A stretch of 64,000 nt of DNA from the NCBI GenBank assembly GCA_030428885.1, contig JAUIEJ010000007.1, positions 62,001 through 126,000 on the forward strand, given 5' to 3'. Origin of the DNA: Gemmatimonadota bacterium (GTDB lineage Bacteria; Gemmatimonadota; Gemmatimonadetes; Longimicrobiales; Gaopeijiaceae). Positions 1-64,000 of this stretch are shown here, in pieces. The stretch's first letter is position 1; each line of letters begins with the position of its first letter. The position numbers and the translations under genes were made by a program. A model generated the notes under the pieces. It searched no databases and was not told where the DNA came from. It saw only the letters and a program-made list of their open reading frames with translations.

Positions 1-337
1 CCGAGTGGGGATCCACGGCGATCCGCACCGCCTCGGCCTGGGAGCCGTCGGGGTGGGGCCACCAGTCGACGCCCGTCACCGTGCCCGAGGCCGAGGCGTG
101 GATGGGCACCGACACGTACCCCTGGGCCTCGCCCACCTTGTCGCCCCGCTCCACCCGCTGCCCGGGCTGCACCAGCAGCCGGGCCGGCGCCCCGGCGTGT
201 TGCCGCAGGGGCAGCACGATCTCGTCGGGAAACGGCATGCGGCGGATCGGGTGGGAAGCCGTGGCCTCCTTGTGATCCGGCGGGTGGACTCCGTGCCGGA
301 AGCCCCCCTTCAGCCAGCCGTCGAGCAGCGTGATCAC
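1..337 (-). CDS. rnfC: Electron transport complex subunit RnfC, N-terminal part (runs off left edge)
   Basis: Only the first 112 codons lie inside the window. The reading frame starts with GTG at 337, eight bases after a clear GAGGAG ribosome binding site. The N-terminus carries the family signature GVHPPDHKE followed by PIRRMPFPDEIVLPLRQH and a biotinyl/lipoyl-like loop (VQPGQRVERGDKVGEAQG), as in RnfC and the related NqrA fold. RnfC is the peripheral Fe-S/NADH-side subunit of the Rnf complex, which couples ferredoxin oxidation to ion transport. The gene begins 28 bases after the pyruvate:ferredoxin oxidoreductase stop, in the same direction, so it is probably part of that operon. The remaining rnf genes are presumably further left; this cannot be seen here. 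Confidence 0.88.
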   Translation of the reverse strand, partial: MITLLDGWLKGGFRHGVHPPDHKEATASHPIRRMPFPDEIVLPLRQHAGAPARLLVQPGQRVERGDKVGEAQGYVSVPIHASASGTVTGVDWWPHPDGSQAEAVRIAVDPHS

Positions 338-365
338 CGGGTCGTCTCCTCGGTTCCGGGCCGGG

Positions 366-3300
366 TCAGTTGAACGGCTCGGCCCGCTTGGTCCACTTCT
401 CCAGGTCCTTCTCCTTCGGGTTGAGCGGGGTGCCGGGGTGGATGATGGCTGCGGGGCACTTCTCGGCGGCCTGCACCAGTTGGGCGAACGTGCCCGCCTT
501 CGGGTCCTGGATGTAGGCCTGTTTGGATCCGTTGTAGGCGAACATCTGGCCGTTGATGTTGATGCACTCGTTGCACGAGGTGCACATGGGCGTGTCGATC
601 CACGGCTCCAGGGCCAGGCCGTCGTCCTCGTCGTCGGCCTCGACCTCCACCGCCGGGACGGACTCGGGCGCGACCGGGGCCTCCACCGCAGCGGGCGCCG
701 CCGTGGCCGCGGGTGCCCCCGCCCCGTTGCCCGAGCCGTTGCCGCCCGTGCCGCCACCCAGCTCCAGTCCCGCCACGTCGTCGGCGGTCACGGGGGCCAG
801 GGGCGAGGCGAAGGCCTGGGACAGCAGGTCCTGCACCGTCCGCTCTCCCCCGCCGTGGGCCAGGAGTCCCTGAGCCATGCGCCGGGCCACCGCCGCCGGC
901 AGATCGGCCCGGAGTCGGGCCATCTTCGCCTCGTACTCGGCCTGGAGTTCCAGGACCCGGGTCTCGAAGCGCGCCTGGGCCTCGTCGTTCATGCGCTCCC
1001 GCACGTCGTCGGGCACGTCGAGACCCGCGAGTTCCCGGATCTGGTGCCAGAAGTTGAGGCGCTCTTCGGCGAGGAAGACGATCTCCTTCGACACCGCCAC
1101 CCGCGACCGCCTCCGCGCCTTGTCCAGGGTCCAGATGTAGGGCCGCTTGCCGTGGCGCTCGTCGGCGGGGAGGGCGATGAACTCGTGGAAGAGCACGTGG
1201 GCGTCGTCGTCCCACTCGTCCCGCTTCAGCACCTTGAAGTGTTTCCGGAAGCGGGTCTCGGTGAAGGCCCAGTCGGCGATGGTGAGGGGGAAGTCGTGGG
1301 ACTGCTCCGCACCCGCGTCGTCCACGTAGGTCAGGGTGTAGGTGGGCCAGGTCTCGTCCAACGCCGGGTTGCCGTCCAGGGTCAGGCAGTCGGCGATGTC
1401 CCGGCCCCCGTCGGGATCGTAGGTGAGGAACGGGAAGGCCCGGCTCTCCAGGGCAAGCTTGGCCGCCTCCGGCGCCCACTCGTCGGGCAATCCGTGCTCC
1501 ACGGGGCAGGGCGTGTAGATGTTGAACAGCGCCGGCCGCCGGGAATTGAGCCCCTTCACCACTCCCTGCATGAGGTGCGAAGCCAGGGCCTGGGACGACT
1601 GGTGGATGAACACCCCGCGGTGGGCCAGGGCGATGTACGACAGTTCCTTCCGCACCTCCTCCTTGCCGTGCTGGGCTTTGCCCCAGGCGCTCATGTCGGC
1701 CACCTGGCCCGTGAACCCCGAGGTGCAGGCCTGGCCGCCGGTGTTGGAATACACCTGGGTGTCCAGGACCAGGACCCGGATCGGCTTCCCGCTGGCCATG
1801 AGGCGCGAGAGGTTCTGGAACCCGATGTCGAGCATGGCCCCGTCGCCGCCGATGGTGAGGATCGGCGGGCACATCTTGAACTCCTCGTCGTCCAGGCCCT
1901 TCCAGTCGAGGGCGGCCCAGGCCAGTTCGTCGCGCTCGGAGTCGTAGCTGCCGTCCAGCAGCGCTTCCGCCCGCCGAACCTGCACGAAGCCGTCCACCAT
2001 CTTCCGCATGTGGCCCTCGAACACACCCACGGCGATGCTGGGCGCATCCTGGAAGAGGTGGTTCACCCAGGGGAAGGGATAGGGGTTGTACGGGTAGGTG
2101 CTGCCCCACACCGACGAACACCCGGTGGAGTTGGTGATGCCCACCGGCGCCCGTCCCCGACCGCTGGGCCCCTTCTCGTAACGCCAGCGCAGGTCCTGCA
2201 GACCGCTGCGCGTGCGGTTCATGCGATCGGCCAGGGCCCGGACGTCGGCGGGGAGTTCCACCGTCGTGGCGCCCTCGGCGGCCTCGTCGGGGCTCGCGTG
2301 CTCGGCCACCAGCCCCCGGACCTTGCCGTCGAGTTCCTGGATCAGGCGATCCAGCTTCTGGGCGAAAGCCTTCACCCGCGGCTGCATGACGGCCTCGATG
2401 GTGCTCACCACGAGGTGCACGGCCGTCTTTTCACCGCAGCCCATGCAGGCGCCGTCGCCCCCGGCCATGGACCGGTAGTTTTCCTTCTTGAGGAGCAGCG
2501 ACGACAGCACGCCGATGCCCTCGTCGAGGTCGGCCACGTTCACGTACCGGTCGGGCGTGTCCGGGAGGGTCTCCCAGAAGGACCAGTTGCGCCGGAGGCG
2601 ATCGACGATTTCCTCTTCCTGCCGTACCGTCACCAGGGCCTGCTCGGGGCACACCTCGACGCAGATGTTGCAGCCCTTGCAGGCTTCGGGGTTGATGGTG
2701 ATGGACAGCAGGCCGCCGGCCCCCTTCTCCTTCCGCTCGGGCACGTCGAAGAAGGGCACCGTCTTCGCCGCCGGGAATTCGGCCAGCACGCCGTAGACCG
2801 AGGCCCATTCCTCGTCGAGCTGGGCCCGTCGGTCGGGGTCCCAGCCGAGCTTGTCGGCCACGGCGGCGTAGGCCGTGGCGGCGACATCGGCGAAGGTGTG
2901 GAACGGCGCCCCCTGGAGGATCTTGCGGGACTCCCGGGCGATGTGTTTCGACACCTGCTTCACCCGGTCCTTCGGCGTGCCGTTGGCGGCGTAGGCCACG
3001 GCCCGGTCGATGAGGTCCTCCACCGGGGTGACCAGCCCCGGAATGGCGGCGTCGGGACACTGCATCCAGCACTGGCTGCATCCCGTGCACTTCTCGGCGA
3101 TGAAGTCGGGCACCTCGAAGCGGATGTTGGTCATGTCCCGGACGGCGCTGGTGGCCGCGGGAATGGCGCTGATGGCCGCGAAGGGGTCGGCGATGCCGTC
3201 CTGACCCACGGCGCACACGGCGCACACCTGTTCGAAGAACCGACCCGGGTCGGCGATGCCCTGCTCGGCGGGCACGTCCATCTGCGACGGCATGTGGGCC

Positions 3301-5456
3301 GCTGGAGCGTGGGTCGCCTCGTCGGCGCCGGCGTCGTCCACCGGCACCACGTCGACCAGTTCGTCGAAGCCCCGGCGGATCACCCGCACGTTGTCCTGGA
3401 CGACCTGGTCGCCCTTCTTGCCGAACTTCTTCCGCATCTGGTCTTCGATGCCCTCGAAGAGGCGGGCCTCGCTCATGCCCTCCTTCTCCAGGACCGGGCT
3501 GGCCTTGAAGAAGGCCCCCATGAAGGCCGCGCCCTGCATGCGATAGCGCAGTTCCGCGTCGCTGGCCTCGTCGTTGGCGATGCCGAAGCCGTCGAGGGCG
3601 TACACCGAGATGTTCCGGTCCCGGATGTCGCGGCGGATGTACTCGGGGAAGCTTCGCCACACCTCGTCGGCGGGGCGGTCGCTCTGGATGACGAAGACGC
3701 CCCCCGGGGCCAACCCGGCCAGGGGGTTGGAGTGCTTGAAGACGTTGCCGTCGGGAGAGAGTACCACGTTGACGTACTTCAGCTCGGCGTTGGGCCGCAC
3801 TTCCTCGTGGCTCAACACGGCGTAGAAGGTCGTGGGCTGTCCCTTCTTCTCCGACCCGTACTTGGGATTGGCCTTCACGTGCATGCCGAAGAGCTCGAAG
3901 GCCGTGAGCGCCACGTTCTTGCCCATGGTGATGGCGCCCCACCCCCCCACCGAGTGGATGCGGAGCGAGATGGCATCCTTCGGGAGCAGGTTGATCTGGG
4001 GCGACGGCGGCAGCGCTCGCTCCCCGATGTCCGGATAGGCTTCCTCGAGCTGGTCCTGCCACACCTGGAGCTTGGGCAGTCGGGTGTTCTTCCGGATGAA
4101 GTCCACGCCGATGTAGTAGTGGCGACGGTGGCGGGAGCCGTTCTGCATGTGCTCCACGGCGGCGACGAGGTCGCCTCCCTGGAGGTCCCGGGACCCGAAC
4201 CCGAAGCCCGCGGCCCAGAAGTCGGGGACCTCGTCGGGCATGAGAGCGGGAAGCTCGGGGAACGGACGGGGTCCCTCGGCGTCCTTGCCGAAGGGGAACC
4301 GGCGAATGGCCGGCCCCCGGTCCACGCGCCCGTTCTCCAGCGCCTGCCCCATGGCGGCCCGGATCTCCCGGAGCAGCGGCGGGTCCACGGCCAGAGGCTG
4401 GTCGAGCCGCTCCAGCACCGTGACGCCCTTCTTGCCGGCCAGCATGCGGGCGATGAGCCCCGCGGGGAACGGCCGGAACATGGTGACGTTGAGCACGCCG
4501 GCCTTCACGCCCTTCGACCGCAGGTGGTCCACCACCGCTTCGGCGTTGGGCACCACCGTCCCCATTCCCGCCAGAACCCACTCGGCGTCGTCGAGACGGT
4601 ACCCCTGCACCCGCGCGTACCGGCGGCCGGTGAGGGCGGCGTACTCCTCGAACGCCCGGTCGGCGAGTTCCCGGACGTGGTCGAAGTAGAACGGCCGCTG
4701 GGCCGCCACGCCCTGTGCGTAGGCGTCCTGGTTCTGGACCACCCCCAGCATGGCGGGATAGTCCAGGTCGAACAGCTCGGGCACCCGGCGACGGGTGTCG
4801 CCGAAGACCAGGCGCTGGGCCGGCGTAGGCGCCTCGATGCGGTCGGAGGGGTCGCCCAGGTAGTCCCGGATCAGATCGGGCTCGGGAAGGAGCAGGTCCT
4901 CGATGACGTGGCTCGTCAGGAATCCGTCCTGGGCACTGATTCCCGGGGTGAGCGACAGCTCGGCGATGCGGTGGGCGATGAGGGTCATGTCGGCCACTTC
5001 CTGCACGTTCTTCGAGAACAACTGGAAGAAGCCGGTGTCGTCCACGGCGTGGTAGTCGTCGTGGCCCGCGTGCACGTTCAGGGCGTGCTTGGTCATGGCC
5101 CGGGCCGCCACGTTGAGCACGTACGGCAGGCGCTTGCCCGAGGCCGCGTACAGCGACTCGTGCATGTAGGCGATGCCCTGCCCGCTGGAGAAGTTGGTGG
5201 AGCGCAGTCCGGTCATGCTCATGCCGGCGGTGACGCCCGCCGCCGCGTGCTCCCCCTCGGGCTCGAAGAAGATGAGCCGACGCCCGAAGACGTTCTGCTT
5301 CCCGGCCGCCACGGCCACGGCCCATCCCTCGCCCATCTGGGTGGAGGGCGTGATGGGGTAGGCCCCCGCCGCCTCGCTGGCGTGGGTCTCGGCGTGGACG
5401 ACCGCCTCGCTGCCGTCGCATGCGAAGGGGATTCCGGGATACTGGACCGTGCTCAT
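366..5456 (-). CDS. nifJ: Oversized pyruvate:ferredoxin (flavodoxin) oxidoreductase, NifJ type, with C-terminal ferredoxin-like domain
   Basis: This single-chain 2-oxoacid oxidoreductase has 1,696 residues, whereas family members are usually near 1,200. The ATG overlaps the rnfB stop (ATGA) and has a GAGGTG site six bases upstream. Domain order is the pyrimidine-binding alpha domain (EAAGAYPITPSTQMGE), the gamma domain (VGGWGAITMGKNVAL), two [4Fe-4S] motifs near residues 789 (CTGCSQC) and 929 (CKGCNIC), and the thiamine diphosphate domain with MGCGEK near 1005, GGDGAMLDIG near 1205 and NTGGQACTSG near 1242. Beyond the usual end lies about 400 extra residues: a charged helical stretch, an Ala/Pro/Gly linker and a last domain with CTSCNEC near 1627 and a later CP. 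That resembles a single-cluster ferredoxin. The likely reaction is pyruvate plus CoA to acetyl-CoA, CO2 and reduced ferredoxin; substrate is inferred. Confidence 0.9.
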   Translation of the reverse strand: MSTVQYPGIPFACDGSEAVVHAETHASEAAGAYPITPSTQMGEGWAVAVAAGKQNVFGRRLIFFEPEGEHAAAGVTAGMSMTGLRSTNFSSGQGIAYMHESLYAASGKRLPYVLNVAARAMTKHALNVHAGHDDYHAVDDTGFFQLFSKNVQEVADMTLIAHRIAELSLTPGISAQDGFLTSHVIEDLLLPEPDLIRDYLGDPSDRIEAPTPAQRLVFGDTRRRVPELFDLDYPAMLGVVQNQDAYAQGVAAQRPFYFDHVRELADRAFEEYAALTGRRYARVQGYRLDDAEWVLAGMGTVVPNAEAVVDHLRSKGVKAGVLNVTMFRPFPAGLIARMLAGKKGVTVLERLDQPLAVDPPLLREIRAAMGQALENGRVDRGPAIRRFPFGKDAEGPRPFPELPALMPDEVPDFWAAGFGFGSRDLQGGDLVAAVEHMQNGSRHRRHYYIGVDFIRKNTRLPKLQVWQDQLEEAYPDIGERALPPSPQINLLPKDAISLRIHSVGGWGAITMGKNVALTAFELFGMHVKANPKYGSEKKGQPTTFYAVLSHEEVRPNAELKYVNVVLSPDGNVFKHSNPLAGLAPGGVFVIQSDRPADEVWRSFPEYIRRDIRDRNISVYALDGFGIANDEASDAELRYRMQGAAFMGAFFKASPVLEKEGMSEARLFEGIEDQMRKKFGKKGDQVVQDNVRVIRRGFDELVDVVPVDDAGADEATHAPAAHMPSQMDVPAEQGIADPGRFFEQVCAVCAVGQDGIADPFAAISAIPAATSAVRDMTNIRFEVPDFIAEKCTGCSQCWMQCPDAAIPGLVTPVEDLIDRAVAYAANGTPKDRVKQVSKHIARESRKILQGAPFHTFADVAATAYAAVADKLGWDPDRRAQLDEEWASVYGVLAEFPAAKTVPFFDVPERKEKGAGGLLSITINPEACKGCNICVEVCPEQALVTVRQEEEIVDRLRRNWSFWETLPDTPDRYVNVADLDEGIGVLSSLLLKKENYRSMAGGDGACMGCGEKTAVHLVVSTIEAVMQPRVKAFAQKLDRLIQELDGKVRGLVAEHASPDEAAEGATTVELPADVRALADRMNRTRSGLQDLRWRYEKGPSGRGRAPVGITNSTGCSSVWGSTYPYNPYPFPWVNHLFQDAPSIAVGVFEGHMRKMVDGFVQVRRAEALLDGSYDSERDELAWAALDWKGLDDEEFKMCPPILTIGGDGAMLDIGFQNLSRLMASGKPIRVLVLDTQVYSNTGGQACTSGFTGQVADMSAWGKAQHGKEEVRKELSYIALAHRGVFIHQSSQALASHLMQGVVKGLNSRRPALFNIYTPCPVEHGLPDEWAPEAAKLALESRAFPFLTYDPDGGRDIADCLTLDGNPALDETWPTYTLTYVDDAGAEQSHDFPLTIADWAFTETRFRKHFKVLKRDEWDDDAHVLFHEFIALPADERHGKRPYIWTLDKARRRSRVAVSKEIVFLAEERLNFWHQIRELAGLDVPDDVRERMNDEAQARFETRVLELQAEYEAKMARLRADLPAAVARRMAQGLLAHGGGERTVQDLLSQAFASPLAPVTADDVAGLELGGGTGGNGSGNGAGAPAATAAPAAVEAPVAPESVPAVEVEADDEDDGLALEPWIDTPMCTSCNECININGQMFAYNGSKQAYIQDPKAGTFAQLVQAAEKCPAAIIHPGTPLNPKEKDLEKWTKRAEPFN

Positions 5457-6310
5457 ACCGTCACCTCGTTGCCGGCCGGGAGATCGAGGACGGGAAACTG
5501 GCGTCCCTCGATCCAGACGATGGCCCCGGTCGGGCATCGCTCCACGGCCTTCGGATTCGCGAGTTCGATCTGTTGGTAGTCCACCACCGCCACACCCCGG
5601 TCCATGTGGATCAGACCGGGGGCGGCGTCCTGCACGCACCGTTTGCACGCGGTGCACGCCACACTGCAGACGGCCTCGGCGGCGTCTCCGTCCAGGAGGT
5701 TGCGGCACTGGACCAGGAGGGGCGCGTCGAGGGGAAGGAGAACGAAGAGGTCGAGGGGGCACGCCACGACGCAGTCGTTGCAGGCGGTGCACCGGGCCGG
5801 ATCCACCACCGGAAGGTCGGTGGCGCTCATCCGGATGGCGTCGAAGTCGCACGCCACGGCGCAGTCGGCCAGCCCGAGGCAGCCCCAGGAGCAGGCCTTT
5901 CCACCGCCCCCCACCGCCGCCGCCGCCGCACAGCTCTCGATGCCCACGTAGTCCGCCTTGCGGCGGGCCACGTCCGAGCCCCCCGCGCACAGGAGCCGGG
6001 CCACGCGCTTGTCCGCCTCGCCGGCGTCCACGCCCAGGAAGGCCGCCACGTCGTCCAGCTCCACCTCGCCCATGACCGTGCACCCCGCCGGGGCCACGGC
6101 CCCACCCAGGGCGGCCTCGGCGAAGGCCCGGCAGCCCGCGAACCCGCAGGCCCCGCAGTTGGCCCCGGGAAGGAGGTCGGCGAGCTCGTCGAGGCGCGGG
6201 TCCTCATCCACCCGGAAACGGGCGTTGGCCAGGGCGATGAGGGCCCCGAAGGTGACCCCCACGCCGCCCAGGATGGCGACGGAGGCGAGGACGGCGGAGG
6301 GCGCGAGCAT
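5453..6310 (-). CDS. rnfB: Rnf electron transport complex subunit RnfB
   Basis: This 285-residue protein matches RnfB. A single membrane helix occupies residues 5-28. It is followed by the Fe-S domain motif GANCGACGFAGC (about 49-60) with a later cysteine, and then ferredoxin-type clusters including CTACNDCVVACP and CTACKRC. RnfB takes electrons from reduced ferredoxin and hands them to the membrane subunits. Its stop overlaps the start of the nifJ-type gene, and it begins six bases after the upstream 341-residue gene, so translation is coupled. Placing rnfB between two 2-oxoacid:ferredoxin oxidoreductases suggests direct channelling of electrons from these enzymes into Rnf; that is inference from gene order. 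Confidence 0.9.
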   Translation of the reverse strand: MLAPSAVLASVAILGGVGVTFGALIALANARFRVDEDPRLDELADLLPGANCGACGFAGCRAFAEAALGGAVAPAGCTVMGEVELDDVAAFLGVDAGEADKRVARLLCAGGSDVARRKADYVGIESCAAAAAVGGGGKACSWGCLGLADCAVACDFDAIRMSATDLPVVDPARCTACNDCVVACPLDLFVLLPLDAPLLVQCRNLLDGDAAEAVCSVACTACKRCVQDAAPGLIHMDRGVAVVDYQQIELANPKAVERCPTGAIVWIEGRQFPVLDLPAGNEVTV

Positions 6311-6316
6311 GGGACT

Positions 6317-7342
6317 CTAGAGGCCGGCCAGGTCGGTTCGAGCCAGGAGCCACGCCGCCAGACGATCGGCGGCGTCGTCCCCCCCGGGGGTCGCGTCGGG
6401 CGTGGCCGCCGGGTCGCCCGGCGCCCCGCCCCCCACCGGCGGCGTGGCCAGCTCCACGAGATGCCGCAGGTCGGCGGCGTGGACCCGGCTGCGGCCCGGC
6501 CCCTCCAGTTCGGCCAGACGGGTCTGGAGGGCCTCGAGGCCGCCGTCCACCGTCATGCGCTCCCACGGGCGGGCCCCAGCCGCGGGGTCGTGGACGAACG
6601 AGACGGCGCCCGAGCCGTCCTGCACCCAGGCCACCACGCCGGGCCCGTCGTGGGCGGCCAGGCGGTTCAGCATGGCGGCGTCGGCGCTCTGGGCCACGAA
6701 CACCCCGTGTCCCACCAGGCGGGCCAGGGGGGCCGGTGTGGTGGGGCCGTCCACCACCAGAGCGATCCGGACGGTCCCGTCGAGATACTCCGAGAGCCCG
6801 CCGGCCCGGAGGTCGGCGCCCCCGACGTGCACCACCAGGGGTGGCGCCATGCGGCGCTCCCCCGCCGTCCACCGATGGAACGGGTAGGGGTGGAGGAGCA
6901 CGTGATCCTTGTCGGGGTCGTACCGGTGGGCCCGGGCCTTCTCCACGGCATGGGCCACGCCGAACGCCCGGCCCAGATGGGCCAGGGCATCCCGGACCGT
7001 ATCTCTCAGGTCGCCCCCGGGAGGCACGTCCACCCGGAAGCGGCCGCCCCCGCTGGACGCCAGTTCGGTGAACAGGTCGTGGGCCGTGTCCATGAGATGG
7101 TGGGTCAGGGGATCCGGGGCCTCCTCCACCTTCAGGAGTCCGGCCATGCGCGCGGCGTCGATGCGTCCGCGGGCGAAGGTCCCCAGCTCCCGGGCCAGGG
7201 CGTCGGCCGGGTCCCGGGCCTCGTCGAGGTGGAGTCGGGCCGAGCGGATCTCTTCGTCGGCGGTGGCCACCGCCGACCGGAAGGCTTCCCGAGGCGCCGA
7301 CAGGGCGTCGGCGGCGGTGCCGAGGCGTCGATCAGACGGCAT
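6317..7342 (-). CDS. Unrecognised 341-residue protein inside the kor-rnf-por operon
   Basis: I do not recognise this protein. It has no signal peptide, membrane helix or cysteine clusters, so it is probably a soluble cytoplasmic protein. The N-terminal 120 residues look helical and charged. The centre (about 165-235) reads like an alternating alpha/beta fold with strands such as PLVVHVGG, RIALVVDG and HGVFVAQS. The C-terminus holds an Ala/Pro/Gly-rich stretch before a short helix. The ATG lies inside the end of the korB-like gene and follows GAGGAG by about nine bases, so the two are translationally coupled. Position between korB and rnfB suggests an assembly, regulatory or docking role for the oxidoreductase-Rnf chain, but nothing in the sequence proves it. 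Confidence 0.8.
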   Translation of the reverse strand: MPSDRRLGTAADALSAPREAFRSAVATADEEIRSARLHLDEARDPADALARELGTFARGRIDAARMAGLLKVEEAPDPLTHHLMDTAHDLFTELASSGGGRFRVDVPPGGDLRDTVRDALAHLGRAFGVAHAVEKARAHRYDPDKDHVLLHPYPFHRWTAGERRMAPPLVVHVGGADLRAGGLSEYLDGTVRIALVVDGPTTPAPLARLVGHGVFVAQSADAAMLNRLAAHDGPGVVAWVQDGSGAVSFVHDPAAGARPWERMTVDGGLEALQTRLAELEGPGRSRVHAADLRHLVELATPPVGGGAPGDPAATPDATPGGDDAADRLAAWLLARTDLAGL

Positions 7343-8285
7343 AGCGGTCGAACTCCTCTTCGAGGATGCGGATCTTGTCGGCAGCCGTGTGATGCGGGAG
7401 GCTCCGGGTCTCCTCGTAGCGGGGGTGGCTTTCGTCCCGGAAGAAGAGGCCCAGCCGGATCTGGTTCATGTCCTCGGCCAGGGCCCGGGCTTCGTCCAGG
7501 TCGGACGGATCGTGGGGCCGCTTGTGCTCGAACATGGCGTCGATCTCCGGAGCCACGATGCCCTGATCGTGGACCAACAGCTCCACCATGCCCGGGTTCT
7601 TCACCGCCTCGCCGTACATGTCGGCGGTGAAATGGGGGCAGCGCTGGAGGATCCGCACGAACGAGAAGCCCCGGTGCCGGTACGCCGCCTTCAGGGTGGC
7701 GAAGAGGTGGGCGGGCACCCACTCGGCGGTCTGGGCCACGAACGAGGCGTTGGTCACCCCGAGGGTGGCCTCCAGGGGGTTCATGGCCGGGAGGTAGCTG
7801 CCCCGGGGCTGGGTGTTGGTGGAGTAGCCCTGGGGCGTGGTGGGCGAGGTCTGCTTCTTGGTGAGCCCGTAGATGTTGTTGTCCAGCAGCAGGGCCACCA
7901 TGTCGACGTTGTACCGGATCGCGTGGATCCAGTGGGCCGCCCCGATGGATACGCAGTCCCCGTCTCCCATGACCACGAACACCCGGAGCTCGGGCCGGGA
8001 CAGCTTCACCCCCGTGGACAACGGCAGCGCCCGACCGTGGATCCCGTGGAAGCCGTAGGTGGAGAGATAGTGGGGAAACCGGCTCGAGCAGCCGATGCCC
8101 GACACGAACACCGTGTTTTCAGGCTGAAGCTGTTCGTCGGCCAGGAGTCGCCGCACCGCGGTGAGGACCGAGTGGTCGCCGCACCCCGAACACCACCGGG
8201 CCACGGGCCCCTCGTAGTCGCCCATCTCGAAGTGGCGGTCGTCTTCCTCCTGGGCGAGATGGAAGACCGAGCACGAGCCGCTCAT
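7332..8285 (-). CDS. korB: 2-oxoacid:ferredoxin oxidoreductase beta subunit (KorB-like)
   Basis: The 317-residue product is the thiamine diphosphate-binding beta subunit of a 2-oxoacid:ferredoxin oxidoreductase, most like the 2-oxoglutarate (Kor) type. CSGCGDHS near residues 32-38, GIGCSSRFPHY, and a later isolated cysteine (LQRCPHF) fit the four ligands of the beta-subunit [4Fe-4S] cluster. VVMGDGDCVSIG and the downstream LDNNIYGLTKKQTSPT form the ThDP/Mg binding motif. The start has GGAGGT five bases upstream and overlaps the alpha-subunit stop by four bases. It should work with the fused gamma-alpha chain encoded just upstream to make an acyl-CoA and reduced ferredoxin. Exact substrate is inferred from family resemblance. 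Confidence 0.92.
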   Translation of the reverse strand: MSGSCSVFHLAQEEDDRHFEMGDYEGPVARWCSGCGDHSVLTAVRRLLADEQLQPENTVFVSGIGCSSRFPHYLSTYGFHGIHGRALPLSTGVKLSRPELRVFVVMGDGDCVSIGAAHWIHAIRYNVDMVALLLDNNIYGLTKKQTSPTTPQGYSTNTQPRGSYLPAMNPLEATLGVTNASFVAQTAEWVPAHLFATLKAAYRHRGFSFVRILQRCPHFTADMYGEAVKNPGMVELLVHDQGIVAPEIDAMFEHKRPHDPSDLDEARALAEDMNQIRLGLFFRDESHPRYEETRSLPHHTAADKIRILEEEFDRYAV

Positions 8286-10192
8286 GGGGCACCTCCGGGA
8301 AGGTTCTCTCGAATGGCCCGGGCGATGGCGCTGGGGCGCAGGGGTTCGCCCAGCACCCGGGTCCAGCAGTCGACGTCCACCAGGGTGGTGGCCCGCAGGA
8401 GCCAGGAGAGCTGGCCCCGACGGCGGTTTTCCGACGTCACGAACGGTGCGTCGGCCCGGTCGGAGTAGTTGATCTCCACGGTCATGACCTTGCGGAACCG
8501 CTTGAAGATCTCGGTGAGACCGGGCTCCAGGGGCGACAGGAAGGTGAGGTGGAGGGACGACACGGCCAGCCCCTCACCGCGGCATCGCTCCACCGCTTCC
8601 TCGATGGCGCCCCGGGTGCTGCCCCACCCCACGATGAGGAGGTCGCCGCTGTCGGCCCCGTTGATCTCCGGCGGCAGGAGCGTGCTCTGGAACGCGGCCA
8701 GTTTGCGGCTCCGCATCTCCGACGCCCGCTGGTTGCTGGCCGAATCGTAGGCCACCTTGGAGCGCTCGTCGTGGGCCAGACCCGTGACGGTGTGCATGCC
8801 CCCCGGCCGGCCGGGAATGAAGCGGTCGGAGAGGCCGGTGCGGGGATCCCAGTCGTAGGGGCGCCCCTGCTCGGGCACCGCCGACTGATCCGGCGGGCCC
8901 GCCTGCCAGGCCTCCCGGGCCTCGGGGCGGGGGAACGGCGCCACCCCCGTAGCCAGGTTGGCGTCGGAGAGGACGATGACCACGGTGCGGAAGATCTCGG
9001 CGAGGCGCCGCGCCGTGATCATGGCGTGGAAACATTCCTCGATGGTGGCCGGCGCCAGGACGATCTTGGGCGCGTCGCCCGGTTGCCCGAACAGGGCGGC
9101 CAGGAGGTCGGACTGTTCGACCTTGGTGGGCAGCCCGGTGCTGGGGCCGCCCCGCTGCACGTCCACCAGCACCAGGGGCGTCTCGGTCATGACGGCCAGT
9201 CCCAGGAATTCGGTCTTCAGGGCCAGGCCCGGTCCCGACGTGATGGTGAAGGCGCACTTCCCGGCGTACGACGCGCCGATGGCCACACCGGCGGCGGCGA
9301 TCTCGTCTTCGGCCTGGTGGACGATCCCGCCGAAGCGCTCGAACACCTCACCCAGGTGGTGGGAGACCGACGTGGCCGGGGTGATGGGGTACATGGCCGC
9401 CAGCTCCATGCCCGACGCCACGGCCCCCAGGGCGATGGCCTCGTTGCCGTTCATCACCACCAGATCGCCCACCTCGGTCGCCGTGGGCACCTCGACCCGG
9501 AAGTCCAGATTCTCGCCGGCCCACTGCACCCCCAGCTCCAGCAGGGCGAAGTTCTTGTCCACCACCTTCTGGGGCTTGGTGCGGAAGGTGTGGGCGATCT
9601 GCTCCTTCACCCGGTCCACGTCCCGCTCGAAGATCCAGGTCAGGAGTCCCAGGGCGAACATGTTCTTGCCCTTGCGGGCGTTTTCCACCTGGGTGAGGCA
9701 GATCTCCTCCATGGGCACGCCGATGATGCGGTAGCCCGCTTCACCCAACTCCTCCATGGCGGCGTCCCACTGGGCCCGCACCGCGTCGTCGGGATGGGTC
9801 GCCCACTGGTCCTCCAGGAGGATGGTGGCGCCGGGGGCCAGGGCGTTGAGGCGGTGACGCCCCAGGAGCACCTGCTCGTTGAAGGCCATCACGAGGTCGG
9901 TCTCGTCGCCCCAGTTGGTGACGGGGCCGTCGCCCAGGCGGATCCGGATGCCCGAGGCGCCGGCGATGGAGCGGGGGGGAGGCTCGACCTCGGCGGGAAT
10001 GATCTCCACCGTCCACACGCCGTTCCCCATCTTGGCGGATACGGCACCGAAGATCTGTCCGCACTTCTGGGCGCCTTCGCCCGAGTCCGAAACGATCTCC
10101 ACCGAGTGATCCCGGGTCCGGTGGACACGGGCAGAACCGGCGGCGGCCCCGGGCGACTTCCCCGGGCCCACCGTCTGGAGCTTCATGGCCAT
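8282..10192 (-). CDS. korA: 2-oxoacid:ferredoxin oxidoreductase, fused gamma-alpha subunit (KorA-like)
   Basis: This chain has 636 residues from the ATG at 10192, chosen because GGAGAG lies eight bases upstream; a second ATG is two codons later. The N-terminal gamma domain (about 20-220) contains GEGAQKCGQIFGA and NWGDETDLVMAFNEQ. The alpha domain (from about 245) contains NGNEAIALGA, MYPITPATSVSHHLGE, TSGPGLALKTEF and VQRGGPSTGLPTK, all hallmarks of the pyrimidine-binding subunit. The gamma-alpha fusion followed by a separate beta gene is the usual arrangement of aerobic-type KorAB. It is the first gene of the electron-transfer operon. A 2-oxoglutarate to succinyl-CoA role in the TCA cycle is likely; other branched 2-oxoacids are possible. 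Confidence 0.92.
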   Translation of the reverse strand: MAMKLQTVGPGKSPGAAAGSARVHRTRDHSVEIVSDSGEGAQKCGQIFGAVSAKMGNGVWTVEIIPAEVEPPPRSIAGASGIRIRLGDGPVTNWGDETDLVMAFNEQVLLGRHRLNALAPGATILLEDQWATHPDDAVRAQWDAAMEELGEAGYRIIGVPMEEICLTQVENARKGKNMFALGLLTWIFERDVDRVKEQIAHTFRTKPQKVVDKNFALLELGVQWAGENLDFRVEVPTATEVGDLVVMNGNEAIALGAVASGMELAAMYPITPATSVSHHLGEVFERFGGIVHQAEDEIAAAGVAIGASYAGKCAFTITSGPGLALKTEFLGLAVMTETPLVLVDVQRGGPSTGLPTKVEQSDLLAALFGQPGDAPKIVLAPATIEECFHAMITARRLAEIFRTVVIVLSDANLATGVAPFPRPEAREAWQAGPPDQSAVPEQGRPYDWDPRTGLSDRFIPGRPGGMHTVTGLAHDERSKVAYDSASNQRASEMRSRKLAAFQSTLLPPEINGADSGDLLIVGWGSTRGAIEEAVERCRGEGLAVSSLHLTFLSPLEPGLTEIFKRFRKVMTVEINYSDRADAPFVTSENRRRGQLSWLLRATTLVDVDCWTRVLGEPLRPSAIARAIRENLPGGAP

Positions 10193-10347
10193 GGGCCGCC
10201 CTCTCCAGCGCGAGTGAGCGAATCGGGCCCGCAACGGACCCAAACGACGATACGCCCGGCGCCCCCGGAAGCGCCGTCGGGAAACCGGGGTGATCCTCCG
10301 TCGGGAGAATCCCCACAGCTTGAATCAATCGGGGCCCACGACGACGA

Positions 10348-10380
10348 AAGGGCGGGACCCCGACCCGGAGTCCCGCCCTT
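10348..10380 (-). terminator. Hairpin terminator after the small secreted-protein gene
   Basis: A perfect 11-bp stem (AAGGGCGGGAC pairing with GTCCCGCCCTT) encloses an 11-base loop. It lies 43 bases past the stop of the 149-residue gene on the minus strand. There is no U-run, so it may act as a Rho-independent-like structure or as an mRNA 3' stabiliser that shields the kor operon from read-through. Confidence 0.55.
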
Positions 10381-10423
10381 CGTTCACCATCGGTTCGCGC
10401 ACGGGCGCCTCGACCCGCCGCCG

Positions 10424-10873
10424 TCAGCCCTCCACCCGCTTCATGGTGAAGGGGCGCGGACCCGCGGGCCCACCCCGACCGCCCCCGCCGCCCCCGGGAG
10501 GGCCCATGGCGGGCATGGAGAGTTCGCCGGTGACCATGCCGTCCTTCAGCGTGCCGGCGAAGGTCTGCTCGACGGTGCGGGACGGATTGCCGCCGGGACG
10601 CCCCAGGGTCATCTCGATGACGAAGGTGACCTTCTCGCCCTCCACCACGCCGTCCTTCACCGGCGCCTCCCCCATGGGCGTCTCGGCGGTGCCCGTGAAG
10701 GCCGCGTCGGTCTGTTCCAGGGTGAGGGTGAGGGTCTGCTCGCCCCGGGGGGTCTCCCAGGTGAGCTCCCAGAGGCCCGACATGGACGGGGTCTGGGCGA
10801 GTCCGGTCAGAGGCGCGGCCACCAGGACCGCCACCGCCGTCACCGCCGGACGCACGAAGCGCAGGAACGTCAT
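10424..10873 (-). CDS. Small secreted protein of unknown function (149 aa)
   Basis: The ATG at 10873 has GGAGAG four to five bases upstream and gives an N-terminal signal peptide (AVTAVAVLVAAPLTGLAQ) with a probable cleavage after LAQ. The mature part is a roughly 100-residue beta-rich domain: SGLWELTWETPRGEQ, LTLEQTDAAFTGTAETP, KVTFVIEMTL, EQTFAGTLKDGMVTGELSM. It ends in a glycine-rich tail and FTMKRVEG. The alternating short strands suggest a small lipocalin-like barrel or sandwich exported to the periplasm, but I do not recognise a named family. It is monocistronic, with its own terminator hairpin downstream and about 80 bases separating it from the next gene. Confidence 0.8.
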   Translation of the reverse strand: MTFLRFVRPAVTAVAVLVAAPLTGLAQTPSMSGLWELTWETPRGEQTLTLTLEQTDAAFTGTAETPMGEAPVKDGVVEGEKVTFVIEMTLGRPGGNPSRTVEQTFAGTLKDGMVTGELSMPAMGPPGGGGGGRGGPAGPRPFTMKRVEG

Positions 10874-10950
10874 GGATCTCTCCGAACGAGGGGAACCCCC
10901 CGGTCGCCATCGGGGGGACGTCCCCTGGGACGCCGCCACGGGTCGGGACG

Positions 10951-11337
10951 TTAAACGCCCGGTTCGGAAGGGTCGGCCGTCTCGGCCTCGCCGCGGCGGT
11001 TGCGGGGCACGTCGCCCCCTCGCACCAGTTCCTCGATCTGTCCCAGGAGGGAGTCGCTTCCCGCGGTGCTCGCCCCGAACAGGCCGTCCTCCCCCGCCTC
11101 GCCCGACTCCATCTTCTCCACGGCGCCGTTGAGGTTCAGCCACAGATCGAACCGCTCGCTCAGGCGCAGCACCGAGTAGAAGAGGCGCGGCCGGGTGCCG
11201 CCCCCGGAAATGAGGTCCAGGAGCGCCGCACCCAGGGCGAGGTTCATGAGGGCCAGGTCCTTGAGTCCGTCGATGGCCAGCTTCACGAGGAAGATGACCA
11301 GGTCGCGGAGCATCACGGACCGCTTCGCTTGGAGCAT
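10951..11337 (-). CDS. Hypothetical protein with hydrophobic N-terminal helices
   Basis: I do not recognise this protein. From the ATG at 11337 it has 128 residues; the frame stays open to an upstream ATG at 11394 that would add 19 residues. Neither start has a strong ribosome binding site, and I prefer 11337 because the similarity-like hydrophobic region begins there. Residues 10-45 (VIFLVKLAIDGLKDLALMNL and the following helix) form two amphipathic or membrane-associated helices. The middle is charged (YSVLRLSERFDLWLNLNGAVE) and the C-terminus is acidic and probably disordered. No catalytic motif is visible. It stands alone between a secreted-protein gene and a divergent glycosyltransferase gene. 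Confidence 0.6.
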   Translation of the reverse strand: MLQAKRSVMLRDLVIFLVKLAIDGLKDLALMNLALGAALLDLISGGGTRPRLFYSVLRLSERFDLWLNLNGAVEKMESGEAGEDGLFGASTAGSDSLLGQIEELVRGGDVPRNRRGEAETADPSEPGV

Positions 11338-11414
11338 GATCTCGGGATTGAAGGGACGGGCATCGTCGCCGACGACCCCTACGGATCGCCCCACCGGGGA
11401 GGTTCAGGCAAGAC

Positions 11415-11504
11415 GCGCCCCTCGCGAGGCGTGCCCCGGGGGCGCAGGTTGACGAACGCCGGGGCCCTCCCGGAGTCCCCCCAACGTCGCAGGAGGAAGG
11501 AGCT
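11415..11504. promoter_or_regulatory. Divergent intergenic region with a hairpin and the GT39 ribosome binding site
   Basis: This stretch lies between two divergent genes. It contains a 7-bp inverted repeat (GCGCCCC at 11415 with GGGGCGC at 11439), a TTGACG hexamer at 11449 that could be a -35 element although no good -10 follows, and a strong AGGAGGAAGG Shine-Dalgarno sequence at 11491 that fixes the TTG start at 11505. Confidence 0.35.
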
Positions 11505-12980
11505 TTGCCGGACACCCATCCCCACGCCGCCGCCGCCCGGGGTCCGGGCCTCGCCGTGTGGGCGGTGGTGGCGGCCGCCGGCCTCCTGCGCCTGGCGGGG
11601 CTCTTCGGCGACCTCTGGCTCGACGAGATCTGGTCGATCCGCATGGTGGAGACGCTGGGCGGCCCCCTGGACGTCTTCACCGTCATGCGCCACGACAACA
11701 ACCATCCCCTCAACTCCCTCTGGCTCCAGGCGGTGGGAAGCGGGGCTCCGGCCTGGTGGATGCGGGCCCCGGCGTGGCTGGCCGGCACCGCCGCCGTAGC
11801 GGTGGCGGCGGCCGTGGGGAGGGCCCAGTTCCGACGGCTCCATCCTCACGACGAGCCCGGCGCAGGGCGCGCGGCCCTGGGCGCGGCCCTCGCTCTGGCC
11901 ATCCCCTACCCCTTCGTCCACTACGCCTCCGAGGCCCGGGGCTATTCGGCCGCGGTGTTCTTCGCGCTGCTGGCCTTTCTGGCGGTGCTCCGCCTCACCG
12001 ACCGGGAGACGGCGGCCCGGGGCGCGGCGTGGCGGTGGGCGGCCCTCTACGCCGGGGCGGCCGTGGCGGCGTTCCTGGCTCACCCCACGGCGGCGGTGGT
12101 GCTGGTGGGCGGCATGATCGTCCAGATCGATGCGGTGCGTCGGTTCGGCGAGGCGCCCCTGGGGCCCGTGGCGCTGGCCCACGGCGTACCGGCCCTGGCT
12201 CTGGCGGCCTTCGTCTGGGGGTTCGTGCGGACCATGGTGGTGGGGGGAGGCCCCATCAACGCCGTGTCGGACGTCCTCGGCGAGCTCGCCGCCTACACTC
12301 TGGGCACCGATCCTTCCGTGGGACTCCCCCTGGCCCTGCCCCTCCTCCTGGCCCTCTTCGGGGGGAGTGTACTGGTGCTGGCCCGACGGTCGCGGGGTCT
12401 GGCGGCGGCGTACCTGGGCATGATCCTGGTCGCGCCGGCGGTGGGGCTCGCCACCGGTCCCTCGGCCGGGCCCTACCCCCGCTACTTCCTCGTTCCGGCT
12501 GCCTTCGCCGTGGTGGTGATCTCGTACGGGGCGGTGCGGGCGTGGAGCTCGGGGCCCCGGGCTCGGGCGGCGGTCACCGTGGGCACTCTGGCGGTGACCG
12601 TGGGCAGCGTCTTCCACGCGGTGGCGCTGTCGCTTCACGGGCGCGGGAAGTACCGGGCCGCCCTCGCCCACATCGCCGCCTCGAGCCCCTTTCCCGAGAT
12701 CACCCTCACCAGCGACTTCGACTTCCGGAACGGTACGGTGGTGGCGTGGCACGCCGACGCCGCCGGGAGCGACCGCACGGTGGTCTACCTGCCGGCGAGC
12801 GCCCTCCCGGAGCGGGGCGCCCAGTGGTACCTGGTGCACCGCCTCGCAGGCGAGGCCCCGCCGGCGCCCGAGGTGACCGACCCTCAGGGCCACCGGTACC
12901 TCCTGGACGGCACCTACCCTCACGCGGGCCTCTCGGGGTGGAGCTGGGCCGTGTACCGCAACGCGGAGTTGCCCGAATGA
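11505..12980 (+). CDS. GT39-like (GT-C fold) polytopic membrane glycosyltransferase
   Basis: The 491-residue product is a membrane protein with about ten hydrophobic segments. Near the N-terminus it has LFGDLWLDEIWSIRMVE, the acidic loop typical of GT-C transferases of the PMT/ArnT (GT39) kind, followed by DNNHPLNSLWLQ, another common element. These enzymes move sugars from a polyprenyl-phosphate carrier to protein or lipid on the outer face of the cytoplasmic membrane. TTG is the start, because AGGAGG sits eight bases upstream. The stop overlaps the ATG of a GH3 enzyme (ATGA), and a GH29 gene follows, so it heads a three-gene sugar cassette. Acceptor and donor are unknown. Confidence 0.75.
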   Translation: MPDTHPHAAAARGPGLAVWAVVAAAGLLRLAGLFGDLWLDEIWSIRMVETLGGPLDVFTVMRHDNNHPLNSLWLQAVGSGAPAWWMRAPAWLAGTAAVAVAAAVGRAQFRRLHPHDEPGAGRAALGAALALAIPYPFVHYASEARGYSAAVFFALLAFLAVLRLTDRETAARGAAWRWAALYAGAAVAAFLAHPTAAVVLVGGMIVQIDAVRRFGEAPLGPVALAHGVPALALAAFVWGFVRTMVVGGGPINAVSDVLGELAAYTLGTDPSVGLPLALPLLLALFGGSVLVLARRSRGLAAAYLGMILVAPAVGLATGPSAGPYPRYFLVPAAFAVVVISYGAVRAWSSGPRARAAVTVGTLAVTVGSVFHAVALSLHGRGKYRAALAHIAASSPFPEITLTSDFDFRNGTVVAWHADAAGSDRTVVYLPASALPERGAQWYLVHRLAGEAPPAPEVTDPQGHRYLLDGTYPHAGLSGWSWAVYRNAELPE

Positions 12981-15652
12981 GGGCGTGGGCGCTGCTGCTG
13001 GTCGCCGCCACCGCGGCCCCGGGCGCGGGCCAGGACCCCCTGCCCTCCCCCCGCCCCTGGCTCGACCCCGCCGCGTCCGTGGAGCAGCGCGTGGCCGACC
13101 TCCTGGCCGTCATGACCCGGGAGGAGAAGTTCTGGCAGCTCTACATGAGCCCCGGGTCGCTGGACGACCCCGACGACGACTGGTCGGGCGGCGCGTTCGG
13201 ACTCCAGATCGACACCGCCCGGATCCCGGGCATGGCCGACGATGCGGCCGCGGTGGCCCGGGCCCACGCCGCCCGCATCGACTCGATCCAGCGGTTCTTC
13301 GTCGAGGAGACCCGACTGGGCATTCCCATCATCCCCTTCGACGAGGCTCTCCACGGCCTCATGCGCGCCGGGGCCACGGCCTACCCCCAGGCCATCGGCC
13401 TCGCCGCCACCTTCGACACCGCCCTGGTGGGGCGGGTGGCCCGGGCCGTGGCCGCCGAAACCCGCGCCCGAGGGATCCGGCAGGTGTTGTCGCCGGTGGT
13501 GAACCTGGCCGACGACGTGCGCTGGGGCCGGGTCGAGGAGACCTACGGCGAAGACGTGGTGCTGTCGGCCGCCATGGGCACGGCCTTCGTCCGGGCCTTC
13601 GAGCAGGCCGGGATCGTGGCCACGCCGAAGCACTTCGTGGCCAACGTGGGCGAAGGAGGCCGGGACAGCGGCCCCGTGCACTGGAGCGAGCGGTGGCTCC
13701 GGGAGTGGGCGTTCCCACCCTTCCAGGCCGCCATCCACGACGGCGGCGCCCGCTCCCTCATGACGGCCTACAACTCGGTGGACGGGCGCCCGGCGACCCA
13801 GAACCCCTGGCTCCTGGACGACGTGCTCAAGGGGGAGTGGGGATTCCAGGGATTCGTCATCTCCGACGCGGCCGCCACCGGCGGCGCCACGGTGCTCCAC
13901 ATGACCGAACCCAGTACTCCGGTGGCCGCCGCCCACGCGTGGCAGGCGGGGTTGGACGTGGTCTTCCAGTCGACGTGGGCCCAGCACCGCCCCTACCTCC
14001 AGGCGGTGGACGAGGGGCTGGTGAGCGACCGTGTGCTCGACGACGCCGTGGCCCGGGTGCTCCGGGCGAAGGTCCAGCTCGGACTCTTCGAAGACGCCCG
14101 GTCCGACCCCGACGAGGCCGGGCGCCTGGCGGCGTCGCCGGCCCATCGTACCCTGGCCCGGGACGCGGCCCGGGCGTCGCTGGTGCTGCTCCACGACCCC
14201 GACGGCCTCCTCCCCCTGGACCCCGCCCCCGCCACCGCGGCCGTCATCGGCGTCGACGCCCGGGAGGTGCGGCTCGGGGGATACAGCGGGCCGGGCATCG
14301 CCCCCACCTCCATCCTGGACGGGTTGCGGGCGGTCTTCCCTGCCACCGCCGTCGTCGCCGCCCCGGGCCCGGGTCGCTCGTCTCCCGCCCCCTCCGTGGT
14401 CCCCCCCGGCGCCCTCTCCCACCTCGACGGGACCGGGGCCGTGGGCGAGGGCCTCGTGGCCGAATTCGTTCCGGGACTGGATCTCGACGGCCCCCCGGTC
14501 GTGACCCGGGTCGACCCGGTGGTGGATGCCCGCTGGACCTTCAACCGCCCGGCCCCCGGCGTGCCCCGGGACTGGTTCTCGGTGCGGTGGACCGGGCGGG
14601 TCACGGTTCCCCCCGAGGGCGTCACCGGCCTGGGGGTGGAAGGCGACGGCGGCTGGCGCCTCTTCCTGGACGGCGCCTTGGCCGCCGACGGCACGGGCAT
14701 TCCCTCGTACGGCACGCGCCTGGCCCCGGTGGCGTGGGAACCGGGATCCGTCCACGACGTGCGCCTCGAATTCACCACTCCGGCCCCCGGGCCCCGGGTG
14801 CGCCTGGTGTGGGACGCCGGCCTGGCGGCGGCACGAGACTCGGCCGACGCCCGACTGGCCCGGGCGGTCGACGCGGCCGCCGACGCGGAGGTCGCCGTGG
14901 TGGTGGCCGGAGTCGAGGAGGGCGAGTTCCGCGACCGGTCGTCGCTGGCCCTCCCGGGCCGTCAGGAGGAGCTGATCCGGGCCGTGGCCGCCACGGGCAC
15001 CCCCGTGGTCGTGGTCCTGGTGGCGGGGAGCGCCGTCACCATGCCCTGGCTCGACGAGGTCGACGCCGTGATCTGGGCCGGATACCCGGGCGAGGCCGGG
15101 GGCGACGCCGTGGCCGACGTCCTCGCCGGGATCGCCGGGCCCGGGGGCCGCCTCCCCATCACCTTTCCCCGCTCGGAGGGTCAGCTCCCGCTGCGGTACG
15201 ACCCCCGTCCCACGGGGCGCGCCGACTACTACGTCGATCTCACGGGTCTGCCCCTCTTTCCCTTCGGTCACGGCCTGTCGTACACCCGCTTCGCGTACGA
15301 AGGACTCGAGCTGGATGAGGAGCGCGTGGGGCCCGACGACGGCGTGACGGTTCACGTCACCCTCCGCAACGTGGGACCCCGGGCCGGCGACGAGGTGGTC
15401 CAGCTCTACCTGTCCGACGAGCGGGCCAGCGTGTCCCAACCCGCACGACGCCTCCGGGGATTCCAACGCATCCACCTGCGCCCCGGCGAGGCTCGGCGCG
15501 TGACCTTCCGCCTCGAGCCCCACGACCTGGCCATCCTCGACGCCGACCTGCGTCCCGTGGTGGAGCCCGGTACGTTCCACCTCTACGTGGGCGCCTCCTC
15601 CCGGGATCTCCGCCTCCGGGGCGAACTCACCGTCACCCCACCGCCGCCATGA
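12977..15652 (+). CDS. GH3 family beta-glycosidase with inserted PA14 domain
   Basis: This 891-residue enzyme resembles secreted beta-glucosidases (BglX type). It has a short signal peptide (residues 1-19), the N-terminal GH3 barrel with KHFVAN and SLMTAYNSVDG, and the nucleophile motif GFVISDAA with the likely catalytic Asp297. In family members Asp is normally followed by Trp; here it is Ala. The C-terminal alpha/beta domain is split by a PA14-type module (about 515-610, RVTVPPEGVTGLGVEGDGG), then comes VAGVEEGEFRDR and a fibronectin-III-like domain near the end (GDEVVQLYLSD). PA14 insertions usually shape the active-site pocket for specific glycosides. It is coupled by ATGA overlaps to genes on both sides. 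Substrate is uncertain: beta-glucoside, beta-xyloside or similar. Confidence 0.92.
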   Translation: MRAWALLLVAATAAPGAGQDPLPSPRPWLDPAASVEQRVADLLAVMTREEKFWQLYMSPGSLDDPDDDWSGGAFGLQIDTARIPGMADDAAAVARAHAARIDSIQRFFVEETRLGIPIIPFDEALHGLMRAGATAYPQAIGLAATFDTALVGRVARAVAAETRARGIRQVLSPVVNLADDVRWGRVEETYGEDVVLSAAMGTAFVRAFEQAGIVATPKHFVANVGEGGRDSGPVHWSERWLREWAFPPFQAAIHDGGARSLMTAYNSVDGRPATQNPWLLDDVLKGEWGFQGFVISDAAATGGATVLHMTEPSTPVAAAHAWQAGLDVVFQSTWAQHRPYLQAVDEGLVSDRVLDDAVARVLRAKVQLGLFEDARSDPDEAGRLAASPAHRTLARDAARASLVLLHDPDGLLPLDPAPATAAVIGVDAREVRLGGYSGPGIAPTSILDGLRAVFPATAVVAAPGPGRSSPAPSVVPPGALSHLDGTGAVGEGLVAEFVPGLDLDGPPVVTRVDPVVDARWTFNRPAPGVPRDWFSVRWTGRVTVPPEGVTGLGVEGDGGWRLFLDGALAADGTGIPSYGTRLAPVAWEPGSVHDVRLEFTTPAPGPRVRLVWDAGLAAARDSADARLARAVDAAADAEVAVVVAGVEEGEFRDRSSLALPGRQEELIRAVAATGTPVVVVLVAGSAVTMPWLDEVDAVIWAGYPGEAGGDAVADVLAGIAGPGGRLPITFPRSEGQLPLRYDPRPTGRADYYVDLTGLPLFPFGHGLSYTRFAYEGLELDEERVGPDDGVTVHVTLRNVGPRAGDEVVQLYLSDERASVSQPARRLRGFQRIHLRPGEARRVTFRLEPHDLAILDADLRPVVEPGTFHLYVGASSRDLRLRGELTVTPPPP

Positions 15653-17058
15653 ACCGCCGCTCGTTCCTCACCGCCGCCGGGTCGCTCATCGCCGCAGGCG
15701 CCCGCCCCCTGGGCGCCCTCACCCCGGGTTCGGGCCCGCGGGGAGTCCCCTACGGAACGCAGGGTCCCCGCCCCAGCCCGTCCCAGCTCGTCTGGCAGCG
15801 CGACGAGCTGGCCCTCTTCCTCCACTTCGGCGTGAACACCTTCACCGATCGGGAGTGGGGCGACGGCACGGAAGATCCGGCCATCTTCGACCCTGGCGAC
15901 CTCGACGCCCGCCAGTGGGCCCGGGTGGCCCGGGAGGCGGGATTCCGGGCCATGGTCCTGACGGCGAAGCACCACGACGGCTTCTGTCTCTGGCCCACCG
16001 ACACCACCACCCATTCGGTGGCGGCGAGCCCGTGGCGCGGGGGCGAAGGCGACCTGGTGCGAGAGTTCGTGGACGCCTGTCGCGCCGAGGGACTCCGCCC
16101 GGGCCTCTACTGCTCCCCCTGGGACCGCAACGCGCCGGCGTACGGCGATTCGCCGCGGTACAACGCCATGTTCCGGGCCCAGCTCACCGAACTCCTGACC
16201 CGCTACGGCGACATCCACGAGGTGTGGTTCGACGGCGCCAACGGCGAGGGGCCCAACGGCCGCCGCCAGGAATACGACTGGCCCGCCACCTGGCGCCTCG
16301 TGCGGGACCTGCAGCCCCAGGCCGTGATGTTTTCCGACGCCGGCCCCGACGTGCGCTGGATCGGCAACGAGATCGGCTCGGCGGGCGACCCGAACTGGTC
16401 GACGGTGGATCCGTCGGTGGTGCCCGTGCCGGGCCTTTCGGGCGACGACGTCATGCGCCAGCTCCAGCACGGCGACCCCCAGGGGACCGTGTGGCGGCCC
16501 GGCGAGACCGATGTCTCCATCCGTCCCGGCTGGTTCTACCACCCCGCCGAAGATGATCGCGTGCGCTCCGTCGACAACCTCGTGGGGCTGTACTTCACGT
16601 CCGTGGGGCGCAATTCCAAACTCCTGCTGAACGTGCCGCCCACCCGGGCCGGTCGGATCCACGACGTCGACGCCGAGCGACTGCACGGACTCCGCCGCGC
16701 CCTCGACGCGGTCTTCGCCGAAGACCTCGCGGCAGGCCACCCCACCACCCGTCGGGACGTCGGTCCCCGGAGTGCCGCCTTCGAGATCGACCTGGGGCGG
16801 GCCGTGGAGGTGGGGGTCGTCGACCTCCGGGAACCCATCGAGGTCGGACAGAGCGTGCGGGCGTACCGGGTCGAGGGCCGGACGGCGGGCACGTGGAGTG
16901 CGCTCTCGGAGGGCGAGACCATCGGCTACCGGAAGCTCGACCCTGTGGGCCCCCGCACCGTCGACGCGGTGCGCGTCACCGTCGACGACCTCCGGGCACG
17001 TCCCCCCGACGTCGCCGTATCGCTCCACGCGCCCCACCCGGCCATCCCGTCGACCTGA
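15649..17058 (+). CDS. GH29 alpha-L-fucosidase, Tat-exported
   Basis: This 469-residue enzyme begins with a twin-arginine-type leader (NRRSFLTAAGSLIAAGA). The GH29 core is evident from LALFLHFGVNTFTDREWGDG, LTAKHHDGFCLWPT, YCSPWDRN and EVWFDGANGEG, in which Asp195 matches the family nucleophile. The C-terminal part (from about 365) is a beta-sandwich domain with AAFEIDLGRAVEVGVVDL. It should remove terminal alpha-L-fucose from glycans in the periplasm or outside the cell. Its ATG overlaps the GH3 stop. Together the pair suggests turnover of a fucosylated polysaccharide, perhaps one met in an algal or host-associated habitat; that setting is inference. Confidence 0.9.
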   Translation: MNRRSFLTAAGSLIAAGARPLGALTPGSGPRGVPYGTQGPRPSPSQLVWQRDELALFLHFGVNTFTDREWGDGTEDPAIFDPGDLDARQWARVAREAGFRAMVLTAKHHDGFCLWPTDTTTHSVAASPWRGGEGDLVREFVDACRAEGLRPGLYCSPWDRNAPAYGDSPRYNAMFRAQLTELLTRYGDIHEVWFDGANGEGPNGRRQEYDWPATWRLVRDLQPQAVMFSDAGPDVRWIGNEIGSAGDPNWSTVDPSVVPVPGLSGDDVMRQLQHGDPQGTVWRPGETDVSIRPGWFYHPAEDDRVRSVDNLVGLYFTSVGRNSKLLLNVPPTRAGRIHDVDAERLHGLRRALDAVFAEDLAAGHPTTRRDVGPRSAAFEIDLGRAVEVGVVDLREPIEVGQSVRAYRVEGRTAGTWSALSEGETIGYRKLDPVGPRTVDAVRVTVDDLRARPPDVAVSLHAPHPAIPST

Positions 17059-17133
17059 CGTCCCCCCTGGCTCGGGGCCCGTTTCCCGCTGTACCCTTGG
17101 GGCCTGGAATCATCCGACCCCGAGGTTAGCCCC

Positions 17134-18837
17134 GTGCCCGTGTCCCTTCGTCGTTCCGCCTTCCTCACCCTCGCTTTCGTCGCCGGCGCCTGCGGCGGAA
17201 CCGACGAGACCTCCGACGTCTCGTCCGGTGACGATTCCGGCGCCCCGACCCCGGCGGCCACCGCCCCGGAGATCCGCGCCGCCGACCTGGGCACCCGCAT
17301 CGAGGTGCTGGCCCACGACGACATGGAGGGCCGGGCGCCCTCCACCCCCGGCGGCCAACGGGCCAGCCAATGGATCGCCGACGAGATGGCCCGGGTGGGC
17401 CTCGAACCCATGACCGCCGAAGGGTGGTTCCAGACCGTGCCGCTGGTGGAGGCCACCCTCGACCCGGCGGCGTCGGACCTGACCCTCACCGGTCCGTCGG
17501 GGGCGATGCACCTCTCCTATCCCGAAGACGCGGTCTACTGGACCAAACGCCTGGAATCCGACCTCTCGTTCGATGCCTCCGAGGTGGTGTTCGTGGGCTA
17601 CGGCGCCGTGGCCCCCGAATACGGGTGGAACGACTACGCGGGCCTCGACGTGGAGGGCAAGACCGTGGTCATGCTGGTGAACGATCCCGGCTACGCCACC
17701 CAGGACCCCGACCTCTTCAACGGCCGATCCATGACGTACTACGGCCGCTGGACCTACAAGTACGAGGAGGCGGGGCGCCAGGGCGCGGCCGCGGCGCTGG
17801 TGATCCACGAGACCGAGCCCGCGTCGTACGGATGGGGCACCGTGGAGAGCAGCTGGTCCGGCGCCCAGTACGATCTGGACCGGGGCGAAGGGGGCGACCC
17901 CCGGGCCATGCTCGAGGGGTGGATCACCCGGGAGGCCGCCGAGGCGCTCTTCGCCGCCGCGGGCCTGGACCTCGACGAGATGAAGGCCGCCGCCGCCCGC
18001 CCGGGGTTCACCCCCGTGGCCCTGGACGGCTTCACGGCGGCGGGCACCCTCTCCACCTCCATCGCCCGGCGGGAGAGCCGCAACGTGGGGGGCGTGGTGC
18101 GGGGGGCCGAACGGCCCGACGAGTACGTGCTCTACACCGCCCACTGGGATCACCTGGGACTCGATCCCGACGAGAGCGCCCCGGACCGCGTGTTCAACGG
18201 CGCCGTGGACAACGCCACGGGCGTGGCGGCCATCCTGGAGATCGCCGAGGCCTACCAGGCCCGGGAAGCCCCGGCCCGTTCGGTGCTCTTCCTGGCGGTC
18301 ACCGCCGAGGAATCGGGCCTGCTGGGCTCGGAGTACTTCGCCGTGAACCCCACGGTGCCCCTGGCGTCCATCGTGGGCGGCCTGAACATCGACGCCATCC
18401 TGCCCACGGGCCCCACCCGCAACCTGGTGGTGGTGGGATTCGGCGCCTCGGAACTGGAAGACGAACTCCAGGCCGTGGCCAGGCCCCGGGACAAGGTCCT
18501 CACGCCCGATCCCACCCCCCAGGCCGGCTACTTCTACCGCTCCGACCACATCTCCCTGGCCAAGCGGGGTGTGCCCATGCTCTACACCGACGTGGGCCCC
18601 GACCTCATCGACGGTGGGGTGGCCGCCGGCGAAGCGTTCGAGGAGGACTACCGGGAGACGCGCTACCACGCGGTGGGCGACGAGTACGACGCGTCCTGGA
18701 ACCTCGACGGCATGGTGGAGATCGTCGACATCCTCCACACCGTGGGCGAACGCCTCGCCGACTCCGACCGCTGGCCGAACTGGTACGACGGAAACGAGTT
18801 CAGGGCGCTGCGCGACGCCATGCGCGGCGGGGGCTGA
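17134..18837 (+). CDS. Secreted M28 family zinc peptidase (lipoprotein)
   Basis: The 567-residue protein starts at GTG and has a lipoprotein leader, AFLTLAFVAGACGG, with the lipid-modified cysteine near residue 20. The M28 metal ligands are all visible: His337 (TAHWDH), Asp359 (AVDNATG), Glu392/Glu393 (AEESG), Asp420 (NIDAI) and His472 (RSDH). A protease-associated domain appears to be inserted before the catalytic half (VFVGYGAVAPEYGWNDY). It probably acts as an aminopeptidase or carboxypeptidase on peptides in the periplasm. It sits 75 bases after the fucosidase and ends four bases before a convergent gene, so it is likely transcribed alone or as the tail of the sugar cassette. Confidence 0.92.
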   Translation: MPVSLRRSAFLTLAFVAGACGGTDETSDVSSGDDSGAPTPAATAPEIRAADLGTRIEVLAHDDMEGRAPSTPGGQRASQWIADEMARVGLEPMTAEGWFQTVPLVEATLDPAASDLTLTGPSGAMHLSYPEDAVYWTKRLESDLSFDASEVVFVGYGAVAPEYGWNDYAGLDVEGKTVVMLVNDPGYATQDPDLFNGRSMTYYGRWTYKYEEAGRQGAAAALVIHETEPASYGWGTVESSWSGAQYDLDRGEGGDPRAMLEGWITREAAEALFAAAGLDLDEMKAAAARPGFTPVALDGFTAAGTLSTSIARRESRNVGGVVRGAERPDEYVLYTAHWDHLGLDPDESAPDRVFNGAVDNATGVAAILEIAEAYQAREAPARSVLFLAVTAEESGLLGSEYFAVNPTVPLASIVGGLNIDAILPTGPTRNLVVVGFGASELEDELQAVARPRDKVLTPDPTPQAGYFYRSDHISLAKRGVPMLYTDVGPDLIDGGVAAGEAFEEDYRETRYHAVGDEYDASWNLDGMVEIVDILHTVGERLADSDRWPNWYDGNEFRALRDAMRGGG

Positions 18838-18841
18838 GGCG

Positions 18842-19762
18842 TTACTCCCCCGACGTCACCTCCAGCACCGCCACGTCCAGGGCGTTGCGGGCGCTGGGAT
18901 TGCCGAAGGGCCCGTAGGCCTCGAAACCGGCCAGGGGGCCCCGCATCTCGGTGATCTCTTCGGGCCCGAGGCCGGCGTTGACCTGCTCCTCCACGAAGGC
19001 CAGCACGGCACCGAGGTAGTTCCGGAAGCCCAGAAGGGCGTCGGCGCCCCCGGTGACCGGCAGCTCCGCTCCGGCGTGGCCGAAGATGTAGATCGTGTCG
19101 GCGTCGTGGGCGTCCACCGTGGCCTGGAGCACGTCCATCCACCCCCGGAGTGTGGCGCCCGCCGCCCGGTCCACCACCGGGTGCCGCATGTGGAACATGA
19201 GGTCGCCCATGTGGGCCACGTTGGCGCGCTCGAAGGTGATCACCGCGTCGCCGCTGGTGTGGGCCCGGCCCCGGAACCGGGCGTGGACCCGCTCGTCGCC
19301 CACGTCGGCGCTCCACTCGTCGCCGAAGGTCATGGTCGGGTAGAGCTGATCCTCGGGAGGCGAGCCGCCGGGAGGATTCCGCATGTGTTCGGCGGCCTGC
19401 CGGTGGGCCACCACCTGCCGGGCCACGCCCCGGAACGCCACGTTGCCCCCCGTGTGGTCGCCGTGGTGGTGGGTGTTGAGCAGCACGTCCACCCCGCGCC
19501 CGCCGGACTGCTCGTTCAGCCCCTCGATGCACGCCTGGGCCTGCTCGGGGAACTGGCTGTCCACCACCGCGACGCCGCCGTCGTTCACGAGATAGCCGAT
19601 GGTGCCGCCCCGCATGGTGAAGAAGCCCACGTTGCGTCGGATGGCCGTGAACTCCCGGGGCAGGGCCCAGGCGGGGAGAGCGAACGCCCCGCCGGGCCGG
19701 AGGAGGGCGCCGGCGGCGGCCGCCGCGGTGGTGGCGAGAAAACGGCGACGGGACGGGTTCAT
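18842..19762 (-). CDS. Tat-exported metallo-beta-lactamase-fold hydrolase
   Basis: The 306-residue product begins with a twin-arginine leader (SRRRFLATTAAAAAGALL). The metal-binding motif HHHGDH occupies residues 98-103, followed by later histidines (GRAHTSGD, FGHAGAE) and an Asp (HMGDLMFHM) that complete a binuclear zinc site of the glyoxalase II/quinoprotein-relay type. The start was chosen because it begins the leader. Family members hydrolyse thioesters, lactams or sulphur compounds; the substrate cannot be told here. The gene converges on the M28 peptidase gene, with four bases between stops. Confidence 0.87.
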   Translation of the reverse strand: MNPSRRRFLATTAAAAAGALLRPGGAFALPAWALPREFTAIRRNVGFFTMRGGTIGYLVNDGGVAVVDSQFPEQAQACIEGLNEQSGGRGVDVLLNTHHHGDHTGGNVAFRGVARQVVAHRQAAEHMRNPPGGSPPEDQLYPTMTFGDEWSADVGDERVHARFRGRAHTSGDAVITFERANVAHMGDLMFHMRHPVVDRAAGATLRGWMDVLQATVDAHDADTIYIFGHAGAELPVTGGADALLGFRNYLGAVLAFVEEQVNAGLGPEEITEMRGPLAGFEAYGPFGNPSARNALDVAVLEVTSGE

Positions 19763-19852
19763 GGCGGCCTCGGCGATGCGGGAGGAGTCGGGCACCTGTG
19801 CATCACCCAGGATCGCCCGTGGAGTTCCAGCGCCCTCGTCGCCCCGCCGCGC

Positions 19853-19950
19853 CTTGCCGAACGCCCCCGAGCGCTCCCCGGCCCCGACATGCCTTGCCGA
19901 ACCCCCCGCCGAGCCCACCCGGTCCCGGGCGTTGCTTGCCGAACCCCCCG
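19853..19950. repeat. Three short direct repeats, CTTGCCGAAC(C/G)CCCC
   Basis: Three nearly identical 15-base units begin at 19853, 19893 and 19935, spaced 40 and 42 bases apart, roughly four helical turns. They lie upstream of the metallo-hydrolase. They could be operator sites or a degenerate repeat; no further copies were noticed elsewhere in the window. Confidence 0.5.
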
Positions 19951-20052
19951 AACCTTCCACAACTCGGCGGATCCAGTCGTCCGGGGGGAGTTCGTGCGCC
20001 CTGGCCGCCTCAAACTGACCCGCCGTTCATGACCATCGGCACTCGTGGATGA

Positions 20053-20076
20053 TTGGGGGCGCTCCGGCGCCCCCAA
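20053..20076. terminator. Perfect stem-loop with UCCG tetraloop
   Basis: TTGGGGGCGC and GCGCCCCCAA pair perfectly around TCCG, a member of the very stable UNCG loop class when read on the plus strand. No U-run follows on either strand. It may be a second transcription stop beyond the vWA gene or an RNA-stability element. Confidence 0.4.
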
Positions 20077-20146
20077 ACCGACCATTCCCCGGGCTATCGA
20101 GAAGTTGGGGAGGGTTCGCGGCACCCACGACGCCCGGCGCGGGCGA

Positions 20147-20175
20147 CCCCCGACCGACCCGTGGCCGGTCGGGGG
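20147..20175 (-). terminator. Terminator-like hairpin after the vWA gene
   Basis: CCCCCGACCG pairs with CGGTCGGGGG around a nine-base loop. It begins eight bases past the vWA stop on the minus strand. It has no U tail, but its position makes it a good candidate for the transcript end. Confidence 0.55.
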
Positions 20176-20182
20176 CCCGGAG

Positions 20183-22150
20183 TCAGCCTTCGCCGTCGCG
20201 ATCGGTCCCCACGCTCATGCGGTCGTACGCCCGCACCAGCTCGAGGAAGCCGGCCCGGTACCCGCCCACGTCCTCGCCGAGGCTGGACTTCGCCATCTCC
20301 AGCACCTGGGCCGTGGAGATGAGGCCCCGGTGCTCCGAGTCCCGGAGCAGCATGCCGAAGCCCGCCACCGCGGCGGCGAAGGTGAAGTCGTGGGACGGCG
20401 CCGAGAGGGCGTCGGCCACGGGGCGCTCCAGGAGCCGGGACTCGGTCCCCCGGGGCTCCTTGTACCGCACCCGGACGAAGGCGAGCTCATGGGACTCGGC
20501 CACCGCCGGCGGCGCCGGCGTCTGGTAGCGCAGGGGATCCACGCCCGGGGTCCCCAGAGACGAGTCCAGGCCCGCGGGCACGATCTCGTAGAGGGCCGTC
20601 ACCGTGTGACCCGCGCCCATCTCGCCGGCGTCCTTGCGGTCGTCGTTGAAGTCCTCGTCGGCCAGGAGCCGGTTTTCGTAGCCCAGCAGGCGATAGGCCT
20701 GCACGGCGGCCGGGTTGAACTCGACCTGGATCTTCACGTCCTGGGCCACCGCCACCAGGGTGCCCCCCATCTCGCCCACGAGCACCTTCCGGGCCTCGTC
20801 GAGACCGTCGATGTAGGCGTAGTTGCCGTTCCCGTTCTGGGCGATGGACTGCATCTTCTCGTTCTGCAGGTTGCCGGTGCCGAAGCCCAGGACCGTGAGG
20901 AACGTGCCCTCCGCGCGCCGATCCTCGATGAGGCGGACCATGGCGCCGTCGCTGCTCTCCCCCACGTTGAAGTCGCCGTCGGTGGCCAGGATCACCCGGT
21001 TGTTGCCCTCGGGGCGGAAATTGCGCCGGGCCACGTCGTAGGCGAGGCGGAGACCGGCCCCTCCCGCCGTGGAGCCCCCGGATTCCAGCCCCTCGATGGC
21101 GGCGATGATCCGATCCTTGTGGGCGCCGGACGTGGGCTCCAGGACCAGGCCCGCGGCGCCGGCGTAGACGACGATCGACACGTGGTCCTGAGGACGCATC
21201 TGGTCGACGAGGAGCCGCAGCGACGACTTCACCAGAGGCAGCTTGTCCGGCGCCGACATGGATCCGGACACGTCGAGGAGGAACACCAGATTGCTCGGGG
21301 GCAGCGCCTCGACTTCGATGGGCCGCGCGGCCAGGCCCACCCGGAGCAGGCGATGCTCGGGACGCCAGGGCGCCGCTCCCAGTTCGGTGGTCACGGCCAC
21401 GGGGGCGTCACCCCGGGGCAGGGTGTAGTCGTAGGCGAAGTAGTTCACCATCTCCTCGATCTGCACCGCGTCCACCGGGGGCAAGCGATGCTCCCGCAAC
21501 AGGAAGCGCCGCAGGTTACCGTACGACGCCCGGTCCACGTCCACCGAGAACGTGGAGAGGGGCGCGTCGGCCACCGCGTGGAAGCCGTTCTCCTCGATGT
21601 GGCCGTACTGCTCCCGGTCCCACTCCGTGGGGTGGGCCACGGCGTTGGCCAGGGGCTGCTGCCGGACCCGCATGGCCGCCTGGGCGGCCGACGCGGGCAG
21701 CGCCGGGGGCGGCGCTCCGGCGTCGACCCGGGCCGCGTCGCCCACGACCCCGGTGACCACGAGTTCCTCGAGACGGAGGGCATGGGACGCGAGGGTGAAG
21801 TCCACCACCAGCCGGTCGTCCACGGCATCGGCCGGGCGGACGATCGTCGTGGCGCCACCGTACCCGATGAGCTCCACCGAAACGGTCAGCTCCTCCCGTT
21901 GGAGGTGGTATTCGGGCACCGCGAAGGCGTAGCGCCCCTGGGCGTCGGTGAGGGTGCCCACGGCGAACCCGGGAATGAAGACCCGGGCGGACTCCAGAGG
22001 CCGGCCCGAGCTTGCGTCGGTGACGCGCCCCGTGATGTCCAGAGGCGCCCGATCGGGGGAGGGCACCACGGCCCGGGCGGTGGCGCCGAAGGCGGCGAGG
22101 AAGAGGAGCACGAGCAGTCCGCGAAGGGGAGCGGCGGTGGGCGCACGCAT
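20183..22150 (-). CDS. Secreted vWA-domain protein with N-terminal CarboxypepD-like module (YfbK family)
   Basis: The 655-residue protein starts at ATG 22150, six bases after GGAGGT, and has a signal peptide (LLVLLFLAAFGATARA). Next is a carboxypeptidase regulatory-like module (about 35-130) ending in ALRLEELVVTGVVGD. Then come the vWA N-terminal extension (STFSVDVDRASYGNLRRF, VQIEEMVNYF), the vWA domain with MIDAS motif DVSGSM starting at Asp293, and the C-terminal DUF3520-type region. The family is that of E. coli YfbK. vWA proteins bind protein partners through the metal site, so a scaffolding role at the envelope is likely. It is divergent from an ECF sigma/anti-sigma pair whose anti-sigma shares the same N-terminal module, which suggests common control. 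Confidence 0.9.
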   Translation of the reverse strand: MRAPTAAPLRGLLVLLFLAAFGATARAVVPSPDRAPLDITGRVTDASSGRPLESARVFIPGFAVGTLTDAQGRYAFAVPEYHLQREELTVSVELIGYGGATTIVRPADAVDDRLVVDFTLASHALRLEELVVTGVVGDAARVDAGAPPPALPASAAQAAMRVRQQPLANAVAHPTEWDREQYGHIEENGFHAVADAPLSTFSVDVDRASYGNLRRFLLREHRLPPVDAVQIEEMVNYFAYDYTLPRGDAPVAVTTELGAAPWRPEHRLLRVGLAARPIEVEALPPSNLVFLLDVSGSMSAPDKLPLVKSSLRLLVDQMRPQDHVSIVVYAGAAGLVLEPTSGAHKDRIIAAIEGLESGGSTAGGAGLRLAYDVARRNFRPEGNNRVILATDGDFNVGESSDGAMVRLIEDRRAEGTFLTVLGFGTGNLQNEKMQSIAQNGNGNYAYIDGLDEARKVLVGEMGGTLVAVAQDVKIQVEFNPAAVQAYRLLGYENRLLADEDFNDDRKDAGEMGAGHTVTALYEIVPAGLDSSLGTPGVDPLRYQTPAPPAVAESHELAFVRVRYKEPRGTESRLLERPVADALSAPSHDFTFAAAVAGFGMLLRDSEHRGLISTAQVLEMAKSSLGEDVGGYRAGFLELVRAYDRMSVGTDRDGEG

Positions 22151-22212
22151 GATCGGACCTCCGGGTGAGGGGATGGTGTCGGCTTGCGACACCCCCGACG
22201 AACCAGGACCGT

Positions 22213-22257
22213 GAAGTTGCACACGGCGGCCCGCCGTCCCCCCTCGTGTGCAAATTC
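22213..22257. promoter_or_regulatory. Large inverted repeat between the vWA gene and the sigma-factor gene
   Basis: GAAGTTGCACACG (22213-22225) and, on the other strand, GAATTTGCACACG (22257-22245) match at 12 of 13 positions, separated by 19 GC-rich bases. The element sits 63 bases from one start codon and 79 from the other. It may be two outward-facing promoter half-sites for the ECF sigma factor or an operator controlling both directions. Confidence 0.6.
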
Positions 22258-22335
22258 CCGCGACGGATTCGTCGATGTCCACGAACGGCCCGGCGACGGC
22301 CGGCCGACGCGTTTCTCGACCCCCGGGGTCCAGGT

Positions 22336-22845
22336 GTGAAGACCGACTGGGAAGCGGTGTACCGAGACAGCTGGAACGACGTGGTCCAGTTCCTGTCGTG
22401 GATGCTGCTCGACGACGATCGGGCGAGAGACCTCGCCCAGGAGGCGTTCGCCCGCGTGCTGGGGCGAACCGCGACCAATCCCCGGGGACTCGTGTTCCGC
22501 ACCGCGGCCAATCTGGCTCGAGACGAGGCGCGCATGGTGGTGCGGCGCAAGCGGCACCTGGCCCTCCTCAAGGTGGAGGACGACGTGAAGACCGAAGCGG
22601 CCGCGACGCCGGCGGCGGAGCTGGAGGCCCGGGAGCGGGCCGATCAGGTGCGCCGGGCCCTGGAGCGGCTCTCCGAGACCGACCGCCAGGTGCTGGTGTT
22701 GTGGAACGCCGGGTTCGACTACGACGAGATCGCCGAACGGACCGGTCTGTCGAAGGGGGCCCTGGGCACCACCATCGCCCGGGCGAAGAAGAAGCTCATC
22801 ACTGCGTACGACGGCCTGGAGGACACCGATGCGGCACTTGGATGA
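22336..22845 (+). CDS. ECF-type RNA polymerase sigma factor (FecI-like)
   Basis: The 169-residue product has the two ECF regions. Sigma-2 runs from about 10 to 75 (LLDDDRARDLAQEAFARVLG), and sigma-4 from about 110 to 160 (RALERLSETDRQVLVLW, AERTGLSKGALGTTIARAKK). GTG at 22336 is chosen because sigma-2 begins immediately after it; the ribosome binding site is weak. The stop overlaps the start of the anti-sigma gene by 17 bases, a common arrangement that keeps the two in balance. Likely targets are its own operon and the divergent vWA gene, since an inverted repeat lies between them. The tonB gene nearby points to envelope or nutrient signalling. Confidence 0.87.
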   Translation: MKTDWEAVYRDSWNDVVQFLSWMLLDDDRARDLAQEAFARVLGRTATNPRGLVFRTAANLARDEARMVVRRKRHLALLKVEDDVKTEAAATPAAELEARERADQVRRALERLSETDRQVLVLWNAGFDYDEIAERTGLSKGALGTTIARAKKKLITAYDGLEDTDAALG

Positions 22846-24070
22846 GGGCCAACTCCAGGCCTGGCTCGACGGCCCTCGAGCCGGCCTGAGCGACGAAGAG
22901 CGCGAGGCCATGGCCCGCCACCTCGACGACTGCGCCGAATGCGCGCGCCGTCTCGAGGCGCTGGAGGGCGAATCGGAGCGGGCGGCGGCGCTGCTGGGCA
23001 CCCCGGTCCCCGGTGGCGCCCCGGCGTTTCACGATATCGTGGCCCGGGCCGACGCGGCCCGGACGCCCCCGGCGCCGGTGCGGCCCGTGCGCCGGTGGCG
23101 CGCCACGGGGTGGGCCGCCTCGATTCTCATCGCCGCCGGGGCCGGCTGGATGGCCAACGACCTCGTCCGGCGCGACCCCATGGCGGTGCCGCCCCCCACC
23201 GCCGTGCGCACCGACGAGGACCCGGCCCCGGCCCTGGAGTCCGCGGCGCTCCGGGACGACGCGCCGGTCGAGGCCGACGCGGCCGGAGCCGCGCCCCCGC
23301 CCCCCGCCCCGGCCCCGGCGACAGCGCCGCCCGACCGGGATATCGCCACCGCGGAGGCGCGTCGGCCTCGAGCCGCCGAGGAGGCCCGGCGCGACCTCGC
23401 CCGGGAGGCCCGCCAGCCGGGTCCCGGCACCATCGTGGGGCAGGTGGTGGACGCCGCTTCGGGCCGGCCCCTGGAATCGGCCCAGGTCTACGTACCCGAG
23501 CTGGACGCCGGGGCCCTCACCGGCACCGACGGGCGCTTCGTCCTGACCCTGGACCCGGCTCTGGGCGCCGTGGCCACCGACAGTCTCACCCTGGCGGTGG
23601 AGCTCATCGGGTACGGCCCCCAGAGCCGCCCCCTGTCGATCCCGGCGGGCGACACCGTGGTGCCCGACTTCCGCCTGGAGTCCACGGCCCTGCGACTGCA
23701 GGAGCTGGTGGTGACCGGGGTGGCCGGCGACGCCCGGGGGCTTCCCGTGTCTCTCGCCGACGCGGTCTGGAACGCCGCCACCGAAGCCGAGGCCACGGAG
23801 GCCCTGGGGGCGCCGCCGGCCCGCATCGACGGCCTGGAGGTGGTGGCCATGGACACGGGCGATGTCGAGGGGCAGCCGTTGGTTCGCGTGGTCCACGCCC
23901 TGGGCGACGGGGGCCGCCTCACCCTGGTCCAGGCATCGGGCCCCGTGGAACTGGTCGACCTCCCCGAGGGGTGGGCCGTGGCCACGGCTCGGCGCGAGGG
24001 GCGGTGGATCGCCGCCGCCGGCCCCCGCACCGAGGCCGAACTCCTGGAGTTGCTGGCCCGACTGCGGTAG
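22829..24070 (+). CDS. Membrane anti-sigma factor with periplasmic CarboxypepD-like module
   Basis: The 413-residue protein has an N-terminal zinc-binding anti-sigma domain (His31-x3-Cys35-x2-Cys38), one membrane helix at about 93-109, and a Pro/Ala-rich linker. A carboxypeptidase regulatory-like domain follows at about 199-304. That domain is clearly related to the one in the divergent vWA protein: both contain ASGRPLESA, VELIGYG and ALRL(Q/E)ELVVTGV. The ELVVTGV string resembles the segment just after the same module in TonB-dependent receptors. The remaining C-terminal 110 residues form another beta-rich region (RIDGLEVVAMDTGDVEG). It should hold the ECF sigma at the membrane until a periplasmic signal arrives. 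What the outer module binds is unknown. Confidence 0.87.
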   Translation: MRHLDEGQLQAWLDGPRAGLSDEEREAMARHLDDCAECARRLEALEGESERAAALLGTPVPGGAPAFHDIVARADAARTPPAPVRPVRRWRATGWAASILIAAGAGWMANDLVRRDPMAVPPPTAVRTDEDPAPALESAALRDDAPVEADAAGAAPPPPAPAPATAPPDRDIATAEARRPRAAEEARRDLAREARQPGPGTIVGQVVDAASGRPLESAQVYVPELDAGALTGTDGRFVLTLDPALGAVATDSLTLAVELIGYGPQSRPLSIPAGDTVVPDFRLESTALRLQELVVTGVAGDARGLPVSLADAVWNAATEAEATEALGAPPARIDGLEVVAMDTGDVEGQPLVRVVHALGDGGRLTLVQASGPVELVDLPEGWAVATARREGRWIAAAGPRTEAELLELLARLR

Positions 24071-24079
24071 CGGGTCCGC

Positions 24080-24760
24080 CTACCGCACCTGGAAGACGAT
24101 GGGGAACGAGACCCAGACCGCCACCTCGCGGTCGCGGTTGACGGCGGGGGTGAACCGCATCACGTCGGCCACCTTCTCCGCCGCCTCGTCGAGACCCGCG
24201 TGGCCCGAGCTCTCGGCGAGGCGGGTCTCCACCACCCGGCCCGTCTCGTCGATGTGGAACAGCACCATGACCGTGCCGCCGATGCCGGCGTCCCGCAGCA
24301 CCGACGGGTACTCCCGCTCCAGGGTGCGCGCCACCTCCGCGCGGTTCGTGATGGCGGGCGCCACCGTGTAGGGAGTGAACCCGGGCTGCCCGTCGGCCGC
24401 CTCACCCTCGTCGGCCGCGGGCGGAGGGGGCGGAAGGTTGGGTACCTCGTCGAAGTCGATGGTGGACAGGGTCACGTCGTCGGCGATGGGGGTGTCCGAC
24501 ACCACCGGTGTGGCGGGCCGCCGAATCGCCTCGGGCTCCGGGGGAATCTCCACCTCGGGCACGTCGAGGGTGGTGAGGGCCTCCACGGGCGGGCTGGTCC
24601 AGTCGGCCACCGACATGTCGGGCCAGGCGAGAAAGACGAGACCGTGGATCAGGACTGCGGCCATGAGGGACCCCCAGAGACGGTCGTCCCACCTCCGCTT
24701 CAACTGCTCGTTGGCGGACTCGGTTCGGGGCGGCGAGGGGGCGGGGCGGGAGCGGGCCAT
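24080..24760 (-). CDS. tonB: TonB family energy-transducing protein
   Basis: The 226-residue protein has the TonB plan. A cytoplasmic basic N-terminus is followed by a membrane helix (about 29-48, LWGSLMAAVLIHGLVFLAW), a Pro/acidic-rich spanning region (57-120) and a C-terminal TonB domain (about 150-226) with GIGGTVMVLFHIDETGRVVE and VNRDREVAVWVSFPIVFQV. GGAGG lies six bases before the ATG. TonB passes proton-motive force from ExbBD to outer-membrane receptors. Its stop converges on the anti-sigma gene with nine bases between. Upstream, an AT-richer patch with CTACACCCGTAG may hold its promoter. No exbB, exbD or receptor gene lies in this window. Confidence 0.9.
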   Translation of the reverse strand: MARSRPAPSPPRTESANEQLKRRWDDRLWGSLMAAVLIHGLVFLAWPDMSVADWTSPPVEALTTLDVPEVEIPPEPEAIRRPATPVVSDTPIADDVTLSTIDFDEVPNLPPPPPAADEGEAADGQPGFTPYTVAPAITNRAEVARTLEREYPSVLRDAGIGGTVMVLFHIDETGRVVETRLAESSGHAGLDEAAEKVADVMRFTPAVNRDREVAVWVSFPIVFQVR

Positions 24761-24940
24761 GGTCGTCCTCCGATGGGGGAGAGGGGTACATCGGCGGATA
24801 CGACCCGGGGGCGCTCGAAATTACTACACCCGTAGAAACCCGGACGCGAATCCGGCCACCCGAAACGAGCCGGCCCCTCCCGTCGTAGAAGCCGGCGTAG
24901 CCGGACCGCCCGCCTTCCCCTCCTCCGACCTGTGTTCACC

Positions 24941-25396
24941 ATGCGCCTGCCCTCTTCCCTCGTGGCTCTCGCCTTCGTCGTCCTCGCCGGCATCCCCGCT
25001 CCCGGCGCCGGCCAGCAGTCCCCCGGTGCGAGTTCCATGGAAGCCGTGACCCTGCCCCCGGAGTTGGACCGGGTGCTCCGGGACTACGAGACGGCATGGC
25101 GGGCCCGGGACGCCGCCGGGCTGGCCGCCCTCTTCACCGACGACGGCTTCATCCTGCGGCCCAACCGACCGGCCGTGCGGGGACGGGCCAACATCGAGGA
25201 GGCCTACGGCGGCGTCGGGGGCCCCCTGGTGCTCCGGGCCTGGGACTACGCCACCTCCGGCGACGTGGGGTGGATCCTGGGGGGATACGGAGCCACGGAA
25301 GACAGCCCGGAGTTCGGCAAGTACACCCTCACCCTGCGTCTCGGCGACGGGGGACGGTGGCTCATCGCCTCCGACATGGACAACGGCAACGGCTGA
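24941..25396 (+). CDS. Secreted SnoaL-like/DUF4440-type protein
   Basis: The 151-residue product begins with a signal peptide (SSLVALAFVVLAGIPAPGAG). The mature part has the NTF2-like pattern seen in DUF4440 proteins: a first helix (VLRDYETAWRARDAAGLAALF), TDDGFILRPNRPAVRGRANI, and strands ending RWLIASDMDNGNG. Such proteins bind small molecules or act as simple hydrolases or isomerases; no catalytic residues can be assigned. ATG 24941 is preferred over a GTG nine bases earlier, though neither has a clear ribosome binding site. It is divergent from tonB and convergent with the acyltransferase gene. Confidence 0.75.
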   Translation: MRLPSSLVALAFVVLAGIPAPGAGQQSPGASSMEAVTLPPELDRVLRDYETAWRARDAAGLAALFTDDGFILRPNRPAVRGRANIEEAYGGVGGPLVLRAWDYATSGDVGWILGGYGATEDSPEFGKYTLTLRLGDGGRWLIASDMDNGNG

Positions 25397-25404
25397 GGCC
25401 GCCC

Positions 25405-26676
25405 TCACCCCCGATGCCACTCGTGGCGATGGATGAGCCGGTTCATGACGCCCTGGGCCGGGCAGGTCGGCGGCTGCCCCGCCGCCGCCTCCAGGTGGCG
25501 GGCCAGTTCCCGGGCCGTGGGATACCGGGCCACCTGCATGAAGCAGAGGGGCTCGCCCGTGGCGCGCTGCAGCGTTCGGCACACCTCCCGAGCCGCCTCG
25601 GGATCTCCCCCCCGGTCGAAGAAGTGGCTGTCGGGCCCCAGGCCCGGCTGGCCCAGGGCGTCCCGGAAGGCGTGGGTGACGGCGTCCACGAGGGCCGCGT
25701 CGCCTCCGCCGGACGCCCCCGGCGACGTCTCCGCGGCCGGGGCAGCGGCCGGCGCCGCGACCGCCGCCGGTGCCCCGGCGAGATGCCGTGCCAGCTCCCG
25801 GATGGTGGCGTAGCGGAAGAGGTCCACCACCGACACGGCGAGTCCCGTCTCCCGGGTCGCCCGCTCGGCCACCCGCAGGGCCGCCAGGGAATCGGCCCCC
25901 GCCTCGAAGACGGGGGTGTCTGGGGCGGGCGCCGGCGCCTCCAGCACCTCGGCCCACGCCGTCGCCAGCACGGCCTCGACTTCCCGGGGCGTCATGGCCG
26001 GGCCGCGGGGGGGCCCGTCCGAGGCCGTTCGGCCCCCGGCGGCCACGCCCAGCTCCCGGGCGGGCACGCCCACCACCGTCACTCCGGGCGCCACCCGGTC
26101 CACCACCGACGAGCCGGCGCCCACGGTGGCCCCCGCCCCCACCACGATCTCGGGCAGCACGGTGGCGTTGGCCCCCACGTACACCCCCTCGCCCAGCTCC
26201 ACCCGGGCGTTGAGCACGGCGTTGGCGGCCACGACGCAGCCCGCACCCACCCGGGACTCGTGCCCCACCACCGCCCCCATGAACACCACCGATCCGGCCC
26301 CCACGTCGATCTCGGGTCCCAACACCGCCCCGGGATACACCAGGACGTCGGAGGCCAGCGTCGCCCCCAGCGTATCGACGCCGGGAGCCACCAGCCCCAC
26401 CCACGGCACCCCGTACGCCCCGATGACCTCCCCGGCCCGGCGGCGCCCCGCCGTGGTCCGGGCCACGAGATTCACCACCCCGTCCACGGCGGGGTCGGCG
26501 TCGGCCAGGGCCGAGAAGGGCCCCACCACCTCCACACCCAGGAGCCGAAGGCCCCGCTTCGCCGGGTCGTCGTCCAGCAACACGATGCGATCCCACGCGG
26601 GTCGCGCCTCGTTCACCCGCAGGGCGAGACGCACCCCCTCGGAGTTCCCGGCCCCGCAGAGATACAGGGTGGCCAT
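25405..26676 (-). CDS. NeuD/PglD-like sugar O-acyltransferase fused to two carrier-protein domains
   Basis: The 423-residue protein has three parts. Residues 1-210 form a NeuD/PglD-type transferase: a Rossmann-like start (LYLCGAGNSEG, VLLDDDPAKRG) followed by left-handed beta-helix repeats with the expected catalytic histidine in VVGHESRVG. Residues about 225-300 form a carrier domain with the phosphopantetheine motif GADSLAAL, Ser263. Residues about 325-400 form a second carrier-like domain in which the motif reads RGGDPEAA; Pro359 replaces the serine, so it cannot be loaded. Known relatives of the first part acetylate amino sugars from acetyl-CoA; a fused carrier suggests the acyl donor is instead tethered. 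The gene follows the radical SAM gene by ten bases in the same operon. Its pathway is unknown. Confidence 0.82.
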   Translation of the reverse strand: MATLYLCGAGNSEGVRLALRVNEARPAWDRIVLLDDDPAKRGLRLLGVEVVGPFSALADADPAVDGVVNLVARTTAGRRRAGEVIGAYGVPWVGLVAPGVDTLGATLASDVLVYPGAVLGPEIDVGAGSVVFMGAVVGHESRVGAGCVVAANAVLNARVELGEGVYVGANATVLPEIVVGAGATVGAGSSVVDRVAPGVTVVGVPARELGVAAGGRTASDGPPRGPAMTPREVEAVLATAWAEVLEAPAPAPDTPVFEAGADSLAALRVAERATRETGLAVSVVDLFRYATIRELARHLAGAPAAVAAPAAAPAAETSPGASGGGDAALVDAVTHAFRDALGQPGLGPDSHFFDRGGDPEAAREVCRTLQRATGEPLCFMQVARYPTARELARHLEAAAGQPPTCPAQGVMNRLIHRHEWHRG

Positions 26677-26686
26677 GGCCCCCTCC

Positions 26687-27610
26687 TCACGCCGTTCCGG
26701 AGGTTTCGGGGCGGAGCCGTTCGGCGGCCCCGGTCATCCAGTCCTGACAGGTGTGGCACCGCTCGGGCAACTCGTCGTATCGGTGGGCCAGGTGCAGATC
26801 GCGATAGCGCCCGAGCTCGCCCCACAGATGGGCGATGGAATGCTCCCACGCGTTGCCCACGCCCTCTTCGTACTCCATGTCGCCGGGGCAGCGGGGCACC
26901 CGCCCGTCCCAGAAGACGTGCATCATGGTGATGGCCCACGGACACGGGATCCGCTCGTCGTCGGGCACGCACAGCGACGTCTGGAACTTGCCGCCCCAGG
27001 AGAGCTGCCGCCGCACCTTCACCACCGCCCCCCGGTCGTGCCAGAAGCGGGTGTAGTCGTCGAGCTCGTGGGCGTTGTAGTCCATCTCGATGAACTGCAC
27101 CTGGATCTCCGGACCCCGGCCCAGGGCCCGTCGCCGCTCCAGGAGTCCCTGGACGTTGGCGTAGACCACGTCCCGGTCCCCGCCGGTGCGAGCCCGCTCG
27201 TACGACGCCGCGGTGAACCCGTCGATGCCGATGACCACGAGGTGCGCCCCCGAGTCCAGGAGCCGGTCGGCCACGTCCCCGGTCAGGAGCATGCCGTTGG
27301 TGTTCACGTTGAGGGACTCCAGCCCCACCTCCCGACCGTAGGCCAGGATCTCGAAGAGCCGGTCGGGCTCCAACAGCGGCTCGCCGCAGAACGAGAACCA
27401 GCACTCCGTGCGGGGAGCCGTGGCGGCGATCTCGTCGGCCATCCGCTTCCAGAGGGCCAGGGGCATCACCCCCTTGAGCCGCTTCATGGTGGGGTGGTAG
27501 CACATGCTGCAGGCCAGGTTGCACTCGGCGCACGTCTCCACGGCGAACTTCTTCGGAAACGCGAAGGGCTGCAGGGTCGCTTCGATGCGGGACAGTTCGG
27601 CGTGGGGCAT
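26687..27610 (-). CDS. Radical SAM enzyme with SPASM-like C-terminus
   Basis: The 307-residue protein has the radical SAM cluster motif Cys30-x3-Cys34-x2-Cys37 (ECNLACSMC), the GEP motif (FSFCGEPLLEPDR) and VNTNGMLL. The C-terminal 90 residues carry further cysteines (IPCPWAITM, RCPGDME, ERCHTCQDW) that fit a SPASM/twitch domain holding one extra Fe-S cluster. Enzymes of this class modify peptides or sugars, or rearrange carbon skeletons, by radical chemistry. It lies four bases after an Rrf2 regulator gene and ten bases before the acyltransferase-carrier gene, so the three form one unit. The substrate may be a carrier-bound group, which is inference only. Confidence 0.85.
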   Translation of the reverse strand: MPHAELSRIEATLQPFAFPKKFAVETCAECNLACSMCYHPTMKRLKGVMPLALWKRMADEIAATAPRTECWFSFCGEPLLEPDRLFEILAYGREVGLESLNVNTNGMLLTGDVADRLLDSGAHLVVIGIDGFTAASYERARTGGDRDVVYANVQGLLERRRALGRGPEIQVQFIEMDYNAHELDDYTRFWHDRGAVVKVRRQLSWGGKFQTSLCVPDDERIPCPWAITMMHVFWDGRVPRCPGDMEYEEGVGNAWEHSIAHLWGELGRYRDLHLAHRYDELPERCHTCQDWMTGAAERLRPETSGTA

Positions 27611-27614
27611 GGGC

Positions 27615-28037
27615 CTATCCGGGTGCGGGGACCCGCTCCATGCGGGCCGCGTCTTCGACGGAGGTCTCCTCCAGGAAGGCGATCCACCGGGCCCGGACAT
27701 CGCGGAACGAGGCGTGGGCCGAGCAGGGAACGTCGTCGGAGCAGACGTCGTGGATGCCCAGGATGCACGAGGGGCGGCTCCGGAATCCCTCGAAGACCTC
27801 CACGGCCTCCACGAGGGCGATCTCCGCCGCCGGACGCGCGAGACGGTATCCACCGCCTCGTCCTCGCACCGCCTGGACCAGGCCCGCTGCCGCCAACGCC
27901 CCGAGCACCTTCGAGAGGTAGTTCGCGGGCACGTCGATGGCTTCCGACAGCGTGCGCCCCGGCAGGTACTCGGGCGCGCGGGTGTCGGCCAGGGCCACCA
28001 GGGCTCGCAGGGCGTATTTCGAGGTCGTGGTCAGCAT
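27615..28037 (-). CDS. Rrf2 family transcriptional regulator with Fe-S cysteines
   Basis: The 140-residue product matches Rrf2 regulators. It has a winged-helix start (TTTSKYALRALVALAD), the recognition region (VPANYLSKVLGALAAAGLV), a wing (GRGGGYRLARP), and three cysteines spaced Cys-x7-Cys-x5-Cys (SCILGIHDVCSDDVPCSAH), as in cluster-binding members such as IscR and NsrR. It therefore probably senses iron-sulfur status, nitric oxide or redox. ATG 28037 is preceded by AAAGG. It is the first gene of the operon with the radical SAM enzyme and likely controls that operon through the AT-rich site just upstream. Confidence 0.9.
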   Translation of the reverse strand: MLTTTSKYALRALVALADTRAPEYLPGRTLSEAIDVPANYLSKVLGALAAAGLVQAVRGRGGGYRLARPAAEIALVEAVEVFEGFRSRPSCILGIHDVCSDDVPCSAHASFRDVRARWIAFLEETSVEDAARMERVPAPG

Positions 28038-28047
28038 ATAGTGGACC

Positions 28048-28075
28048 TTTGCATGTACAAATCCTCTTTGCAAGT
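28048..28075 (-). promoter_or_regulatory. AT-rich promoter/operator candidate of the Rrf2 gene
   Basis: TTTGCATGTACAAA at 28048-28061 is an imperfect palindrome (10 of 14 symmetrical positions), followed by a further TTTGCAA half-site at 28067. It stands out in very GC-rich surroundings and begins 10 bases upstream of the Rrf2 start codon. Rrf2 proteins commonly bind such sites and repress themselves. Confidence 0.4.
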
Positions 28076-28295
28076 CCGGGACCACGTCGGGGCCCGACCC
28101 GCACACCGCCGTCCGCGGCCACGAACGGCCCGTCCCCCTTCCCTCCGAGGGCCGTCTCCGCCGCGCCCGTGCCACGTCCCGCGGCTCCGTTCGTTGCACG
28201 AACGCGGCACTCCGGCGACCGGGCGTCCCCTTTCTAACGAACCGCCGGGCTGGAGTGTCCATGTCGTTGAGCCACCCTCCGGACACGGGCGCCCA

Positions 28296-28332
28296 GGAAC
28301 CTTTCCCCCGGGCGTACGTATCGAGACGATAC
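28296..28332 (+). promoter_or_regulatory. ECF-type promoter overlapping a perfect palindrome, upstream of the bat-like operon
   Basis: GGAAC at 28296-28300 is separated by 16 bases from CGTA at 28317, the classic spacing of an ECF sigma promoter. The -10 part overlaps GTATCG-AGA-CGATAC (28318-28332), a perfect 6-bp inverted repeat that a repressor could use. The predicted transcript would have about 100 untranslated bases before the GTG at 28430. Confidence 0.45.
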
Positions 28333-28429
28333 CCCGGTGTGCGCGGCCCCGGCCCCGGATCCCCTGGGATCTCGGAGCGTGGGGCCGCGTCGTCCGGGGG
28401 GTCCGCTGGACCCTTACCGGAGCCTCTTC

Positions 28430-29317
28430 GTGCGGCCGTTTCCGACGCTGCTCGCCGTGGCCGCCGTCGCCGCCTCGGGGGTGATCGTGGCCCGCACCGC
28501 TCCCCGTCCTTCGACGGGGACCGATGTCGCGCGGGCCCCCACGACTCCGGCCCTCGGCGAGGTGCCCCGGGGTTTCTTCGCGCCCCCGTCCGACCTCCGC
28601 CTCCCCGACTCGCCCCAGGATCCGCTCCCCGAGGTACGGGAGTTCTTCTTCACCCGGGCGGCGTACACGTCCGGGGGCCGGGGCGGCTGGGGCGGATTCG
28701 GGCGACGGGGGCAATCCTGGCGGACCGACTATCCCAAGGCCGACCGCCAGTTCATGGTGGTGCTCAAGCGCCTCACGAACCTCGACGGCTACGACTACGA
28801 GAACGCGATCCTCCTGGACGATCCGAACCTGCGCCGATTCCCCTTTCTCTACGCCCTGGAAGTGGGCTACATGGCTCTGACCGAACCCGAGATCGAAGGT
28901 CTGCGCAGCTACCTCGAGGCCGGCGGGTTCCTGGTCATCGACGACTTCTGGGGACTCCAGCAATGGCGGAACTTCCAGTACAACATGGCCCGGGTGCTCC
29001 CAGGGCGTGAGATCGTGGACCTGCCCATGGACCACCCCCTCTTCAGCGCCTTCTACGACATCGAGGAGGTGCGCCAGACGCCGGCCATCGGACGGGGTGT
29101 CGGGGGCCGGCCCACCTGGGAGGGAGGCGAAGACACCCGGGTGCCCATGGTCCGGGGAATCTTCGACGACGAGGGCCGCCTCATGGTGGTCATCAACTGG
29201 AACACCGATCTCGGCGACGCCTGGGAGCACGCCGAAAACCCGTTCTACCCGCTGGAATACTCCACCTACGCGTACCAGGTGGGGGTGAACATGGTGGTCT
29301 ACGGGATGAGCCACTGA
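28430..29317 (+). CDS. DUF4159 family protein, first copy
   Basis: From the GTG at 28430, which has GGAG about seven bases upstream and begins a signal-type helix (PTLLAVAAVAASGVIVA), the protein has 295 residues. The DUF4159 domain is visible in EFFFTRAAYTSG, DYPKADRQFMVVLKRLT, EVGYMALTEPEIEGLRSYL and GGFLVIDDFWG. The fold resembles class I glutamine amidotransferase/ThuA domains without obvious catalytic residues. A second copy of the family lies in the same operon. DUF4159 genes commonly travel with MoxR, DUF58 and BatA genes, and are thought to act in envelope maintenance; their precise role is not known. Its stop overlaps the next ATG by one base. Confidence 0.85.
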   Translation: MRPFPTLLAVAAVAASGVIVARTAPRPSTGTDVARAPTTPALGEVPRGFFAPPSDLRLPDSPQDPLPEVREFFFTRAAYTSGGRGGWGGFGRRGQSWRTDYPKADRQFMVVLKRLTNLDGYDYENAILLDDPNLRRFPFLYALEVGYMALTEPEIEGLRSYLEAGGFLVIDDFWGLQQWRNFQYNMARVLPGREIVDLPMDHPLFSAFYDIEEVRQTPAIGRGVGGRPTWEGGEDTRVPMVRGIFDDEGRLMVVINWNTDLGDAWEHAENPFYPLEYSTYAYQVGVNMVVYGMSH

Positions 29318-31593
29318 TGGAGCGGATCTTCGAGGCCCTCTTCAAGTTCCGCCCCCTCCTCTTCCGGGAAGGCGACCTCACCTTCGCCACCCCGTGGCCC
29401 ATGGCCCTCCTGGTGCTGGGCGCCGCGGTCATCGCGGTCCTGGCCGTGGCCACCTACGGCACGGCCCGGGGACGATCGTCGCCGGGCGACCGCACGGTGC
29501 TGGCCACCCTGCGGCTGGCGGCCCTGGGCATCCTGACGTTCTGCCTCATGCAGCCCACCCTGATCCTCTCGTCCACGGTGGCGCAGCGGAACTTCGTGGG
29601 AATCCTGGTCGACGACTCCCGCTCCATGACCCTCCCGGGCGAGGACGGCCGCCCCCGGAGCGTCACCGCCACCGAGACCTTCGGCGCCGACTCCGAGCTG
29701 GTGGAGGCCCTCTCCGAGCGGTTCGCCCTGCGCTACTTCCGGTTCTCGGGCGACGCGGGCCGGGTGCCGGGCCCCGAGGCCATGGGCTTCGACGGCACCC
29801 GCACCGATCTGGTGTCGGCCCTGGATCGCGCCCGGGAGGAGCTGTCGTCGGTGCCCCTGTCGGGGCTCGTGGTCCTCTCCGACGGCGCCGACAACGGCGG
29901 TCGGGCCCTGGCCGAGGCCATGGTGCCCCTCCAGGCCGCCTCCGTGCCTGTGTTCACCGTGGGGCTGGGCGAGGAGACCCTCGACCCCGACATCCAGGTG
30001 GGCGAGGTGGAGCTGCCCCGCACGGCCCTCCAGGGATCGGCCCTGGTGGTGGACATCCTGGTGAGCCACCGGGGCTACCGGGGACGCCGGGTGCCGGTGG
30101 TGGTGGAAGACGGCGGCCGGATCCTCGTGGAGGACTCGGTTACGCTGGAGTCCGACGGAGAGCCCGCCGTGGCCCGGGTGCGGTTTTCCCTCGACGAGGC
30201 CGGTCCCCGCCGGATCCGGGTCCGGGTCCCGGCCCAGGACGGCGAGGCCGTGGTGCAGAACAACGTCCGGGAGGTGTCGGTCGAGGTGAAGGCGCGCCGA
30301 CAGAAGATCCTCTACTTCGAGGGCGAGCCCCGCTACGAACTGAAGTTCCTGCGCCGGGCCATCGCCGACGACCCCAACGTCCAGGTGGTGGTGCTTCAGC
30401 GCACCGCCGACAACAAGTACCTGCGTCTCGACGTCGACGGCCCCGATGAACTGGTCGACGGGTTCCCCGACACCCGGGAGGAGCTGTTCGCCTACCAGGG
30501 GCTCATCCTGGGCAGCGTCGAGGCCAGCTTCTTCACCAGCGATCAGCTCCGCATGATCGCCGACTTCGTGTCGGTGCGGGGCGGAGGCCTCCTGGCCCTG
30601 GGCGGGCGCAACGCCCTGGCCGAGGGCGGCTACGGCGGCACCGCCGTGGACGAAGTGCTCCCCGTGGTGCTGGAGGAGCCGGCCCCCGATCCCCGGCGGG
30701 CCTACACCGAAATGAAGGTCGGGCCGACGCCCGCCGGCGCCTCCCATCCCGCGGCCCAGCTCCGTACCGAAGACGCCACCCCCGACTCCCTCTGGGCGGC
30801 CCTTCCACCTCTCTCCACCCTGAACCGCATCGTGCGGGTGAAGCCCGGCGCAACCTCGCTCCTCGCGGGCGACGCCGGAGACGAACAGCGGGTGGTCCTG
30901 GCCCATCAGCGCTACGGACGGGGCAAGGCCCTGGCGTTCGCGGTCCAGGACTCGTGGATGTGGCAGATGCATGCCGACGTACCCCTGGACGATCCGAGCC
31001 ACGAGATCCTGTGGCAGCAGATTCTCCGGTGGCTGGTGGAAGGGGTGCCGGACCAGGTCGAACTCCGGGCCGAGCGCGACGCCGTGGAGCCCGGAGAGCG
31101 GGTCCGCATCACCGCCGAGGTCCTGGACTCCACCTACCTGGCCATCAACGACGCCTCGGTGGTGGCCTCGGTGACGGCCCCCGACGGGTCGGTGGAGCAG
31201 CTCGTCATGGAGTGGACGGTGGACGAAGACGGCCTGTACGCCGCCGAGGTCCAGCCCACCTTCGCCGGGTCCTGGACGGTCGACGTCTCGGCGGCCTCCG
31301 AAGGCGCCATCGTGGGCTCGGGGGTGCTCCACGTCGACGCGGGTCCCAGCGACGCCGAGTACTTCGACGCCGGGCGGCGCACGGCGGTCCTGGAGCGCCT
31401 CGCCGAAGACACCGGGGGCCGATTCTACACGCCCGAGACCGTCTCCAGCCTTCCCGAGGACCTCCAGTTCACCGGGGGGGGCGTGACCCTCACCGAGGAG
31501 CGCGACCTCTGGGACATGCCCATCCTGTTCCTCCTCCTCCTGGGGCTGGTGGGCGCCGAATGGGGCTATCGCCGCATGCGGGGGCTGGTATGA
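29317..31593 (+). CDS. Membrane vWA protein with amidotransferase-like domain
   Basis: The 758-residue protein has two N-terminal membrane helices (about 29-47 and 65-80), then a vWA domain with MIDAS motif DDSRSM and LSDGADNGG, Ig-like segments, and a class I glutamine-amidotransferase-like domain (about 325-440, YFEGEPRYELKFLRRAI, GGGLLALGG). A last membrane helix lies near the C-terminus (ILFLLLLGLVGAEWGY). This layout matches proteins of BatA/MoxR clusters in several phyla. The metal site may bind partner vWA proteins or be loaded by the MoxR ATPase in the same operon. It overlaps the following gene (ATGA). Confidence 0.87.
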   Translation: MERIFEALFKFRPLLFREGDLTFATPWPMALLVLGAAVIAVLAVATYGTARGRSSPGDRTVLATLRLAALGILTFCLMQPTLILSSTVAQRNFVGILVDDSRSMTLPGEDGRPRSVTATETFGADSELVEALSERFALRYFRFSGDAGRVPGPEAMGFDGTRTDLVSALDRAREELSSVPLSGLVVLSDGADNGGRALAEAMVPLQAASVPVFTVGLGEETLDPDIQVGEVELPRTALQGSALVVDILVSHRGYRGRRVPVVVEDGGRILVEDSVTLESDGEPAVARVRFSLDEAGPRRIRVRVPAQDGEAVVQNNVREVSVEVKARRQKILYFEGEPRYELKFLRRAIADDPNVQVVVLQRTADNKYLRLDVDGPDELVDGFPDTREELFAYQGLILGSVEASFFTSDQLRMIADFVSVRGGGLLALGGRNALAEGGYGGTAVDEVLPVVLEEPAPDPRRAYTEMKVGPTPAGASHPAAQLRTEDATPDSLWAALPPLSTLNRIVRVKPGATSLLAGDAGDEQRVVLAHQRYGRGKALAFAVQDSWMWQMHADVPLDDPSHEILWQQILRWLVEGVPDQVELRAERDAVEPGERVRITAEVLDSTYLAINDASVVASVTAPDGSVEQLVMEWTVDEDGLYAAEVQPTFAGSWTVDVSAASEGAIVGSGVLHVDAGPSDAEYFDAGRRTAVLERLAEDTGGRFYTPETVSSLPEDLQFTGGGVTLTEERDLWDMPILFLLLLGLVGAEWGYRRMRGLV

Positions 31594-32639
31594 GTCGCCG
31601 CCGGCGGATCATGGGACTCCCGACCGCCGTCGTGGCCGTCGCCGTGGGACTCGCCGCAGCACCCCACGACGCCCGGGGGCAGGACGCCCACCTCCTGGTG
31701 GTGGTGGGAATCGGCGGAGACCCGGCCTATACGGAGCGGTTCCTGGAGTGGGGCACGACCCTCCGCACCGCCGCCATGGAGCGGTACGGGCTGCCCCCCG
31801 AACGGGCGGTGCTCCTGGCCGAAGATCCCTCCATGAGCGACGCCATCGCCGGCGAGTCCCGGCGGGAGCGGGTCGAAGAGGAACTTCGCGCCCTGGCGAG
31901 CCGGGCCGCCCCCGACGATCGGGTGATGCTGGTGCTCATCGGCCACGGGTCGTTCCGGGGGTCGGAGGCCAACTTCAACATCCCGGGTCGGGACCTCTCG
32001 GCGGCGGAGTACGGCGCGCTCCTGGACGCCCTGGCCACGTCGAAGGTGGCGGTGGTGAACACGGCCAGCGCCAGCGGGCCCTTCACCCAGCTCCTGGCAG
32101 CCCCGGGTCGGACCATCATCACGGCCACGGCCAGCGGCGGCGAACGCAACGAGACCCAGTTCGGGCAGTACTTCGCCGCGGCGTGGGAGGACGGCGAAGC
32201 CGACCTCGACAAGAACGGCGCCGTGTCGCTCCTGGAAGCGTTCCAGTACGCCCGGAGCGAGACCCAACGCTTCTACGACGACGCCAACCTGCTCCTCACC
32301 GAACACGCCCTCCTTGAAGACGACGGAGACGGCGAGGGCTCGCGGGAACCGGGCATGGACGCCACCGACGGCGCCCTGGCCGCCGGCTTCACCCTGGGCG
32401 CCCCCGGTGCCCGGGGCGCAGTGACCGCCGACGGCGCCGTCTCGCCCATTCCCGCCACCACCGACTCGGTGCTGGCCCGCCTGTACGCCGAACGGGCCGA
32501 CCTGGAGGGCCGGGTGGCGGCGCTCCGGCGCAGCCGGAGCTCCATGGACCCCGACGACTACGATCGGGAGCTGGAGGCGCTGCTGGTGGATCTGGCGCTG
32601 AAGAGCCGGGAGATCCGGGACCGGGAGGGCGGCGAATGA
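31590..32639 (+). CDS. Secreted legumain/caspase-fold protein with Cys-to-Ser change
   Basis: The 349-residue protein starts with a leader (GLPTAVVAVAVGLAAAPHDARG). The body resembles clan CD peptidases, specifically the C13/legumain type: DAHLLVVVGIGGDPAY, VMLVLIGHGSF with His119, and VVNTASASGPF. In legumain the last segment reads EACESG, so the catalytic cysteine aligns with Ser160 here. The His-to-Ser distance is 41 residues, the same as His148 to Cys189 in human legumain. The protein is therefore probably a binding or pseudo-protease member, unless serine is catalytic. The C-terminal 60 residues form a charged coiled-coil. It is coupled by four-base overlaps to genes on both sides. Confidence 0.75.
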   Translation: MSRRRRIMGLPTAVVAVAVGLAAAPHDARGQDAHLLVVVGIGGDPAYTERFLEWGTTLRTAAMERYGLPPERAVLLAEDPSMSDAIAGESRRERVEEELRALASRAAPDDRVMLVLIGHGSFRGSEANFNIPGRDLSAAEYGALLDALATSKVAVVNTASASGPFTQLLAAPGRTIITATASGGERNETQFGQYFAAAWEDGEADLDKNGAVSLLEAFQYARSETQRFYDDANLLLTEHALLEDDGDGEGSREPGMDATDGALAAGFTLGAPGARGAVTADGAVSPIPATTDSVLARLYAERADLEGRVAALRRSRSSMDPDDYDRELEALLVDLALKSREIRDREGGE

Positions 32640-35275
32640 GGCGCGCCGTCGCCGCCTGGGCGGTGGCCGTCGTCGCCGTGGCCGCCCCCGCTCCCGCGGC
32701 GACCCAGGACCTGGCCGAGGCCCGGGCCGCGCTGTTCGCAGGCCGGTACGACGACGTGGCCCGCCTGGCCCGGGGCGACGCCCCGGCGGCTCTGGAGCTC
32801 CGGGCCCGGGCGCTCCTGGACACGGGGGAATACGACGCCGCCATCCGCCTCCTGGGCGGAGCCGACGGACCCGCCCCGTCGCCGGCGGTGGAGCGGTGGC
32901 TCGGCGAGGCCCTCATGGCCCGGGGGCGCTGGGACGAGGCCGAAGCCGCCTTCTCCCGCGCCGAAGCCGCCGGCGCCCCCGACGCCCTCTCGGCCCGGGT
33001 GCGCCGAGGAGAGTTGTTCTACCTCAGAGGCCGCCGTGACGAGGCGTTCGCCCTCTTCGACACCTTCATCGACGTCTACAACGGGGCCCCCCGCCTCTCG
33101 GCCGACGACCTCATGGCCGTGGCCACCGCCGTGTCGTATCTGGGACGACGCACTCCCGTGCTCTTCCAGGACGCCCTGAAGGCCTACGACGAGGCGGCCG
33201 CGGCCGCCCCCGGTGATCCCCGCCCCCTCGTGGCGGTGGGCGACCTCTTCCTGGCCAAGTACGACGCCCCGGAGTCCCATGCCTCGTACCGCCGGGTGCT
33301 CGATGCCAACGGCTCCCACCCCGACGCCCTCCTGGGCGAGGCCCGGGCCCTGGAGTTCGACGGCGCCCCCGGCACCCTGACCCTGGCCAACGACGCCCTG
33401 GAGACCAATCCGAACCACGTGGGTGCCCGGGTCTTCCTGGCGCGGCAACAGCTCCGCACCGAGGACTACGACCAGGCTCGGGAGCAGGTGGAGCGGGCCC
33501 TGGAGGTGAACCCCCGGAGCCTGGACGCCCTGGCCGTCCTCGCCGCGGTCCACTACCTGGAGGGCGACCGGACCGCCTACGCCGCGACCCGGGATCGGGC
33601 CCTGGCCCTCAACCCCGCCTGGCCCGACCTCTTCAACACCGTGGCGGAACTCGCGGTGGACACCCGCAAGTACGCCGACGCCGTGGAGCTGGCCCGGCAG
33701 GCGGTGGAGCGGGACTCCCTCTCCTGGTGGGGGTGGGGCATCATGGGCATGAACCAGCTCCGCACGGGCCGGATCGAAACGGGGAAGGCGAACCTGGAGC
33801 GGGCCTTCGCCGGCGACCCGTACAACGTGTGGTTCCGGAACAGCCTCGACCTCCTGGACTCCTTCGACCAGTACCGCATCGTCGAGACCCCCCACTTCCG
33901 GATCATGCTCCACGGGAGCGAGGCCGACATCCTGGAGCCCTACGTCACCGCCGTGGCCGAAGAGGCCTACGAGGCGCTCCGGCGGCGGTACGGCACCGAG
34001 CCGCCCACCCCCATTCGCCTCGAGATCCTGCGCACGAGTTCGGACTTCAGCGTACGCACCCTGGGCGAGCGGGGACTCGGGGCCCTGGGGGTGAGCTTCG
34101 GCAGCACCCTGGTCATGGATTCCCCCGCGGCCCGCGACGAAGGCGCCTTCAACTGGCAGAGCACCCTCTGGCACGAGATGGCCCACGCCTACCACCTGGC
34201 CATGAGCGACCACAACGTGCCCCGCTGGTTCAGCGAGGGGCTCGCGGTGCGGGAGCAGCGGGTGGCCCGGCCCTACTGGGGCCATCGGGTGTCGCCGGCG
34301 TGGCTCCAGGCCTACGATGCGGGGCAGATGCCCCCCCTGTCGCAACTCAACGACGCCTTCGTGCGCCCCGCCTTCCCGGAACAGGTGATCCTGGCCTACT
34401 TCCAGGGCTCCCTGGTCTTCGATTGGATCGAGAGCGAGTGGGGCTTCGAGGTGATCCGCTCGTTCCTGTCGGGATACCGGGACGGCCGCTCCACCAACGA
34501 CCTGGCCCGCGACCTCCTGGGTCTGTCCACCTCCGCCCTGGACGACGGGTTCGACGACTACGTCCGGGAGCGCTTCGCAGCCGAGTTCGCGTCCACCACC
34601 TCGGGGCTCGACCCCACGCCCCTGGGGCGGGCCGCGGGACGCACCGGGCCCGTAGCCACCGACGTGGAGTCCCTCCGCACCCAGGTGCGCCAGCGCCCCG
34701 GCGACTTCCAGGCGAGGCTGCGGCTGGCCCAGGCCCTGGTCGGGGCCGACCGCTACGACGAGGCCGAGGTGGAGGCCCGGGAGGCGCTCCGCCTCTTCCC
34801 CACCTACGGCGGCCCCCGGGGGCCCTGGCACGTGCTGGCCGCCGTCCACGAGGCCCGGGGCGAATCCGGGGAAGCCGCCGACGCCCTCCGGTCCGCCGCC
34901 GCCCTCGACGAAAGTGCGGTGACCACCGTGCTGCGAGAGGCGCACATCCGGCGGGAGCTGGGCGACGCCGACGGCGAGCGTGCCGCCCTGGCCCGGGCCG
35001 TGGAGGCCTGGCCCTTCGACGTGGAAGCCCACGAACGCCTCGCCGATCTCCACGGCGCCGCCGGCGACACCGGGGGCGCCGTGCGGGAGCGCCAGGTCGT
35101 GGTGGCCCTGGAGCCGGCCGACATGGCCGAGGCCCGCTACCTCCTGGCCGTGGCGCTGCGGAACGACGGCCGCCCCGAAGACGCCCGCACGCAGGTGCTC
35201 CGGGCCCTGGAGATCGCCCCGGGCTACGAGGCGGCCCTGGATCTCCTGCTGGATCTCCGGGGAGGCACGTCGTGA
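32636..35275 (+). CDS. Secreted TPR protein with gluzincin (peptidase MA-like) domain
   Basis: The 879-residue protein has a signal peptide (about 1-23). It is followed by about ten tetratricopeptide repeats (to about 415), a zinc-peptidase domain with HEMAH at 513-517 and third ligand Glu534 in FSEGLAVREQR, and more TPRs from about 675 to the end. The peptidase part matches the MA-like gluzincin type often fused to TPRs. All metal ligands are intact, so it should be active in the periplasm. The TPR arms probably recruit substrate or the neighbouring vWA proteins. It overlaps the DUF4159 gene that follows (GTGA) and the pseudo-legumain gene before it (ATGA). Confidence 0.87.
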   Translation: MRRAVAAWAVAVVAVAAPAPAATQDLAEARAALFAGRYDDVARLARGDAPAALELRARALLDTGEYDAAIRLLGGADGPAPSPAVERWLGEALMARGRWDEAEAAFSRAEAAGAPDALSARVRRGELFYLRGRRDEAFALFDTFIDVYNGAPRLSADDLMAVATAVSYLGRRTPVLFQDALKAYDEAAAAAPGDPRPLVAVGDLFLAKYDAPESHASYRRVLDANGSHPDALLGEARALEFDGAPGTLTLANDALETNPNHVGARVFLARQQLRTEDYDQAREQVERALEVNPRSLDALAVLAAVHYLEGDRTAYAATRDRALALNPAWPDLFNTVAELAVDTRKYADAVELARQAVERDSLSWWGWGIMGMNQLRTGRIETGKANLERAFAGDPYNVWFRNSLDLLDSFDQYRIVETPHFRIMLHGSEADILEPYVTAVAEEAYEALRRRYGTEPPTPIRLEILRTSSDFSVRTLGERGLGALGVSFGSTLVMDSPAARDEGAFNWQSTLWHEMAHAYHLAMSDHNVPRWFSEGLAVREQRVARPYWGHRVSPAWLQAYDAGQMPPLSQLNDAFVRPAFPEQVILAYFQGSLVFDWIESEWGFEVIRSFLSGYRDGRSTNDLARDLLGLSTSALDDGFDDYVRERFAAEFASTTSGLDPTPLGRAAGRTGPVATDVESLRTQVRQRPGDFQARLRLAQALVGADRYDEAEVEAREALRLFPTYGGPRGPWHVLAAVHEARGESGEAADALRSAAALDESAVTTVLREAHIRRELGDADGERAALARAVEAWPFDVEAHERLADLHGAAGDTGGAVRERQVVVALEPADMAEARYLLAVALRNDGRPEDARTQVLRALEIAPGYEAALDLLLDLRGGTS

Positions 35276-36051
35276 AGCCCCTGGGGATCCTGGGACTCGC
35301 CCTCGTGGCCACGGCCGCCACGGTGACCCTCGACGCCCGACGTACCGTGGAGGCGCCCGCTTCGGCGCCGGCTTCGGCGCCCCAGAGCGACAACCCCTAC
35401 GACGGCCGCTACACCTTCGCCCGGATCCAGTTCGGGGGCGGGGGCGGCGGCTTTGGGCGGTTCGGCCGGCGGGAGCCGCCGTGGGCCCACGACCACCCCC
35501 GGGCCGACCGCAACTTCTCGAGCATCCTGGGCGAGTTGACCTTCGTCGACACCGACGCCGACAACATCCGGACGCTCCGCATGGACGACCCCGAGGTGTT
35601 CAAGTACCCGGTGATCTACGTGGTGGAGGTGGGCTCGTGGAATGCGAGCCAGGAGGAGATCGACGCCCTGGGCGAATTCCTGGGCAAGGGCGGCTTCATG
35701 ATCGTCGACGACTTCCGGGATCGTCAGATCTACCAGCTCCAGGGCATCCTGGCCGAGGCCCTGCCGGGCATGGAGATCCTCGAGGTGCCCGACGATCACG
35801 AGATCTTCGACTCGTTCTACTTCATCGAGGACCCCCACTCGCTGATCCCGCCCTACGGCGGCAATCGCCCCATCTATTTCGGCGTGTTCGAGGACAACGA
35901 CATCTCGAAGCGCCTCATGGCGATTCTGAACTACAACAACGACATCGCAGAGTACTGGGAGTTCTCCGACCAGGGGTTCTACCCCATCGATCTGGCCAAC
36001 GAGGCGTACCAGTTCGGTGTGAACTACGTGATGTACGCCCTCACCCACTGA
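35272..36051 (+). CDS. DUF4159 family protein, second copy
   Basis: The 259-residue protein starts at GTG within the previous stop (GTGA), with GGAGGC six bases upstream. After a short signal helix (ILGLALVATAATVTL) the DUF4159 domain runs to the end: RYTFARIQFGGG, PWAHDHPRADRNFSSIL, GKGGFMIVDDFRD and QFGVNYVMYALTH. It is recognisably a paralogue of the first gene of this operon, with the same YQ(V/F)GVN(M/Y)V.Y ending, but lacks that protein's longer linker. Two copies flanking the vWA, pseudo-legumain and gluzincin genes suggest an ancient duplication whose products may pair. Function unknown. Confidence 0.87.
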   Translation: MKPLGILGLALVATAATVTLDARRTVEAPASAPASAPQSDNPYDGRYTFARIQFGGGGGGFGRFGRREPPWAHDHPRADRNFSSILGELTFVDTDADNIRTLRMDDPEVFKYPVIYVVEVGSWNASQEEIDALGEFLGKGGFMIVDDFRDRQIYQLQGILAEALPGMEILEVPDDHEIFDSFYFIEDPHSLIPPYGGNRPIYFGVFEDNDISKRLMAILNYNNDIAEYWEFSDQGFYPIDLANEAYQFGVNYVMYALTH

Positions 36052-36084
36052 CTCGACCCGACCCCACCCCCGAGGAACCCGATC

Positions 36085-37134
<1,050 letters not shown>

Positions 37135-37144
37135 GGACTCCGTC

Positions 37145-38071
37145 GTGACCCACGCCCGCGCCCGCGCCGGAGCCCCCGGCGCCCAGTTCCTGGACCCCAA
37201 GGTCCTGGCCCGCATCGACAACCTCGAGCTGCTGGCCCGGACCGTGGTGGACGGGTTCCTGAACGGGCTGCACCGGGCCCCGTACCTGGGCCTCAGCATG
37301 GACTTCGCCGAGCACCGGGCCTACGTGCCGGGCGACGACACCCGCCACCTGGACTGGCGCCTCTTCGCCCGCACCGACCGGCATTACGTGAAGCAGTACG
37401 AGGCCGAGACCAACGCCAACGTCATGGCGTTGATCGACGTCTCGGCCTCGATGTCGTACGGCAGCGACCCCGAGGGCGTCACCAAGCTGGACTACGCCCG
37501 CTACCTCACGGCCTGCCTGCTCCACTTCAGCCGCGGCCAGCGCGACCGGGTGGGGATCGCCACCTTCGACGACGACATCCGGGAGTACGTGCCCTGCTCG
37601 GCCCGGAACCTGGATCGGGCGCTCCACGTTCTGGCCCGGGCCGAAGCCGGCCGATCGGGCGACCTCTACCCGGCGCTCCTGAAGGCGGCCGAGCGGGTGG
37701 GGCGCCGGGGCATCGTCATCGTGGTGTCGGACTTCTACGAGCCGGTGGACCGGGCCATGGAGGCCCTGCGCCTCCTCCGGGGACGAGGGCACGATCTGGC
37801 GGTCTTCCGGATCATGGACCCCGCCGAGCTCGCCCTCCCGTTCGACGACCCCACCAACTTCGAGGATCTGGAGACGGGCGAGCAGATGCCCGTGATTCCG
37901 AAGAAACTCAAGGAGGGCTACGACGCCCTCGTGGAGGGGCACATTCGGGAGCTCGAGGAGCGCTGCACCGCCGAGCGCATGGACCACGTGCTCCTGGACA
38001 GTTCCCAGCCTCTGGACATGGCCCTCTTCCGGTATCTGACGATCCGGGAGAAGAAGGCCCGGGTGAGGTAA
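37145..38071 (+). CDS. DUF58 domain protein
   Basis: The 308-residue protein contains the DUF58 signature EHRAYVPGDDTRHLDWRLFART, followed by a vWA-like domain with DVSASMSYG as MIDAS. No membrane segment is seen. It starts at GTG ten bases after moxR and ends six bases before the BatA gene. DUF58 proteins are the usual client or partner of MoxR and are proposed to help build protein complexes at the inner membrane. Length is typical for the short, soluble form. Confidence 0.93.
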   Translation: MTHARARAGAPGAQFLDPKVLARIDNLELLARTVVDGFLNGLHRAPYLGLSMDFAEHRAYVPGDDTRHLDWRLFARTDRHYVKQYEAETNANVMALIDVSASMSYGSDPEGVTKLDYARYLTACLLHFSRGQRDRVGIATFDDDIREYVPCSARNLDRALHVLARAEAGRSGDLYPALLKAAERVGRRGIVIVVSDFYEPVDRAMEALRLLRGRGHDLAVFRIMDPAELALPFDDPTNFEDLETGEQMPVIPKKLKEGYDALVEGHIRELEERCTAERMDHVLLDSSQPLDMALFRYLTIREKKARVR

Positions 38072-38077
38072 CGCGCC

Positions 38078-40240
38078 ATGCCCCTCGGATTCCTCGTTCC
38101 TCTCTTCCTGGTGGGCCTGGCGGGCATCGTCGTGCCCATCGTGGTGCACCTGACCCGGAAGCAGCGGGCCAAGGTGATCCGGTTTCCGTCGCTGATGTTC
38201 CTGGAGAAGGTGCCCTACACGGCCGAGAGCCGGCGCCGGATCCACCACTGGTTCCTCCTGGCCCTCCGCGCCCTCGCCCTGGCGCTCCTCGCCCTGGCCT
38301 TCGCCCGGCCGTTCCTCCAGGACGAAGCGGCGGGCGCCCTCGCCGGGTCGGGGCCCACGGAACACGTGGTGCTCCTGGACCGCTCCTACTCCATGGCCAT
38401 CGAAGACCGCTGGGCCACCGCCCTGGACGCCGCCCGCGACGCCGTGGGGGGCCTGGGTCCGCTGGACCGGGTGTCGCTGGTGCTCTTCGATCAGAGCGCT
38501 GCGGCGGCCGTGCGCTCGGCCTCGGGGCCGGAACGGATCCGGAGCGCCCTGGACACCGTCTCCATCACCGACCGAGCCACCCGGTACGGACCCGCGTTCA
38601 AGCTCGCCCAGACGATCCTGGAGGAGTCGGAACTCCCGGGGAAGTCCCTCACGGTGGTGAGCGATCTCCAGCGGGGCGGCTGGACCGGAGAGGAGGGCAT
38701 CCAGCTTCCCGAAGGCACCACCGTGTCCATGGTGGTGGTGGGAGACACGCCGCCCGCCAACGTGTCCCTGGGCGACATCACCCTGGGCAGGGACCGCTTC
38801 CAGGGCGCCGAACGCGTCACGCCCCGAGCCCGGATCACCCGGGTCGGCGGCGACGCCGAGCTGGACGTGCAGGTCGTCCTCGAACTCGACGGCCGGGAAC
38901 TCCAGCGCCGGAGCGTGACCCTCCCCCCCGCCGGGGCGGTTCCCGTGGACTTCCAGCCCTTCACCCTTTCCGACCGCCACACCCAGGGGGTGGTCCGGGT
39001 GGTCCCCGACGGCCTCCCCGCCGCCGAGCTCCTCCAGGACAACGCCCGGCACTTCGTGCTCAGTCCCGGCCGGGCCACCGGGGTGCTCCTCCTGGATCCC
39101 CCGGGAGCCGGTGCCGACGCGTCTCTCCATCTCCGCCGCGCGCTGGAGGTGGCCCGGGGAGACGGGTACCGGGTGGATCGCAGCACCGGTGCGGTGCCGG
39201 GCGCCGATCAGCTCGCCGAGGTCCAGGTGGTGATCCTCAACGACCGGCCGTTCCCGGCGGGGTCGGAAGGAGAACGGCTCCGGGACTTCGCCGCGGCAGG
39301 CGGCGGCGTGGTGCTGGTGGCGGGAAGCCGGGGAGGGTGGTCGGCCGAAACCGGAGCCTCCCTCCCGGGCACCCTGGGAGCGGTGGAAGACCGGGAGGAG
39401 GGGCAGGGCGGCCGCCTCGGGTATCTGAACTACGACCACCCGGTCTTCGAGCTCTTCCGGGGCCCCCGCCGCGGCGATTTTTCGGTGGCCCGCTTCTTCC
39501 GGGCCCGGAGCTGGCAGGTGCCGCCCCACGACTCGGTGAGCGTGCTGGCCCGGTTCGACGACGGCTCTCCGGCGCTGGCCGAGCGCCGGGTCGGCGCGGG
39601 ACGAACCCTGGTGTGGGCGTCCACCCTGGATGCATTCTGGACGGACCTGGCCCTGCAGCCGGTGTTCGTGCCCTTCGTGCATCAGCTCGTGCGTCATGCT
39701 TCGGGACGGACCGACGTCCTGGACGCCTTCACGGCGGGGCAGATCCTCGACGTGAGCGACGCCCGGGCCATGGAGACCGCGGGACTGGGTGAGGTGGCCG
39801 AGGCTCTGGCCGCCTCCGAGGATCGGGTGGCGCTGGCGCCCTCGGGCGCGGGAATCGAACTGCCGGCCGGGGCGGGGCCCCACTTCCTCGAACTCGGGGA
39901 ACAGGGGTTCTACGAGATCCGTCCTCCGGGACGGAACGACGTGCGGCCGGTGGCCGTGGCGGTGAACGTGGATCCGGCCGAGGGCGACCTCGCCCCGCTG
40001 GATCCCCAGGAGGTGGAGGCCTCGATCCGATCGGGCGGCGGAAACGTCCCGGCGGCGGGGGCCGACACGGAGCGGGCGCAGGAGTTGCGCCTCGAAGACC
40101 GGGAACGACGCCAGTCGTTGTGGCGTTGGCTCCTGGCCGGGGCCTTCCTGCTGCTGGCGGCGGAGACGGTGTTGTCGAACCGGGTGTCGAGGGGAGCCGG
40201 ACGGACGCGGACGAGCGCCCCCCAGGGCGCACAGGGATGA
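38078..40240 (+). CDS. BatA-domain membrane protein with vWA domain
   Basis: The 720-residue protein opens with the BatA signature (GFLVPLFLVGLAGIVVPIVV, RFPSLMFLEKVPY, RRRIHHWFLLALRALALALL). A vWA domain follows with MIDAS DRSYSM, then a beta-rich stretch and an amidotransferase-like region (GGGVVLVAGSRGGWS). A C-terminal membrane helix lies at about 685-702 (LWRWLLAGAFLLLAAETVL). The start has GAGGTAA at good distance. It is the typical partner of MoxR/DUF58 and probably anchors the complex so that its vWA part faces the periplasm. Confidence 0.92.
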   Translation: MPLGFLVPLFLVGLAGIVVPIVVHLTRKQRAKVIRFPSLMFLEKVPYTAESRRRIHHWFLLALRALALALLALAFARPFLQDEAAGALAGSGPTEHVVLLDRSYSMAIEDRWATALDAARDAVGGLGPLDRVSLVLFDQSAAAAVRSASGPERIRSALDTVSITDRATRYGPAFKLAQTILEESELPGKSLTVVSDLQRGGWTGEEGIQLPEGTTVSMVVVGDTPPANVSLGDITLGRDRFQGAERVTPRARITRVGGDAELDVQVVLELDGRELQRRSVTLPPAGAVPVDFQPFTLSDRHTQGVVRVVPDGLPAAELLQDNARHFVLSPGRATGVLLLDPPGAGADASLHLRRALEVARGDGYRVDRSTGAVPGADQLAEVQVVILNDRPFPAGSEGERLRDFAAAGGGVVLVAGSRGGWSAETGASLPGTLGAVEDREEGQGGRLGYLNYDHPVFELFRGPRRGDFSVARFFRARSWQVPPHDSVSVLARFDDGSPALAERRVGAGRTLVWASTLDAFWTDLALQPVFVPFVHQLVRHASGRTDVLDAFTAGQILDVSDARAMETAGLGEVAEALAASEDRVALAPSGAGIELPAGAGPHFLELGEQGFYEIRPPGRNDVRPVAVAVNVDPAEGDLAPLDPQEVEASIRSGGGNVPAAGADTERAQELRLEDRERRQSLWRWLLAGAFLLLAAETVLSNRVSRGAGRTRTSAPQGAQG

Positions 40241-40253
40241 CCAGGGAGACCAC

Positions 40254-43200
40254 ATGACAGGCGATTCGAGAGGGCACGGCCACGACCCCCGGGGCTCGGA
40301 GCTCCGACGCATCCTGGGCGCGGTGCGGCGCCGTTGGCGGGCACGGGTGCTGCTGCGGGGCGCCAGCCTCGTGGTGGCCGCCGGCCTGGTGGCGTTCCTG
40401 GGCTCGGCCTACGGCGTGGAGTGGTTCCGCTTCTCCCCCGCGGCCGTGACCACCTTCCGGTGGATCGCCTGGGGCACGGTCCTGGGGCTCACCGCGTGGT
40501 TCGTCGTCCGCCCCCTCCTTCGCCGTGTGAGCGACGAACAGGTGGCCCTCTACCTGGAGGAACACGAACCCACGCTGGAAGCGGCGATCCTGGGCGCCGT
40601 GGCGGCGCGGGACGCCTCGGCCGTCGATCCGGCCGTGGGCGCTACCCCCCGCATGCTCGACCGTCTGGTGGAGCGGGCCATCGTCCGGGCCCGCACCGTC
40701 GACGACGGCCGCGGGATCGAGAAGCAGGCCCTGCTTCGCAACGGCGGCGTCTTCGCCGCCCTGACGGCCGTGGCGGTGGCCATTCTCCTCTTCGGACCCA
40801 CGACGCTGCGCACCGGGGTGTCGGCCCTCCTCCCGACCCGGGCGGCGGCCGAGGTGAACCCCTACTCCATCGCGGTCGAACCCGGGGACCTCACGGTGGC
40901 CCGGGGCTCGGACCAGTTCGTCACGGCGCTCCTCCACGGCTTCAGCAGCGACGAAGTGAGCGTCTTCACCCGATCGGGTGAGGGGGAGCCCTTCCAGCGG
41001 CTCTCCATGATCCCCGGGGTGAGTGGTGACGAAGGAGCGGTCCCCTTCGAGGTCATGCTCCTGAATCTCCAGTCCGACACCGACTACTTCGTGGAGTCCG
41101 ACGGTATCCGCTCGCCCACCCACACCATCACGGTGGCCGACCTGCCGTACGTGGACCGCATGACCCACGAGTATCGTTATCCGACCTACACGGGCCTCGC
41201 TCCCCGGGTCGTGGAAGACGCGGGCGACATCGCCGTGCTCCGGGGCACCGACGTGGTGCTCACCATCCAGCCCACGATCCCCACGCCCGCCGGACGCATC
41301 CTCCTGGACGGCGACAGCATCGAGCTGGTGCCCGGGGCCGACGGCACCCTCACGGCCACCCTGGACATCACCGAAGAGGGATTCTACGGCGTGGAACTCG
41401 CCATGGGCGACGGCACCTTCGTGGAGGCGTCGCCCCGGTACACCATCGACCTCCTCACCGACGCGCGCCCCATGGTGCGCTTCGAGACGCCGGGTCGGGA
41501 CAGCCCCGCGAGCCCCATCGAGGAGGTCTACCTCGAGATCCAGGCCGACGACGACTACGGCGTGCGGGAGGTCCTCCTGGCCTACTCGGTGAACGGACGC
41601 CCCGAAGACACCGTGGCCGTGTACCGCGACGGGGGTCCCCCCCTCACCGAGGTCACGGCGGGCCACACCCTCTATCTCGAGGACTACGAGGTGGAGCCCG
41701 GCGACGTCGTGAGCTACTACGCCGTGGCCCGGGACCAGCAGGGCGAGGCCGCCGAGGTGAAGAGCGACATCTACTTCCTCACGATCCAGCCCTTCCGCCG
41801 GGAATTCCGCGAGGCCGAGGAGCAGGGGGGCGGCGCGCCCCAGGGCGGCGGCGGGGGCGGTGGAACGGGTGAGCAGCGGCTCTCCGAACTCCAGCGCCAG
41901 GTGGTGGCCGCCACCTTCAACCTGGACCGGGATCGGGAGCGCTACGACGACGCCGAATACGAGGAGAGCACCACCGCCGTGGCCCTGGCCCAGGGCCGGG
42001 TGCGGGAGCAGGTGGCGACCCTGGTGGAACGGATGACCAATCGGGGGCTGACCCAGGCCGAGGACGAGTTCCGGGCCATCGCCGAGATGCTCCCCGAGGC
42101 CCTGGCCGCCATGGACTCGGCCGAGGCTCGACTCCGGGCTCAGGAGGTCCAGGAAGCCCTGCCCCCCGAGCAGCGGGCCCTCCGCGTCCTCCAGAAGGCC
42201 GAGGAGAGCTACGAGGTCTACGTGGGCGAGCAGCAGCAGGGCGGCGGCGGCGGGGGCGGAGGCGCCCAGGCCAACGCCGAAGACCTGGCCGACCTCTTCG
42301 AACTCGAGTTGGACAAGCTGCGCAACCAGTACGAGACGGTCCAGCGCGGGGAGCGGCAGGAGCAGGCCGACGAGGTCGACGAAGTGCAGCAGCGCCTCGA
42401 GGAACTGGCCCGTCGCCAGCAGCAGGAAGCCGAACGTCAACGCGCCCGGGCGGCCCAGGGGCAGCAGGGCGGCGGCGCCGGCGCTCAGAGCCAGCGGGAG
42501 CTGGCCGACGAGACCGAGGAAACGGCTCGGCAGCTGGAGCGCCTGGCCCGGGAGACCAACGACCGCCAGCTCCAGGAGACGGCCCGTCAACTCCAGGAAG
42601 CCGCCGACGCCATGCGTCGCTCCGCGGCCCAGGGCGGCAACGCCGGAGCCGCCGAATCGGCCCGGGCCCAGGAGCGCCTCGCCGAGGCCCAGCGTCGTCT
42701 GGAACGGTCCCGGGAGAGTCGGGTGGGCGAAGACGCCCAGGACGCCGTAGACCGCATGGACCGGCTGCGCCAGCAGCAGGAGCAGATCACCGAACAGGTC
42801 CGCTCCATGCCCGAAAACCCCGCCGAACGGGGCGACATGGTGGAGCGGCTCCAGGAACGGAAGACGGACATGGCCGAGGAGATCGCGGCGCTGGAGCGCG
42901 ATCTCGACCGACTCGCCGCCGACGCCCGCCAGGAAGACCCTGCGGCGGCCCGTGAACTGAGCGAAGCCGCCCAGACGATCCGCGACACCCGCATCAACCA
43001 GGAGATCCTCTGGTCCCGGGGCGTCATCGATCGCCAGGAGCGGGACTTCGCCCGGGTGTTCGAAGAAGGCATCGAGGCCGACCTCGACGCCATTCGCCAG
43101 CAGGTGGCCGAGGCCCGGGACGCCGCCGAGGGGCTGGCCGAACGGGAGGGCATGAGCGAGGCGCTGGATCAGGCCCGCGACCTGGTCCGGGGCATGGAAT

Positions 43201-43997
43201 CGCTGGAGCGGCGCCTGGACGCGCCTCCCGCCCGCCCCGACTCCCTGGCCGAAGGGGAGGGAGGCGAGGCCCGGCGCCTCGGCGACCGGCCCGCCGAGGA
43301 GGGCGGCGAACAGGGCGAGCAGGGCGGCCAGCAGGGACAGCAGGGTGGCCAGCAGGGCGAGCAGGGTGGCCAGCAGGGACAGCAGGGTGGCCAGCAGGGG
43401 CAACAGGGTGGCCAACAGGGCCAGCAAGGCGGTCAGCAAGGCGGCCAACAGGGCCAACAGGGCCAGCAGGGCGGTCAACAGGGTGGCCAGCAGGGTGGCC
43501 AGCAGCAGGGCGAGGGTCAGGCCGGACGGGGAGGCCAGAACTCGGGCCAGAGCAACCCCGACGGCTCCCCGGCCACCGACGGCTCCCTGCGGGGTGGCGC
43601 CACCCAGGGCAACCCGATCCGGAGCTACACGGAAGACGAGATCCGCCAGTTCGCCCGGGAATTCGAGGAGCGGCTCCGTCAGGGCACCGAGCTCCGCGAC
43701 GCGCTGCGGGAAGCCGGCCAGGACGTGGGCGACCTGAACCGGGCCCTGGAAGCCATGAACGAACTCCGCAACGTGCAGAGCTACACCGACCTCCCCCAGG
43801 TCGAGGCCCTCCGTCAGATCGTTCGGGAGAACCTCTCCCGAGTGGAGTTCAGCCTGCGGCGCATGGTGGAAGGCGACGCCGCGGGCCGGGCCGCGATCCG
43901 GGGCAGCGACGACGTGCCCCCGGGCTTCGAGGACCTGGTGGAGGAGTACTACCGCAACCTGGCCCGCTCCGGGGGCGGAGGCGGCGGCGGCCGTTGA
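40254..43997 (+). CDS. DUF4175-type large membrane coiled-coil protein with Gln/Gly repeats
   Basis: The 1,247-residue protein has three N-terminal membrane helices (about 35-55, 62-85 and 163-180), then Ig-like beta domains (to about 510). About 500 residues of Gln/Glu/Arg/Ala-rich coiled coil follow. A low-complexity tract of GGQQGQQ-type repeats (about 1019-1085) precedes a final helical domain and a glycine-rich end. The layout matches DUF4175 proteins, which lie downstream of BatA genes in alphaproteobacteria and other phyla. It could span the periplasm as a tether. It starts 13 bases after the BatA gene, with AGGGAG before the ATG. Confidence 0.85.
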   Translation: MTGDSRGHGHDPRGSELRRILGAVRRRWRARVLLRGASLVVAAGLVAFLGSAYGVEWFRFSPAAVTTFRWIAWGTVLGLTAWFVVRPLLRRVSDEQVALYLEEHEPTLEAAILGAVAARDASAVDPAVGATPRMLDRLVERAIVRARTVDDGRGIEKQALLRNGGVFAALTAVAVAILLFGPTTLRTGVSALLPTRAAAEVNPYSIAVEPGDLTVARGSDQFVTALLHGFSSDEVSVFTRSGEGEPFQRLSMIPGVSGDEGAVPFEVMLLNLQSDTDYFVESDGIRSPTHTITVADLPYVDRMTHEYRYPTYTGLAPRVVEDAGDIAVLRGTDVVLTIQPTIPTPAGRILLDGDSIELVPGADGTLTATLDITEEGFYGVELAMGDGTFVEASPRYTIDLLTDARPMVRFETPGRDSPASPIEEVYLEIQADDDYGVREVLLAYSVNGRPEDTVAVYRDGGPPLTEVTAGHTLYLEDYEVEPGDVVSYYAVARDQQGEAAEVKSDIYFLTIQPFRREFREAEEQGGGAPQGGGGGGGTGEQRLSELQRQVVAATFNLDRDRERYDDAEYEESTTAVALAQGRVREQVATLVERMTNRGLTQAEDEFRAIAEMLPEALAAMDSAEARLRAQEVQEALPPEQRALRVLQKAEESYEVYVGEQQQGGGGGGGGAQANAEDLADLFELELDKLRNQYETVQRGERQEQADEVDEVQQRLEELARRQQQEAERQRARAAQGQQGGGAGAQSQRELADETEETARQLERLARETNDRQLQETARQLQEAADAMRRSAAQGGNAGAAESARAQERLAEAQRRLERSRESRVGEDAQDAVDRMDRLRQQQEQITEQVRSMPENPAERGDMVERLQERKTDMAEEIAALERDLDRLAADARQEDPAAARELSEAAQTIRDTRINQEILWSRGVIDRQERDFARVFEEGIEADLDAIRQQVAEARDAAEGLAEREGMSEALDQARDLVRGMESLERRLDAPPARPDSLAEGEGGEARRLGDRPAEEGGEQGEQGGQQGQQGGQQGEQGGQQGQQGGQQGQQGGQQGQQGGQQGGQQGQQGQQGGQQGGQQGGQQQGEGQAGRGGQNSGQSNPDGSPATDGSLRGGATQGNPIRSYTEDEIRQFAREFEERLRQGTELRDALREAGQDVGDLNRALEAMNELRNVQSYTDLPQVEALRQIVRENLSRVEFSLRRMVEGDAAGRAAIRGSDDVPPGFEDLVEEYYRNLARSGGGGGGGR
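43306..43514 (+). repeat. In-frame tandem repeat coding for GGQQGQQ units
   Basis: About 200 bases built from variants of an 18- to 21-base unit (cagggtggccagcaggg and close forms) lie inside the DUF4175 gene. The reading frame is preserved throughout. Copy number could vary between strains by slippage. Confidence 0.8.
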
Positions 43998-45034
43998 CGG
44001 GGTCCCGGCGACGCTTCCTTCCGGCGGCGGCGGCCCTCGTGGTCGCCGCCGCTTCCTGTTCCGACGGGTCCGCCCCCACCCCGCCGGCCGACGACTGCGC
44101 GGCCGACCTCTCCACGGGGGTGGCCGAATACGGTATGGACGACCTGGTCGTGCGGGCCGTGCTCCCCACGAGCACCAATCGCTGCATCGTGTCCAACGCC
44201 GACAGTCACTTCGTGGCCGTGGCCCCCGGCGTCGCCGCCACCGGACGCCTCTTCGTATTCCTCCCGGGAAGCGGGGCGTCGGCCCGGAACTACCGCAGGA
44301 TCGTCTTCGAAGCCGCCCGGTCGGGCTACGCCGCCATCGCCCTCACCTACGTCAACGACGTGCCCGTGGGCGTGCGCTGCGCCCTGGCCACCGCCGACTG
44401 CTACGCCGAGGTGCGCCGGGAGGTGATCTCGGGGACCGACGCGTCGTCGCGCCTCACCGTGGCGTGGGACGACGGCATCGAGGGCCGCCTCGTCCGTCTT
44501 CTCCAGGCCCTGGAGAGCCTGGATCCCGGAGGAACATGGTCCGCATTCCATACGGGGACTGCACCTCGCTGGGACCGCATTTCGGTGGCGGGGCACTCCC
44601 AGGGAGGAGGCCACAGTCTCTTCATCGCCCAGAGCACCGGCGTCTTCCGGGCCACGGCCTACTCGTCGGCAGGAGACCTGGTCCCCCTGACGGGGACGCC
44701 GGTGGCGTGGATCGACGCACCGTGGGCGACCCCCGGCGACCGGCGCGGCGGCTTCACTTCGGAGCGCGACGAGATCGTTCCGTACGCCGGGACCATCGAG
44801 GCGTGGACCCGGAGCGGCCTGGGGGCCCTCGGCCCCCCCACGGCGGTGGACGGCGCCGACGCGCCGTGGGGAGGCTCCCGGATGCTCACCACCCGGGCCG
44901 AGCCCCGGAACCCGGGGGCGGTGGCCACGCCCCACCACAGCGTGACCGTGGTGGACGGGATCACCCCCCTGGACGGCGGCGGCCGGCCGACGTTCGCTCC
45001 GGTGTGGCGCGCCCTGTCGTTCCCGCCGCCCTGA
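43994..45034 (+). CDS. Lipoprotein with alpha/beta hydrolase fold
   Basis: The 346-residue product starts at TTG overlapping the DUF4175 stop (TTGA). Its leader (RRRFLPAAAALVVAAASCSDG) has a lipobox, with Cys near residue 22. The hydrolase fold shows in LFVFLPGSGASARNYRR and in the nucleophile elbow GHSQGGGH, whose serine would be catalytic. Later His residues (TPHHSVTVVDG) may complete the triad. It resembles the BPSS1187 group of secreted hydrolases, though I am not certain. It is the last gene of the long operon; its stop lies six bases from a convergent gene. Substrate unknown, possibly an ester at the cell surface. Confidence 0.8.
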   Translation: MTGSRRRFLPAAAALVVAAASCSDGSAPTPPADDCAADLSTGVAEYGMDDLVVRAVLPTSTNRCIVSNADSHFVAVAPGVAATGRLFVFLPGSGASARNYRRIVFEAARSGYAAIALTYVNDVPVGVRCALATADCYAEVRREVISGTDASSRLTVAWDDGIEGRLVRLLQALESLDPGGTWSAFHTGTAPRWDRISVAGHSQGGGHSLFIAQSTGVFRATAYSSAGDLVPLTGTPVAWIDAPWATPGDRRGGFTSERDEIVPYAGTIEAWTRSGLGALGPPTAVDGADAPWGGSRMLTTRAEPRNPGAVATPHHSVTVVDGITPLDGGGRPTFAPVWRALSFPPP

Positions 45035-45040
45035 ACGCCG

Positions 45041-45637
45041 TCAGCGGTTGCGCTTGAGCATCCCGCCGAGAATGCCCCGGGCGATTCCGCCCACGTCGTC
45101 GGCGATGCTGCCGTCGCCGTCCCGGTCCAGCAGTCCCGCCAGGCCCGACAGGCTCTGGCCGCCGGCCACGGTGCGTTCCTCGCGCTGGAGCAGGTCGCCC
45201 AGTCCCCCGGCATCCAGGCCGCCCTGCTTCCGGGCCCGGCCCAGGTGCCCCATGACCAGCGGCGCCACCATGGCCAGCAGCTTCGACACCTGACTCGGGT
45301 CGAGGCCGCTCTCCCGGCTCACCGCCGATTCCACCGCGCTGCGACGATCGCCCAGAGCGTGACGGAGGATCCCGTCGCCGTCGGCGCTGCGGGCGCCTCC
45401 GAAGACCGCCCCCAGGTCGTCGAAGATGGAGCCGTCGTGGTCCCGCTCCAGGGCCCGGTTCAGGGCCTCGGCCCCGTCGGGACGGGAGGCGTTGCGCTGG
45501 AGCGCAGCCAGGATGGCCGGCAGGCCCATGGCCAGAGCGGACCGGGCCCGCCCCTCGTCGGCGCCGCCCAGGGCGGCCGTGAGGTCCGACAGGCGGTTGC
45601 CGCCGAGTTCGTCGAGAAGGGACTGGAGATCGGCCAT
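45041..45637 (-). CDS. DUF937 family protein (YidB-like)
   Basis: The 198-residue protein shows the DUF937 pattern. It has ALAMGLPAILAALQRNAS, an acidic DHDGSIFDDLGAVFGG loop, LDPSQVSKLLAMVAPLVMGHLG and a final GLLDRDGDGSIADDVGGIARGILGGML. The two DxDGS loops resemble calcium-binding turns and recall the E. coli YidB relatives. Members are small cytoplasmic proteins without an agreed role. The gene is monocistronic and converges on the long bat-like operon with six bases between stops. Confidence 0.87.
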   Translation of the reverse strand: MADLQSLLDELGGNRLSDLTAALGGADEGRARSALAMGLPAILAALQRNASRPDGAEALNRALERDHDGSIFDDLGAVFGGARSADGDGILRHALGDRRSAVESAVSRESGLDPSQVSKLLAMVAPLVMGHLGRARKQGGLDAGGLGDLLQREERTVAGGQSLSGLAGLLDRDGDGSIADDVGGIARGILGGMLKRNR

Positions 45638-45720
45638 GGAGCACCTCGTATGAAAAGGGGGGGAGGACCCTCAACCTCGCACACCCCCGTCGGCCCCTCC
45701 AGTCCGCCCCCCCGACGACG

Positions 45721-45755
45721 CGCGCCCCGGCACCCGTGGAGGGCGCCGGGGCGCG
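45721..45755 (-). terminator. Terminator-like hairpin after the 160-residue gene
   Basis: CGCGCCCCGGC pairs perfectly with GCCGGGGCGCG (11 bp) around a 13-base loop, 20 bases past the stop codon at 45776. There is no U-run. Position and strength support a transcript end. Confidence 0.55.
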
Positions 45756-45775
45756 GGTACCGCCGACGGCCGCTG

Positions 45776-46258
45776 TCAGCGGTCCTGGGCCACCACCGCG
45801 GCCTGGGCCACGATCCGCTCGGTCTCCAGCGTCTCGCTCCGGGCCATGAAGCGCCGGGCGGTGTCCACGTCGCCGATGCGGTCGGCGGCGAAGGCCGCGT
45901 TCCGGAAGGCCCGGGCGGCGGTCTCGGCGTCGCCCAGATTCAGAGCGACCCGCCCGGCCTCGTGGAACGCGCTCACCGCGTCTCCCGACCGCTGGGCGTA
46001 GTAGTGGAAGTGACCCGCGTCCATGAGGGCGCGGACCGCCTCGGCGTTTTCACCCCGCAGCACCGCAGCGTCCCGGAGCCAACTGGCGGCTCGGGAGAAG
46101 TCCGAGGCCTGCTCGGCCACGAGGTAGGCCTGCTCCGTGAGCAGTTCGGCCCGGGCGGCCTCCACGGCGACGTCGGCGCGAACGCCGGTCTGGGCCTGGG
46201 CGGCCACGGGCCCCAGGCTCACGAGGGCCAAGGCCCCCAGGGTGACGGTCTTGATCAT
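45776..46258 (-). CDS. Secreted helical repeat protein, unknown (160 aa)
   Basis: ATG 46258 follows AGGACA by seven bases and gives a signal peptide (TLGALALVSLGPVAAQAQ). The mature 138 residues form paired helices with TPR-like spacing (AASWLRDAAVLRG, ALMDAGHFHYYAQRSGDAVSAFHEAG, AARAFRNAAFAADRIGDVDTARRFM). It probably binds another periplasmic protein. I do not recognise a named family. It has its own terminator hairpin and is separated by 159 bases from the membrane-protein gene upstream. Confidence 0.75.
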   Translation of the reverse strand: MIKTVTLGALALVSLGPVAAQAQTGVRADVAVEAARAELLTEQAYLVAEQASDFSRAASWLRDAAVLRGENAEAVRALMDAGHFHYYAQRSGDAVSAFHEAGRVALNLGDAETAARAFRNAAFAADRIGDVDTARRFMARSETLETERIVAQAAVVAQDR

Positions 46259-46417
46259 GATCTATGTCCTCGAACCGGAAGTCCGGAAATGGAAGAAGGA
46301 GCGGGCGGCACCTCGGCCACCACGCTCCATCAGACGGGAGACGATCCCCCCCGGTTTCAGATGTTTCCCCCGATCCGTCCCGATTCGCCGGACCTCTCCC
46401 GACCCGTGACACCACCG

Positions 46418-47125
46418 TTACCCCGCGGGGTCGTCCAGCCCCCCCGCCACGGCAGCCAGCAGCCGATCCATGCGGTCCCGGAGGCGGCGGGTGCTCCACG
46501 ACCACAGCGTACGGGCTGTGGCCGCCCCTCCCGCCACCGCCGTTCCCAGGATGACCGCGGCCGCGGGGCCGCCCGTGGGATCCAGCACTCCGCCGGTGAT
46601 GCCCGCCGCCACCAGCCACGCCGCGAAACTCCCGAAGACCGTGAGCCCCGCGCTGGCGGTGCGGTCGGCGGTCACCGACACCCGGGCCGACGCCTCTTCG
46701 GGCTCCACCACCACGTCGAGCTGGGTGGGCTGCCCCACGGTCCGCCACACCAGGCTGTGGCCCTCGGGCACCACCACGCCGTGATGGGCGGCTTCCCGCC
46801 GGATCCGTCCCACCAGACGGGCCTGGACGTCGTCGGTGAGACGTCCGGGCAGGGTGGCGTCCCTCCGCAGGTGCACGGGCCCGCCGGCGAGCCGCGCCAC
46901 CGCCGAGGGCGGGGCCGCGTCGAAGGTCTGGAGCGCCCTTTCCACGGCACCCGCGTCGATGCCCGCCTCGGCGGCGATGGCCCGGATCTCGGTGGCGGTG
47001 AACCCTCCGGCGGGCGACGGCCTCAGGGCCGGAGGCGTGCCATGGGCGTTGCGCTCCAGCTCCACGGCCCGGCGCAACACCAGGGCCAGCTGCTCGTCGT
47101 CGTACCGCCGGTCGTCGGGGTCCAC
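46418..47125 (-). CDS. Hypothetical membrane protein (235 aa)
   Basis: The first 65 residues contain a short helical segment (QLALVLRRAVELERNA, ATEIRAIAAEAGIDAGAVERAL) of a kind often found at the N-terminus of uncharacterised Gram-negative membrane proteins. A charged middle region follows, then two membrane helices (about 160-178 and 187-205). The GTG start lies four bases past the upstream DUF5916 stop, so the two are probably co-transcribed. No catalytic motif is visible and the role is unknown. Confidence 0.7.
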   Translation of the reverse strand: MDPDDRRYDDEQLALVLRRAVELERNAHGTPPALRPSPAGGFTATEIRAIAAEAGIDAGAVERALQTFDAAPPSAVARLAGGPVHLRRDATLPGRLTDDVQARLVGRIRREAAHHGVVVPEGHSLVWRTVGQPTQLDVVVEPEEASARVSVTADRTASAGLTVFGSFAAWLVAAGITGGVLDPTGGPAAAVILGTAVAGGAATARTLWSWSTRRLRDRMDRLLAAVAGGLDDPAG

Positions 47126-47129
47126 GTCG

Positions 47130-49337
47130 CTACCACCGCCAGGTGTAGGTCACCTTGATGCTGCCTCCCCGGGTCAGGGTCACGAACTCCCGGTCCAGAG
47201 GGTCGTCCAGGGTGCGCCGCCAGTTGTGGGTGTACACGAGGTAGAGTTCGTTGCCCGGCTTCACGATCCACCGACCGAGGGCGAAGAGCCCCACGATGTC
47301 GGACTGGTCATCGTACTGGAGAGACGACGTGACGCTGGCCCAGGGCGAGATGTCCCACCCGCCGTTCAGACGGGCCAGGTTGGTGTCGAAGTCGCCCCGG
47401 GGCAGCTGCACCCGGTTCAATTCGTAGTCCCCCGACACCGAGATCCCCGGCACCGGCCGAAACGTCACCTCGGCCTGGTAGCTCTGGCGATCTCCGTCCC
47501 AGAACCCTCCGCGGCTCAGCCGTCCGTTCACCGACACCTGACGGGCGCCCGAACTGCGGAAGTTCAGCGAGGTGTCCCACGTCGTGTATTCGCCGGGAAG
47601 GATCGGGACGTCCTCGGCCACGTCGAACTCCCGGTCCAGCGACTCGTAGGTGCGTCGCGTCGACAGCTGGAGGAAGTCTCCGCTCTCGAAGCTGACCTGG
47701 AGCAGCCCGAAGTCCCACTCCCTCTCCTGGACATCGCCCAGGGTGAGCCCCTCCATGTACCGGAACTGGGCCGAGAACTGGAGCTGGCGGATCCACTCGA
47801 TGGACGGCCGGGGCGCCCACGCCACTCGGGGCTCCACTCTCCGCAGATCGTTGCGGGTCACGAACCCCACGGCCGGATCGTAGGCAGCGCCGAATTCCCG
47901 GTACGACAGGTGGGCCTGCCACACGTCGTTGGGGTAGTTGAAGCGGAACCCCCACGCCGCCAGATCCCGCGCCGACCGGTCCACCGCGGGGTCGGGGTTC
48001 GAATTCCAGGCCACGAAGGCCTCGGTCTCGAAGTTTTTCCCGCCGGCGAAATTCCGGGTGGAGAAGTCCAGGTCGAGACCCGCGGTGTGGCGGTCGTCGG
48101 GCACGAATCCCGACGAGTCCGGCGAGGTGGCGCGACGCGTGTAGATGGCGCCGAGGCTCGACTGCTCGAAGATGCCCCGCTTCACCCGGGCCACCGAGAA
48201 GTTTTCCGACGGCACGCCGTGATCCTCGCCCGTGGCCACCTGGAGGAACCCCAGCTCGTAGCGCCCCGCCTGACCCCCGAGCCGCGCCGCGTACGTGATG
48301 GGCACGGGCTGGCCACCCTCCAGGCCGATGCGCCGGGAGAAGTAGGGCGAGGGGCCGCTGCGGGACGCGAACGAGTAGACCCCCGAACCTTCCAGGAAGA
48401 AGTCCCGCTGCTCGGGAAAGCGCTGGGGGAAGCGGGTGAGGTTGACCCGGCGCTGGTCCACCTCCACCTCGGCGAAGTCGGTGTTGATGGACACGGCGGC
48501 CCTCAGGCTCGGGGTCACGCTGTAGCCCACGTCCACACCCACGTCGCCGGGAAAGGTGGTGGGGTCTTCGTCGGCCAGGATCGTGCGCCAGTTCTGCACC
48601 GCGTAGGGGGTCACCTCCAGTCCCACCCCCTGGGAGAGCCCCTCGAGTCCCACCAGACGCCCGGCGTACACGGGGCTCGTGAGGCTCTGGTCCCGGCGCC
48701 ACCCCCGCCACCGCATCTCCTCGTTCCGCCGCCGGATGGTGCGCTGGAAGTTGATGCCCCAGCTGTCGGAGTCGGGGTTGAAGTTGAGGGTGGCGAACGG
48801 AATGCGGATCTCGGCCGACCAGCCGTCGTCCACGATGGCGGTGCGGGCCTCCCAGATGCCGTCCCAGCTCTTGTTGACGCCGAAGAACCCGCCCGATCCC
48901 AGGAGCCCGTCGCCCATGAGCCCCGCGGCGTTGATCTCGAAGAAGTACCCGGTGCGCCCGTCCCGGAAGGTGTCCAGGATCCACATGAAGCGGTCATCGG
49001 TGCCCAGGCCCGCGTCCCGGCGTTTCTGATACGCCAGGATCGAGTCGGGATGGTCGAACACCATGGCGCCGATGTAGAGGGCGTCGTCGTCGTAGAGTAC
49101 CCGGATCTCGGTGCGCTCGGTGGGCTCGCCCCCCTCCACGGGCTCCTCCTGCCGGAAGTCGTCGATGGCGACGGCCCGGTCCCACGCCGCCTCCGCGAGG
49201 AGCCCGTCCATGTCCACCTGCTCCTCGGCCCCCATGCGCAGCGCCTGGAGGTCGGGACCCGAATCCTGTGCCGAAAGGGAGGAGGCCGAACCCCCGAGCG
49301 CGGCGACGAGGAGGACGACGATGGCGGAAACGCGCAT
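47130..49337 (-). CDS. DUF5916 protein with CBM9-like N-terminal domain (outer-membrane type)
   Basis: From ATG 49337, which begins a signal peptide (VSAIVVLLVAALGGSASSLSAQ), the protein has 735 residues; an ATG at 49406 would add a less likely 23. The N-terminal part (about 30-210) is the carbohydrate-binding family 9-like domain (DGLLAEAAWDRA, LYDDDALYIGAMVFD). The DUF5916 region follows, with VDQRRVNLTRFPQRFPEQRDFFLEG and FSRRIGL. The last 350 residues have alternating strands typical of an outer-membrane barrel and end in TYTWRW, a terminal aromatic suited to the barrel assembly machinery. Function is unproven; surface binding or import of carbohydrate is plausible. It is divergent from the AraC-type regulator. 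Confidence 0.9.
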   Translation of the reverse strand: MRVSAIVVLLVAALGGSASSLSAQDSGPDLQALRMGAEEQVDMDGLLAEAAWDRAVAIDDFRQEEPVEGGEPTERTEIRVLYDDDALYIGAMVFDHPDSILAYQKRRDAGLGTDDRFMWILDTFRDGRTGYFFEINAAGLMGDGLLGSGGFFGVNKSWDGIWEARTAIVDDGWSAEIRIPFATLNFNPDSDSWGINFQRTIRRRNEEMRWRGWRRDQSLTSPVYAGRLVGLEGLSQGVGLEVTPYAVQNWRTILADEDPTTFPGDVGVDVGYSVTPSLRAAVSINTDFAEVEVDQRRVNLTRFPQRFPEQRDFFLEGSGVYSFASRSGPSPYFSRRIGLEGGQPVPITYAARLGGQAGRYELGFLQVATGEDHGVPSENFSVARVKRGIFEQSSLGAIYTRRATSPDSSGFVPDDRHTAGLDLDFSTRNFAGGKNFETEAFVAWNSNPDPAVDRSARDLAAWGFRFNYPNDVWQAHLSYREFGAAYDPAVGFVTRNDLRRVEPRVAWAPRPSIEWIRQLQFSAQFRYMEGLTLGDVQEREWDFGLLQVSFESGDFLQLSTRRTYESLDREFDVAEDVPILPGEYTTWDTSLNFRSSGARQVSVNGRLSRGGFWDGDRQSYQAEVTFRPVPGISVSGDYELNRVQLPRGDFDTNLARLNGGWDISPWASVTSSLQYDDQSDIVGLFALGRWIVKPGNELYLVYTHNWRRTLDDPLDREFVTLTRGGSIKVTYTWRW

Positions 49338-49423
49338 GGCGACGGAGGCGTAGGGGATCGCGGAGAGGTGCGGGAAGCGGGCCGAAGGTACCCGCCGAAC
49401 AGACATCGCGCACGGAGGTCGTG

Positions 49424-50278
49424 TTGATCCAACTGGACCAGGCGGGGCGAGGCCGGCGAAGCCAGGTGATCCTGCCTCCCGACCCCTCGGCGGCAGGGTG
49501 GCTCGAGTACGCCTGGGTTCAACACCACCCCGGGCCTCCGTCCGCCCATCGTGGCGATTGGCGCATCGTGCCCGACGCCGCACCCCACGTCCTCGTGCAC
49601 CGCTACCCCCGGGGGCTCACCCACGCCCACGTCGTGGGACCCCGCTCCCGAGGCGTGGCCCTGCCCATCGGGCCCCGCCTCTGGACCGCGGGACTCCGCC
49701 TCCGGCCCGGCACCCTGGCGGCCTTCCTCCGGGAGCCCGCCGAGGGTCGAGTGGACGGGGGCGTGGGACTGGCGGCCGCCCTCCCCGCCTCTCTCCGGTC
49801 CCGTCTGGACGAACTGGCCCGGTTCGACGATCCCCGGGCCGTGGCCCGGGAGCTGGCCACCCTCCTGGCCCTGGCCCTGTCGGGGTGCGGCCCCGACTGG
49901 CGGGTCGACGCGTTTCTCCGGGCCGCTGCCGCGGCGCCGATCTCGGCGACGCCCACGACCCTCGCCGGGGCCCTGGGCATGGCCCCCCGGACCCTGCGTT
50001 CGGTGCTGCGGCGGGAACTCGGGCTGAGCCCCCGGGGCGTTCTCCGCATCTCCCGGGTGCACCGGGCCGCGACCCTCATGACCGACGGCTCCCCCCTCAC
50101 CCTCTCCCGGATCGCCCACGCCACGGGGTTTGCCGACCACGCCCACCTCACCCGGGAGTTCGGGCGCCTCATGGGCGAGTCCCCCACGGCCTACCGGGCC
50201 CGGTGTCCGGGCGGTGCCGGAACGTTCAAGCCGCGGCCCCCGGCCCCGGGCGATCCTTCCCGAACCGTTCGCCTCTGA
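49424..50278 (+). CDS. AraC-type helix-turn-helix regulator
   Basis: The 284-residue protein ends in two helix-turn-helix motifs (LAGALGMAPRTLRSVLRRELG; LSRIAHATGFADHAHLTREFGRLMGESPTAYR), the AraC/XylS signature. The N-terminal half (WLEYAWVQHHPG, IVPDAAPHVLVHRYPRG) resembles the DUF6597-type sensor domain of similar regulators. TTG 49424 is preferred because GGAGG lies five bases upstream; GTG 49421 is an alternative. It is divergent from the DUF5916 gene with about 86 bases between, and 12 bases from a small secreted-protein gene, so either may be its target. Confidence 0.85.
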   Translation: MIQLDQAGRGRRSQVILPPDPSAAGWLEYAWVQHHPGPPSAHRGDWRIVPDAAPHVLVHRYPRGLTHAHVVGPRSRGVALPIGPRLWTAGLRLRPGTLAAFLREPAEGRVDGGVGLAAALPASLRSRLDELARFDDPRAVARELATLLALALSGCGPDWRVDAFLRAAAAAPISATPTTLAGALGMAPRTLRSVLRRELGLSPRGVLRISRVHRAATLMTDGSPLTLSRIAHATGFADHAHLTREFGRLMGESPTAYRARCPGGAGTFKPRPPAPGDPSRTVRL

Positions 50279-50290
50279 TTCGGAGTCCCC

Positions 50291-50893
50291 ATGCGCCGCG
50301 CCTTCGCCCTCGCCGCCCTCGTGGCGGCCACCGCCCTCCCCTCCGGCGCCCAGGAGTCCCGGCCCGACACCATGGAGATCTACACGGTCCACGACAGCGA
50401 CCGGGAGCGCACCACCCTCACCGAACTCCGGGCGCTCCTCGACGAGCACGACGTGCAGCGCTGGATCGTCACCCCCGTGGTGCGCATCGACGAAACCCAG
50501 ATCCCCCACAGCCACCCGGTGCTCACGCTCCACTCCCGGCACAACGGCGATTCCATGCACCTGCTCGCCACGTTCCTCCACGAGCAGTTCCACTGGTGGG
50601 TGATCGAGCGAGGTGATGCGCTGGACGCGGCTCGTCGGGATCTGCGGGCGGCCTTCCCCGACGTTCCCGTGGGAGGGAGTGAGGGCGCCGGGAGCACCTC
50701 CAGCACCTACCTGCATCTGGTGGTGTGCCATCTCGAGGTCCAGGCCATGACCGCCCTGGTGGGGTCCGAACGGGCCCGGGAGACCCTGGCGTCCACGACC
50801 CACTACACCTGGATCTACGAGCAGGTGATGAACGACCCCCGGGTCGAGGAGATCCTCCGCCGCCACGGCCTGATGGTCGACGCGCCCGAGTGA
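50291..50893 (+). CDS. Small secreted HEXXH protein (putative zinc peptidase)
   Basis: The 200-residue product has a signal peptide (about 1-20, ALAALVAATALPSGAQE). It carries HEQFH at residues 97-101 within a helix (LLATFLHEQFHWWVIERGD), which fits the HEXXH zinc-binding motif. A later His/Glu-bearing helix (YLHLVVCHLEVQAMTAL) may supply the third ligand. I do not recognise the family, and the protein is shorter than most zincins, so it may be a minimal enzyme or a metal-binding protein. The ATG is 12 bases after the AraC-type gene. The stop overlaps the next GTG (GTGA), so the two are translated together. Confidence 0.7.
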   Translation: MRRAFALAALVAATALPSGAQESRPDTMEIYTVHDSDRERTTLTELRALLDEHDVQRWIVTPVVRIDETQIPHSHPVLTLHSRHNGDSMHLLATFLHEQFHWWVIERGDALDAARRDLRAAFPDVPVGGSEGAGSTSSTYLHLVVCHLEVQAMTALVGSERARETLASTTHYTWIYEQVMNDPRVEEILRRHGLMVDAPE

Positions 50894-51591
50894 GCGACGC
50901 CCCCCGCACCGCCCGGTCGTACGCCCTGGAGGGCCTCACCATCGTGGTGGGCATCGTCCTGGCGCTGGTCCTGGGCGAAGCGTGGGGCGTGGCGGCCGAT
51001 CGCCTGGAGGAACGCGAGGTGGTGGCCGGACTCCGGGACGAGTTCGAGGCGGGGCGCGAGGAACTCGACTTCGACCGTCAGGCCCGGATAGCGGCGTTGC
51101 GCCGCATTCGGAGGCTTCTCGAAGTCGGTCGGGGCCGAGCCACCCTCCCTCCCGACTCGGTGACCGCGTTCACCGCGGCCCTTCTGGACTTCCGGTTCTA
51201 CACCCCGAGCCACCCCGTGCTGGACGATCTCATCGCCGGAGGCCGCCTCCGACTGCTGCGGTCCGACACCCTGCGATACCGCCTCATGCTGTACCTCCAG
51301 GAGCGCGACCGGCTCGCGGTGGTGGAGGAGCGGGAGCGCCGCTTCGTGGCCGAACGCATGGAGCCGTGGGTGGTGGAGCACCTGGCTCTGGAGCCGCCCT
51401 CCGACCCCGACGACCCGGCGCTCTGGGGTCCCGAGGCCGATGCCTCCGCCCTGGCCGCCGCGGCGGTGGACCCGACCTTCCGTACCCTCCTGGTCATGCG
51501 GCTGGACCGCACCGAGATCGCCCTCCGGTTCTCGTCGGGGCTCGGTCGCACCCTGGACGCCACCTTGGCCACCCTGGGCACACCGGACTGA
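50890..51591 (+). CDS. Single-pass membrane protein, DUF6090-like
   Basis: The 233-residue protein has one membrane helix at about 12-32 (ALEGLTIVVGIVLALVLGE), followed by a long charged helical periplasmic region (EEREVVAGLRDEFEAGREEL, YLQERDRLAVVEERERRF). The order, a short N-terminus, a VVGI-type helix, then a helical domain, recalls DUF6090 proteins, but the match is not certain. GTG overlaps the stop of the HEXXH gene. It might anchor or regulate that protein at the membrane; this is inference. Confidence 0.65.
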   Translation: MSDAPRTARSYALEGLTIVVGIVLALVLGEAWGVAADRLEEREVVAGLRDEFEAGREELDFDRQARIAALRRIRRLLEVGRGRATLPPDSVTAFTAALLDFRFYTPSHPVLDDLIAGGRLRLLRSDTLRYRLMLYLQERDRLAVVEERERRFVAERMEPWVVEHLALEPPSDPDDPALWGPEADASALAAAAVDPTFRTLLVMRLDRTEIALRFSSGLGRTLDATLATLGTPD

Positions 51592-51617
51592 AGAAACCCT
51601 CAAGCCCCCCGGCGACG

Positions 51618-51650
51618 GCTCCGACACTCCGTGATATATTGAATCGGAGC
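51618..51650 (+). promoter_or_regulatory. Promoter-like site of the 82-residue gene
   Basis: TATATT at 51635-51640 is a clear -10-like hexamer in GC-rich DNA. It is flanked by a 7-bp inverted repeat (GCTCCGA at 51618 and TCGGAGC at 51644). The -35 region is poor, so an activator or repressor acting on the repeat is possible. Confidence 0.4.
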
Positions 51651-51682
51651 GGAACATCCGTTTCAGCCGAGGCCGATTCACC

Positions 51683-51931
51683 GTGACGGGACACCGCGTA
51701 GTTCGAATCCGCAGCATCGAGTTCGACCAGGCGTGGTCCCGCGTCGCCGCGGCCCGGGGCCATGCCCTGGCCGGGGTGGTCTACACGGTGAACGGGAGCG
51801 CATGGGGAACCGTGCGCGTGACCCCGGAGGGTGGCGAGCCCGAGACGATCCGGTACCCCGAGGGGACCACCCTGATCGTCGACGGGACCATGGCCCACCT
51901 TCCTGCGGCCCGGCACGACGGCGGCGCCTGA
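51683..51931 (+). CDS. Small protein of unknown function (82 aa)
   Basis: GTG starts this short gene, which has its own promoter-like site upstream. The product (IRSIEFDQAWSRVAAARGHA, VVYTVNGSAWGTVRVTPEG, GTTLIVDGTMAHLPAA) looks like one small helix and several strands. No signal peptide or membrane helix is visible. It lies between a membrane-protein gene and the CHAD gene. I do not recognise it; the codon use and the leader support coding, but it could still be spurious. Confidence 0.45.
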   Translation: MTGHRVVRIRSIEFDQAWSRVAAARGHALAGVVYTVNGSAWGTVRVTPEGGEPETIRYPEGTTLIVDGTMAHLPAARHDGGA

Positions 51932-51946
51932 CGCTCGGGTGCCGGC

Positions 51947-51963
51947 CCGCCGACGACCGGCGG
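51947..51963 (+). terminator. Short hairpin after the 82-residue gene
   Basis: CCGCCG and CGGCGG pair around ACGAC, 15 bases past the stop at 51931. The stem is only six base pairs and has no U-run, so its role is doubtful. Confidence 0.25.
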
Positions 51964-52024
51964 CGCCCCCACCGATTCGTGAGACTGGTCGTCCCGGTCG
52001 ACCCGGGACACGACGGAGCGGATC

Positions 52025-53002
52025 ATGCAGTCAGGCACGGATGTCGACACTCCGAACTCCGACGGACGTTCGTCGGGGGGGTACCGACTGGAGCTTTCCG
52101 AGTCGGTAGCCGACGGCGTGCGGCGCATGGCCCACGAAGAGGTCGACGGGGCCCTGGCCCGCCTCCGTGAGCCCCGCTACGACGCCAACGAAGCGCTCCA
52201 CGACGCCCGCACGCGCCTTCGCAAGATCCGGGCTCTGCTCCGCCTCGTCCAGGACGCGGTGGGGATCGAGTTGTTCGAGGCCGAGGACGCCGCCTACAAG
52301 GAAGCCGGGGCGCTCCTGGACGACGCCCGGGAGAGCTACGTCGCGGTGCGCACCGTGGCCGGGCTCCGGGAAGACTTCACCGAAGTGCTTCGGCCCAGCG
52401 CCTTCGTCGACCTCCAGGCCCGCCTGGAGGAACGACACCACCGGATTCTCCACCACACCCTCCGCGAGGGCGTGGTGCCCCAGGTCATCGAACGGGTGGA
52501 AGCGGCCCGTCAGCGCATCGACACCTGGCCCCTGGATCTCGCCGACGACCGCGTCCTCGAACGGGGACTCCGTCGTGCGTACGAGCGCGGGTACGCCGCC
52601 ATGGCCCGGGCGTACGAGCCCGAAGGCGGTATGTCGGGACGGGCCTTCCGTCACTGGCGGAAGGAAGCCCGCTACCTCTGGTTCCAGTACCGGGTCCTGA
52701 CCCCCATGTGGCCCCCCATCTTCGAGGCCATGGCCGACGAGCAACTGCGTCTGTCCACCGCCCTGGGCGTGGGCAAGGACCTGGGCGACCTCATGAAGCT
52801 CGTGCGGGCCCACGACGATCTGGCCGAAACCCCGTGGCCCCTGCTGGCCCTCCGGGGACTCGCCCAGGAACGCCGGCGGCATCTATGGACCGGGCTCCGT
52901 CCCCTGGGCATGCAGCTCTACGCCGAGACCCCCGACGCCTTCCGGGACCGCATGCGGCGGATCCTCGAAGCGGCCCGAGGTCCCCGACCCGCGGCCCACT
53001 GA
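52025..53002 (+). CDS. CHAD domain protein
   Basis: The 325-residue protein matches the conserved-histidine alpha-helical domain (CHAD). It has HDARTRLRKIRALLRLV near residue 59 and HWRKEARYLWFQYRVLTP near 211, the two hallmark His/basic helices of the repeat. CHAD domains bind inorganic polyphosphate and are often fused to, or next to, CYTH phosphatases, which are absent here. GGAG stands six bases before the ATG. It converges on cydB with 16 bases between stops. A polyphosphate-granule role is likely from the family. Confidence 0.9.
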   Translation: MQSGTDVDTPNSDGRSSGGYRLELSESVADGVRRMAHEEVDGALARLREPRYDANEALHDARTRLRKIRALLRLVQDAVGIELFEAEDAAYKEAGALLDDARESYVAVRTVAGLREDFTEVLRPSAFVDLQARLEERHHRILHHTLREGVVPQVIERVEAARQRIDTWPLDLADDRVLERGLRRAYERGYAAMARAYEPEGGMSGRAFRHWRKEARYLWFQYRVLTPMWPPIFEAMADEQLRLSTALGVGKDLGDLMKLVRAHDDLAETPWPLLALRGLAQERRRHLWTGLRPLGMQLYAETPDAFRDRMRRILEAARGPRPAAH

Positions 53003-53018
53003 GGCGAACCGGGGTCCC

Positions 53019-54035
53019 TCAGCCCCCTCCCCGGGGGAAGAGGATCCGGCCCTTGAAGGTGCCGTACAGATAGGCGAAGGCCGGGACCAGGAGCAGGGAG
53101 CCGAGTCCCAGGATCCACAGCACGATCCGGAGCGTGACGTCGGGCGCCGCCGCATCGTGGATCGCCACGGCGTCGCGGACGATCCAGGGGTACTGCCCCA
53201 CCCCCCACCCGGCCAGGATCGCCACCACCGTGGCCACCGCCGCGGCCCGGGCCTGGAACCACCGCCGCCGCACCAGCGACGCCTGGGTGGCCGCGAGCCC
53301 CACCACACCCCCGGCCAGGAGGAGGGCCCCGGCCCGGGTCTCGACGAAGTGGGCCACCACCGCCGGCGCCGCCCGCCACCCCGCCGCGATGACCGCCGCC
53401 CCGGCGACGGCCACGGCCCACCCCGCGCCCAGGGCCCGGATCCGGAAGTCGTCCTGCAGCGCCGGGTCGTCGGTCTCCAGCACCAGGTAACACGCCGCCA
53501 GCCAGGCGAAGAGGGCCAGGGTGAAGGCGCCCACGGCCCAGGGGAACGGACGGAGCCACGGCGCAAAGAAGCCGCCCGTCACCACCCCGTCGTCGTAGCC
53601 GATGCCCGGCACGGTCACGGCCCCCAGCACCACCCCGATCATGACGGGCGTGAGGAGACTGCTCACGGCGAACACGGTCTGCCACCCCGAGGCCCCCTCG
53701 TCTCCGGCGGGGTCGGCCTTCCGGAACACGAACGACGTGCCCCGGAGCACGATGCCCACGAGCATGAGGGAGAGGGGAATGTGGAGGGCCGTCATGATCA
53801 CCGAAAAGCCCGTGGGAAAACCGGTGAACAGCAGGACCACGGCCACGATCATCCAGACGTGGTTGGCCTCCCAGATGGGCCCGATGGCGTGGGCCACCAC
53901 CTCGCGTTGCCGGTCGGCCCGGGGCCCCCGGGCCCCCAGGTCCCAGACGCCGCCCCCGAAGTCGGCACCGCCCAGGAGCACGTAGACGGTGAGTACCACC
54001 CCGATGACCACCGCCACCCCATCGGGCAGACTCAC
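53019..54035 (-). CDS. cydB: Cytochrome bd-type quinol oxidase subunit II
   Basis: The 338-residue membrane protein matches CydB. It has LGGADFGGGVWDL near the N-terminus, PIWEANHVWMIVAVVLLFTGFP, RGTSFVFRK and SSLLTPVMIGVVLGAV, with about nine membrane helices. GTG overlaps the cydA stop (GTGA), and GAGGAGG lies just upstream. With CydA it forms the high-affinity terminal oxidase that reduces oxygen with quinol from the membrane pool. Length is typical of the cyanide-insensitive CioB type. menB in this window suggests the quinol is menaquinol. Confidence 0.94.
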   Translation of the reverse strand: MSLPDGVAVVIGVVLTVYVLLGGADFGGGVWDLGARGPRADRQREVVAHAIGPIWEANHVWMIVAVVLLFTGFPTGFSVIMTALHIPLSLMLVGIVLRGTSFVFRKADPAGDEGASGWQTVFAVSSLLTPVMIGVVLGAVTVPGIGYDDGVVTGGFFAPWLRPFPWAVGAFTLALFAWLAACYLVLETDDPALQDDFRIRALGAGWAVAVAGAAVIAAGWRAAPAVVAHFVETRAGALLLAGGVVGLAATQASLVRRRWFQARAAAVATVVAILAGWGVGQYPWIVRDAVAIHDAAAPDVTLRIVLWILGLGSLLLVPAFAYLYGTFKGRILFPRGGG

Positions 54036-55345
54036 GCCGCCTCCTCGTCGAAGCCCTCGGTGTCGGCGATGCGCCGCATGAGCACCACCACCACGCCGGA
54101 GAGGAAGAGGTAGAGCAGGGTGAAGACCGTGAAGGGCACCACCAGGCCGGGCATGGGAGTCACGGCGTCGGCGGTGCGCATGACCCCGTAGATCACCCAG
54201 GGCTGCCGGCCCACCTCCGTCACGACCCACCCGGCCTGGATGGCCACGAACGCCAGGGGCCCGGCGGCCACCAGGGCGGCCAGGAACCAGCGCGGCTGGT
54301 GGATCGGCCGCCGCCGCGTCAGGCGCACCAGGGCCCACAGCCCCAGGGCGGCCAGGAAGGTGCCGATGCCCACCATGATCTGAAACGCCACGTGGACCGG
54401 GGCCACCGGCGGGCGCTCATCGGCGGGAATGTCGTTGAGCCCCGTGATGACGGCATCGGGGTCGTGATGCACCAGGAGGGAGAGCCCGCAGGGAATCTCC
54501 AGATCGAAGCGCACCGTGCCCGTGGCCTGGTCGGGCCACCCGCCCAGCCGCAGGGGCGCACAGGGCCCCGTCTCGAAATGGGCCTCCATGGCCGCCAGTT
54601 TGGCCGGCTGTTCCCGGGCCACCAGCTTGGCCGTGACGTCGCCGCTCAGGGGTTGGAGGAGCGCCGTAACCGCGCCGAAGACCACGGCGATGCGGAGTCC
54701 CCTGCGATGAAACTCCGTGTCCCGCCCCTGGAGCAGTTTCCACGCGTGGATGGCCGCGGCTCCGAACGCCGTGGCCATGTAGGCGGCCAACAACATGTGG
54801 ACCGTGTTGGCGATCCAGAACGGATTGGTCATGGCCGCCACCGGATCGATGACCGGCGCCGACCCCGCCTCGCCCGGAATGAAGCCCGTGGGCGCGTTCA
54901 TCCACCCGTTCACGCTGAGCACGAAGAGGGCCGACGCGGCCCCGCTCACCGCCACCACGACGCCCGCGGCGAGGTGGGCGCCCCTGGAGACCCGCTTCCA
55001 CCCGTACAGGTAGATGCCCAGGAAGATGGCTTCGGTGAAGAAGGCCAGCCCCTCCAGGGAAAACGGCATGCCCACCAGGGGCCCGGCGACCTCCATGAAG
55101 CGGGGCCAGAGCAGCCCCAGCTCGAACGAGAGCACCGTGCCCGACACGGCGCCCACGGCGAAGAAGACGGCGAGGCCCTTGGCCCACGCCCGGGTGAGGC
55201 GCAGGTAGACGTCGTGGCCCGTGCGGAGCCAGAGCCACTCGGCCACGAGCATGAGGGCGGGGAGGCCGATGCCGATGGCCGCGAAGACGATGTGAAACGC
55301 CAGCGACACGGCCATCTGGGACCGTGCGGCGAAGAGATCGGTCAT
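54032..55345 (-). CDS. cydA: Cytochrome bd-type quinol oxidase subunit I (CIO type)
   Basis: The 437-residue protein matches CydA. It starts FAARSQMAVSLAFHIVFAAIG, where the histidine is a haem ligand. PFSLEGLAFFTEAIFLGIYLYGW follows, then a short quinol loop and GWVVTEVGRQPWVIYGVMRT. The short Q-loop and 437-residue length place it with the cyanide-insensitive oxidase (CIO) group rather than E. coli CydA. ATG 55345 begins directly before the first helix; longer in-frame starts exist upstream but precede no feature. It is co-transcribed with cydB and divergent from a membrane peptidase gene. Confidence 0.94.
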   Translation of the reverse strand: MTDLFAARSQMAVSLAFHIVFAAIGIGLPALMLVAEWLWLRTGHDVYLRLTRAWAKGLAVFFAVGAVSGTVLSFELGLLWPRFMEVAGPLVGMPFSLEGLAFFTEAIFLGIYLYGWKRVSRGAHLAAGVVVAVSGAASALFVLSVNGWMNAPTGFIPGEAGSAPVIDPVAAMTNPFWIANTVHMLLAAYMATAFGAAAIHAWKLLQGRDTEFHRRGLRIAVVFGAVTALLQPLSGDVTAKLVAREQPAKLAAMEAHFETGPCAPLRLGGWPDQATGTVRFDLEIPCGLSLLVHHDPDAVITGLNDIPADERPPVAPVHVAFQIMVGIGTFLAALGLWALVRLTRRRPIHQPRWFLAALVAAGPLAFVAIQAGWVVTEVGRQPWVIYGVMRTADAVTPMPGLVVPFTVFTLLYLFLSGVVVVLMRRIADTEGFDEEAA

Positions 55346-55401
55346 GGTTCGCTCGGCTACCCTCGACCCACGGCGGCGTGCCCTCTTCGCGCTCGGTTGC
55401 C

Positions 55402-55407
55402 TATCTT
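55402..55407 (+). promoter_or_regulatory. Possible -10 element (TATCTT) of the membrane M28 peptidase gene
   Basis: TATCTT lies 45 bases upstream of the ATG at 55453, inside the 107-base divergent gap with cydA. The matching -35 region is weak. It is the only AT-rich hexamer there. Confidence 0.3.
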
Positions 55408-55452
55408 CAGGCACTGTCCGCCCGTACCGGCGCATCGCCGCCGAGGCCCGCC

Positions 55453-58134
55453 ATGAGCGACTACGAACTTCCGGAGCTCCCGTCCGACGAGGAGCTCGGC
55501 ATCGCCGGGCTCTCCGAAGAAGACTTCGCCGACGACGCCGACGACGTCGGGGCCACGCCGCCGCCGCCCCCCCGGGATCCGCCGAAGGACCCGCCGCCCC
55601 CCTCCGACACCGCGAAGAAGAAGGCGGCCCCGCCGCCTCCCGACCGCCCGGCGCCGGCGTGGCGGGGTCCCCTCACGCTCCTGGTCCTGATTCTGGCGGT
55701 GTGGATCTCCCGTCCGACCCACACCATGCCGCCCACCGAGGCGGCCAACGCCTCCGACGAGGTGTTCAGTTCGGCCCGGGCCCTCACCGAACTCGTGGAC
55801 ATCGCCCGACAGCCCCATCCCCCGGGCTCGCCCGAGCACGCCCGGGTGCGGGGCCTGCTGCTCGAGCGCCTCCGGAGCCTGGGCCTGGAGCCCGAGGTCC
55901 AGACCACCACCTACCTGCGGGAAGGCGACGGCGAGGCTTCGGGGGCCACCGTGCGCAACCTGATGGCGCGGATTCCGGGCTCGGCCTCCACCGGCGCCCT
56001 GGTCCTCACGGCCCACTACGACAGCCGCACCTTCGCCCCGGGCGCGGGCGACGACGGCACCGGCGTCGTGACGATCCTCGAGACGCTCCGCGCGCTCCAG
56101 ACCGGGGAACCGCTCCGGAACGACCTCATCGTCCTCATCACCGATGCCGAGGAGCTGGGACTCCTGGGCGCCCGGGCGTGGGTCGACCGCCACCCCTGGA
56201 TGGACGACGTGCGCATGGTCATCTCGGTGGAGATGCGGGGCGGCGGCGGGCCGTCCATCATGTTCGAGACCAACGAAAACAACGGCTGGATCATGGATCG
56301 GCTCGACGCCGCCGACCCCCATCCCCTGGCCAACTCGGTGAGCGTCGACATCTACCGGCGCATGCCCCGGGACACCGACTTCACCCCCTTCCGCCTCCGG
56401 GGCGTGCAGGGGCTGAACTTCGCCGCCATCGGCCGGGCCCACGTCTACCACCAGGCCTACGACACGCCCGAAAACCTCGACGAAGGCACCCTCCAGCACC
56501 ACGGCGCCCGGGTGCTGGCCATGACCCGGGATCTGGGCAACCAGGACCTCACCACCGTCGACGCCCCCTCCCGGGCGTTCGTCACCCTCCCCTTCCTCGG
56601 CCTCGTGACCTACCCCGTGGCGTGGGCGCTCCCCATCACGGGGGTGCTGGCCCTGCTCCTCGTGGTCACGGGCGGCCTCACGGTGCTCCGGGGCGGCGGG
56701 TGGCGCGGCATGCTCGGGGGTGCGGGTCTCGGCCTCCTCGCCCTGGCCCTCACCGCCGGCGCCGGCCAGGGCCTCCTGGTCTGGGCCCGGGGCCGTCATC
56801 CGGAATTCGGCTCCCTCATGGGGTCGGCCTTCCACGTGGAGGGGTGGTACGTGCTGGCCCTGGCCGCCGTGGCCCTCTTCACCACCTCCCTCGCCCTCTC
56901 CCTCGTGCGGCGGCGGGTTCATCGGGGCGCCCTCTTCTTCGGCGCCATGGTACCCGTGGTGATCCTGGCCGTGGTAGCGGGCTTCGTGGCGCCGGCCGCG
57001 GCCCCCAACCTCCAGGGACCGGCGTTCATGGGACTCCTGGCCGTCTGCGCCGTGTCGCTGGCGGGCCCGAAGCGGGACACGGGGTGGGCGACGTGGGCGG
57101 TGGTCCTCCTGTTGGCGCTCCCGGTGTTCGGCTTCCTGGTGACCCTGCTGGAACTGGTGTGGGTGGCCATGAGCTTCACCCTGGCCGCGGTGATCGGTGG
57201 CGCCATGGTGGCCACGCTCCTCCTGGCGGCCCCGGCCCTGGACGGCCTGGTGCGGCCCAATCGCTGGTGGGCCCCGGCCACCGCCCTGGCGGCCTTCGCC
57301 CTCTTCACCTTCCTGGGCGCCCGCACGGCGACGCCGTCGGCCGAGCGGCCCGCGCCCTCGACCCTGATCTACGTGCAGGATCAGGGCGGTCCCGGCGCTC
57401 CGGTGCGGGGGCTGTGGGTGAGCCGGGCCGATGCCGGGATCGAGTGGGCCCGAGAGGCGACGGGTTCGCCCCTGGATCGGGAGGAGTCGTTCGAGGGACT
57501 CCGTCTCGGCACGGGGCCCTGGTTGGTGGGCGACGCCCCGGCGGTGACCCTGTCGCCGCCCCGGGCCCGGATCACCGCCGACACCGTCGTGAACGGGCGC
57601 CGGCACCTCACCCTGGCCGTGGCGCCCGGCACCGACGCCGAGGGCGTGGGCTTCCGGGTCGAACCTCCGGCCCGGCTTCTGACCCTGGGCGACGCCGAAC
57701 TCGGAGCCGACGCAGGCGGCCTGGCTGCCGTCTGGAACGAGGGCCGACCCTACAACGATTCGATCTACGTGGTGACCGTGGCCCAGGATCCGGGCATGAA
57801 CACCCTCGACCTGGAGATCCTGCAGCACCACCAACGACCGTGGACGCTCGTTCCGTCCAACCCGTGGGAACGCCCGGCCGAGCTGGCCCCCAACGTCATG
57901 AACCGGAGCGACCGGGCGGTGATCCGCTCCCGGCTGCGCCTGCTCCTGAACGGCGCCGCGGCGGATTCGGCCGGGGCGGCGGCCGGCGAGTCCGCCGCGG
58001 CCGTGCCCACCGTCGCCGCCGACTCGGCCGCCGTCACGCCTCCCGATACGGGAACGGTGGCCACCCCCCCCGACACGGGCGCCGTCACCCCGCCCGACAC
58101 CTCGGGTGTCGGCGGTCGGGGCGGTCGCCGGTGA
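55453..58134 (+). CDS. Membrane-anchored M28 zinc peptidase (Fxna/ERMP1-like layout)
   Basis: The 893-residue protein has an acidic, Pro-rich cytoplasmic N-terminus, one membrane helix (about 75-92), and an M28 domain (about 105-380). The metal ligands are visible in TAHYDSRTFAPGAGDDGTG, TDAEELGLLG and GRAHVYHQAYDTPENLDE. About eight membrane helices follow (about 380-640), then a beta-rich C-terminal domain and a TPPDTG-repeat tail. This plan is the one seen in the ER metallopeptidase ERMP1/Fxna and its bacterial relatives. It probably trims peptides at the outer face of the membrane. The start follows GAGG and was chosen over longer in-frame options because the acidic N-terminus begins there. 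Confidence 0.88.
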   Translation: MSDYELPELPSDEELGIAGLSEEDFADDADDVGATPPPPPRDPPKDPPPPSDTAKKKAAPPPPDRPAPAWRGPLTLLVLILAVWISRPTHTMPPTEAANASDEVFSSARALTELVDIARQPHPPGSPEHARVRGLLLERLRSLGLEPEVQTTTYLREGDGEASGATVRNLMARIPGSASTGALVLTAHYDSRTFAPGAGDDGTGVVTILETLRALQTGEPLRNDLIVLITDAEELGLLGARAWVDRHPWMDDVRMVISVEMRGGGGPSIMFETNENNGWIMDRLDAADPHPLANSVSVDIYRRMPRDTDFTPFRLRGVQGLNFAAIGRAHVYHQAYDTPENLDEGTLQHHGARVLAMTRDLGNQDLTTVDAPSRAFVTLPFLGLVTYPVAWALPITGVLALLLVVTGGLTVLRGGGWRGMLGGAGLGLLALALTAGAGQGLLVWARGRHPEFGSLMGSAFHVEGWYVLALAAVALFTTSLALSLVRRRVHRGALFFGAMVPVVILAVVAGFVAPAAAPNLQGPAFMGLLAVCAVSLAGPKRDTGWATWAVVLLLALPVFGFLVTLLELVWVAMSFTLAAVIGGAMVATLLLAAPALDGLVRPNRWWAPATALAAFALFTFLGARTATPSAERPAPSTLIYVQDQGGPGAPVRGLWVSRADAGIEWAREATGSPLDREESFEGLRLGTGPWLVGDAPAVTLSPPRARITADTVVNGRRHLTLAVAPGTDAEGVGFRVEPPARLLTLGDAELGADAGGLAAVWNEGRPYNDSIYVVTVAQDPGMNTLDLEILQHHQRPWTLVPSNPWERPAELAPNVMNRSDRAVIRSRLRLLLNGAAADSAGAAAGESAAAVPTVAADSAAVTPPDTGTVATPPDTGAVTPPDTSGVGGRGGRR

Positions 58135-58673
58135 CCGACGCCGCACCCTGCCCCGGCTGCGGTCTCGTCCGGGGCCCGGGCGACGGGCCCACCCACGCCA
58201 CCATGGCGTCGTCGCCGGGGTGCTGGGCGCTCTTCACCGAAGTCATGGCCCGGGAGTACTCCGATGCGGAGCGATGGTCCATCCACGCCCTCACGGTGGA
58301 CGCGTACGGCGCCCAGCACCCTGGGGCCCCGTCGTTGAAGGCGGCCCGCACGGTGGGCGCACACCTGATCCGTCTCGGCCTCGTGCTGGAGCGGGGGCTC
58401 GCGCCCGAGCGAGGCGCCCGGATCCGCACCACGGTGCTGGACCGACTGGGCGAAGGCCTGACGTGGCTCCAGCCTCCCGCCGCGGTGGATGTTCTCACCA
58501 TCGATCACGTGTCCGAAGCCGCCGAGGCCGGCGACCATCGGCGGCGGGTGCGGGAGTGGGCGGAGGACGTATGGCGGGCCTGGGGTCCCCACCACGAGAC
58601 GATCCGCCGCCGGCTCGACTGGCTCGCCGCCGCCTCTCCGCCGGGCTTCCTCGACGGTGCGCCCGGCACCTGA
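58131..58673 (+). CDS. DUF5946 family protein
   Basis: The 180-residue protein starts at GTG overlapping the peptidase stop (GTGA). It has an N-terminal zinc-ribbon half (CPGCGLVRGPGD) followed by a helical region (GCWALFTEVMAREYSDAERWSIHALTVDAYGAQHPG) and HLIRLGLVLERGL, which match DUF5946. No enzyme activity has been assigned to the family. Coupling to the membrane peptidase suggests joint expression, though a functional tie is not evident. Confidence 0.8.
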   Translation: MTDAAPCPGCGLVRGPGDGPTHATMASSPGCWALFTEVMAREYSDAERWSIHALTVDAYGAQHPGAPSLKAARTVGAHLIRLGLVLERGLAPERGARIRTTVLDRLGEGLTWLQPPAAVDVLTIDHVSEAAEAGDHRRRVREWAEDVWRAWGPHHETIRRRLDWLAAASPPGFLDGAPGT

Positions 58674-58695
58674 TCCTCCCTCTCCGGAGTCCCCC

Positions 58696-59169
58696 GTGGT
58701 CCAGCGCGACGTCTCCACCGTCGAGGGCTACCTCGAAGCCCTTCCCCCCGATCGGCGCCCCGTGATCGAGCGCACCCTCGCCTTCGTCCGTGAGCACATT
58801 CCCGACGGATTCGAAGAAGGGATCGCCTTCGGCATGATCGGCTGGGTCGTGCCTCTGGAGCGGTATCCGGATACGTACAACGGCCAGCCCCTGGGCATCG
58901 TCTCCCTGGCCGCCCAGAAGCGCCACAACGCCCTCTACCTGAGTGCGCCCTATGCCGATCCCGCCCTGGACGCGAAGATCCGGGACGCGTACACCGAGGC
59001 GGGGATGAAGCTGGACATGGGCAAGTCGTGTGTGCGGTTCCAGCGCTTCGACCAGCTGCATACCGACGTGCTGGGCGAGGTCGTCGCCGCCCTCTCCCCC
59101 GACGCCTTCATCGAGCTCTACGAAGGCGCCCGGCAGCGTTCCAGCGGCCGGCGGCCGGGGCGGCGCTGA
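58696..59169 (+). CDS. DUF1801 (YdhG/YjhX-like) protein
   Basis: The 157-residue product shows the DUF1801 fold: VEGYLEALPPDRRPVIERTL, EGIAFGMIGWVVPL, LAAQKRHNALYLSAPYAD and CVRFQRFDQLHTDVLGEVV. The family shares a frataxin-like or YdhG-type domain and is often proposed to handle iron or small ligands. GTG is preceded by CGGAG at six bases. It follows DUF5946 by 22 bases and precedes the KTN-domain gene by two bases, so all three are probably one unit. Confidence 0.85.
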   Translation: MVQRDVSTVEGYLEALPPDRRPVIERTLAFVREHIPDGFEEGIAFGMIGWVVPLERYPDTYNGQPLGIVSLAAQKRHNALYLSAPYADPALDAKIRDAYTEAGMKLDMGKSCVRFQRFDQLHTDVLGEVVAALSPDAFIELYEGARQRSSGRRPGRR

Positions 59170-59171
59170 GC

Positions 59172-60410
59172 ATGGATTCCGGCGCCGGTTCGCGCTGGCG
59201 CCCGTTCCTGTGGCGGGGGCTCGCCTTCGCCCTGGTGTTCGGCGCGGGTCTCGCGGGACTCCTCATGGGTGTGGAGGTCACCGAGCGCGACCTCGCGGGG
59301 ACGGGGCCGGCGGCGAAGGCCTACTACGTGCTGGGGCTGTTCGTGCTCGGCGGCCTCGACATCGGCACCCCGACGGGGGGACCGCCCCTGGGTCGGGCCC
59401 TGCTCTGGGGGGCCTACTTCGCCGCACCGGTCATCACGGCGTCGGCGGTGATCGACGCCCTGCTTCGCCTCGTGCGGCCCCTCGCCCGCCGACTCCGCAC
59501 CCTCGACGGCCACATCGTCGTGGGGGGCGCGGGCCAGCTGAGCAGCGTGTACGCCCGCAAGCTCCGGGAGCGGCATCCGCGGCGCACGCTGGTGGTCGTC
59601 GAACAGAACGCCAACCACCCGGCCCTGACCGAGTTCCGGGACGGCTACCGCGCGGTGGTGGTCGTGGGCGACATCACCGACGACGCGGTCCTGCAGCGTC
59701 TCCGCATGGAACGGGCGCACCGCGTGTTGCTCCTGACGGGCGACGACTTCGCCAATCTCGACGCGGCGGCCAAGGTGCTGGCCCTCGCGCCGCGTCTCGC
59801 CGGGCGCATCGTCGTGCACGTCTCCAACCTCGGCTTCATGCGGGAGACCGCGGGATCCCGGGTGGCCCGGGACTGCGAGGTGTTCAACGGTCACGAATTC
59901 GCCGCCACGAAGCTGGTGGAAGACCACCTCGTGGCCCGCTTCCACGACACGCCCGACCTCGACCTCGTCGTGTTGGCCGGTTTCGGCCGCTTCGGCCAGA
60001 CGGTCCTGCGGCTGCTCCAGGACCAGGCCTCGGGACGGTTCGGGCACGTGGTGGTGGTCGACGAGCGGGCCTCGGCCCACGCGCGGGACTTCGCGGAGCA
60101 GCCCGGGTTCCGCGACGGGTACGGCCGCACCGTGATCGACGGCGACGTGCTCGACCCCGACGTGTGGGACCACGTGCAGTCCGTCGTGGAGGCCGAGGGG
60201 CACGCCCCGGTCGTCGTCCTGGGCACCGGCGTCGACGGCACCAACGTGCAGGTGGCGCTCCGGGTCCGGAAGCACCACCCCGACGCCTACGTCATCGCCC
60301 GGAGCTTCCGCTCGTCGCCCTTTTCGGCCGAGATCGTGGAGGAAGCCGGGGCCCATCCATTCCACCTGGGTGGACTCATCGGCCAGGGTATGCCGGAGCG
60401 GTGGCTGTAG
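59172..60410 (+). CDS. Membrane protein with two RCK/TrkA-N (KTN) domains
   Basis: The 412-residue protein has N-terminal membrane helices (about 12-33, 50-65 and 80-100) and then two NAD-binding Rossmann units: VVGGAGQLSSVYARKLRE at about 116 and VVLAGFGRFGQTVLRLLQ at about 270. Each is followed by acidic-ended strands (VVVEQNA, VVVDERA). This layout is that of potassium channel or Trk-type regulators, which gate ion flow in response to NAD(H) or nucleotides. Only a partial pore is visible, with no GYGD-type filter, so it may be a regulator or an altered channel rather than a classic potassium channel. Confidence 0.85.
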   Translation: MDSGAGSRWRPFLWRGLAFALVFGAGLAGLLMGVEVTERDLAGTGPAAKAYYVLGLFVLGGLDIGTPTGGPPLGRALLWGAYFAAPVITASAVIDALLRLVRPLARRLRTLDGHIVVGGAGQLSSVYARKLRERHPRRTLVVVEQNANHPALTEFRDGYRAVVVVGDITDDAVLQRLRMERAHRVLLLTGDDFANLDAAAKVLALAPRLAGRIVVHVSNLGFMRETAGSRVARDCEVFNGHEFAATKLVEDHLVARFHDTPDLDLVVLAGFGRFGQTVLRLLQDQASGRFGHVVVVDERASAHARDFAEQPGFRDGYGRTVIDGDVLDPDVWDHVQSVVEAEGHAPVVVLGTGVDGTNVQVALRVRKHHPDAYVIARSFRSSPFSAEIVEEAGAHPFHLGGLIGQGMPERWL

Positions 60411-60486
60411 GGTCGTTGGCGCATCGGAGGGCGAAACGGCGCGATCTGGCCGAAACCACCCCGCTTCCGCCACCGGAGCAGCCCAC

Positions 60487-61197
60487 ATGCCCACCCTTGC
60501 GAAAGCCGTCCTGCCTCCCGCCGTTCTCCTGACCCTGACCCTCGCGGCTCCCCTCGCCCTCGACTCCGGTGCCCAGGCGGTGCCCCGCCTCGCGGCTCCC
60601 TGCGCCCAGTGGAACCAGTTCGGCAACTGGGTGAGCAGCACCGTCCCGCAGATTCGCGACCCGGCGAATCCGTTCTTCCACACGCGGGAGCATACGGCGA
60701 TGAACGCCGACTATCTCCTCCGCGTCGGTATGGGCTTTCCCGACGAGTCGGGCGCCTACCCCCATTCGGGCCTCTATTCCGAGGCGCTGCGCTACGTAAT
60801 GGGCCAGCTCTTCGCGGCTGAGCTCCAGTTCCTGGCGGAAGGCAACGGATTCCGGTCCTGGCAGGACATGGTCGCCGAACGGGGAATGGGTGCCCTCAAC
60901 GAGATCGTGGACTTCGAAACCACCACGTACAGCACCGAAAGCGAGAACTACTGTGCCTCGGCCCACCCCATCACCCAGGGCACGCACAAGGGCGAGTTCC
61001 TGGTCGTCGCACGGGACAAGTCCAACGGCCGGGTGATCGGCCTCGCCATCGCCGCGACCGAGGACGAAGCCAAGGCCATCGCCCACGACATGATCGAGGA
61101 GGCCGAGAAGGCGCGCGAAGAGGCCGAGGCCGAAGGCGTGGTGGCGTTTCCGGACGGCTGCGGCGACGTGCGCATGCCCCCGGGGTTCGGGTGCTGA
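60487..61197 (+). CDS. Secreted protein of unknown function (236 aa)
   Basis: The ATG opens a signal peptide (LPPAVLLTLTLAAPLALDSGA). The mature part contains NQFGNWVSSTVPQIRDPANP, FHTREHTAMNADYLLRVGMG, YCASAHPITQGTHKGEFLVVA and a coiled-coil (MIEEAEKAREEAEAEG), and ends in GCGDVRMPPGFGC. Four cysteines could form two disulphides. I recognise no family. It begins 77 bases after the KTN gene and may have its own promoter. Confidence 0.75.
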   Translation: MPTLAKAVLPPAVLLTLTLAAPLALDSGAQAVPRLAAPCAQWNQFGNWVSSTVPQIRDPANPFFHTREHTAMNADYLLRVGMGFPDESGAYPHSGLYSEALRYVMGQLFAAELQFLAEGNGFRSWQDMVAERGMGALNEIVDFETTTYSTESENYCASAHPITQGTHKGEFLVVARDKSNGRVIGLAIAATEDEAKAIAHDMIEEAEKAREEAEAEGVVAFPDGCGDVRMPPGFGC

Positions 61198-61212
61198 GGC
61201 GATGGGGGCCCG

Positions 61213-61227
61213 GGCGTCCTTGACGCC
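61213..61227. other. Small perfect inverted repeat before menB
   Basis: GGCGTC-CTT-GACGCC forms a 6-bp stem 28 bases before the menB start. It overlaps a TTGACG hexamer (61220) that could be a -35 element; the corresponding -10 is poor. Role uncertain. Confidence 0.3.
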
Positions 61228-61254
61228 TGCGGAGGGGCCGGGCGATCCTCCCCC

Positions 61255-62151
<897 letters not shown>

Positions 62152-62625
62152 GGGGTCGCTACTCGGGCCCGAGTACGTGGCGGATCGGCACCGTCCAGGA
62201 GTCCCAGATACCGCTGGGCCGTCGTGGGAGGGAGCCCCACGTCGCGGGCGATCTCGGCCTGGTTGACGACCTGGCCGATCCGCAGCGCCGAGGCCCGGAC
62301 GAGGCGCTGGAACGCCACGAGGTCGTCGATGGCCGTCGAACCATGCCGCCCGATCACCGGCGGTCCGTAGCCCCGTGGCGGGCTCGGGATACCCACCGAC
62401 CCGGGCGTGGTCCTCCCAGCACCAACCGGACTCCAGAAAGGACCCCGCGAGGTGTTCGGGCCAGTGGACCGGATCAGCGTCGACCAGCACGTCCCAGGCC
62501 CCCGCGCGGCCGCGACCGAGGGTCTCGGCCACCGTCATGGGATACAGCGTCAGGTAGACGGCCCGGCCGGCCAGACTCTCGGACACCTGGCCCATGAGTT
62601 CGAGGTTCGCCGTTCACCCACGATA
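62152..62625 (-). pseudogene. Decayed DUF4143-type (COG1373) ATPase remnant
   Basis: On the minus strand, one frame gives ANLELMGQVSESLAGRAVYL and further text to about WFDGHRR. A different frame (from about 62345) then gives VAFQRLVRASALRIGQVVNQ and AEIARDVGLPPTTAQRYLGL. Both match consecutive parts of DUF4143-type ATPases: the VSESLAGR segment, then the winged-helix NQAELARD segment. They are joined only by a frameshift. The N-terminal AAA part is missing (a stop lies just before TANLEL), and the end is cut after LGLLD. The piece is thus a truncated, frameshifted remnant, possibly of a horizontally acquired ATPase. The rest of the gap to 62675 shows no gene. Confidence 0.75.
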
Positions 62626-62675
62626 CGGTGGATCGTAGGGAACACAACCTCGCGATCTCTCAGACAGGGGGCCGT

Positions 62676-64000
62676 CTACCCTCCGCCCGCCAGGCGGGCG
62701 GCCTGCTCCTCCACCGCCTCGACCAGCTCGGGGAGGTCGGCCGCCACGGGGTCCAGCGCCTCCCGGGCCGCCGCGAGGCGGGCCTCGCCTTCGCCGCCGT
62801 CGCCGTGATCGATGAAGCACTGGGCCGCCTTGACGAGGGCGTCGATGGTCAGCTCGTTGGAGGGGCCCAGCGCCGCGGCCCGGATGCGGTGCGCCGCATC
62901 GAAGTGGGCGGTGGCCTCTTCGTGCCGGCCGAGCCGGTGCAGCCCGGTGCCCAGGTTGTTCTCCGCCACGGCCACGAAGGGGTGGGCGGCGCCCACGGCT
63001 TCCACCAGGCGATCCCGGGCCTCGCGTTTGAGGGGGAGGGCCTCTTCACCCCGGCCCTGGTTGTCCACGACCGCCGCCAGATTGATGAGGCTCATGGCGA
63101 CCTGCCGGCTCCCGTCGCCGTGGAGTTCGCGACTCATGGTCAGGCCCTCCCGGAGCAACTCCTCGCCGGCCTCCAGGTTTCCGCTGCGGATCAGGGTCAG
63201 GCCGAGGTTGTTCAGGGAGGTGGCGATCCGGGGGTGCGGGCTGGGTAGACGGGCGCGGTAGATGTCCAGGGCCTCCCGCTCGGCCGCCGCCCCCTCTTCC
63301 AGGTTCCCGGTCTGGGACAACACGAAGCCCAGACTCCGCAGGCGGGTCGCCACCCGGGGGTGATCGGGCCCGGTCCCCTGCCGTTGCAGCTCGACGGCGC
63401 GGCGCATCGCGGCCTCCGCCTCGTCGCCCCGCCCCTGCCGCAGCAGGGCGTTTCCGAGGTTGGACAGGCGACCGGCCAGGTCGTCGAAGTCGTCGGGCCA
63501 CCACCGCTCGGCGGCGGTGAGGGCGTGCCGATACCGCCGTTCCGCGTCGTCGTAGCGCCCCTGCTCCTGGAGGGCGGTCCCGAGGCCCGCCACCGTGCCC
63601 ACCCAGGCTCGGGGCAGTCGCAGGGAATCGGGCGCGAGGCGCGCGAGGGCGGTCTCGTACAACTCCTCCGCCTCGGCGGGCTCGCCCACGGCCACGAGGA
63701 CGTCGGCGAGGGAAGCCTCGATCTCGGCCCGATCGGGCGCGGGCACGTCGGGGGCAGCCTCGGCCACCTCCAGCGCCTCGTCAAGCAGATCGCGGGCCTC
63801 GTCGAGCCGCCCCAGGGAATTCTGGGCCCTCCCCAGGACACCGAGCAGGCGCGCCCGCATGGCGGGGCGGTCGGCCAGTTCCGTGCGCACCTTGGAGGCA
63901 CCCTCGTCCAGGAAGTCCCGAATCCGGAGGGTATCGCGGCGCTCCGGCCCTACGGCCATGGGATCGGGCGAGGCGAAGAGCTCCTCCACGAACCCCGAGA
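62676..64000 (-). CDS. TPR protein, C-terminal part of a probable Ser/Thr kinase-TPR protein (runs off right edge)
   Basis: The frame stays open to the right edge, so at least 441 residues are the end of a longer protein. It begins GFVEELFASPDP, the typical joint after a kinase domain. TPRs run throughout: ALRLLGV-type helices, then NLGNALLRQGRGDEAEAAMR, SLNNLGLTLIRSGNLEAGEELL and NNLGTGLHRLGRHEEATAHF. Such TPR tails often follow a PknB-type kinase in this kind of genome. The kinase itself is not visible here. It stands apart from the flanking genes, with the ATPase remnant downstream of its stop. Confidence 0.8.
   Translation of the reverse strand, partial: SGFVEELFASPDPMAVGPERRDTLRIRDFLDEGASKVRTELADRPAMRARLLGVLGRAQNSLGRLDEARDLLDEALEVAEAAPDVPAPDRAEIEASLADVLVAVGEPAEAEELYETALARLAPDSLRLPRAWVGTVAGLGTALQEQGRYDDAERRYRHALTAAERWWPDDFDDLAGRLSNLGNALLRQGRGDEAEAAMRRAVELQRQGTGPDHPRVATRLRSLGFVLSQTGNLEEGAAAEREALDIYRARLPSPHPRIATSLNNLGLTLIRSGNLEAGEELLREGLTMSRELHGDGSRQVAMSLINLAAVVDNQGRGEEALPLKREARDRLVEAVGAAHPFVAVAENNLGTGLHRLGRHEEATAHFDAAHRIRAAALGPSNELTIDALVKAAQCFIDHGDGGEGEARLAAAREALDPVAADLPELVEAVEEQAARLAGGG

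Follow-up and report, generated by a model that had tools for sequence, protein, structure and literature searches.

In butirosin biosynthesis, BtrI is the acyl carrier. The aminoacyl side chain is moved onto the aminosugar scaffold by BtrH and BtrG (PMC8430323), and BtrN oxidises 2-deoxy-scyllo-inosamine and holds an auxiliary cluster with four cysteine ligands (PMC9012708). For four glycine-activating domains with a monooxygenase insert, the code DILQLGMIWK has been reported, and the insert has been described as cleaving the glycine backbone to give terminal amides (PMC12283262). Here we compare a locus in the window, a 64,000-nucleotide stretch of a Gemmatimonadota genome (5.4 Mb, 23 contigs), with these systems, with the PglD/PerB/VioB acyltransferases and with the radical SAM/SPASM maturases of RiPPs. 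Domain searches and coordinates confirmed that an Rrf2 gene, a radical SAM/SPASM gene and an acyltransferase–carrier gene lie on the minus strand where an initial annotation had placed them, with the gaps it had given, 4 bases (Rrf2/radical SAM) and 10 bases (radical SAM/acyltransferase):

27615..28037, minus strand: Rrf2 regulator, accessory; 140 aa; PF02082 at 5e-27; IscR-like Fe-S ligand motif C-x7-C-x5-C-x2-H.
26687..27610, minus strand: radical SAM enzyme with twitch/SPASM domain, BtrN-like, core gene 1; 307 aa; PF04055 at 2e-14 and PF13186 at 4e-6.
26735..26956, minus strand: twitch domain of the radical SAM enzyme; Cys 223, 241, 285 and 288; one auxiliary [4Fe-4S] cluster predicted.
25405..26676, minus strand: acyltransferase–carrier gene, whole; 423 aa; hexapeptide PF00132; PF00550 in two stretches.
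26044..26676, minus strand: PglD/PerB-type acyltransferase part, core gene 2; Rossmann-like N-terminal part and left-handed beta-helix; catalytic His139.
25768..25995, minus strand: carrier domain 1, peptidyl carrier type; PF00550; attachment Ser263.
25477..25707, minus strand: carrier domain 2, apparently degenerate; PF00550; Pro359 at the position of the attachment serine; in this genome only.

The conserved core of this locus is two genes, the radical SAM/twitch gene and the acyltransferase gene, and not three. A radical-enzyme scan over one genome per species (84,980 species) yielded 27 loci, across which the radical enzyme is 60–69% identical, bar one Lachnospiraceae relative at 37%. The cassette occurs in at least seven phyla, with hosts in Gemmatimonadota, Acidobacteriota, Planctomycetota, Myxococcota and Latescibacterota, in Hydrogenophaga and a Pseudomonadales MAG, and in an Acidimicrobiaceae MAG; Hydrogenophaga pseudoflava NBRC 102511 and Sulfidibacter corallicola M133 are among the named hosts. 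Wherever a related locus extends far enough, the acyltransferase gene lies directly downstream of the radical SAM gene, a recurrence that puts the adjacency beyond chance. The spacing runs from −4 to +119 bases and is mostly below 10, the 4-base overlap typical of coupled translation being common, and a value of −73 in L075 is probably a matter of start-codon choice. The surrounding genes differ from locus to locus and appear to be random neighbours; beyond the pair, only a separate carrier-like gene (five loci) and a VOC gene (four loci) were found as recurring neighbours. The protein distances of the two enzymes correlate (r 0.60; 0 of 5000 permutations), a value to which host kinship contributes. 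Few genomes have the pair: it occurs in 3 of 395 from Gemmatimonadota and was not found in congeners of the window genome. Since the radical-enzyme tree intermixes phyla, horizontal spread is likely, and the sequences compared suggest that the pair is likely to be a stand-alone, horizontally spread cassette. A search for a plasmid location gave no match for the cassette at E 1e-40, and plasmid-borne mobility was dropped for this reason.

Sequence comparison places the radical enzyme in the BtrN-like twitch type, with one four-cysteine auxiliary cluster predicted. Across 25 sequences, C30, C34 and C37 of the CxxxCxxC motif are invariant, as are C223 and C241 of the twitch domain, and C285 and C288 are nearly so. 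A profile built from these sequences had BtrN as its top PDB match (3e-16); both halves align, and all four auxiliary-site cysteines coincide with BtrN cysteines in the profile alignment. BtrN is also the best match by fold when compared with the AlphaFold2 model (pLDDT 83.8) in VIA-align (Z 22.2, 2.5 Å over 234 residues; next entry Z 19.2), while Foldseek alone placed DesII first and BtrN fourth. BlsE was also among the matches, together with DesII. BtrN, DesII and BlsE, the last a sugar-acid decarboxylase, all act on free or nucleotide-bound sugars or cyclitols. Because the cassette enzyme is most like BtrN, an aminocyclitol oxidiser, the analogy favours a sugar-like substrate over a carrier-bound group, a common fold being no proof of a common reaction. 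Distant radical SAM relatives (25–37% identity) sit in glycan- or polysaccharide-type clusters. The gene for the Lachnospiraceae relative (37%) lies among genes for a glycosyltransferase, an NAD-dependent epimerase, an ATP-grasp protein and a hexapeptide protein (L099:936-6188).

The resemblance to butirosin biosynthesis extends to its logic, in which BtrN is accompanied by carrier-bound aminoacyl transfer to an aminoglycoside (BtrI, BtrH), and the initial annotation therefore went too far, as regards logic, in seeing no known counterpart. To our knowledge, the cassette acyltransferase–carrier shares no homology with BtrI or BtrH. Unlike in butirosin biosynthesis, both functions here reside in a two-gene, likely mobile cassette, near which no other butirosin genes were seen. 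We found no published description of the assembled cassette in a literature search that had few subscription papers in reach. With the RiPP maturases, the cassette enzyme has in common the radical SAM core and the SPASM-like C-terminus. It differs from them in that its cluster cysteines at 30, 34 and 37 lie too near the N-terminus for a recognition domain in front of them, in having a single four-cysteine auxiliary site, and in the absence of a conserved short peptide within 700 bases: our RiPP precursor search revealed no recurring short ORF up to 700 bases upstream or downstream of the pair. RiPP maturation was rejected on account of the missing peptide and the lack of room for a recognition domain.

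The model and the sequence alignments assign the acyltransferase, by fold and active site, to the nucleotide-amino-sugar N-acyltransferase type. Its model (pLDDT 84.5) matches PglB, PerB, WeeI, VioB and PglD in Foldseek, and PerB (4ea7) was retrieved by HMMER as well. His139 superposes on His141 of PerB, the residue altered in 4eaa and 4eab, and both His139 and Asn156-Ala157-Arg158-Val159 are invariant among the cassette acyltransferases, in which the N-terminal Rossmann-like part is also conserved. The fold, the Rossmann-like N-terminus and the catalytic histidine are thus those of PglD, PerB and VioB (NeuD family, TIGR03570). Unlike these enzymes, the cassette protein stays below the curated TIGR03570 cut-off (112.2 bits vs 160.8) and has a fused peptidyl carrier or an adjoining carrier-like gene. 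The earlier label of NeuD/PglD-like consequently holds in the sense of "NeuD-like", but NeuD proper would be wrong at 112 bits against a cut-off of 161.

A fused peptidyl carrier is present on the acyltransferase in about 20 members, and most cassette acyltransferases end in such a carrier with FFDxGGxS and an arginine-rich tail. All 18 fused carriers examined from other loci have the attachment serine, and so does carrier 1 of the window protein, which reads GADSL with Ser263 at the attachment position, as the initial annotation had it. The second carrier, which the initial annotation had counted alongside it, reads GGDPEAA, with Pro359 where the serine belongs; it is absent from all relatives and unique to the window genome, and is apparently a degenerate duplicate as judged from its sequence. 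Lacking the attachment serine, it leaves carrier 1 as the only one that can be loaded. Two candidate phosphopantetheinyl transferases are encoded in the genome. In five loci (L075, L082, L086, L090 and L092) the acyltransferase has no fused carrier, and the next gene is a separate small one whose product has an invariant serine. The product of this gene gave no Pfam match at 0.01, only weak similarity to DltC/ACP and a weak profile comparison, and we refer to it as "carrier-like" in view of this weak similarity. In four of these five loci, the carrier-like gene is followed by a glyoxalase-like gene (VOC; methylmalonyl-CoA epimerase-like; L090:11971-12387, L075:9057-9479, L082:12036-12440 and L092:7708-8208).

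We searched the cassette genomes whole with the acyltransferase–carrier profile. In seven of eight fused-form genomes, one other carrier stands out, tail included, and it forms the C-terminus of an NRPS of about 1500–1600 residues, of which only a contig-end piece is visible in G432. Among the 88 matching stretches in Sulfidibacter, this NRPS carrier was the best after the cassette (7.5e-20 vs 3.3e-16), and the window protein, too, had a TIGR04020 NRPS carrier as its best further match within its own genome, by a narrow margin. This single-module NRPS opens with a formyltransferase or condensation domain at the N-terminus, continues with an adenylation domain into which a luciferase-like monooxygenase is inserted (TIGR04020), and ends in the carrier. 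When 63 carriers were placed in a tree, 16 of the 17 fused ones fell into a clade (support 0.83) together with 27 NRPS-type carriers and one other. The nearest non-self match was a TIGR04020-type NRPS carrier for 16 of the 17, in a set that held only 17 other carriers. By sequence, the fused carrier therefore belongs to one group with NRPS carriers of the glycine-coded, monooxygenase-interrupted type, and the basic tail is common to NRPSs of this type in genomes without the cassette as well. Carrier and tail are of the same type as in the TIGR04020 glycine NRPS modules and the NRPS is found in the same genomes; unlike these modules, the cassette has no adenylation, condensation or monooxygenase domain. 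In complete cases from cassette genomes, the specificity code reads D-I-L-Q-(mostly M/L)-G-M-(I/V)-W, as derived for the first nine residues by motif rather than structural alignment. Since this code fits the one reported for glycine-activating domains, glycine is the likely substrate of the adenylation domain.

The TIGR04020 NRPS was found in 17 of 20 fused-form genomes and in none of six with the separate-carrier or truncated form; G435, in which the match is cut by a contig end and falls below the cut-off, was counted as positive, and G437, in which the acyltransferase runs off the contig, was excluded. The base rates are 5–9% (18/395 Gemmatimonadota, 25/284 Myxococcota and 20/392 Planctomycetota genomes), compared with 4/5, 4/4 and 6/6 of the cassette genomes in these phyla (Fisher p 2e-5, 6e-5 and 3e-8). 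These figures overstate the evidence, since related hosts of one phylum do not count as independent and no correction was made for genome size, which, like lifestyle, could raise the apparent co-occurrence. What is new here is the kinship of the fused carrier with the glycine NRPS carrier and the co-occurrence of the two systems (17/20). In the window genome, the NRPS (formyltransferase–adenylation(monooxygenase)–carrier, glycine-type code) is encoded on contig C13 of the assembly, minus strand, at L172:12957-17738, with no clustered partner genes. In Hydrogenophaga and in one genome each of Planctomycetota and Myxococcota (L122-L123, L125 and L128-L129), genes for a type I PKS and glycosyltransferases and genes of polysaccharide type lie close to the NRPS, among them a recurring one whose "GHSL(V/I)N" product has no match in Pfam (L122:9768-10712).

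Taken together, the pair and its co-occurrence with the NRPS suggest, on sequence evidence, that a sugar-like molecule is decorated in a way not described before. The explanation that we tentatively prefer, while rating it somewhat short of probable, is a horizontally spread two-gene cassette that combines radical oxidation with acylation from its own carrier, the NRPS being the likely acyl source. Acting on an (amino)sugar or cyclitol, the radical SAM enzyme would oxidise a carbon that bears a hydroxyl or amino group by two electrons, or would carry out an elimination there as DesII does. The acyltransferase would then acylate the amino (or hydroxyl) group, with the phosphopantetheine of its carrier domain rather than acetyl-CoA as the acyl donor. 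Glycine or a unit derived from it would, in most species, be loaded onto this carrier in trans by the adenylation domain of the NRPS. Several observations count against this explanation: no aminotransferase or NDP-sugar gene accompanies the cassette in the loci compared, the cassette and the NRPS were never neighbours in the loci seen, the fused form occurs without a detected NRPS in G424, G079 and G436 (the latter two being drafts), and some genomes have the NRPS but not the cassette, among them G042, which belongs to the same genus. It is more doubtful, yet conceivable, that we are dealing with an undescribed, horizontally transmitted acylation system in full, in which the unlinked glycine adenylation/monooxygenase NRPS serves the built-in carrier in trans as its loading enzyme, the glycine-derived acyl group is moved to a sugar or cyclitol prepared by the BtrN-like enzyme, and the split assembly line is held together by carrier recognition and not by clustering.

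The unlinked arrangement of cassette and NRPS would also be expected if the carrier had merely been copied from an NRPS by fusion, with the hosts simply shared and the cassette relying on a loading enzyme of its own, and the presence of the separate-carrier form in genomes without the TIGR04020 NRPS agrees with such domain shuffling. However, the NRPS is found in 17/20 fused-form genomes, compared with 5–9% of genomes in three phyla, and this, together with a phylum-mixing tree that suggests several independent acquisitions, makes this account quite improbable. A different role for the NRPS-type carrier, with the basic C-terminal tail that it has in common with the NRPS carrier, would be that of an acceptor: the acyltransferase would acylate the amino group of an aminoacyl thioester held on its own carrier, giving a starter unit for an NRPS or PKS. 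In line with this, several genomes have a type I PKS and genes of polysaccharide type next to the NRPS. We consider this improbable, as the cassette proteins retain the N-terminal part with which PglD/PerB enzymes bind the nucleotide sugar, and the window genome, G438 and G439 have the NRPS without a nearby PKS. The initial annotation had instead placed the radical chemistry on a carrier-bound group, in our reading an acyl group such as a glycyl-derived one, the product of which would then be passed by the acyltransferase to a sugar or peptide. A carrier does usually accompany the radical enzyme (fused in about 20 genomes, as a separate carrier-like gene in five), and the twitch domain is compatible with such chemistry; but the sugar and cyclitol substrates of BtrN, the closest solved relative, and of DesII and BlsE, as well as the glycan-type surroundings of the distant relatives, render the proposal doubtful and, in our estimate, unlikely.

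Being small, conserved over at least seven phyla and present in at least two named strains, the cassette is amenable to testing. If the link to the NRPS is true, the parts of one route would be scattered over the genome and recognised via a shared carrier type, cluster-based genome mining would miss such routes, and the cassette would be a candidate partner for the often stand-alone formyltransferase/condensation–glycine adenylation–monooxygenase–carrier NRPS.

Rrf2 is an optional accessory regulator and no constant part of the cassette. Its gene adjoins the cassette in four of about 25 loci (the window, L066, L067 and L085), much more often than chance would give (about 5e-7, taking 0.25% per locus), and each cassette genome holds 1–4 Rrf2 genes. 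All four cassette-adjacent proteins contain the C-x6/7-C-x5-C-x2-H motif; the cut-off of the IscR equivalog TIGR02010 was missed (65.6 bits vs 207.55). Of the trio originally proposed, the radical SAM–acyltransferase–carrier unit did recur elsewhere in our neighbourhood test, but with Rrf2 in so few loci, a conserved trio that includes it is not supported. Iron or redox control, also part of the earlier proposal, would accordingly be confined to some lineages, in which the Fe-S Rrf2 protein may add it. Just upstream of the Rrf2 start in the window, a 10-base direct repeat, CTTTGCA(T/A)GT, occurs at 28047 and 28066 (28047-28075), the two copies being 19 bases apart, and is a possible candidate operator to judge from its position and sequence.
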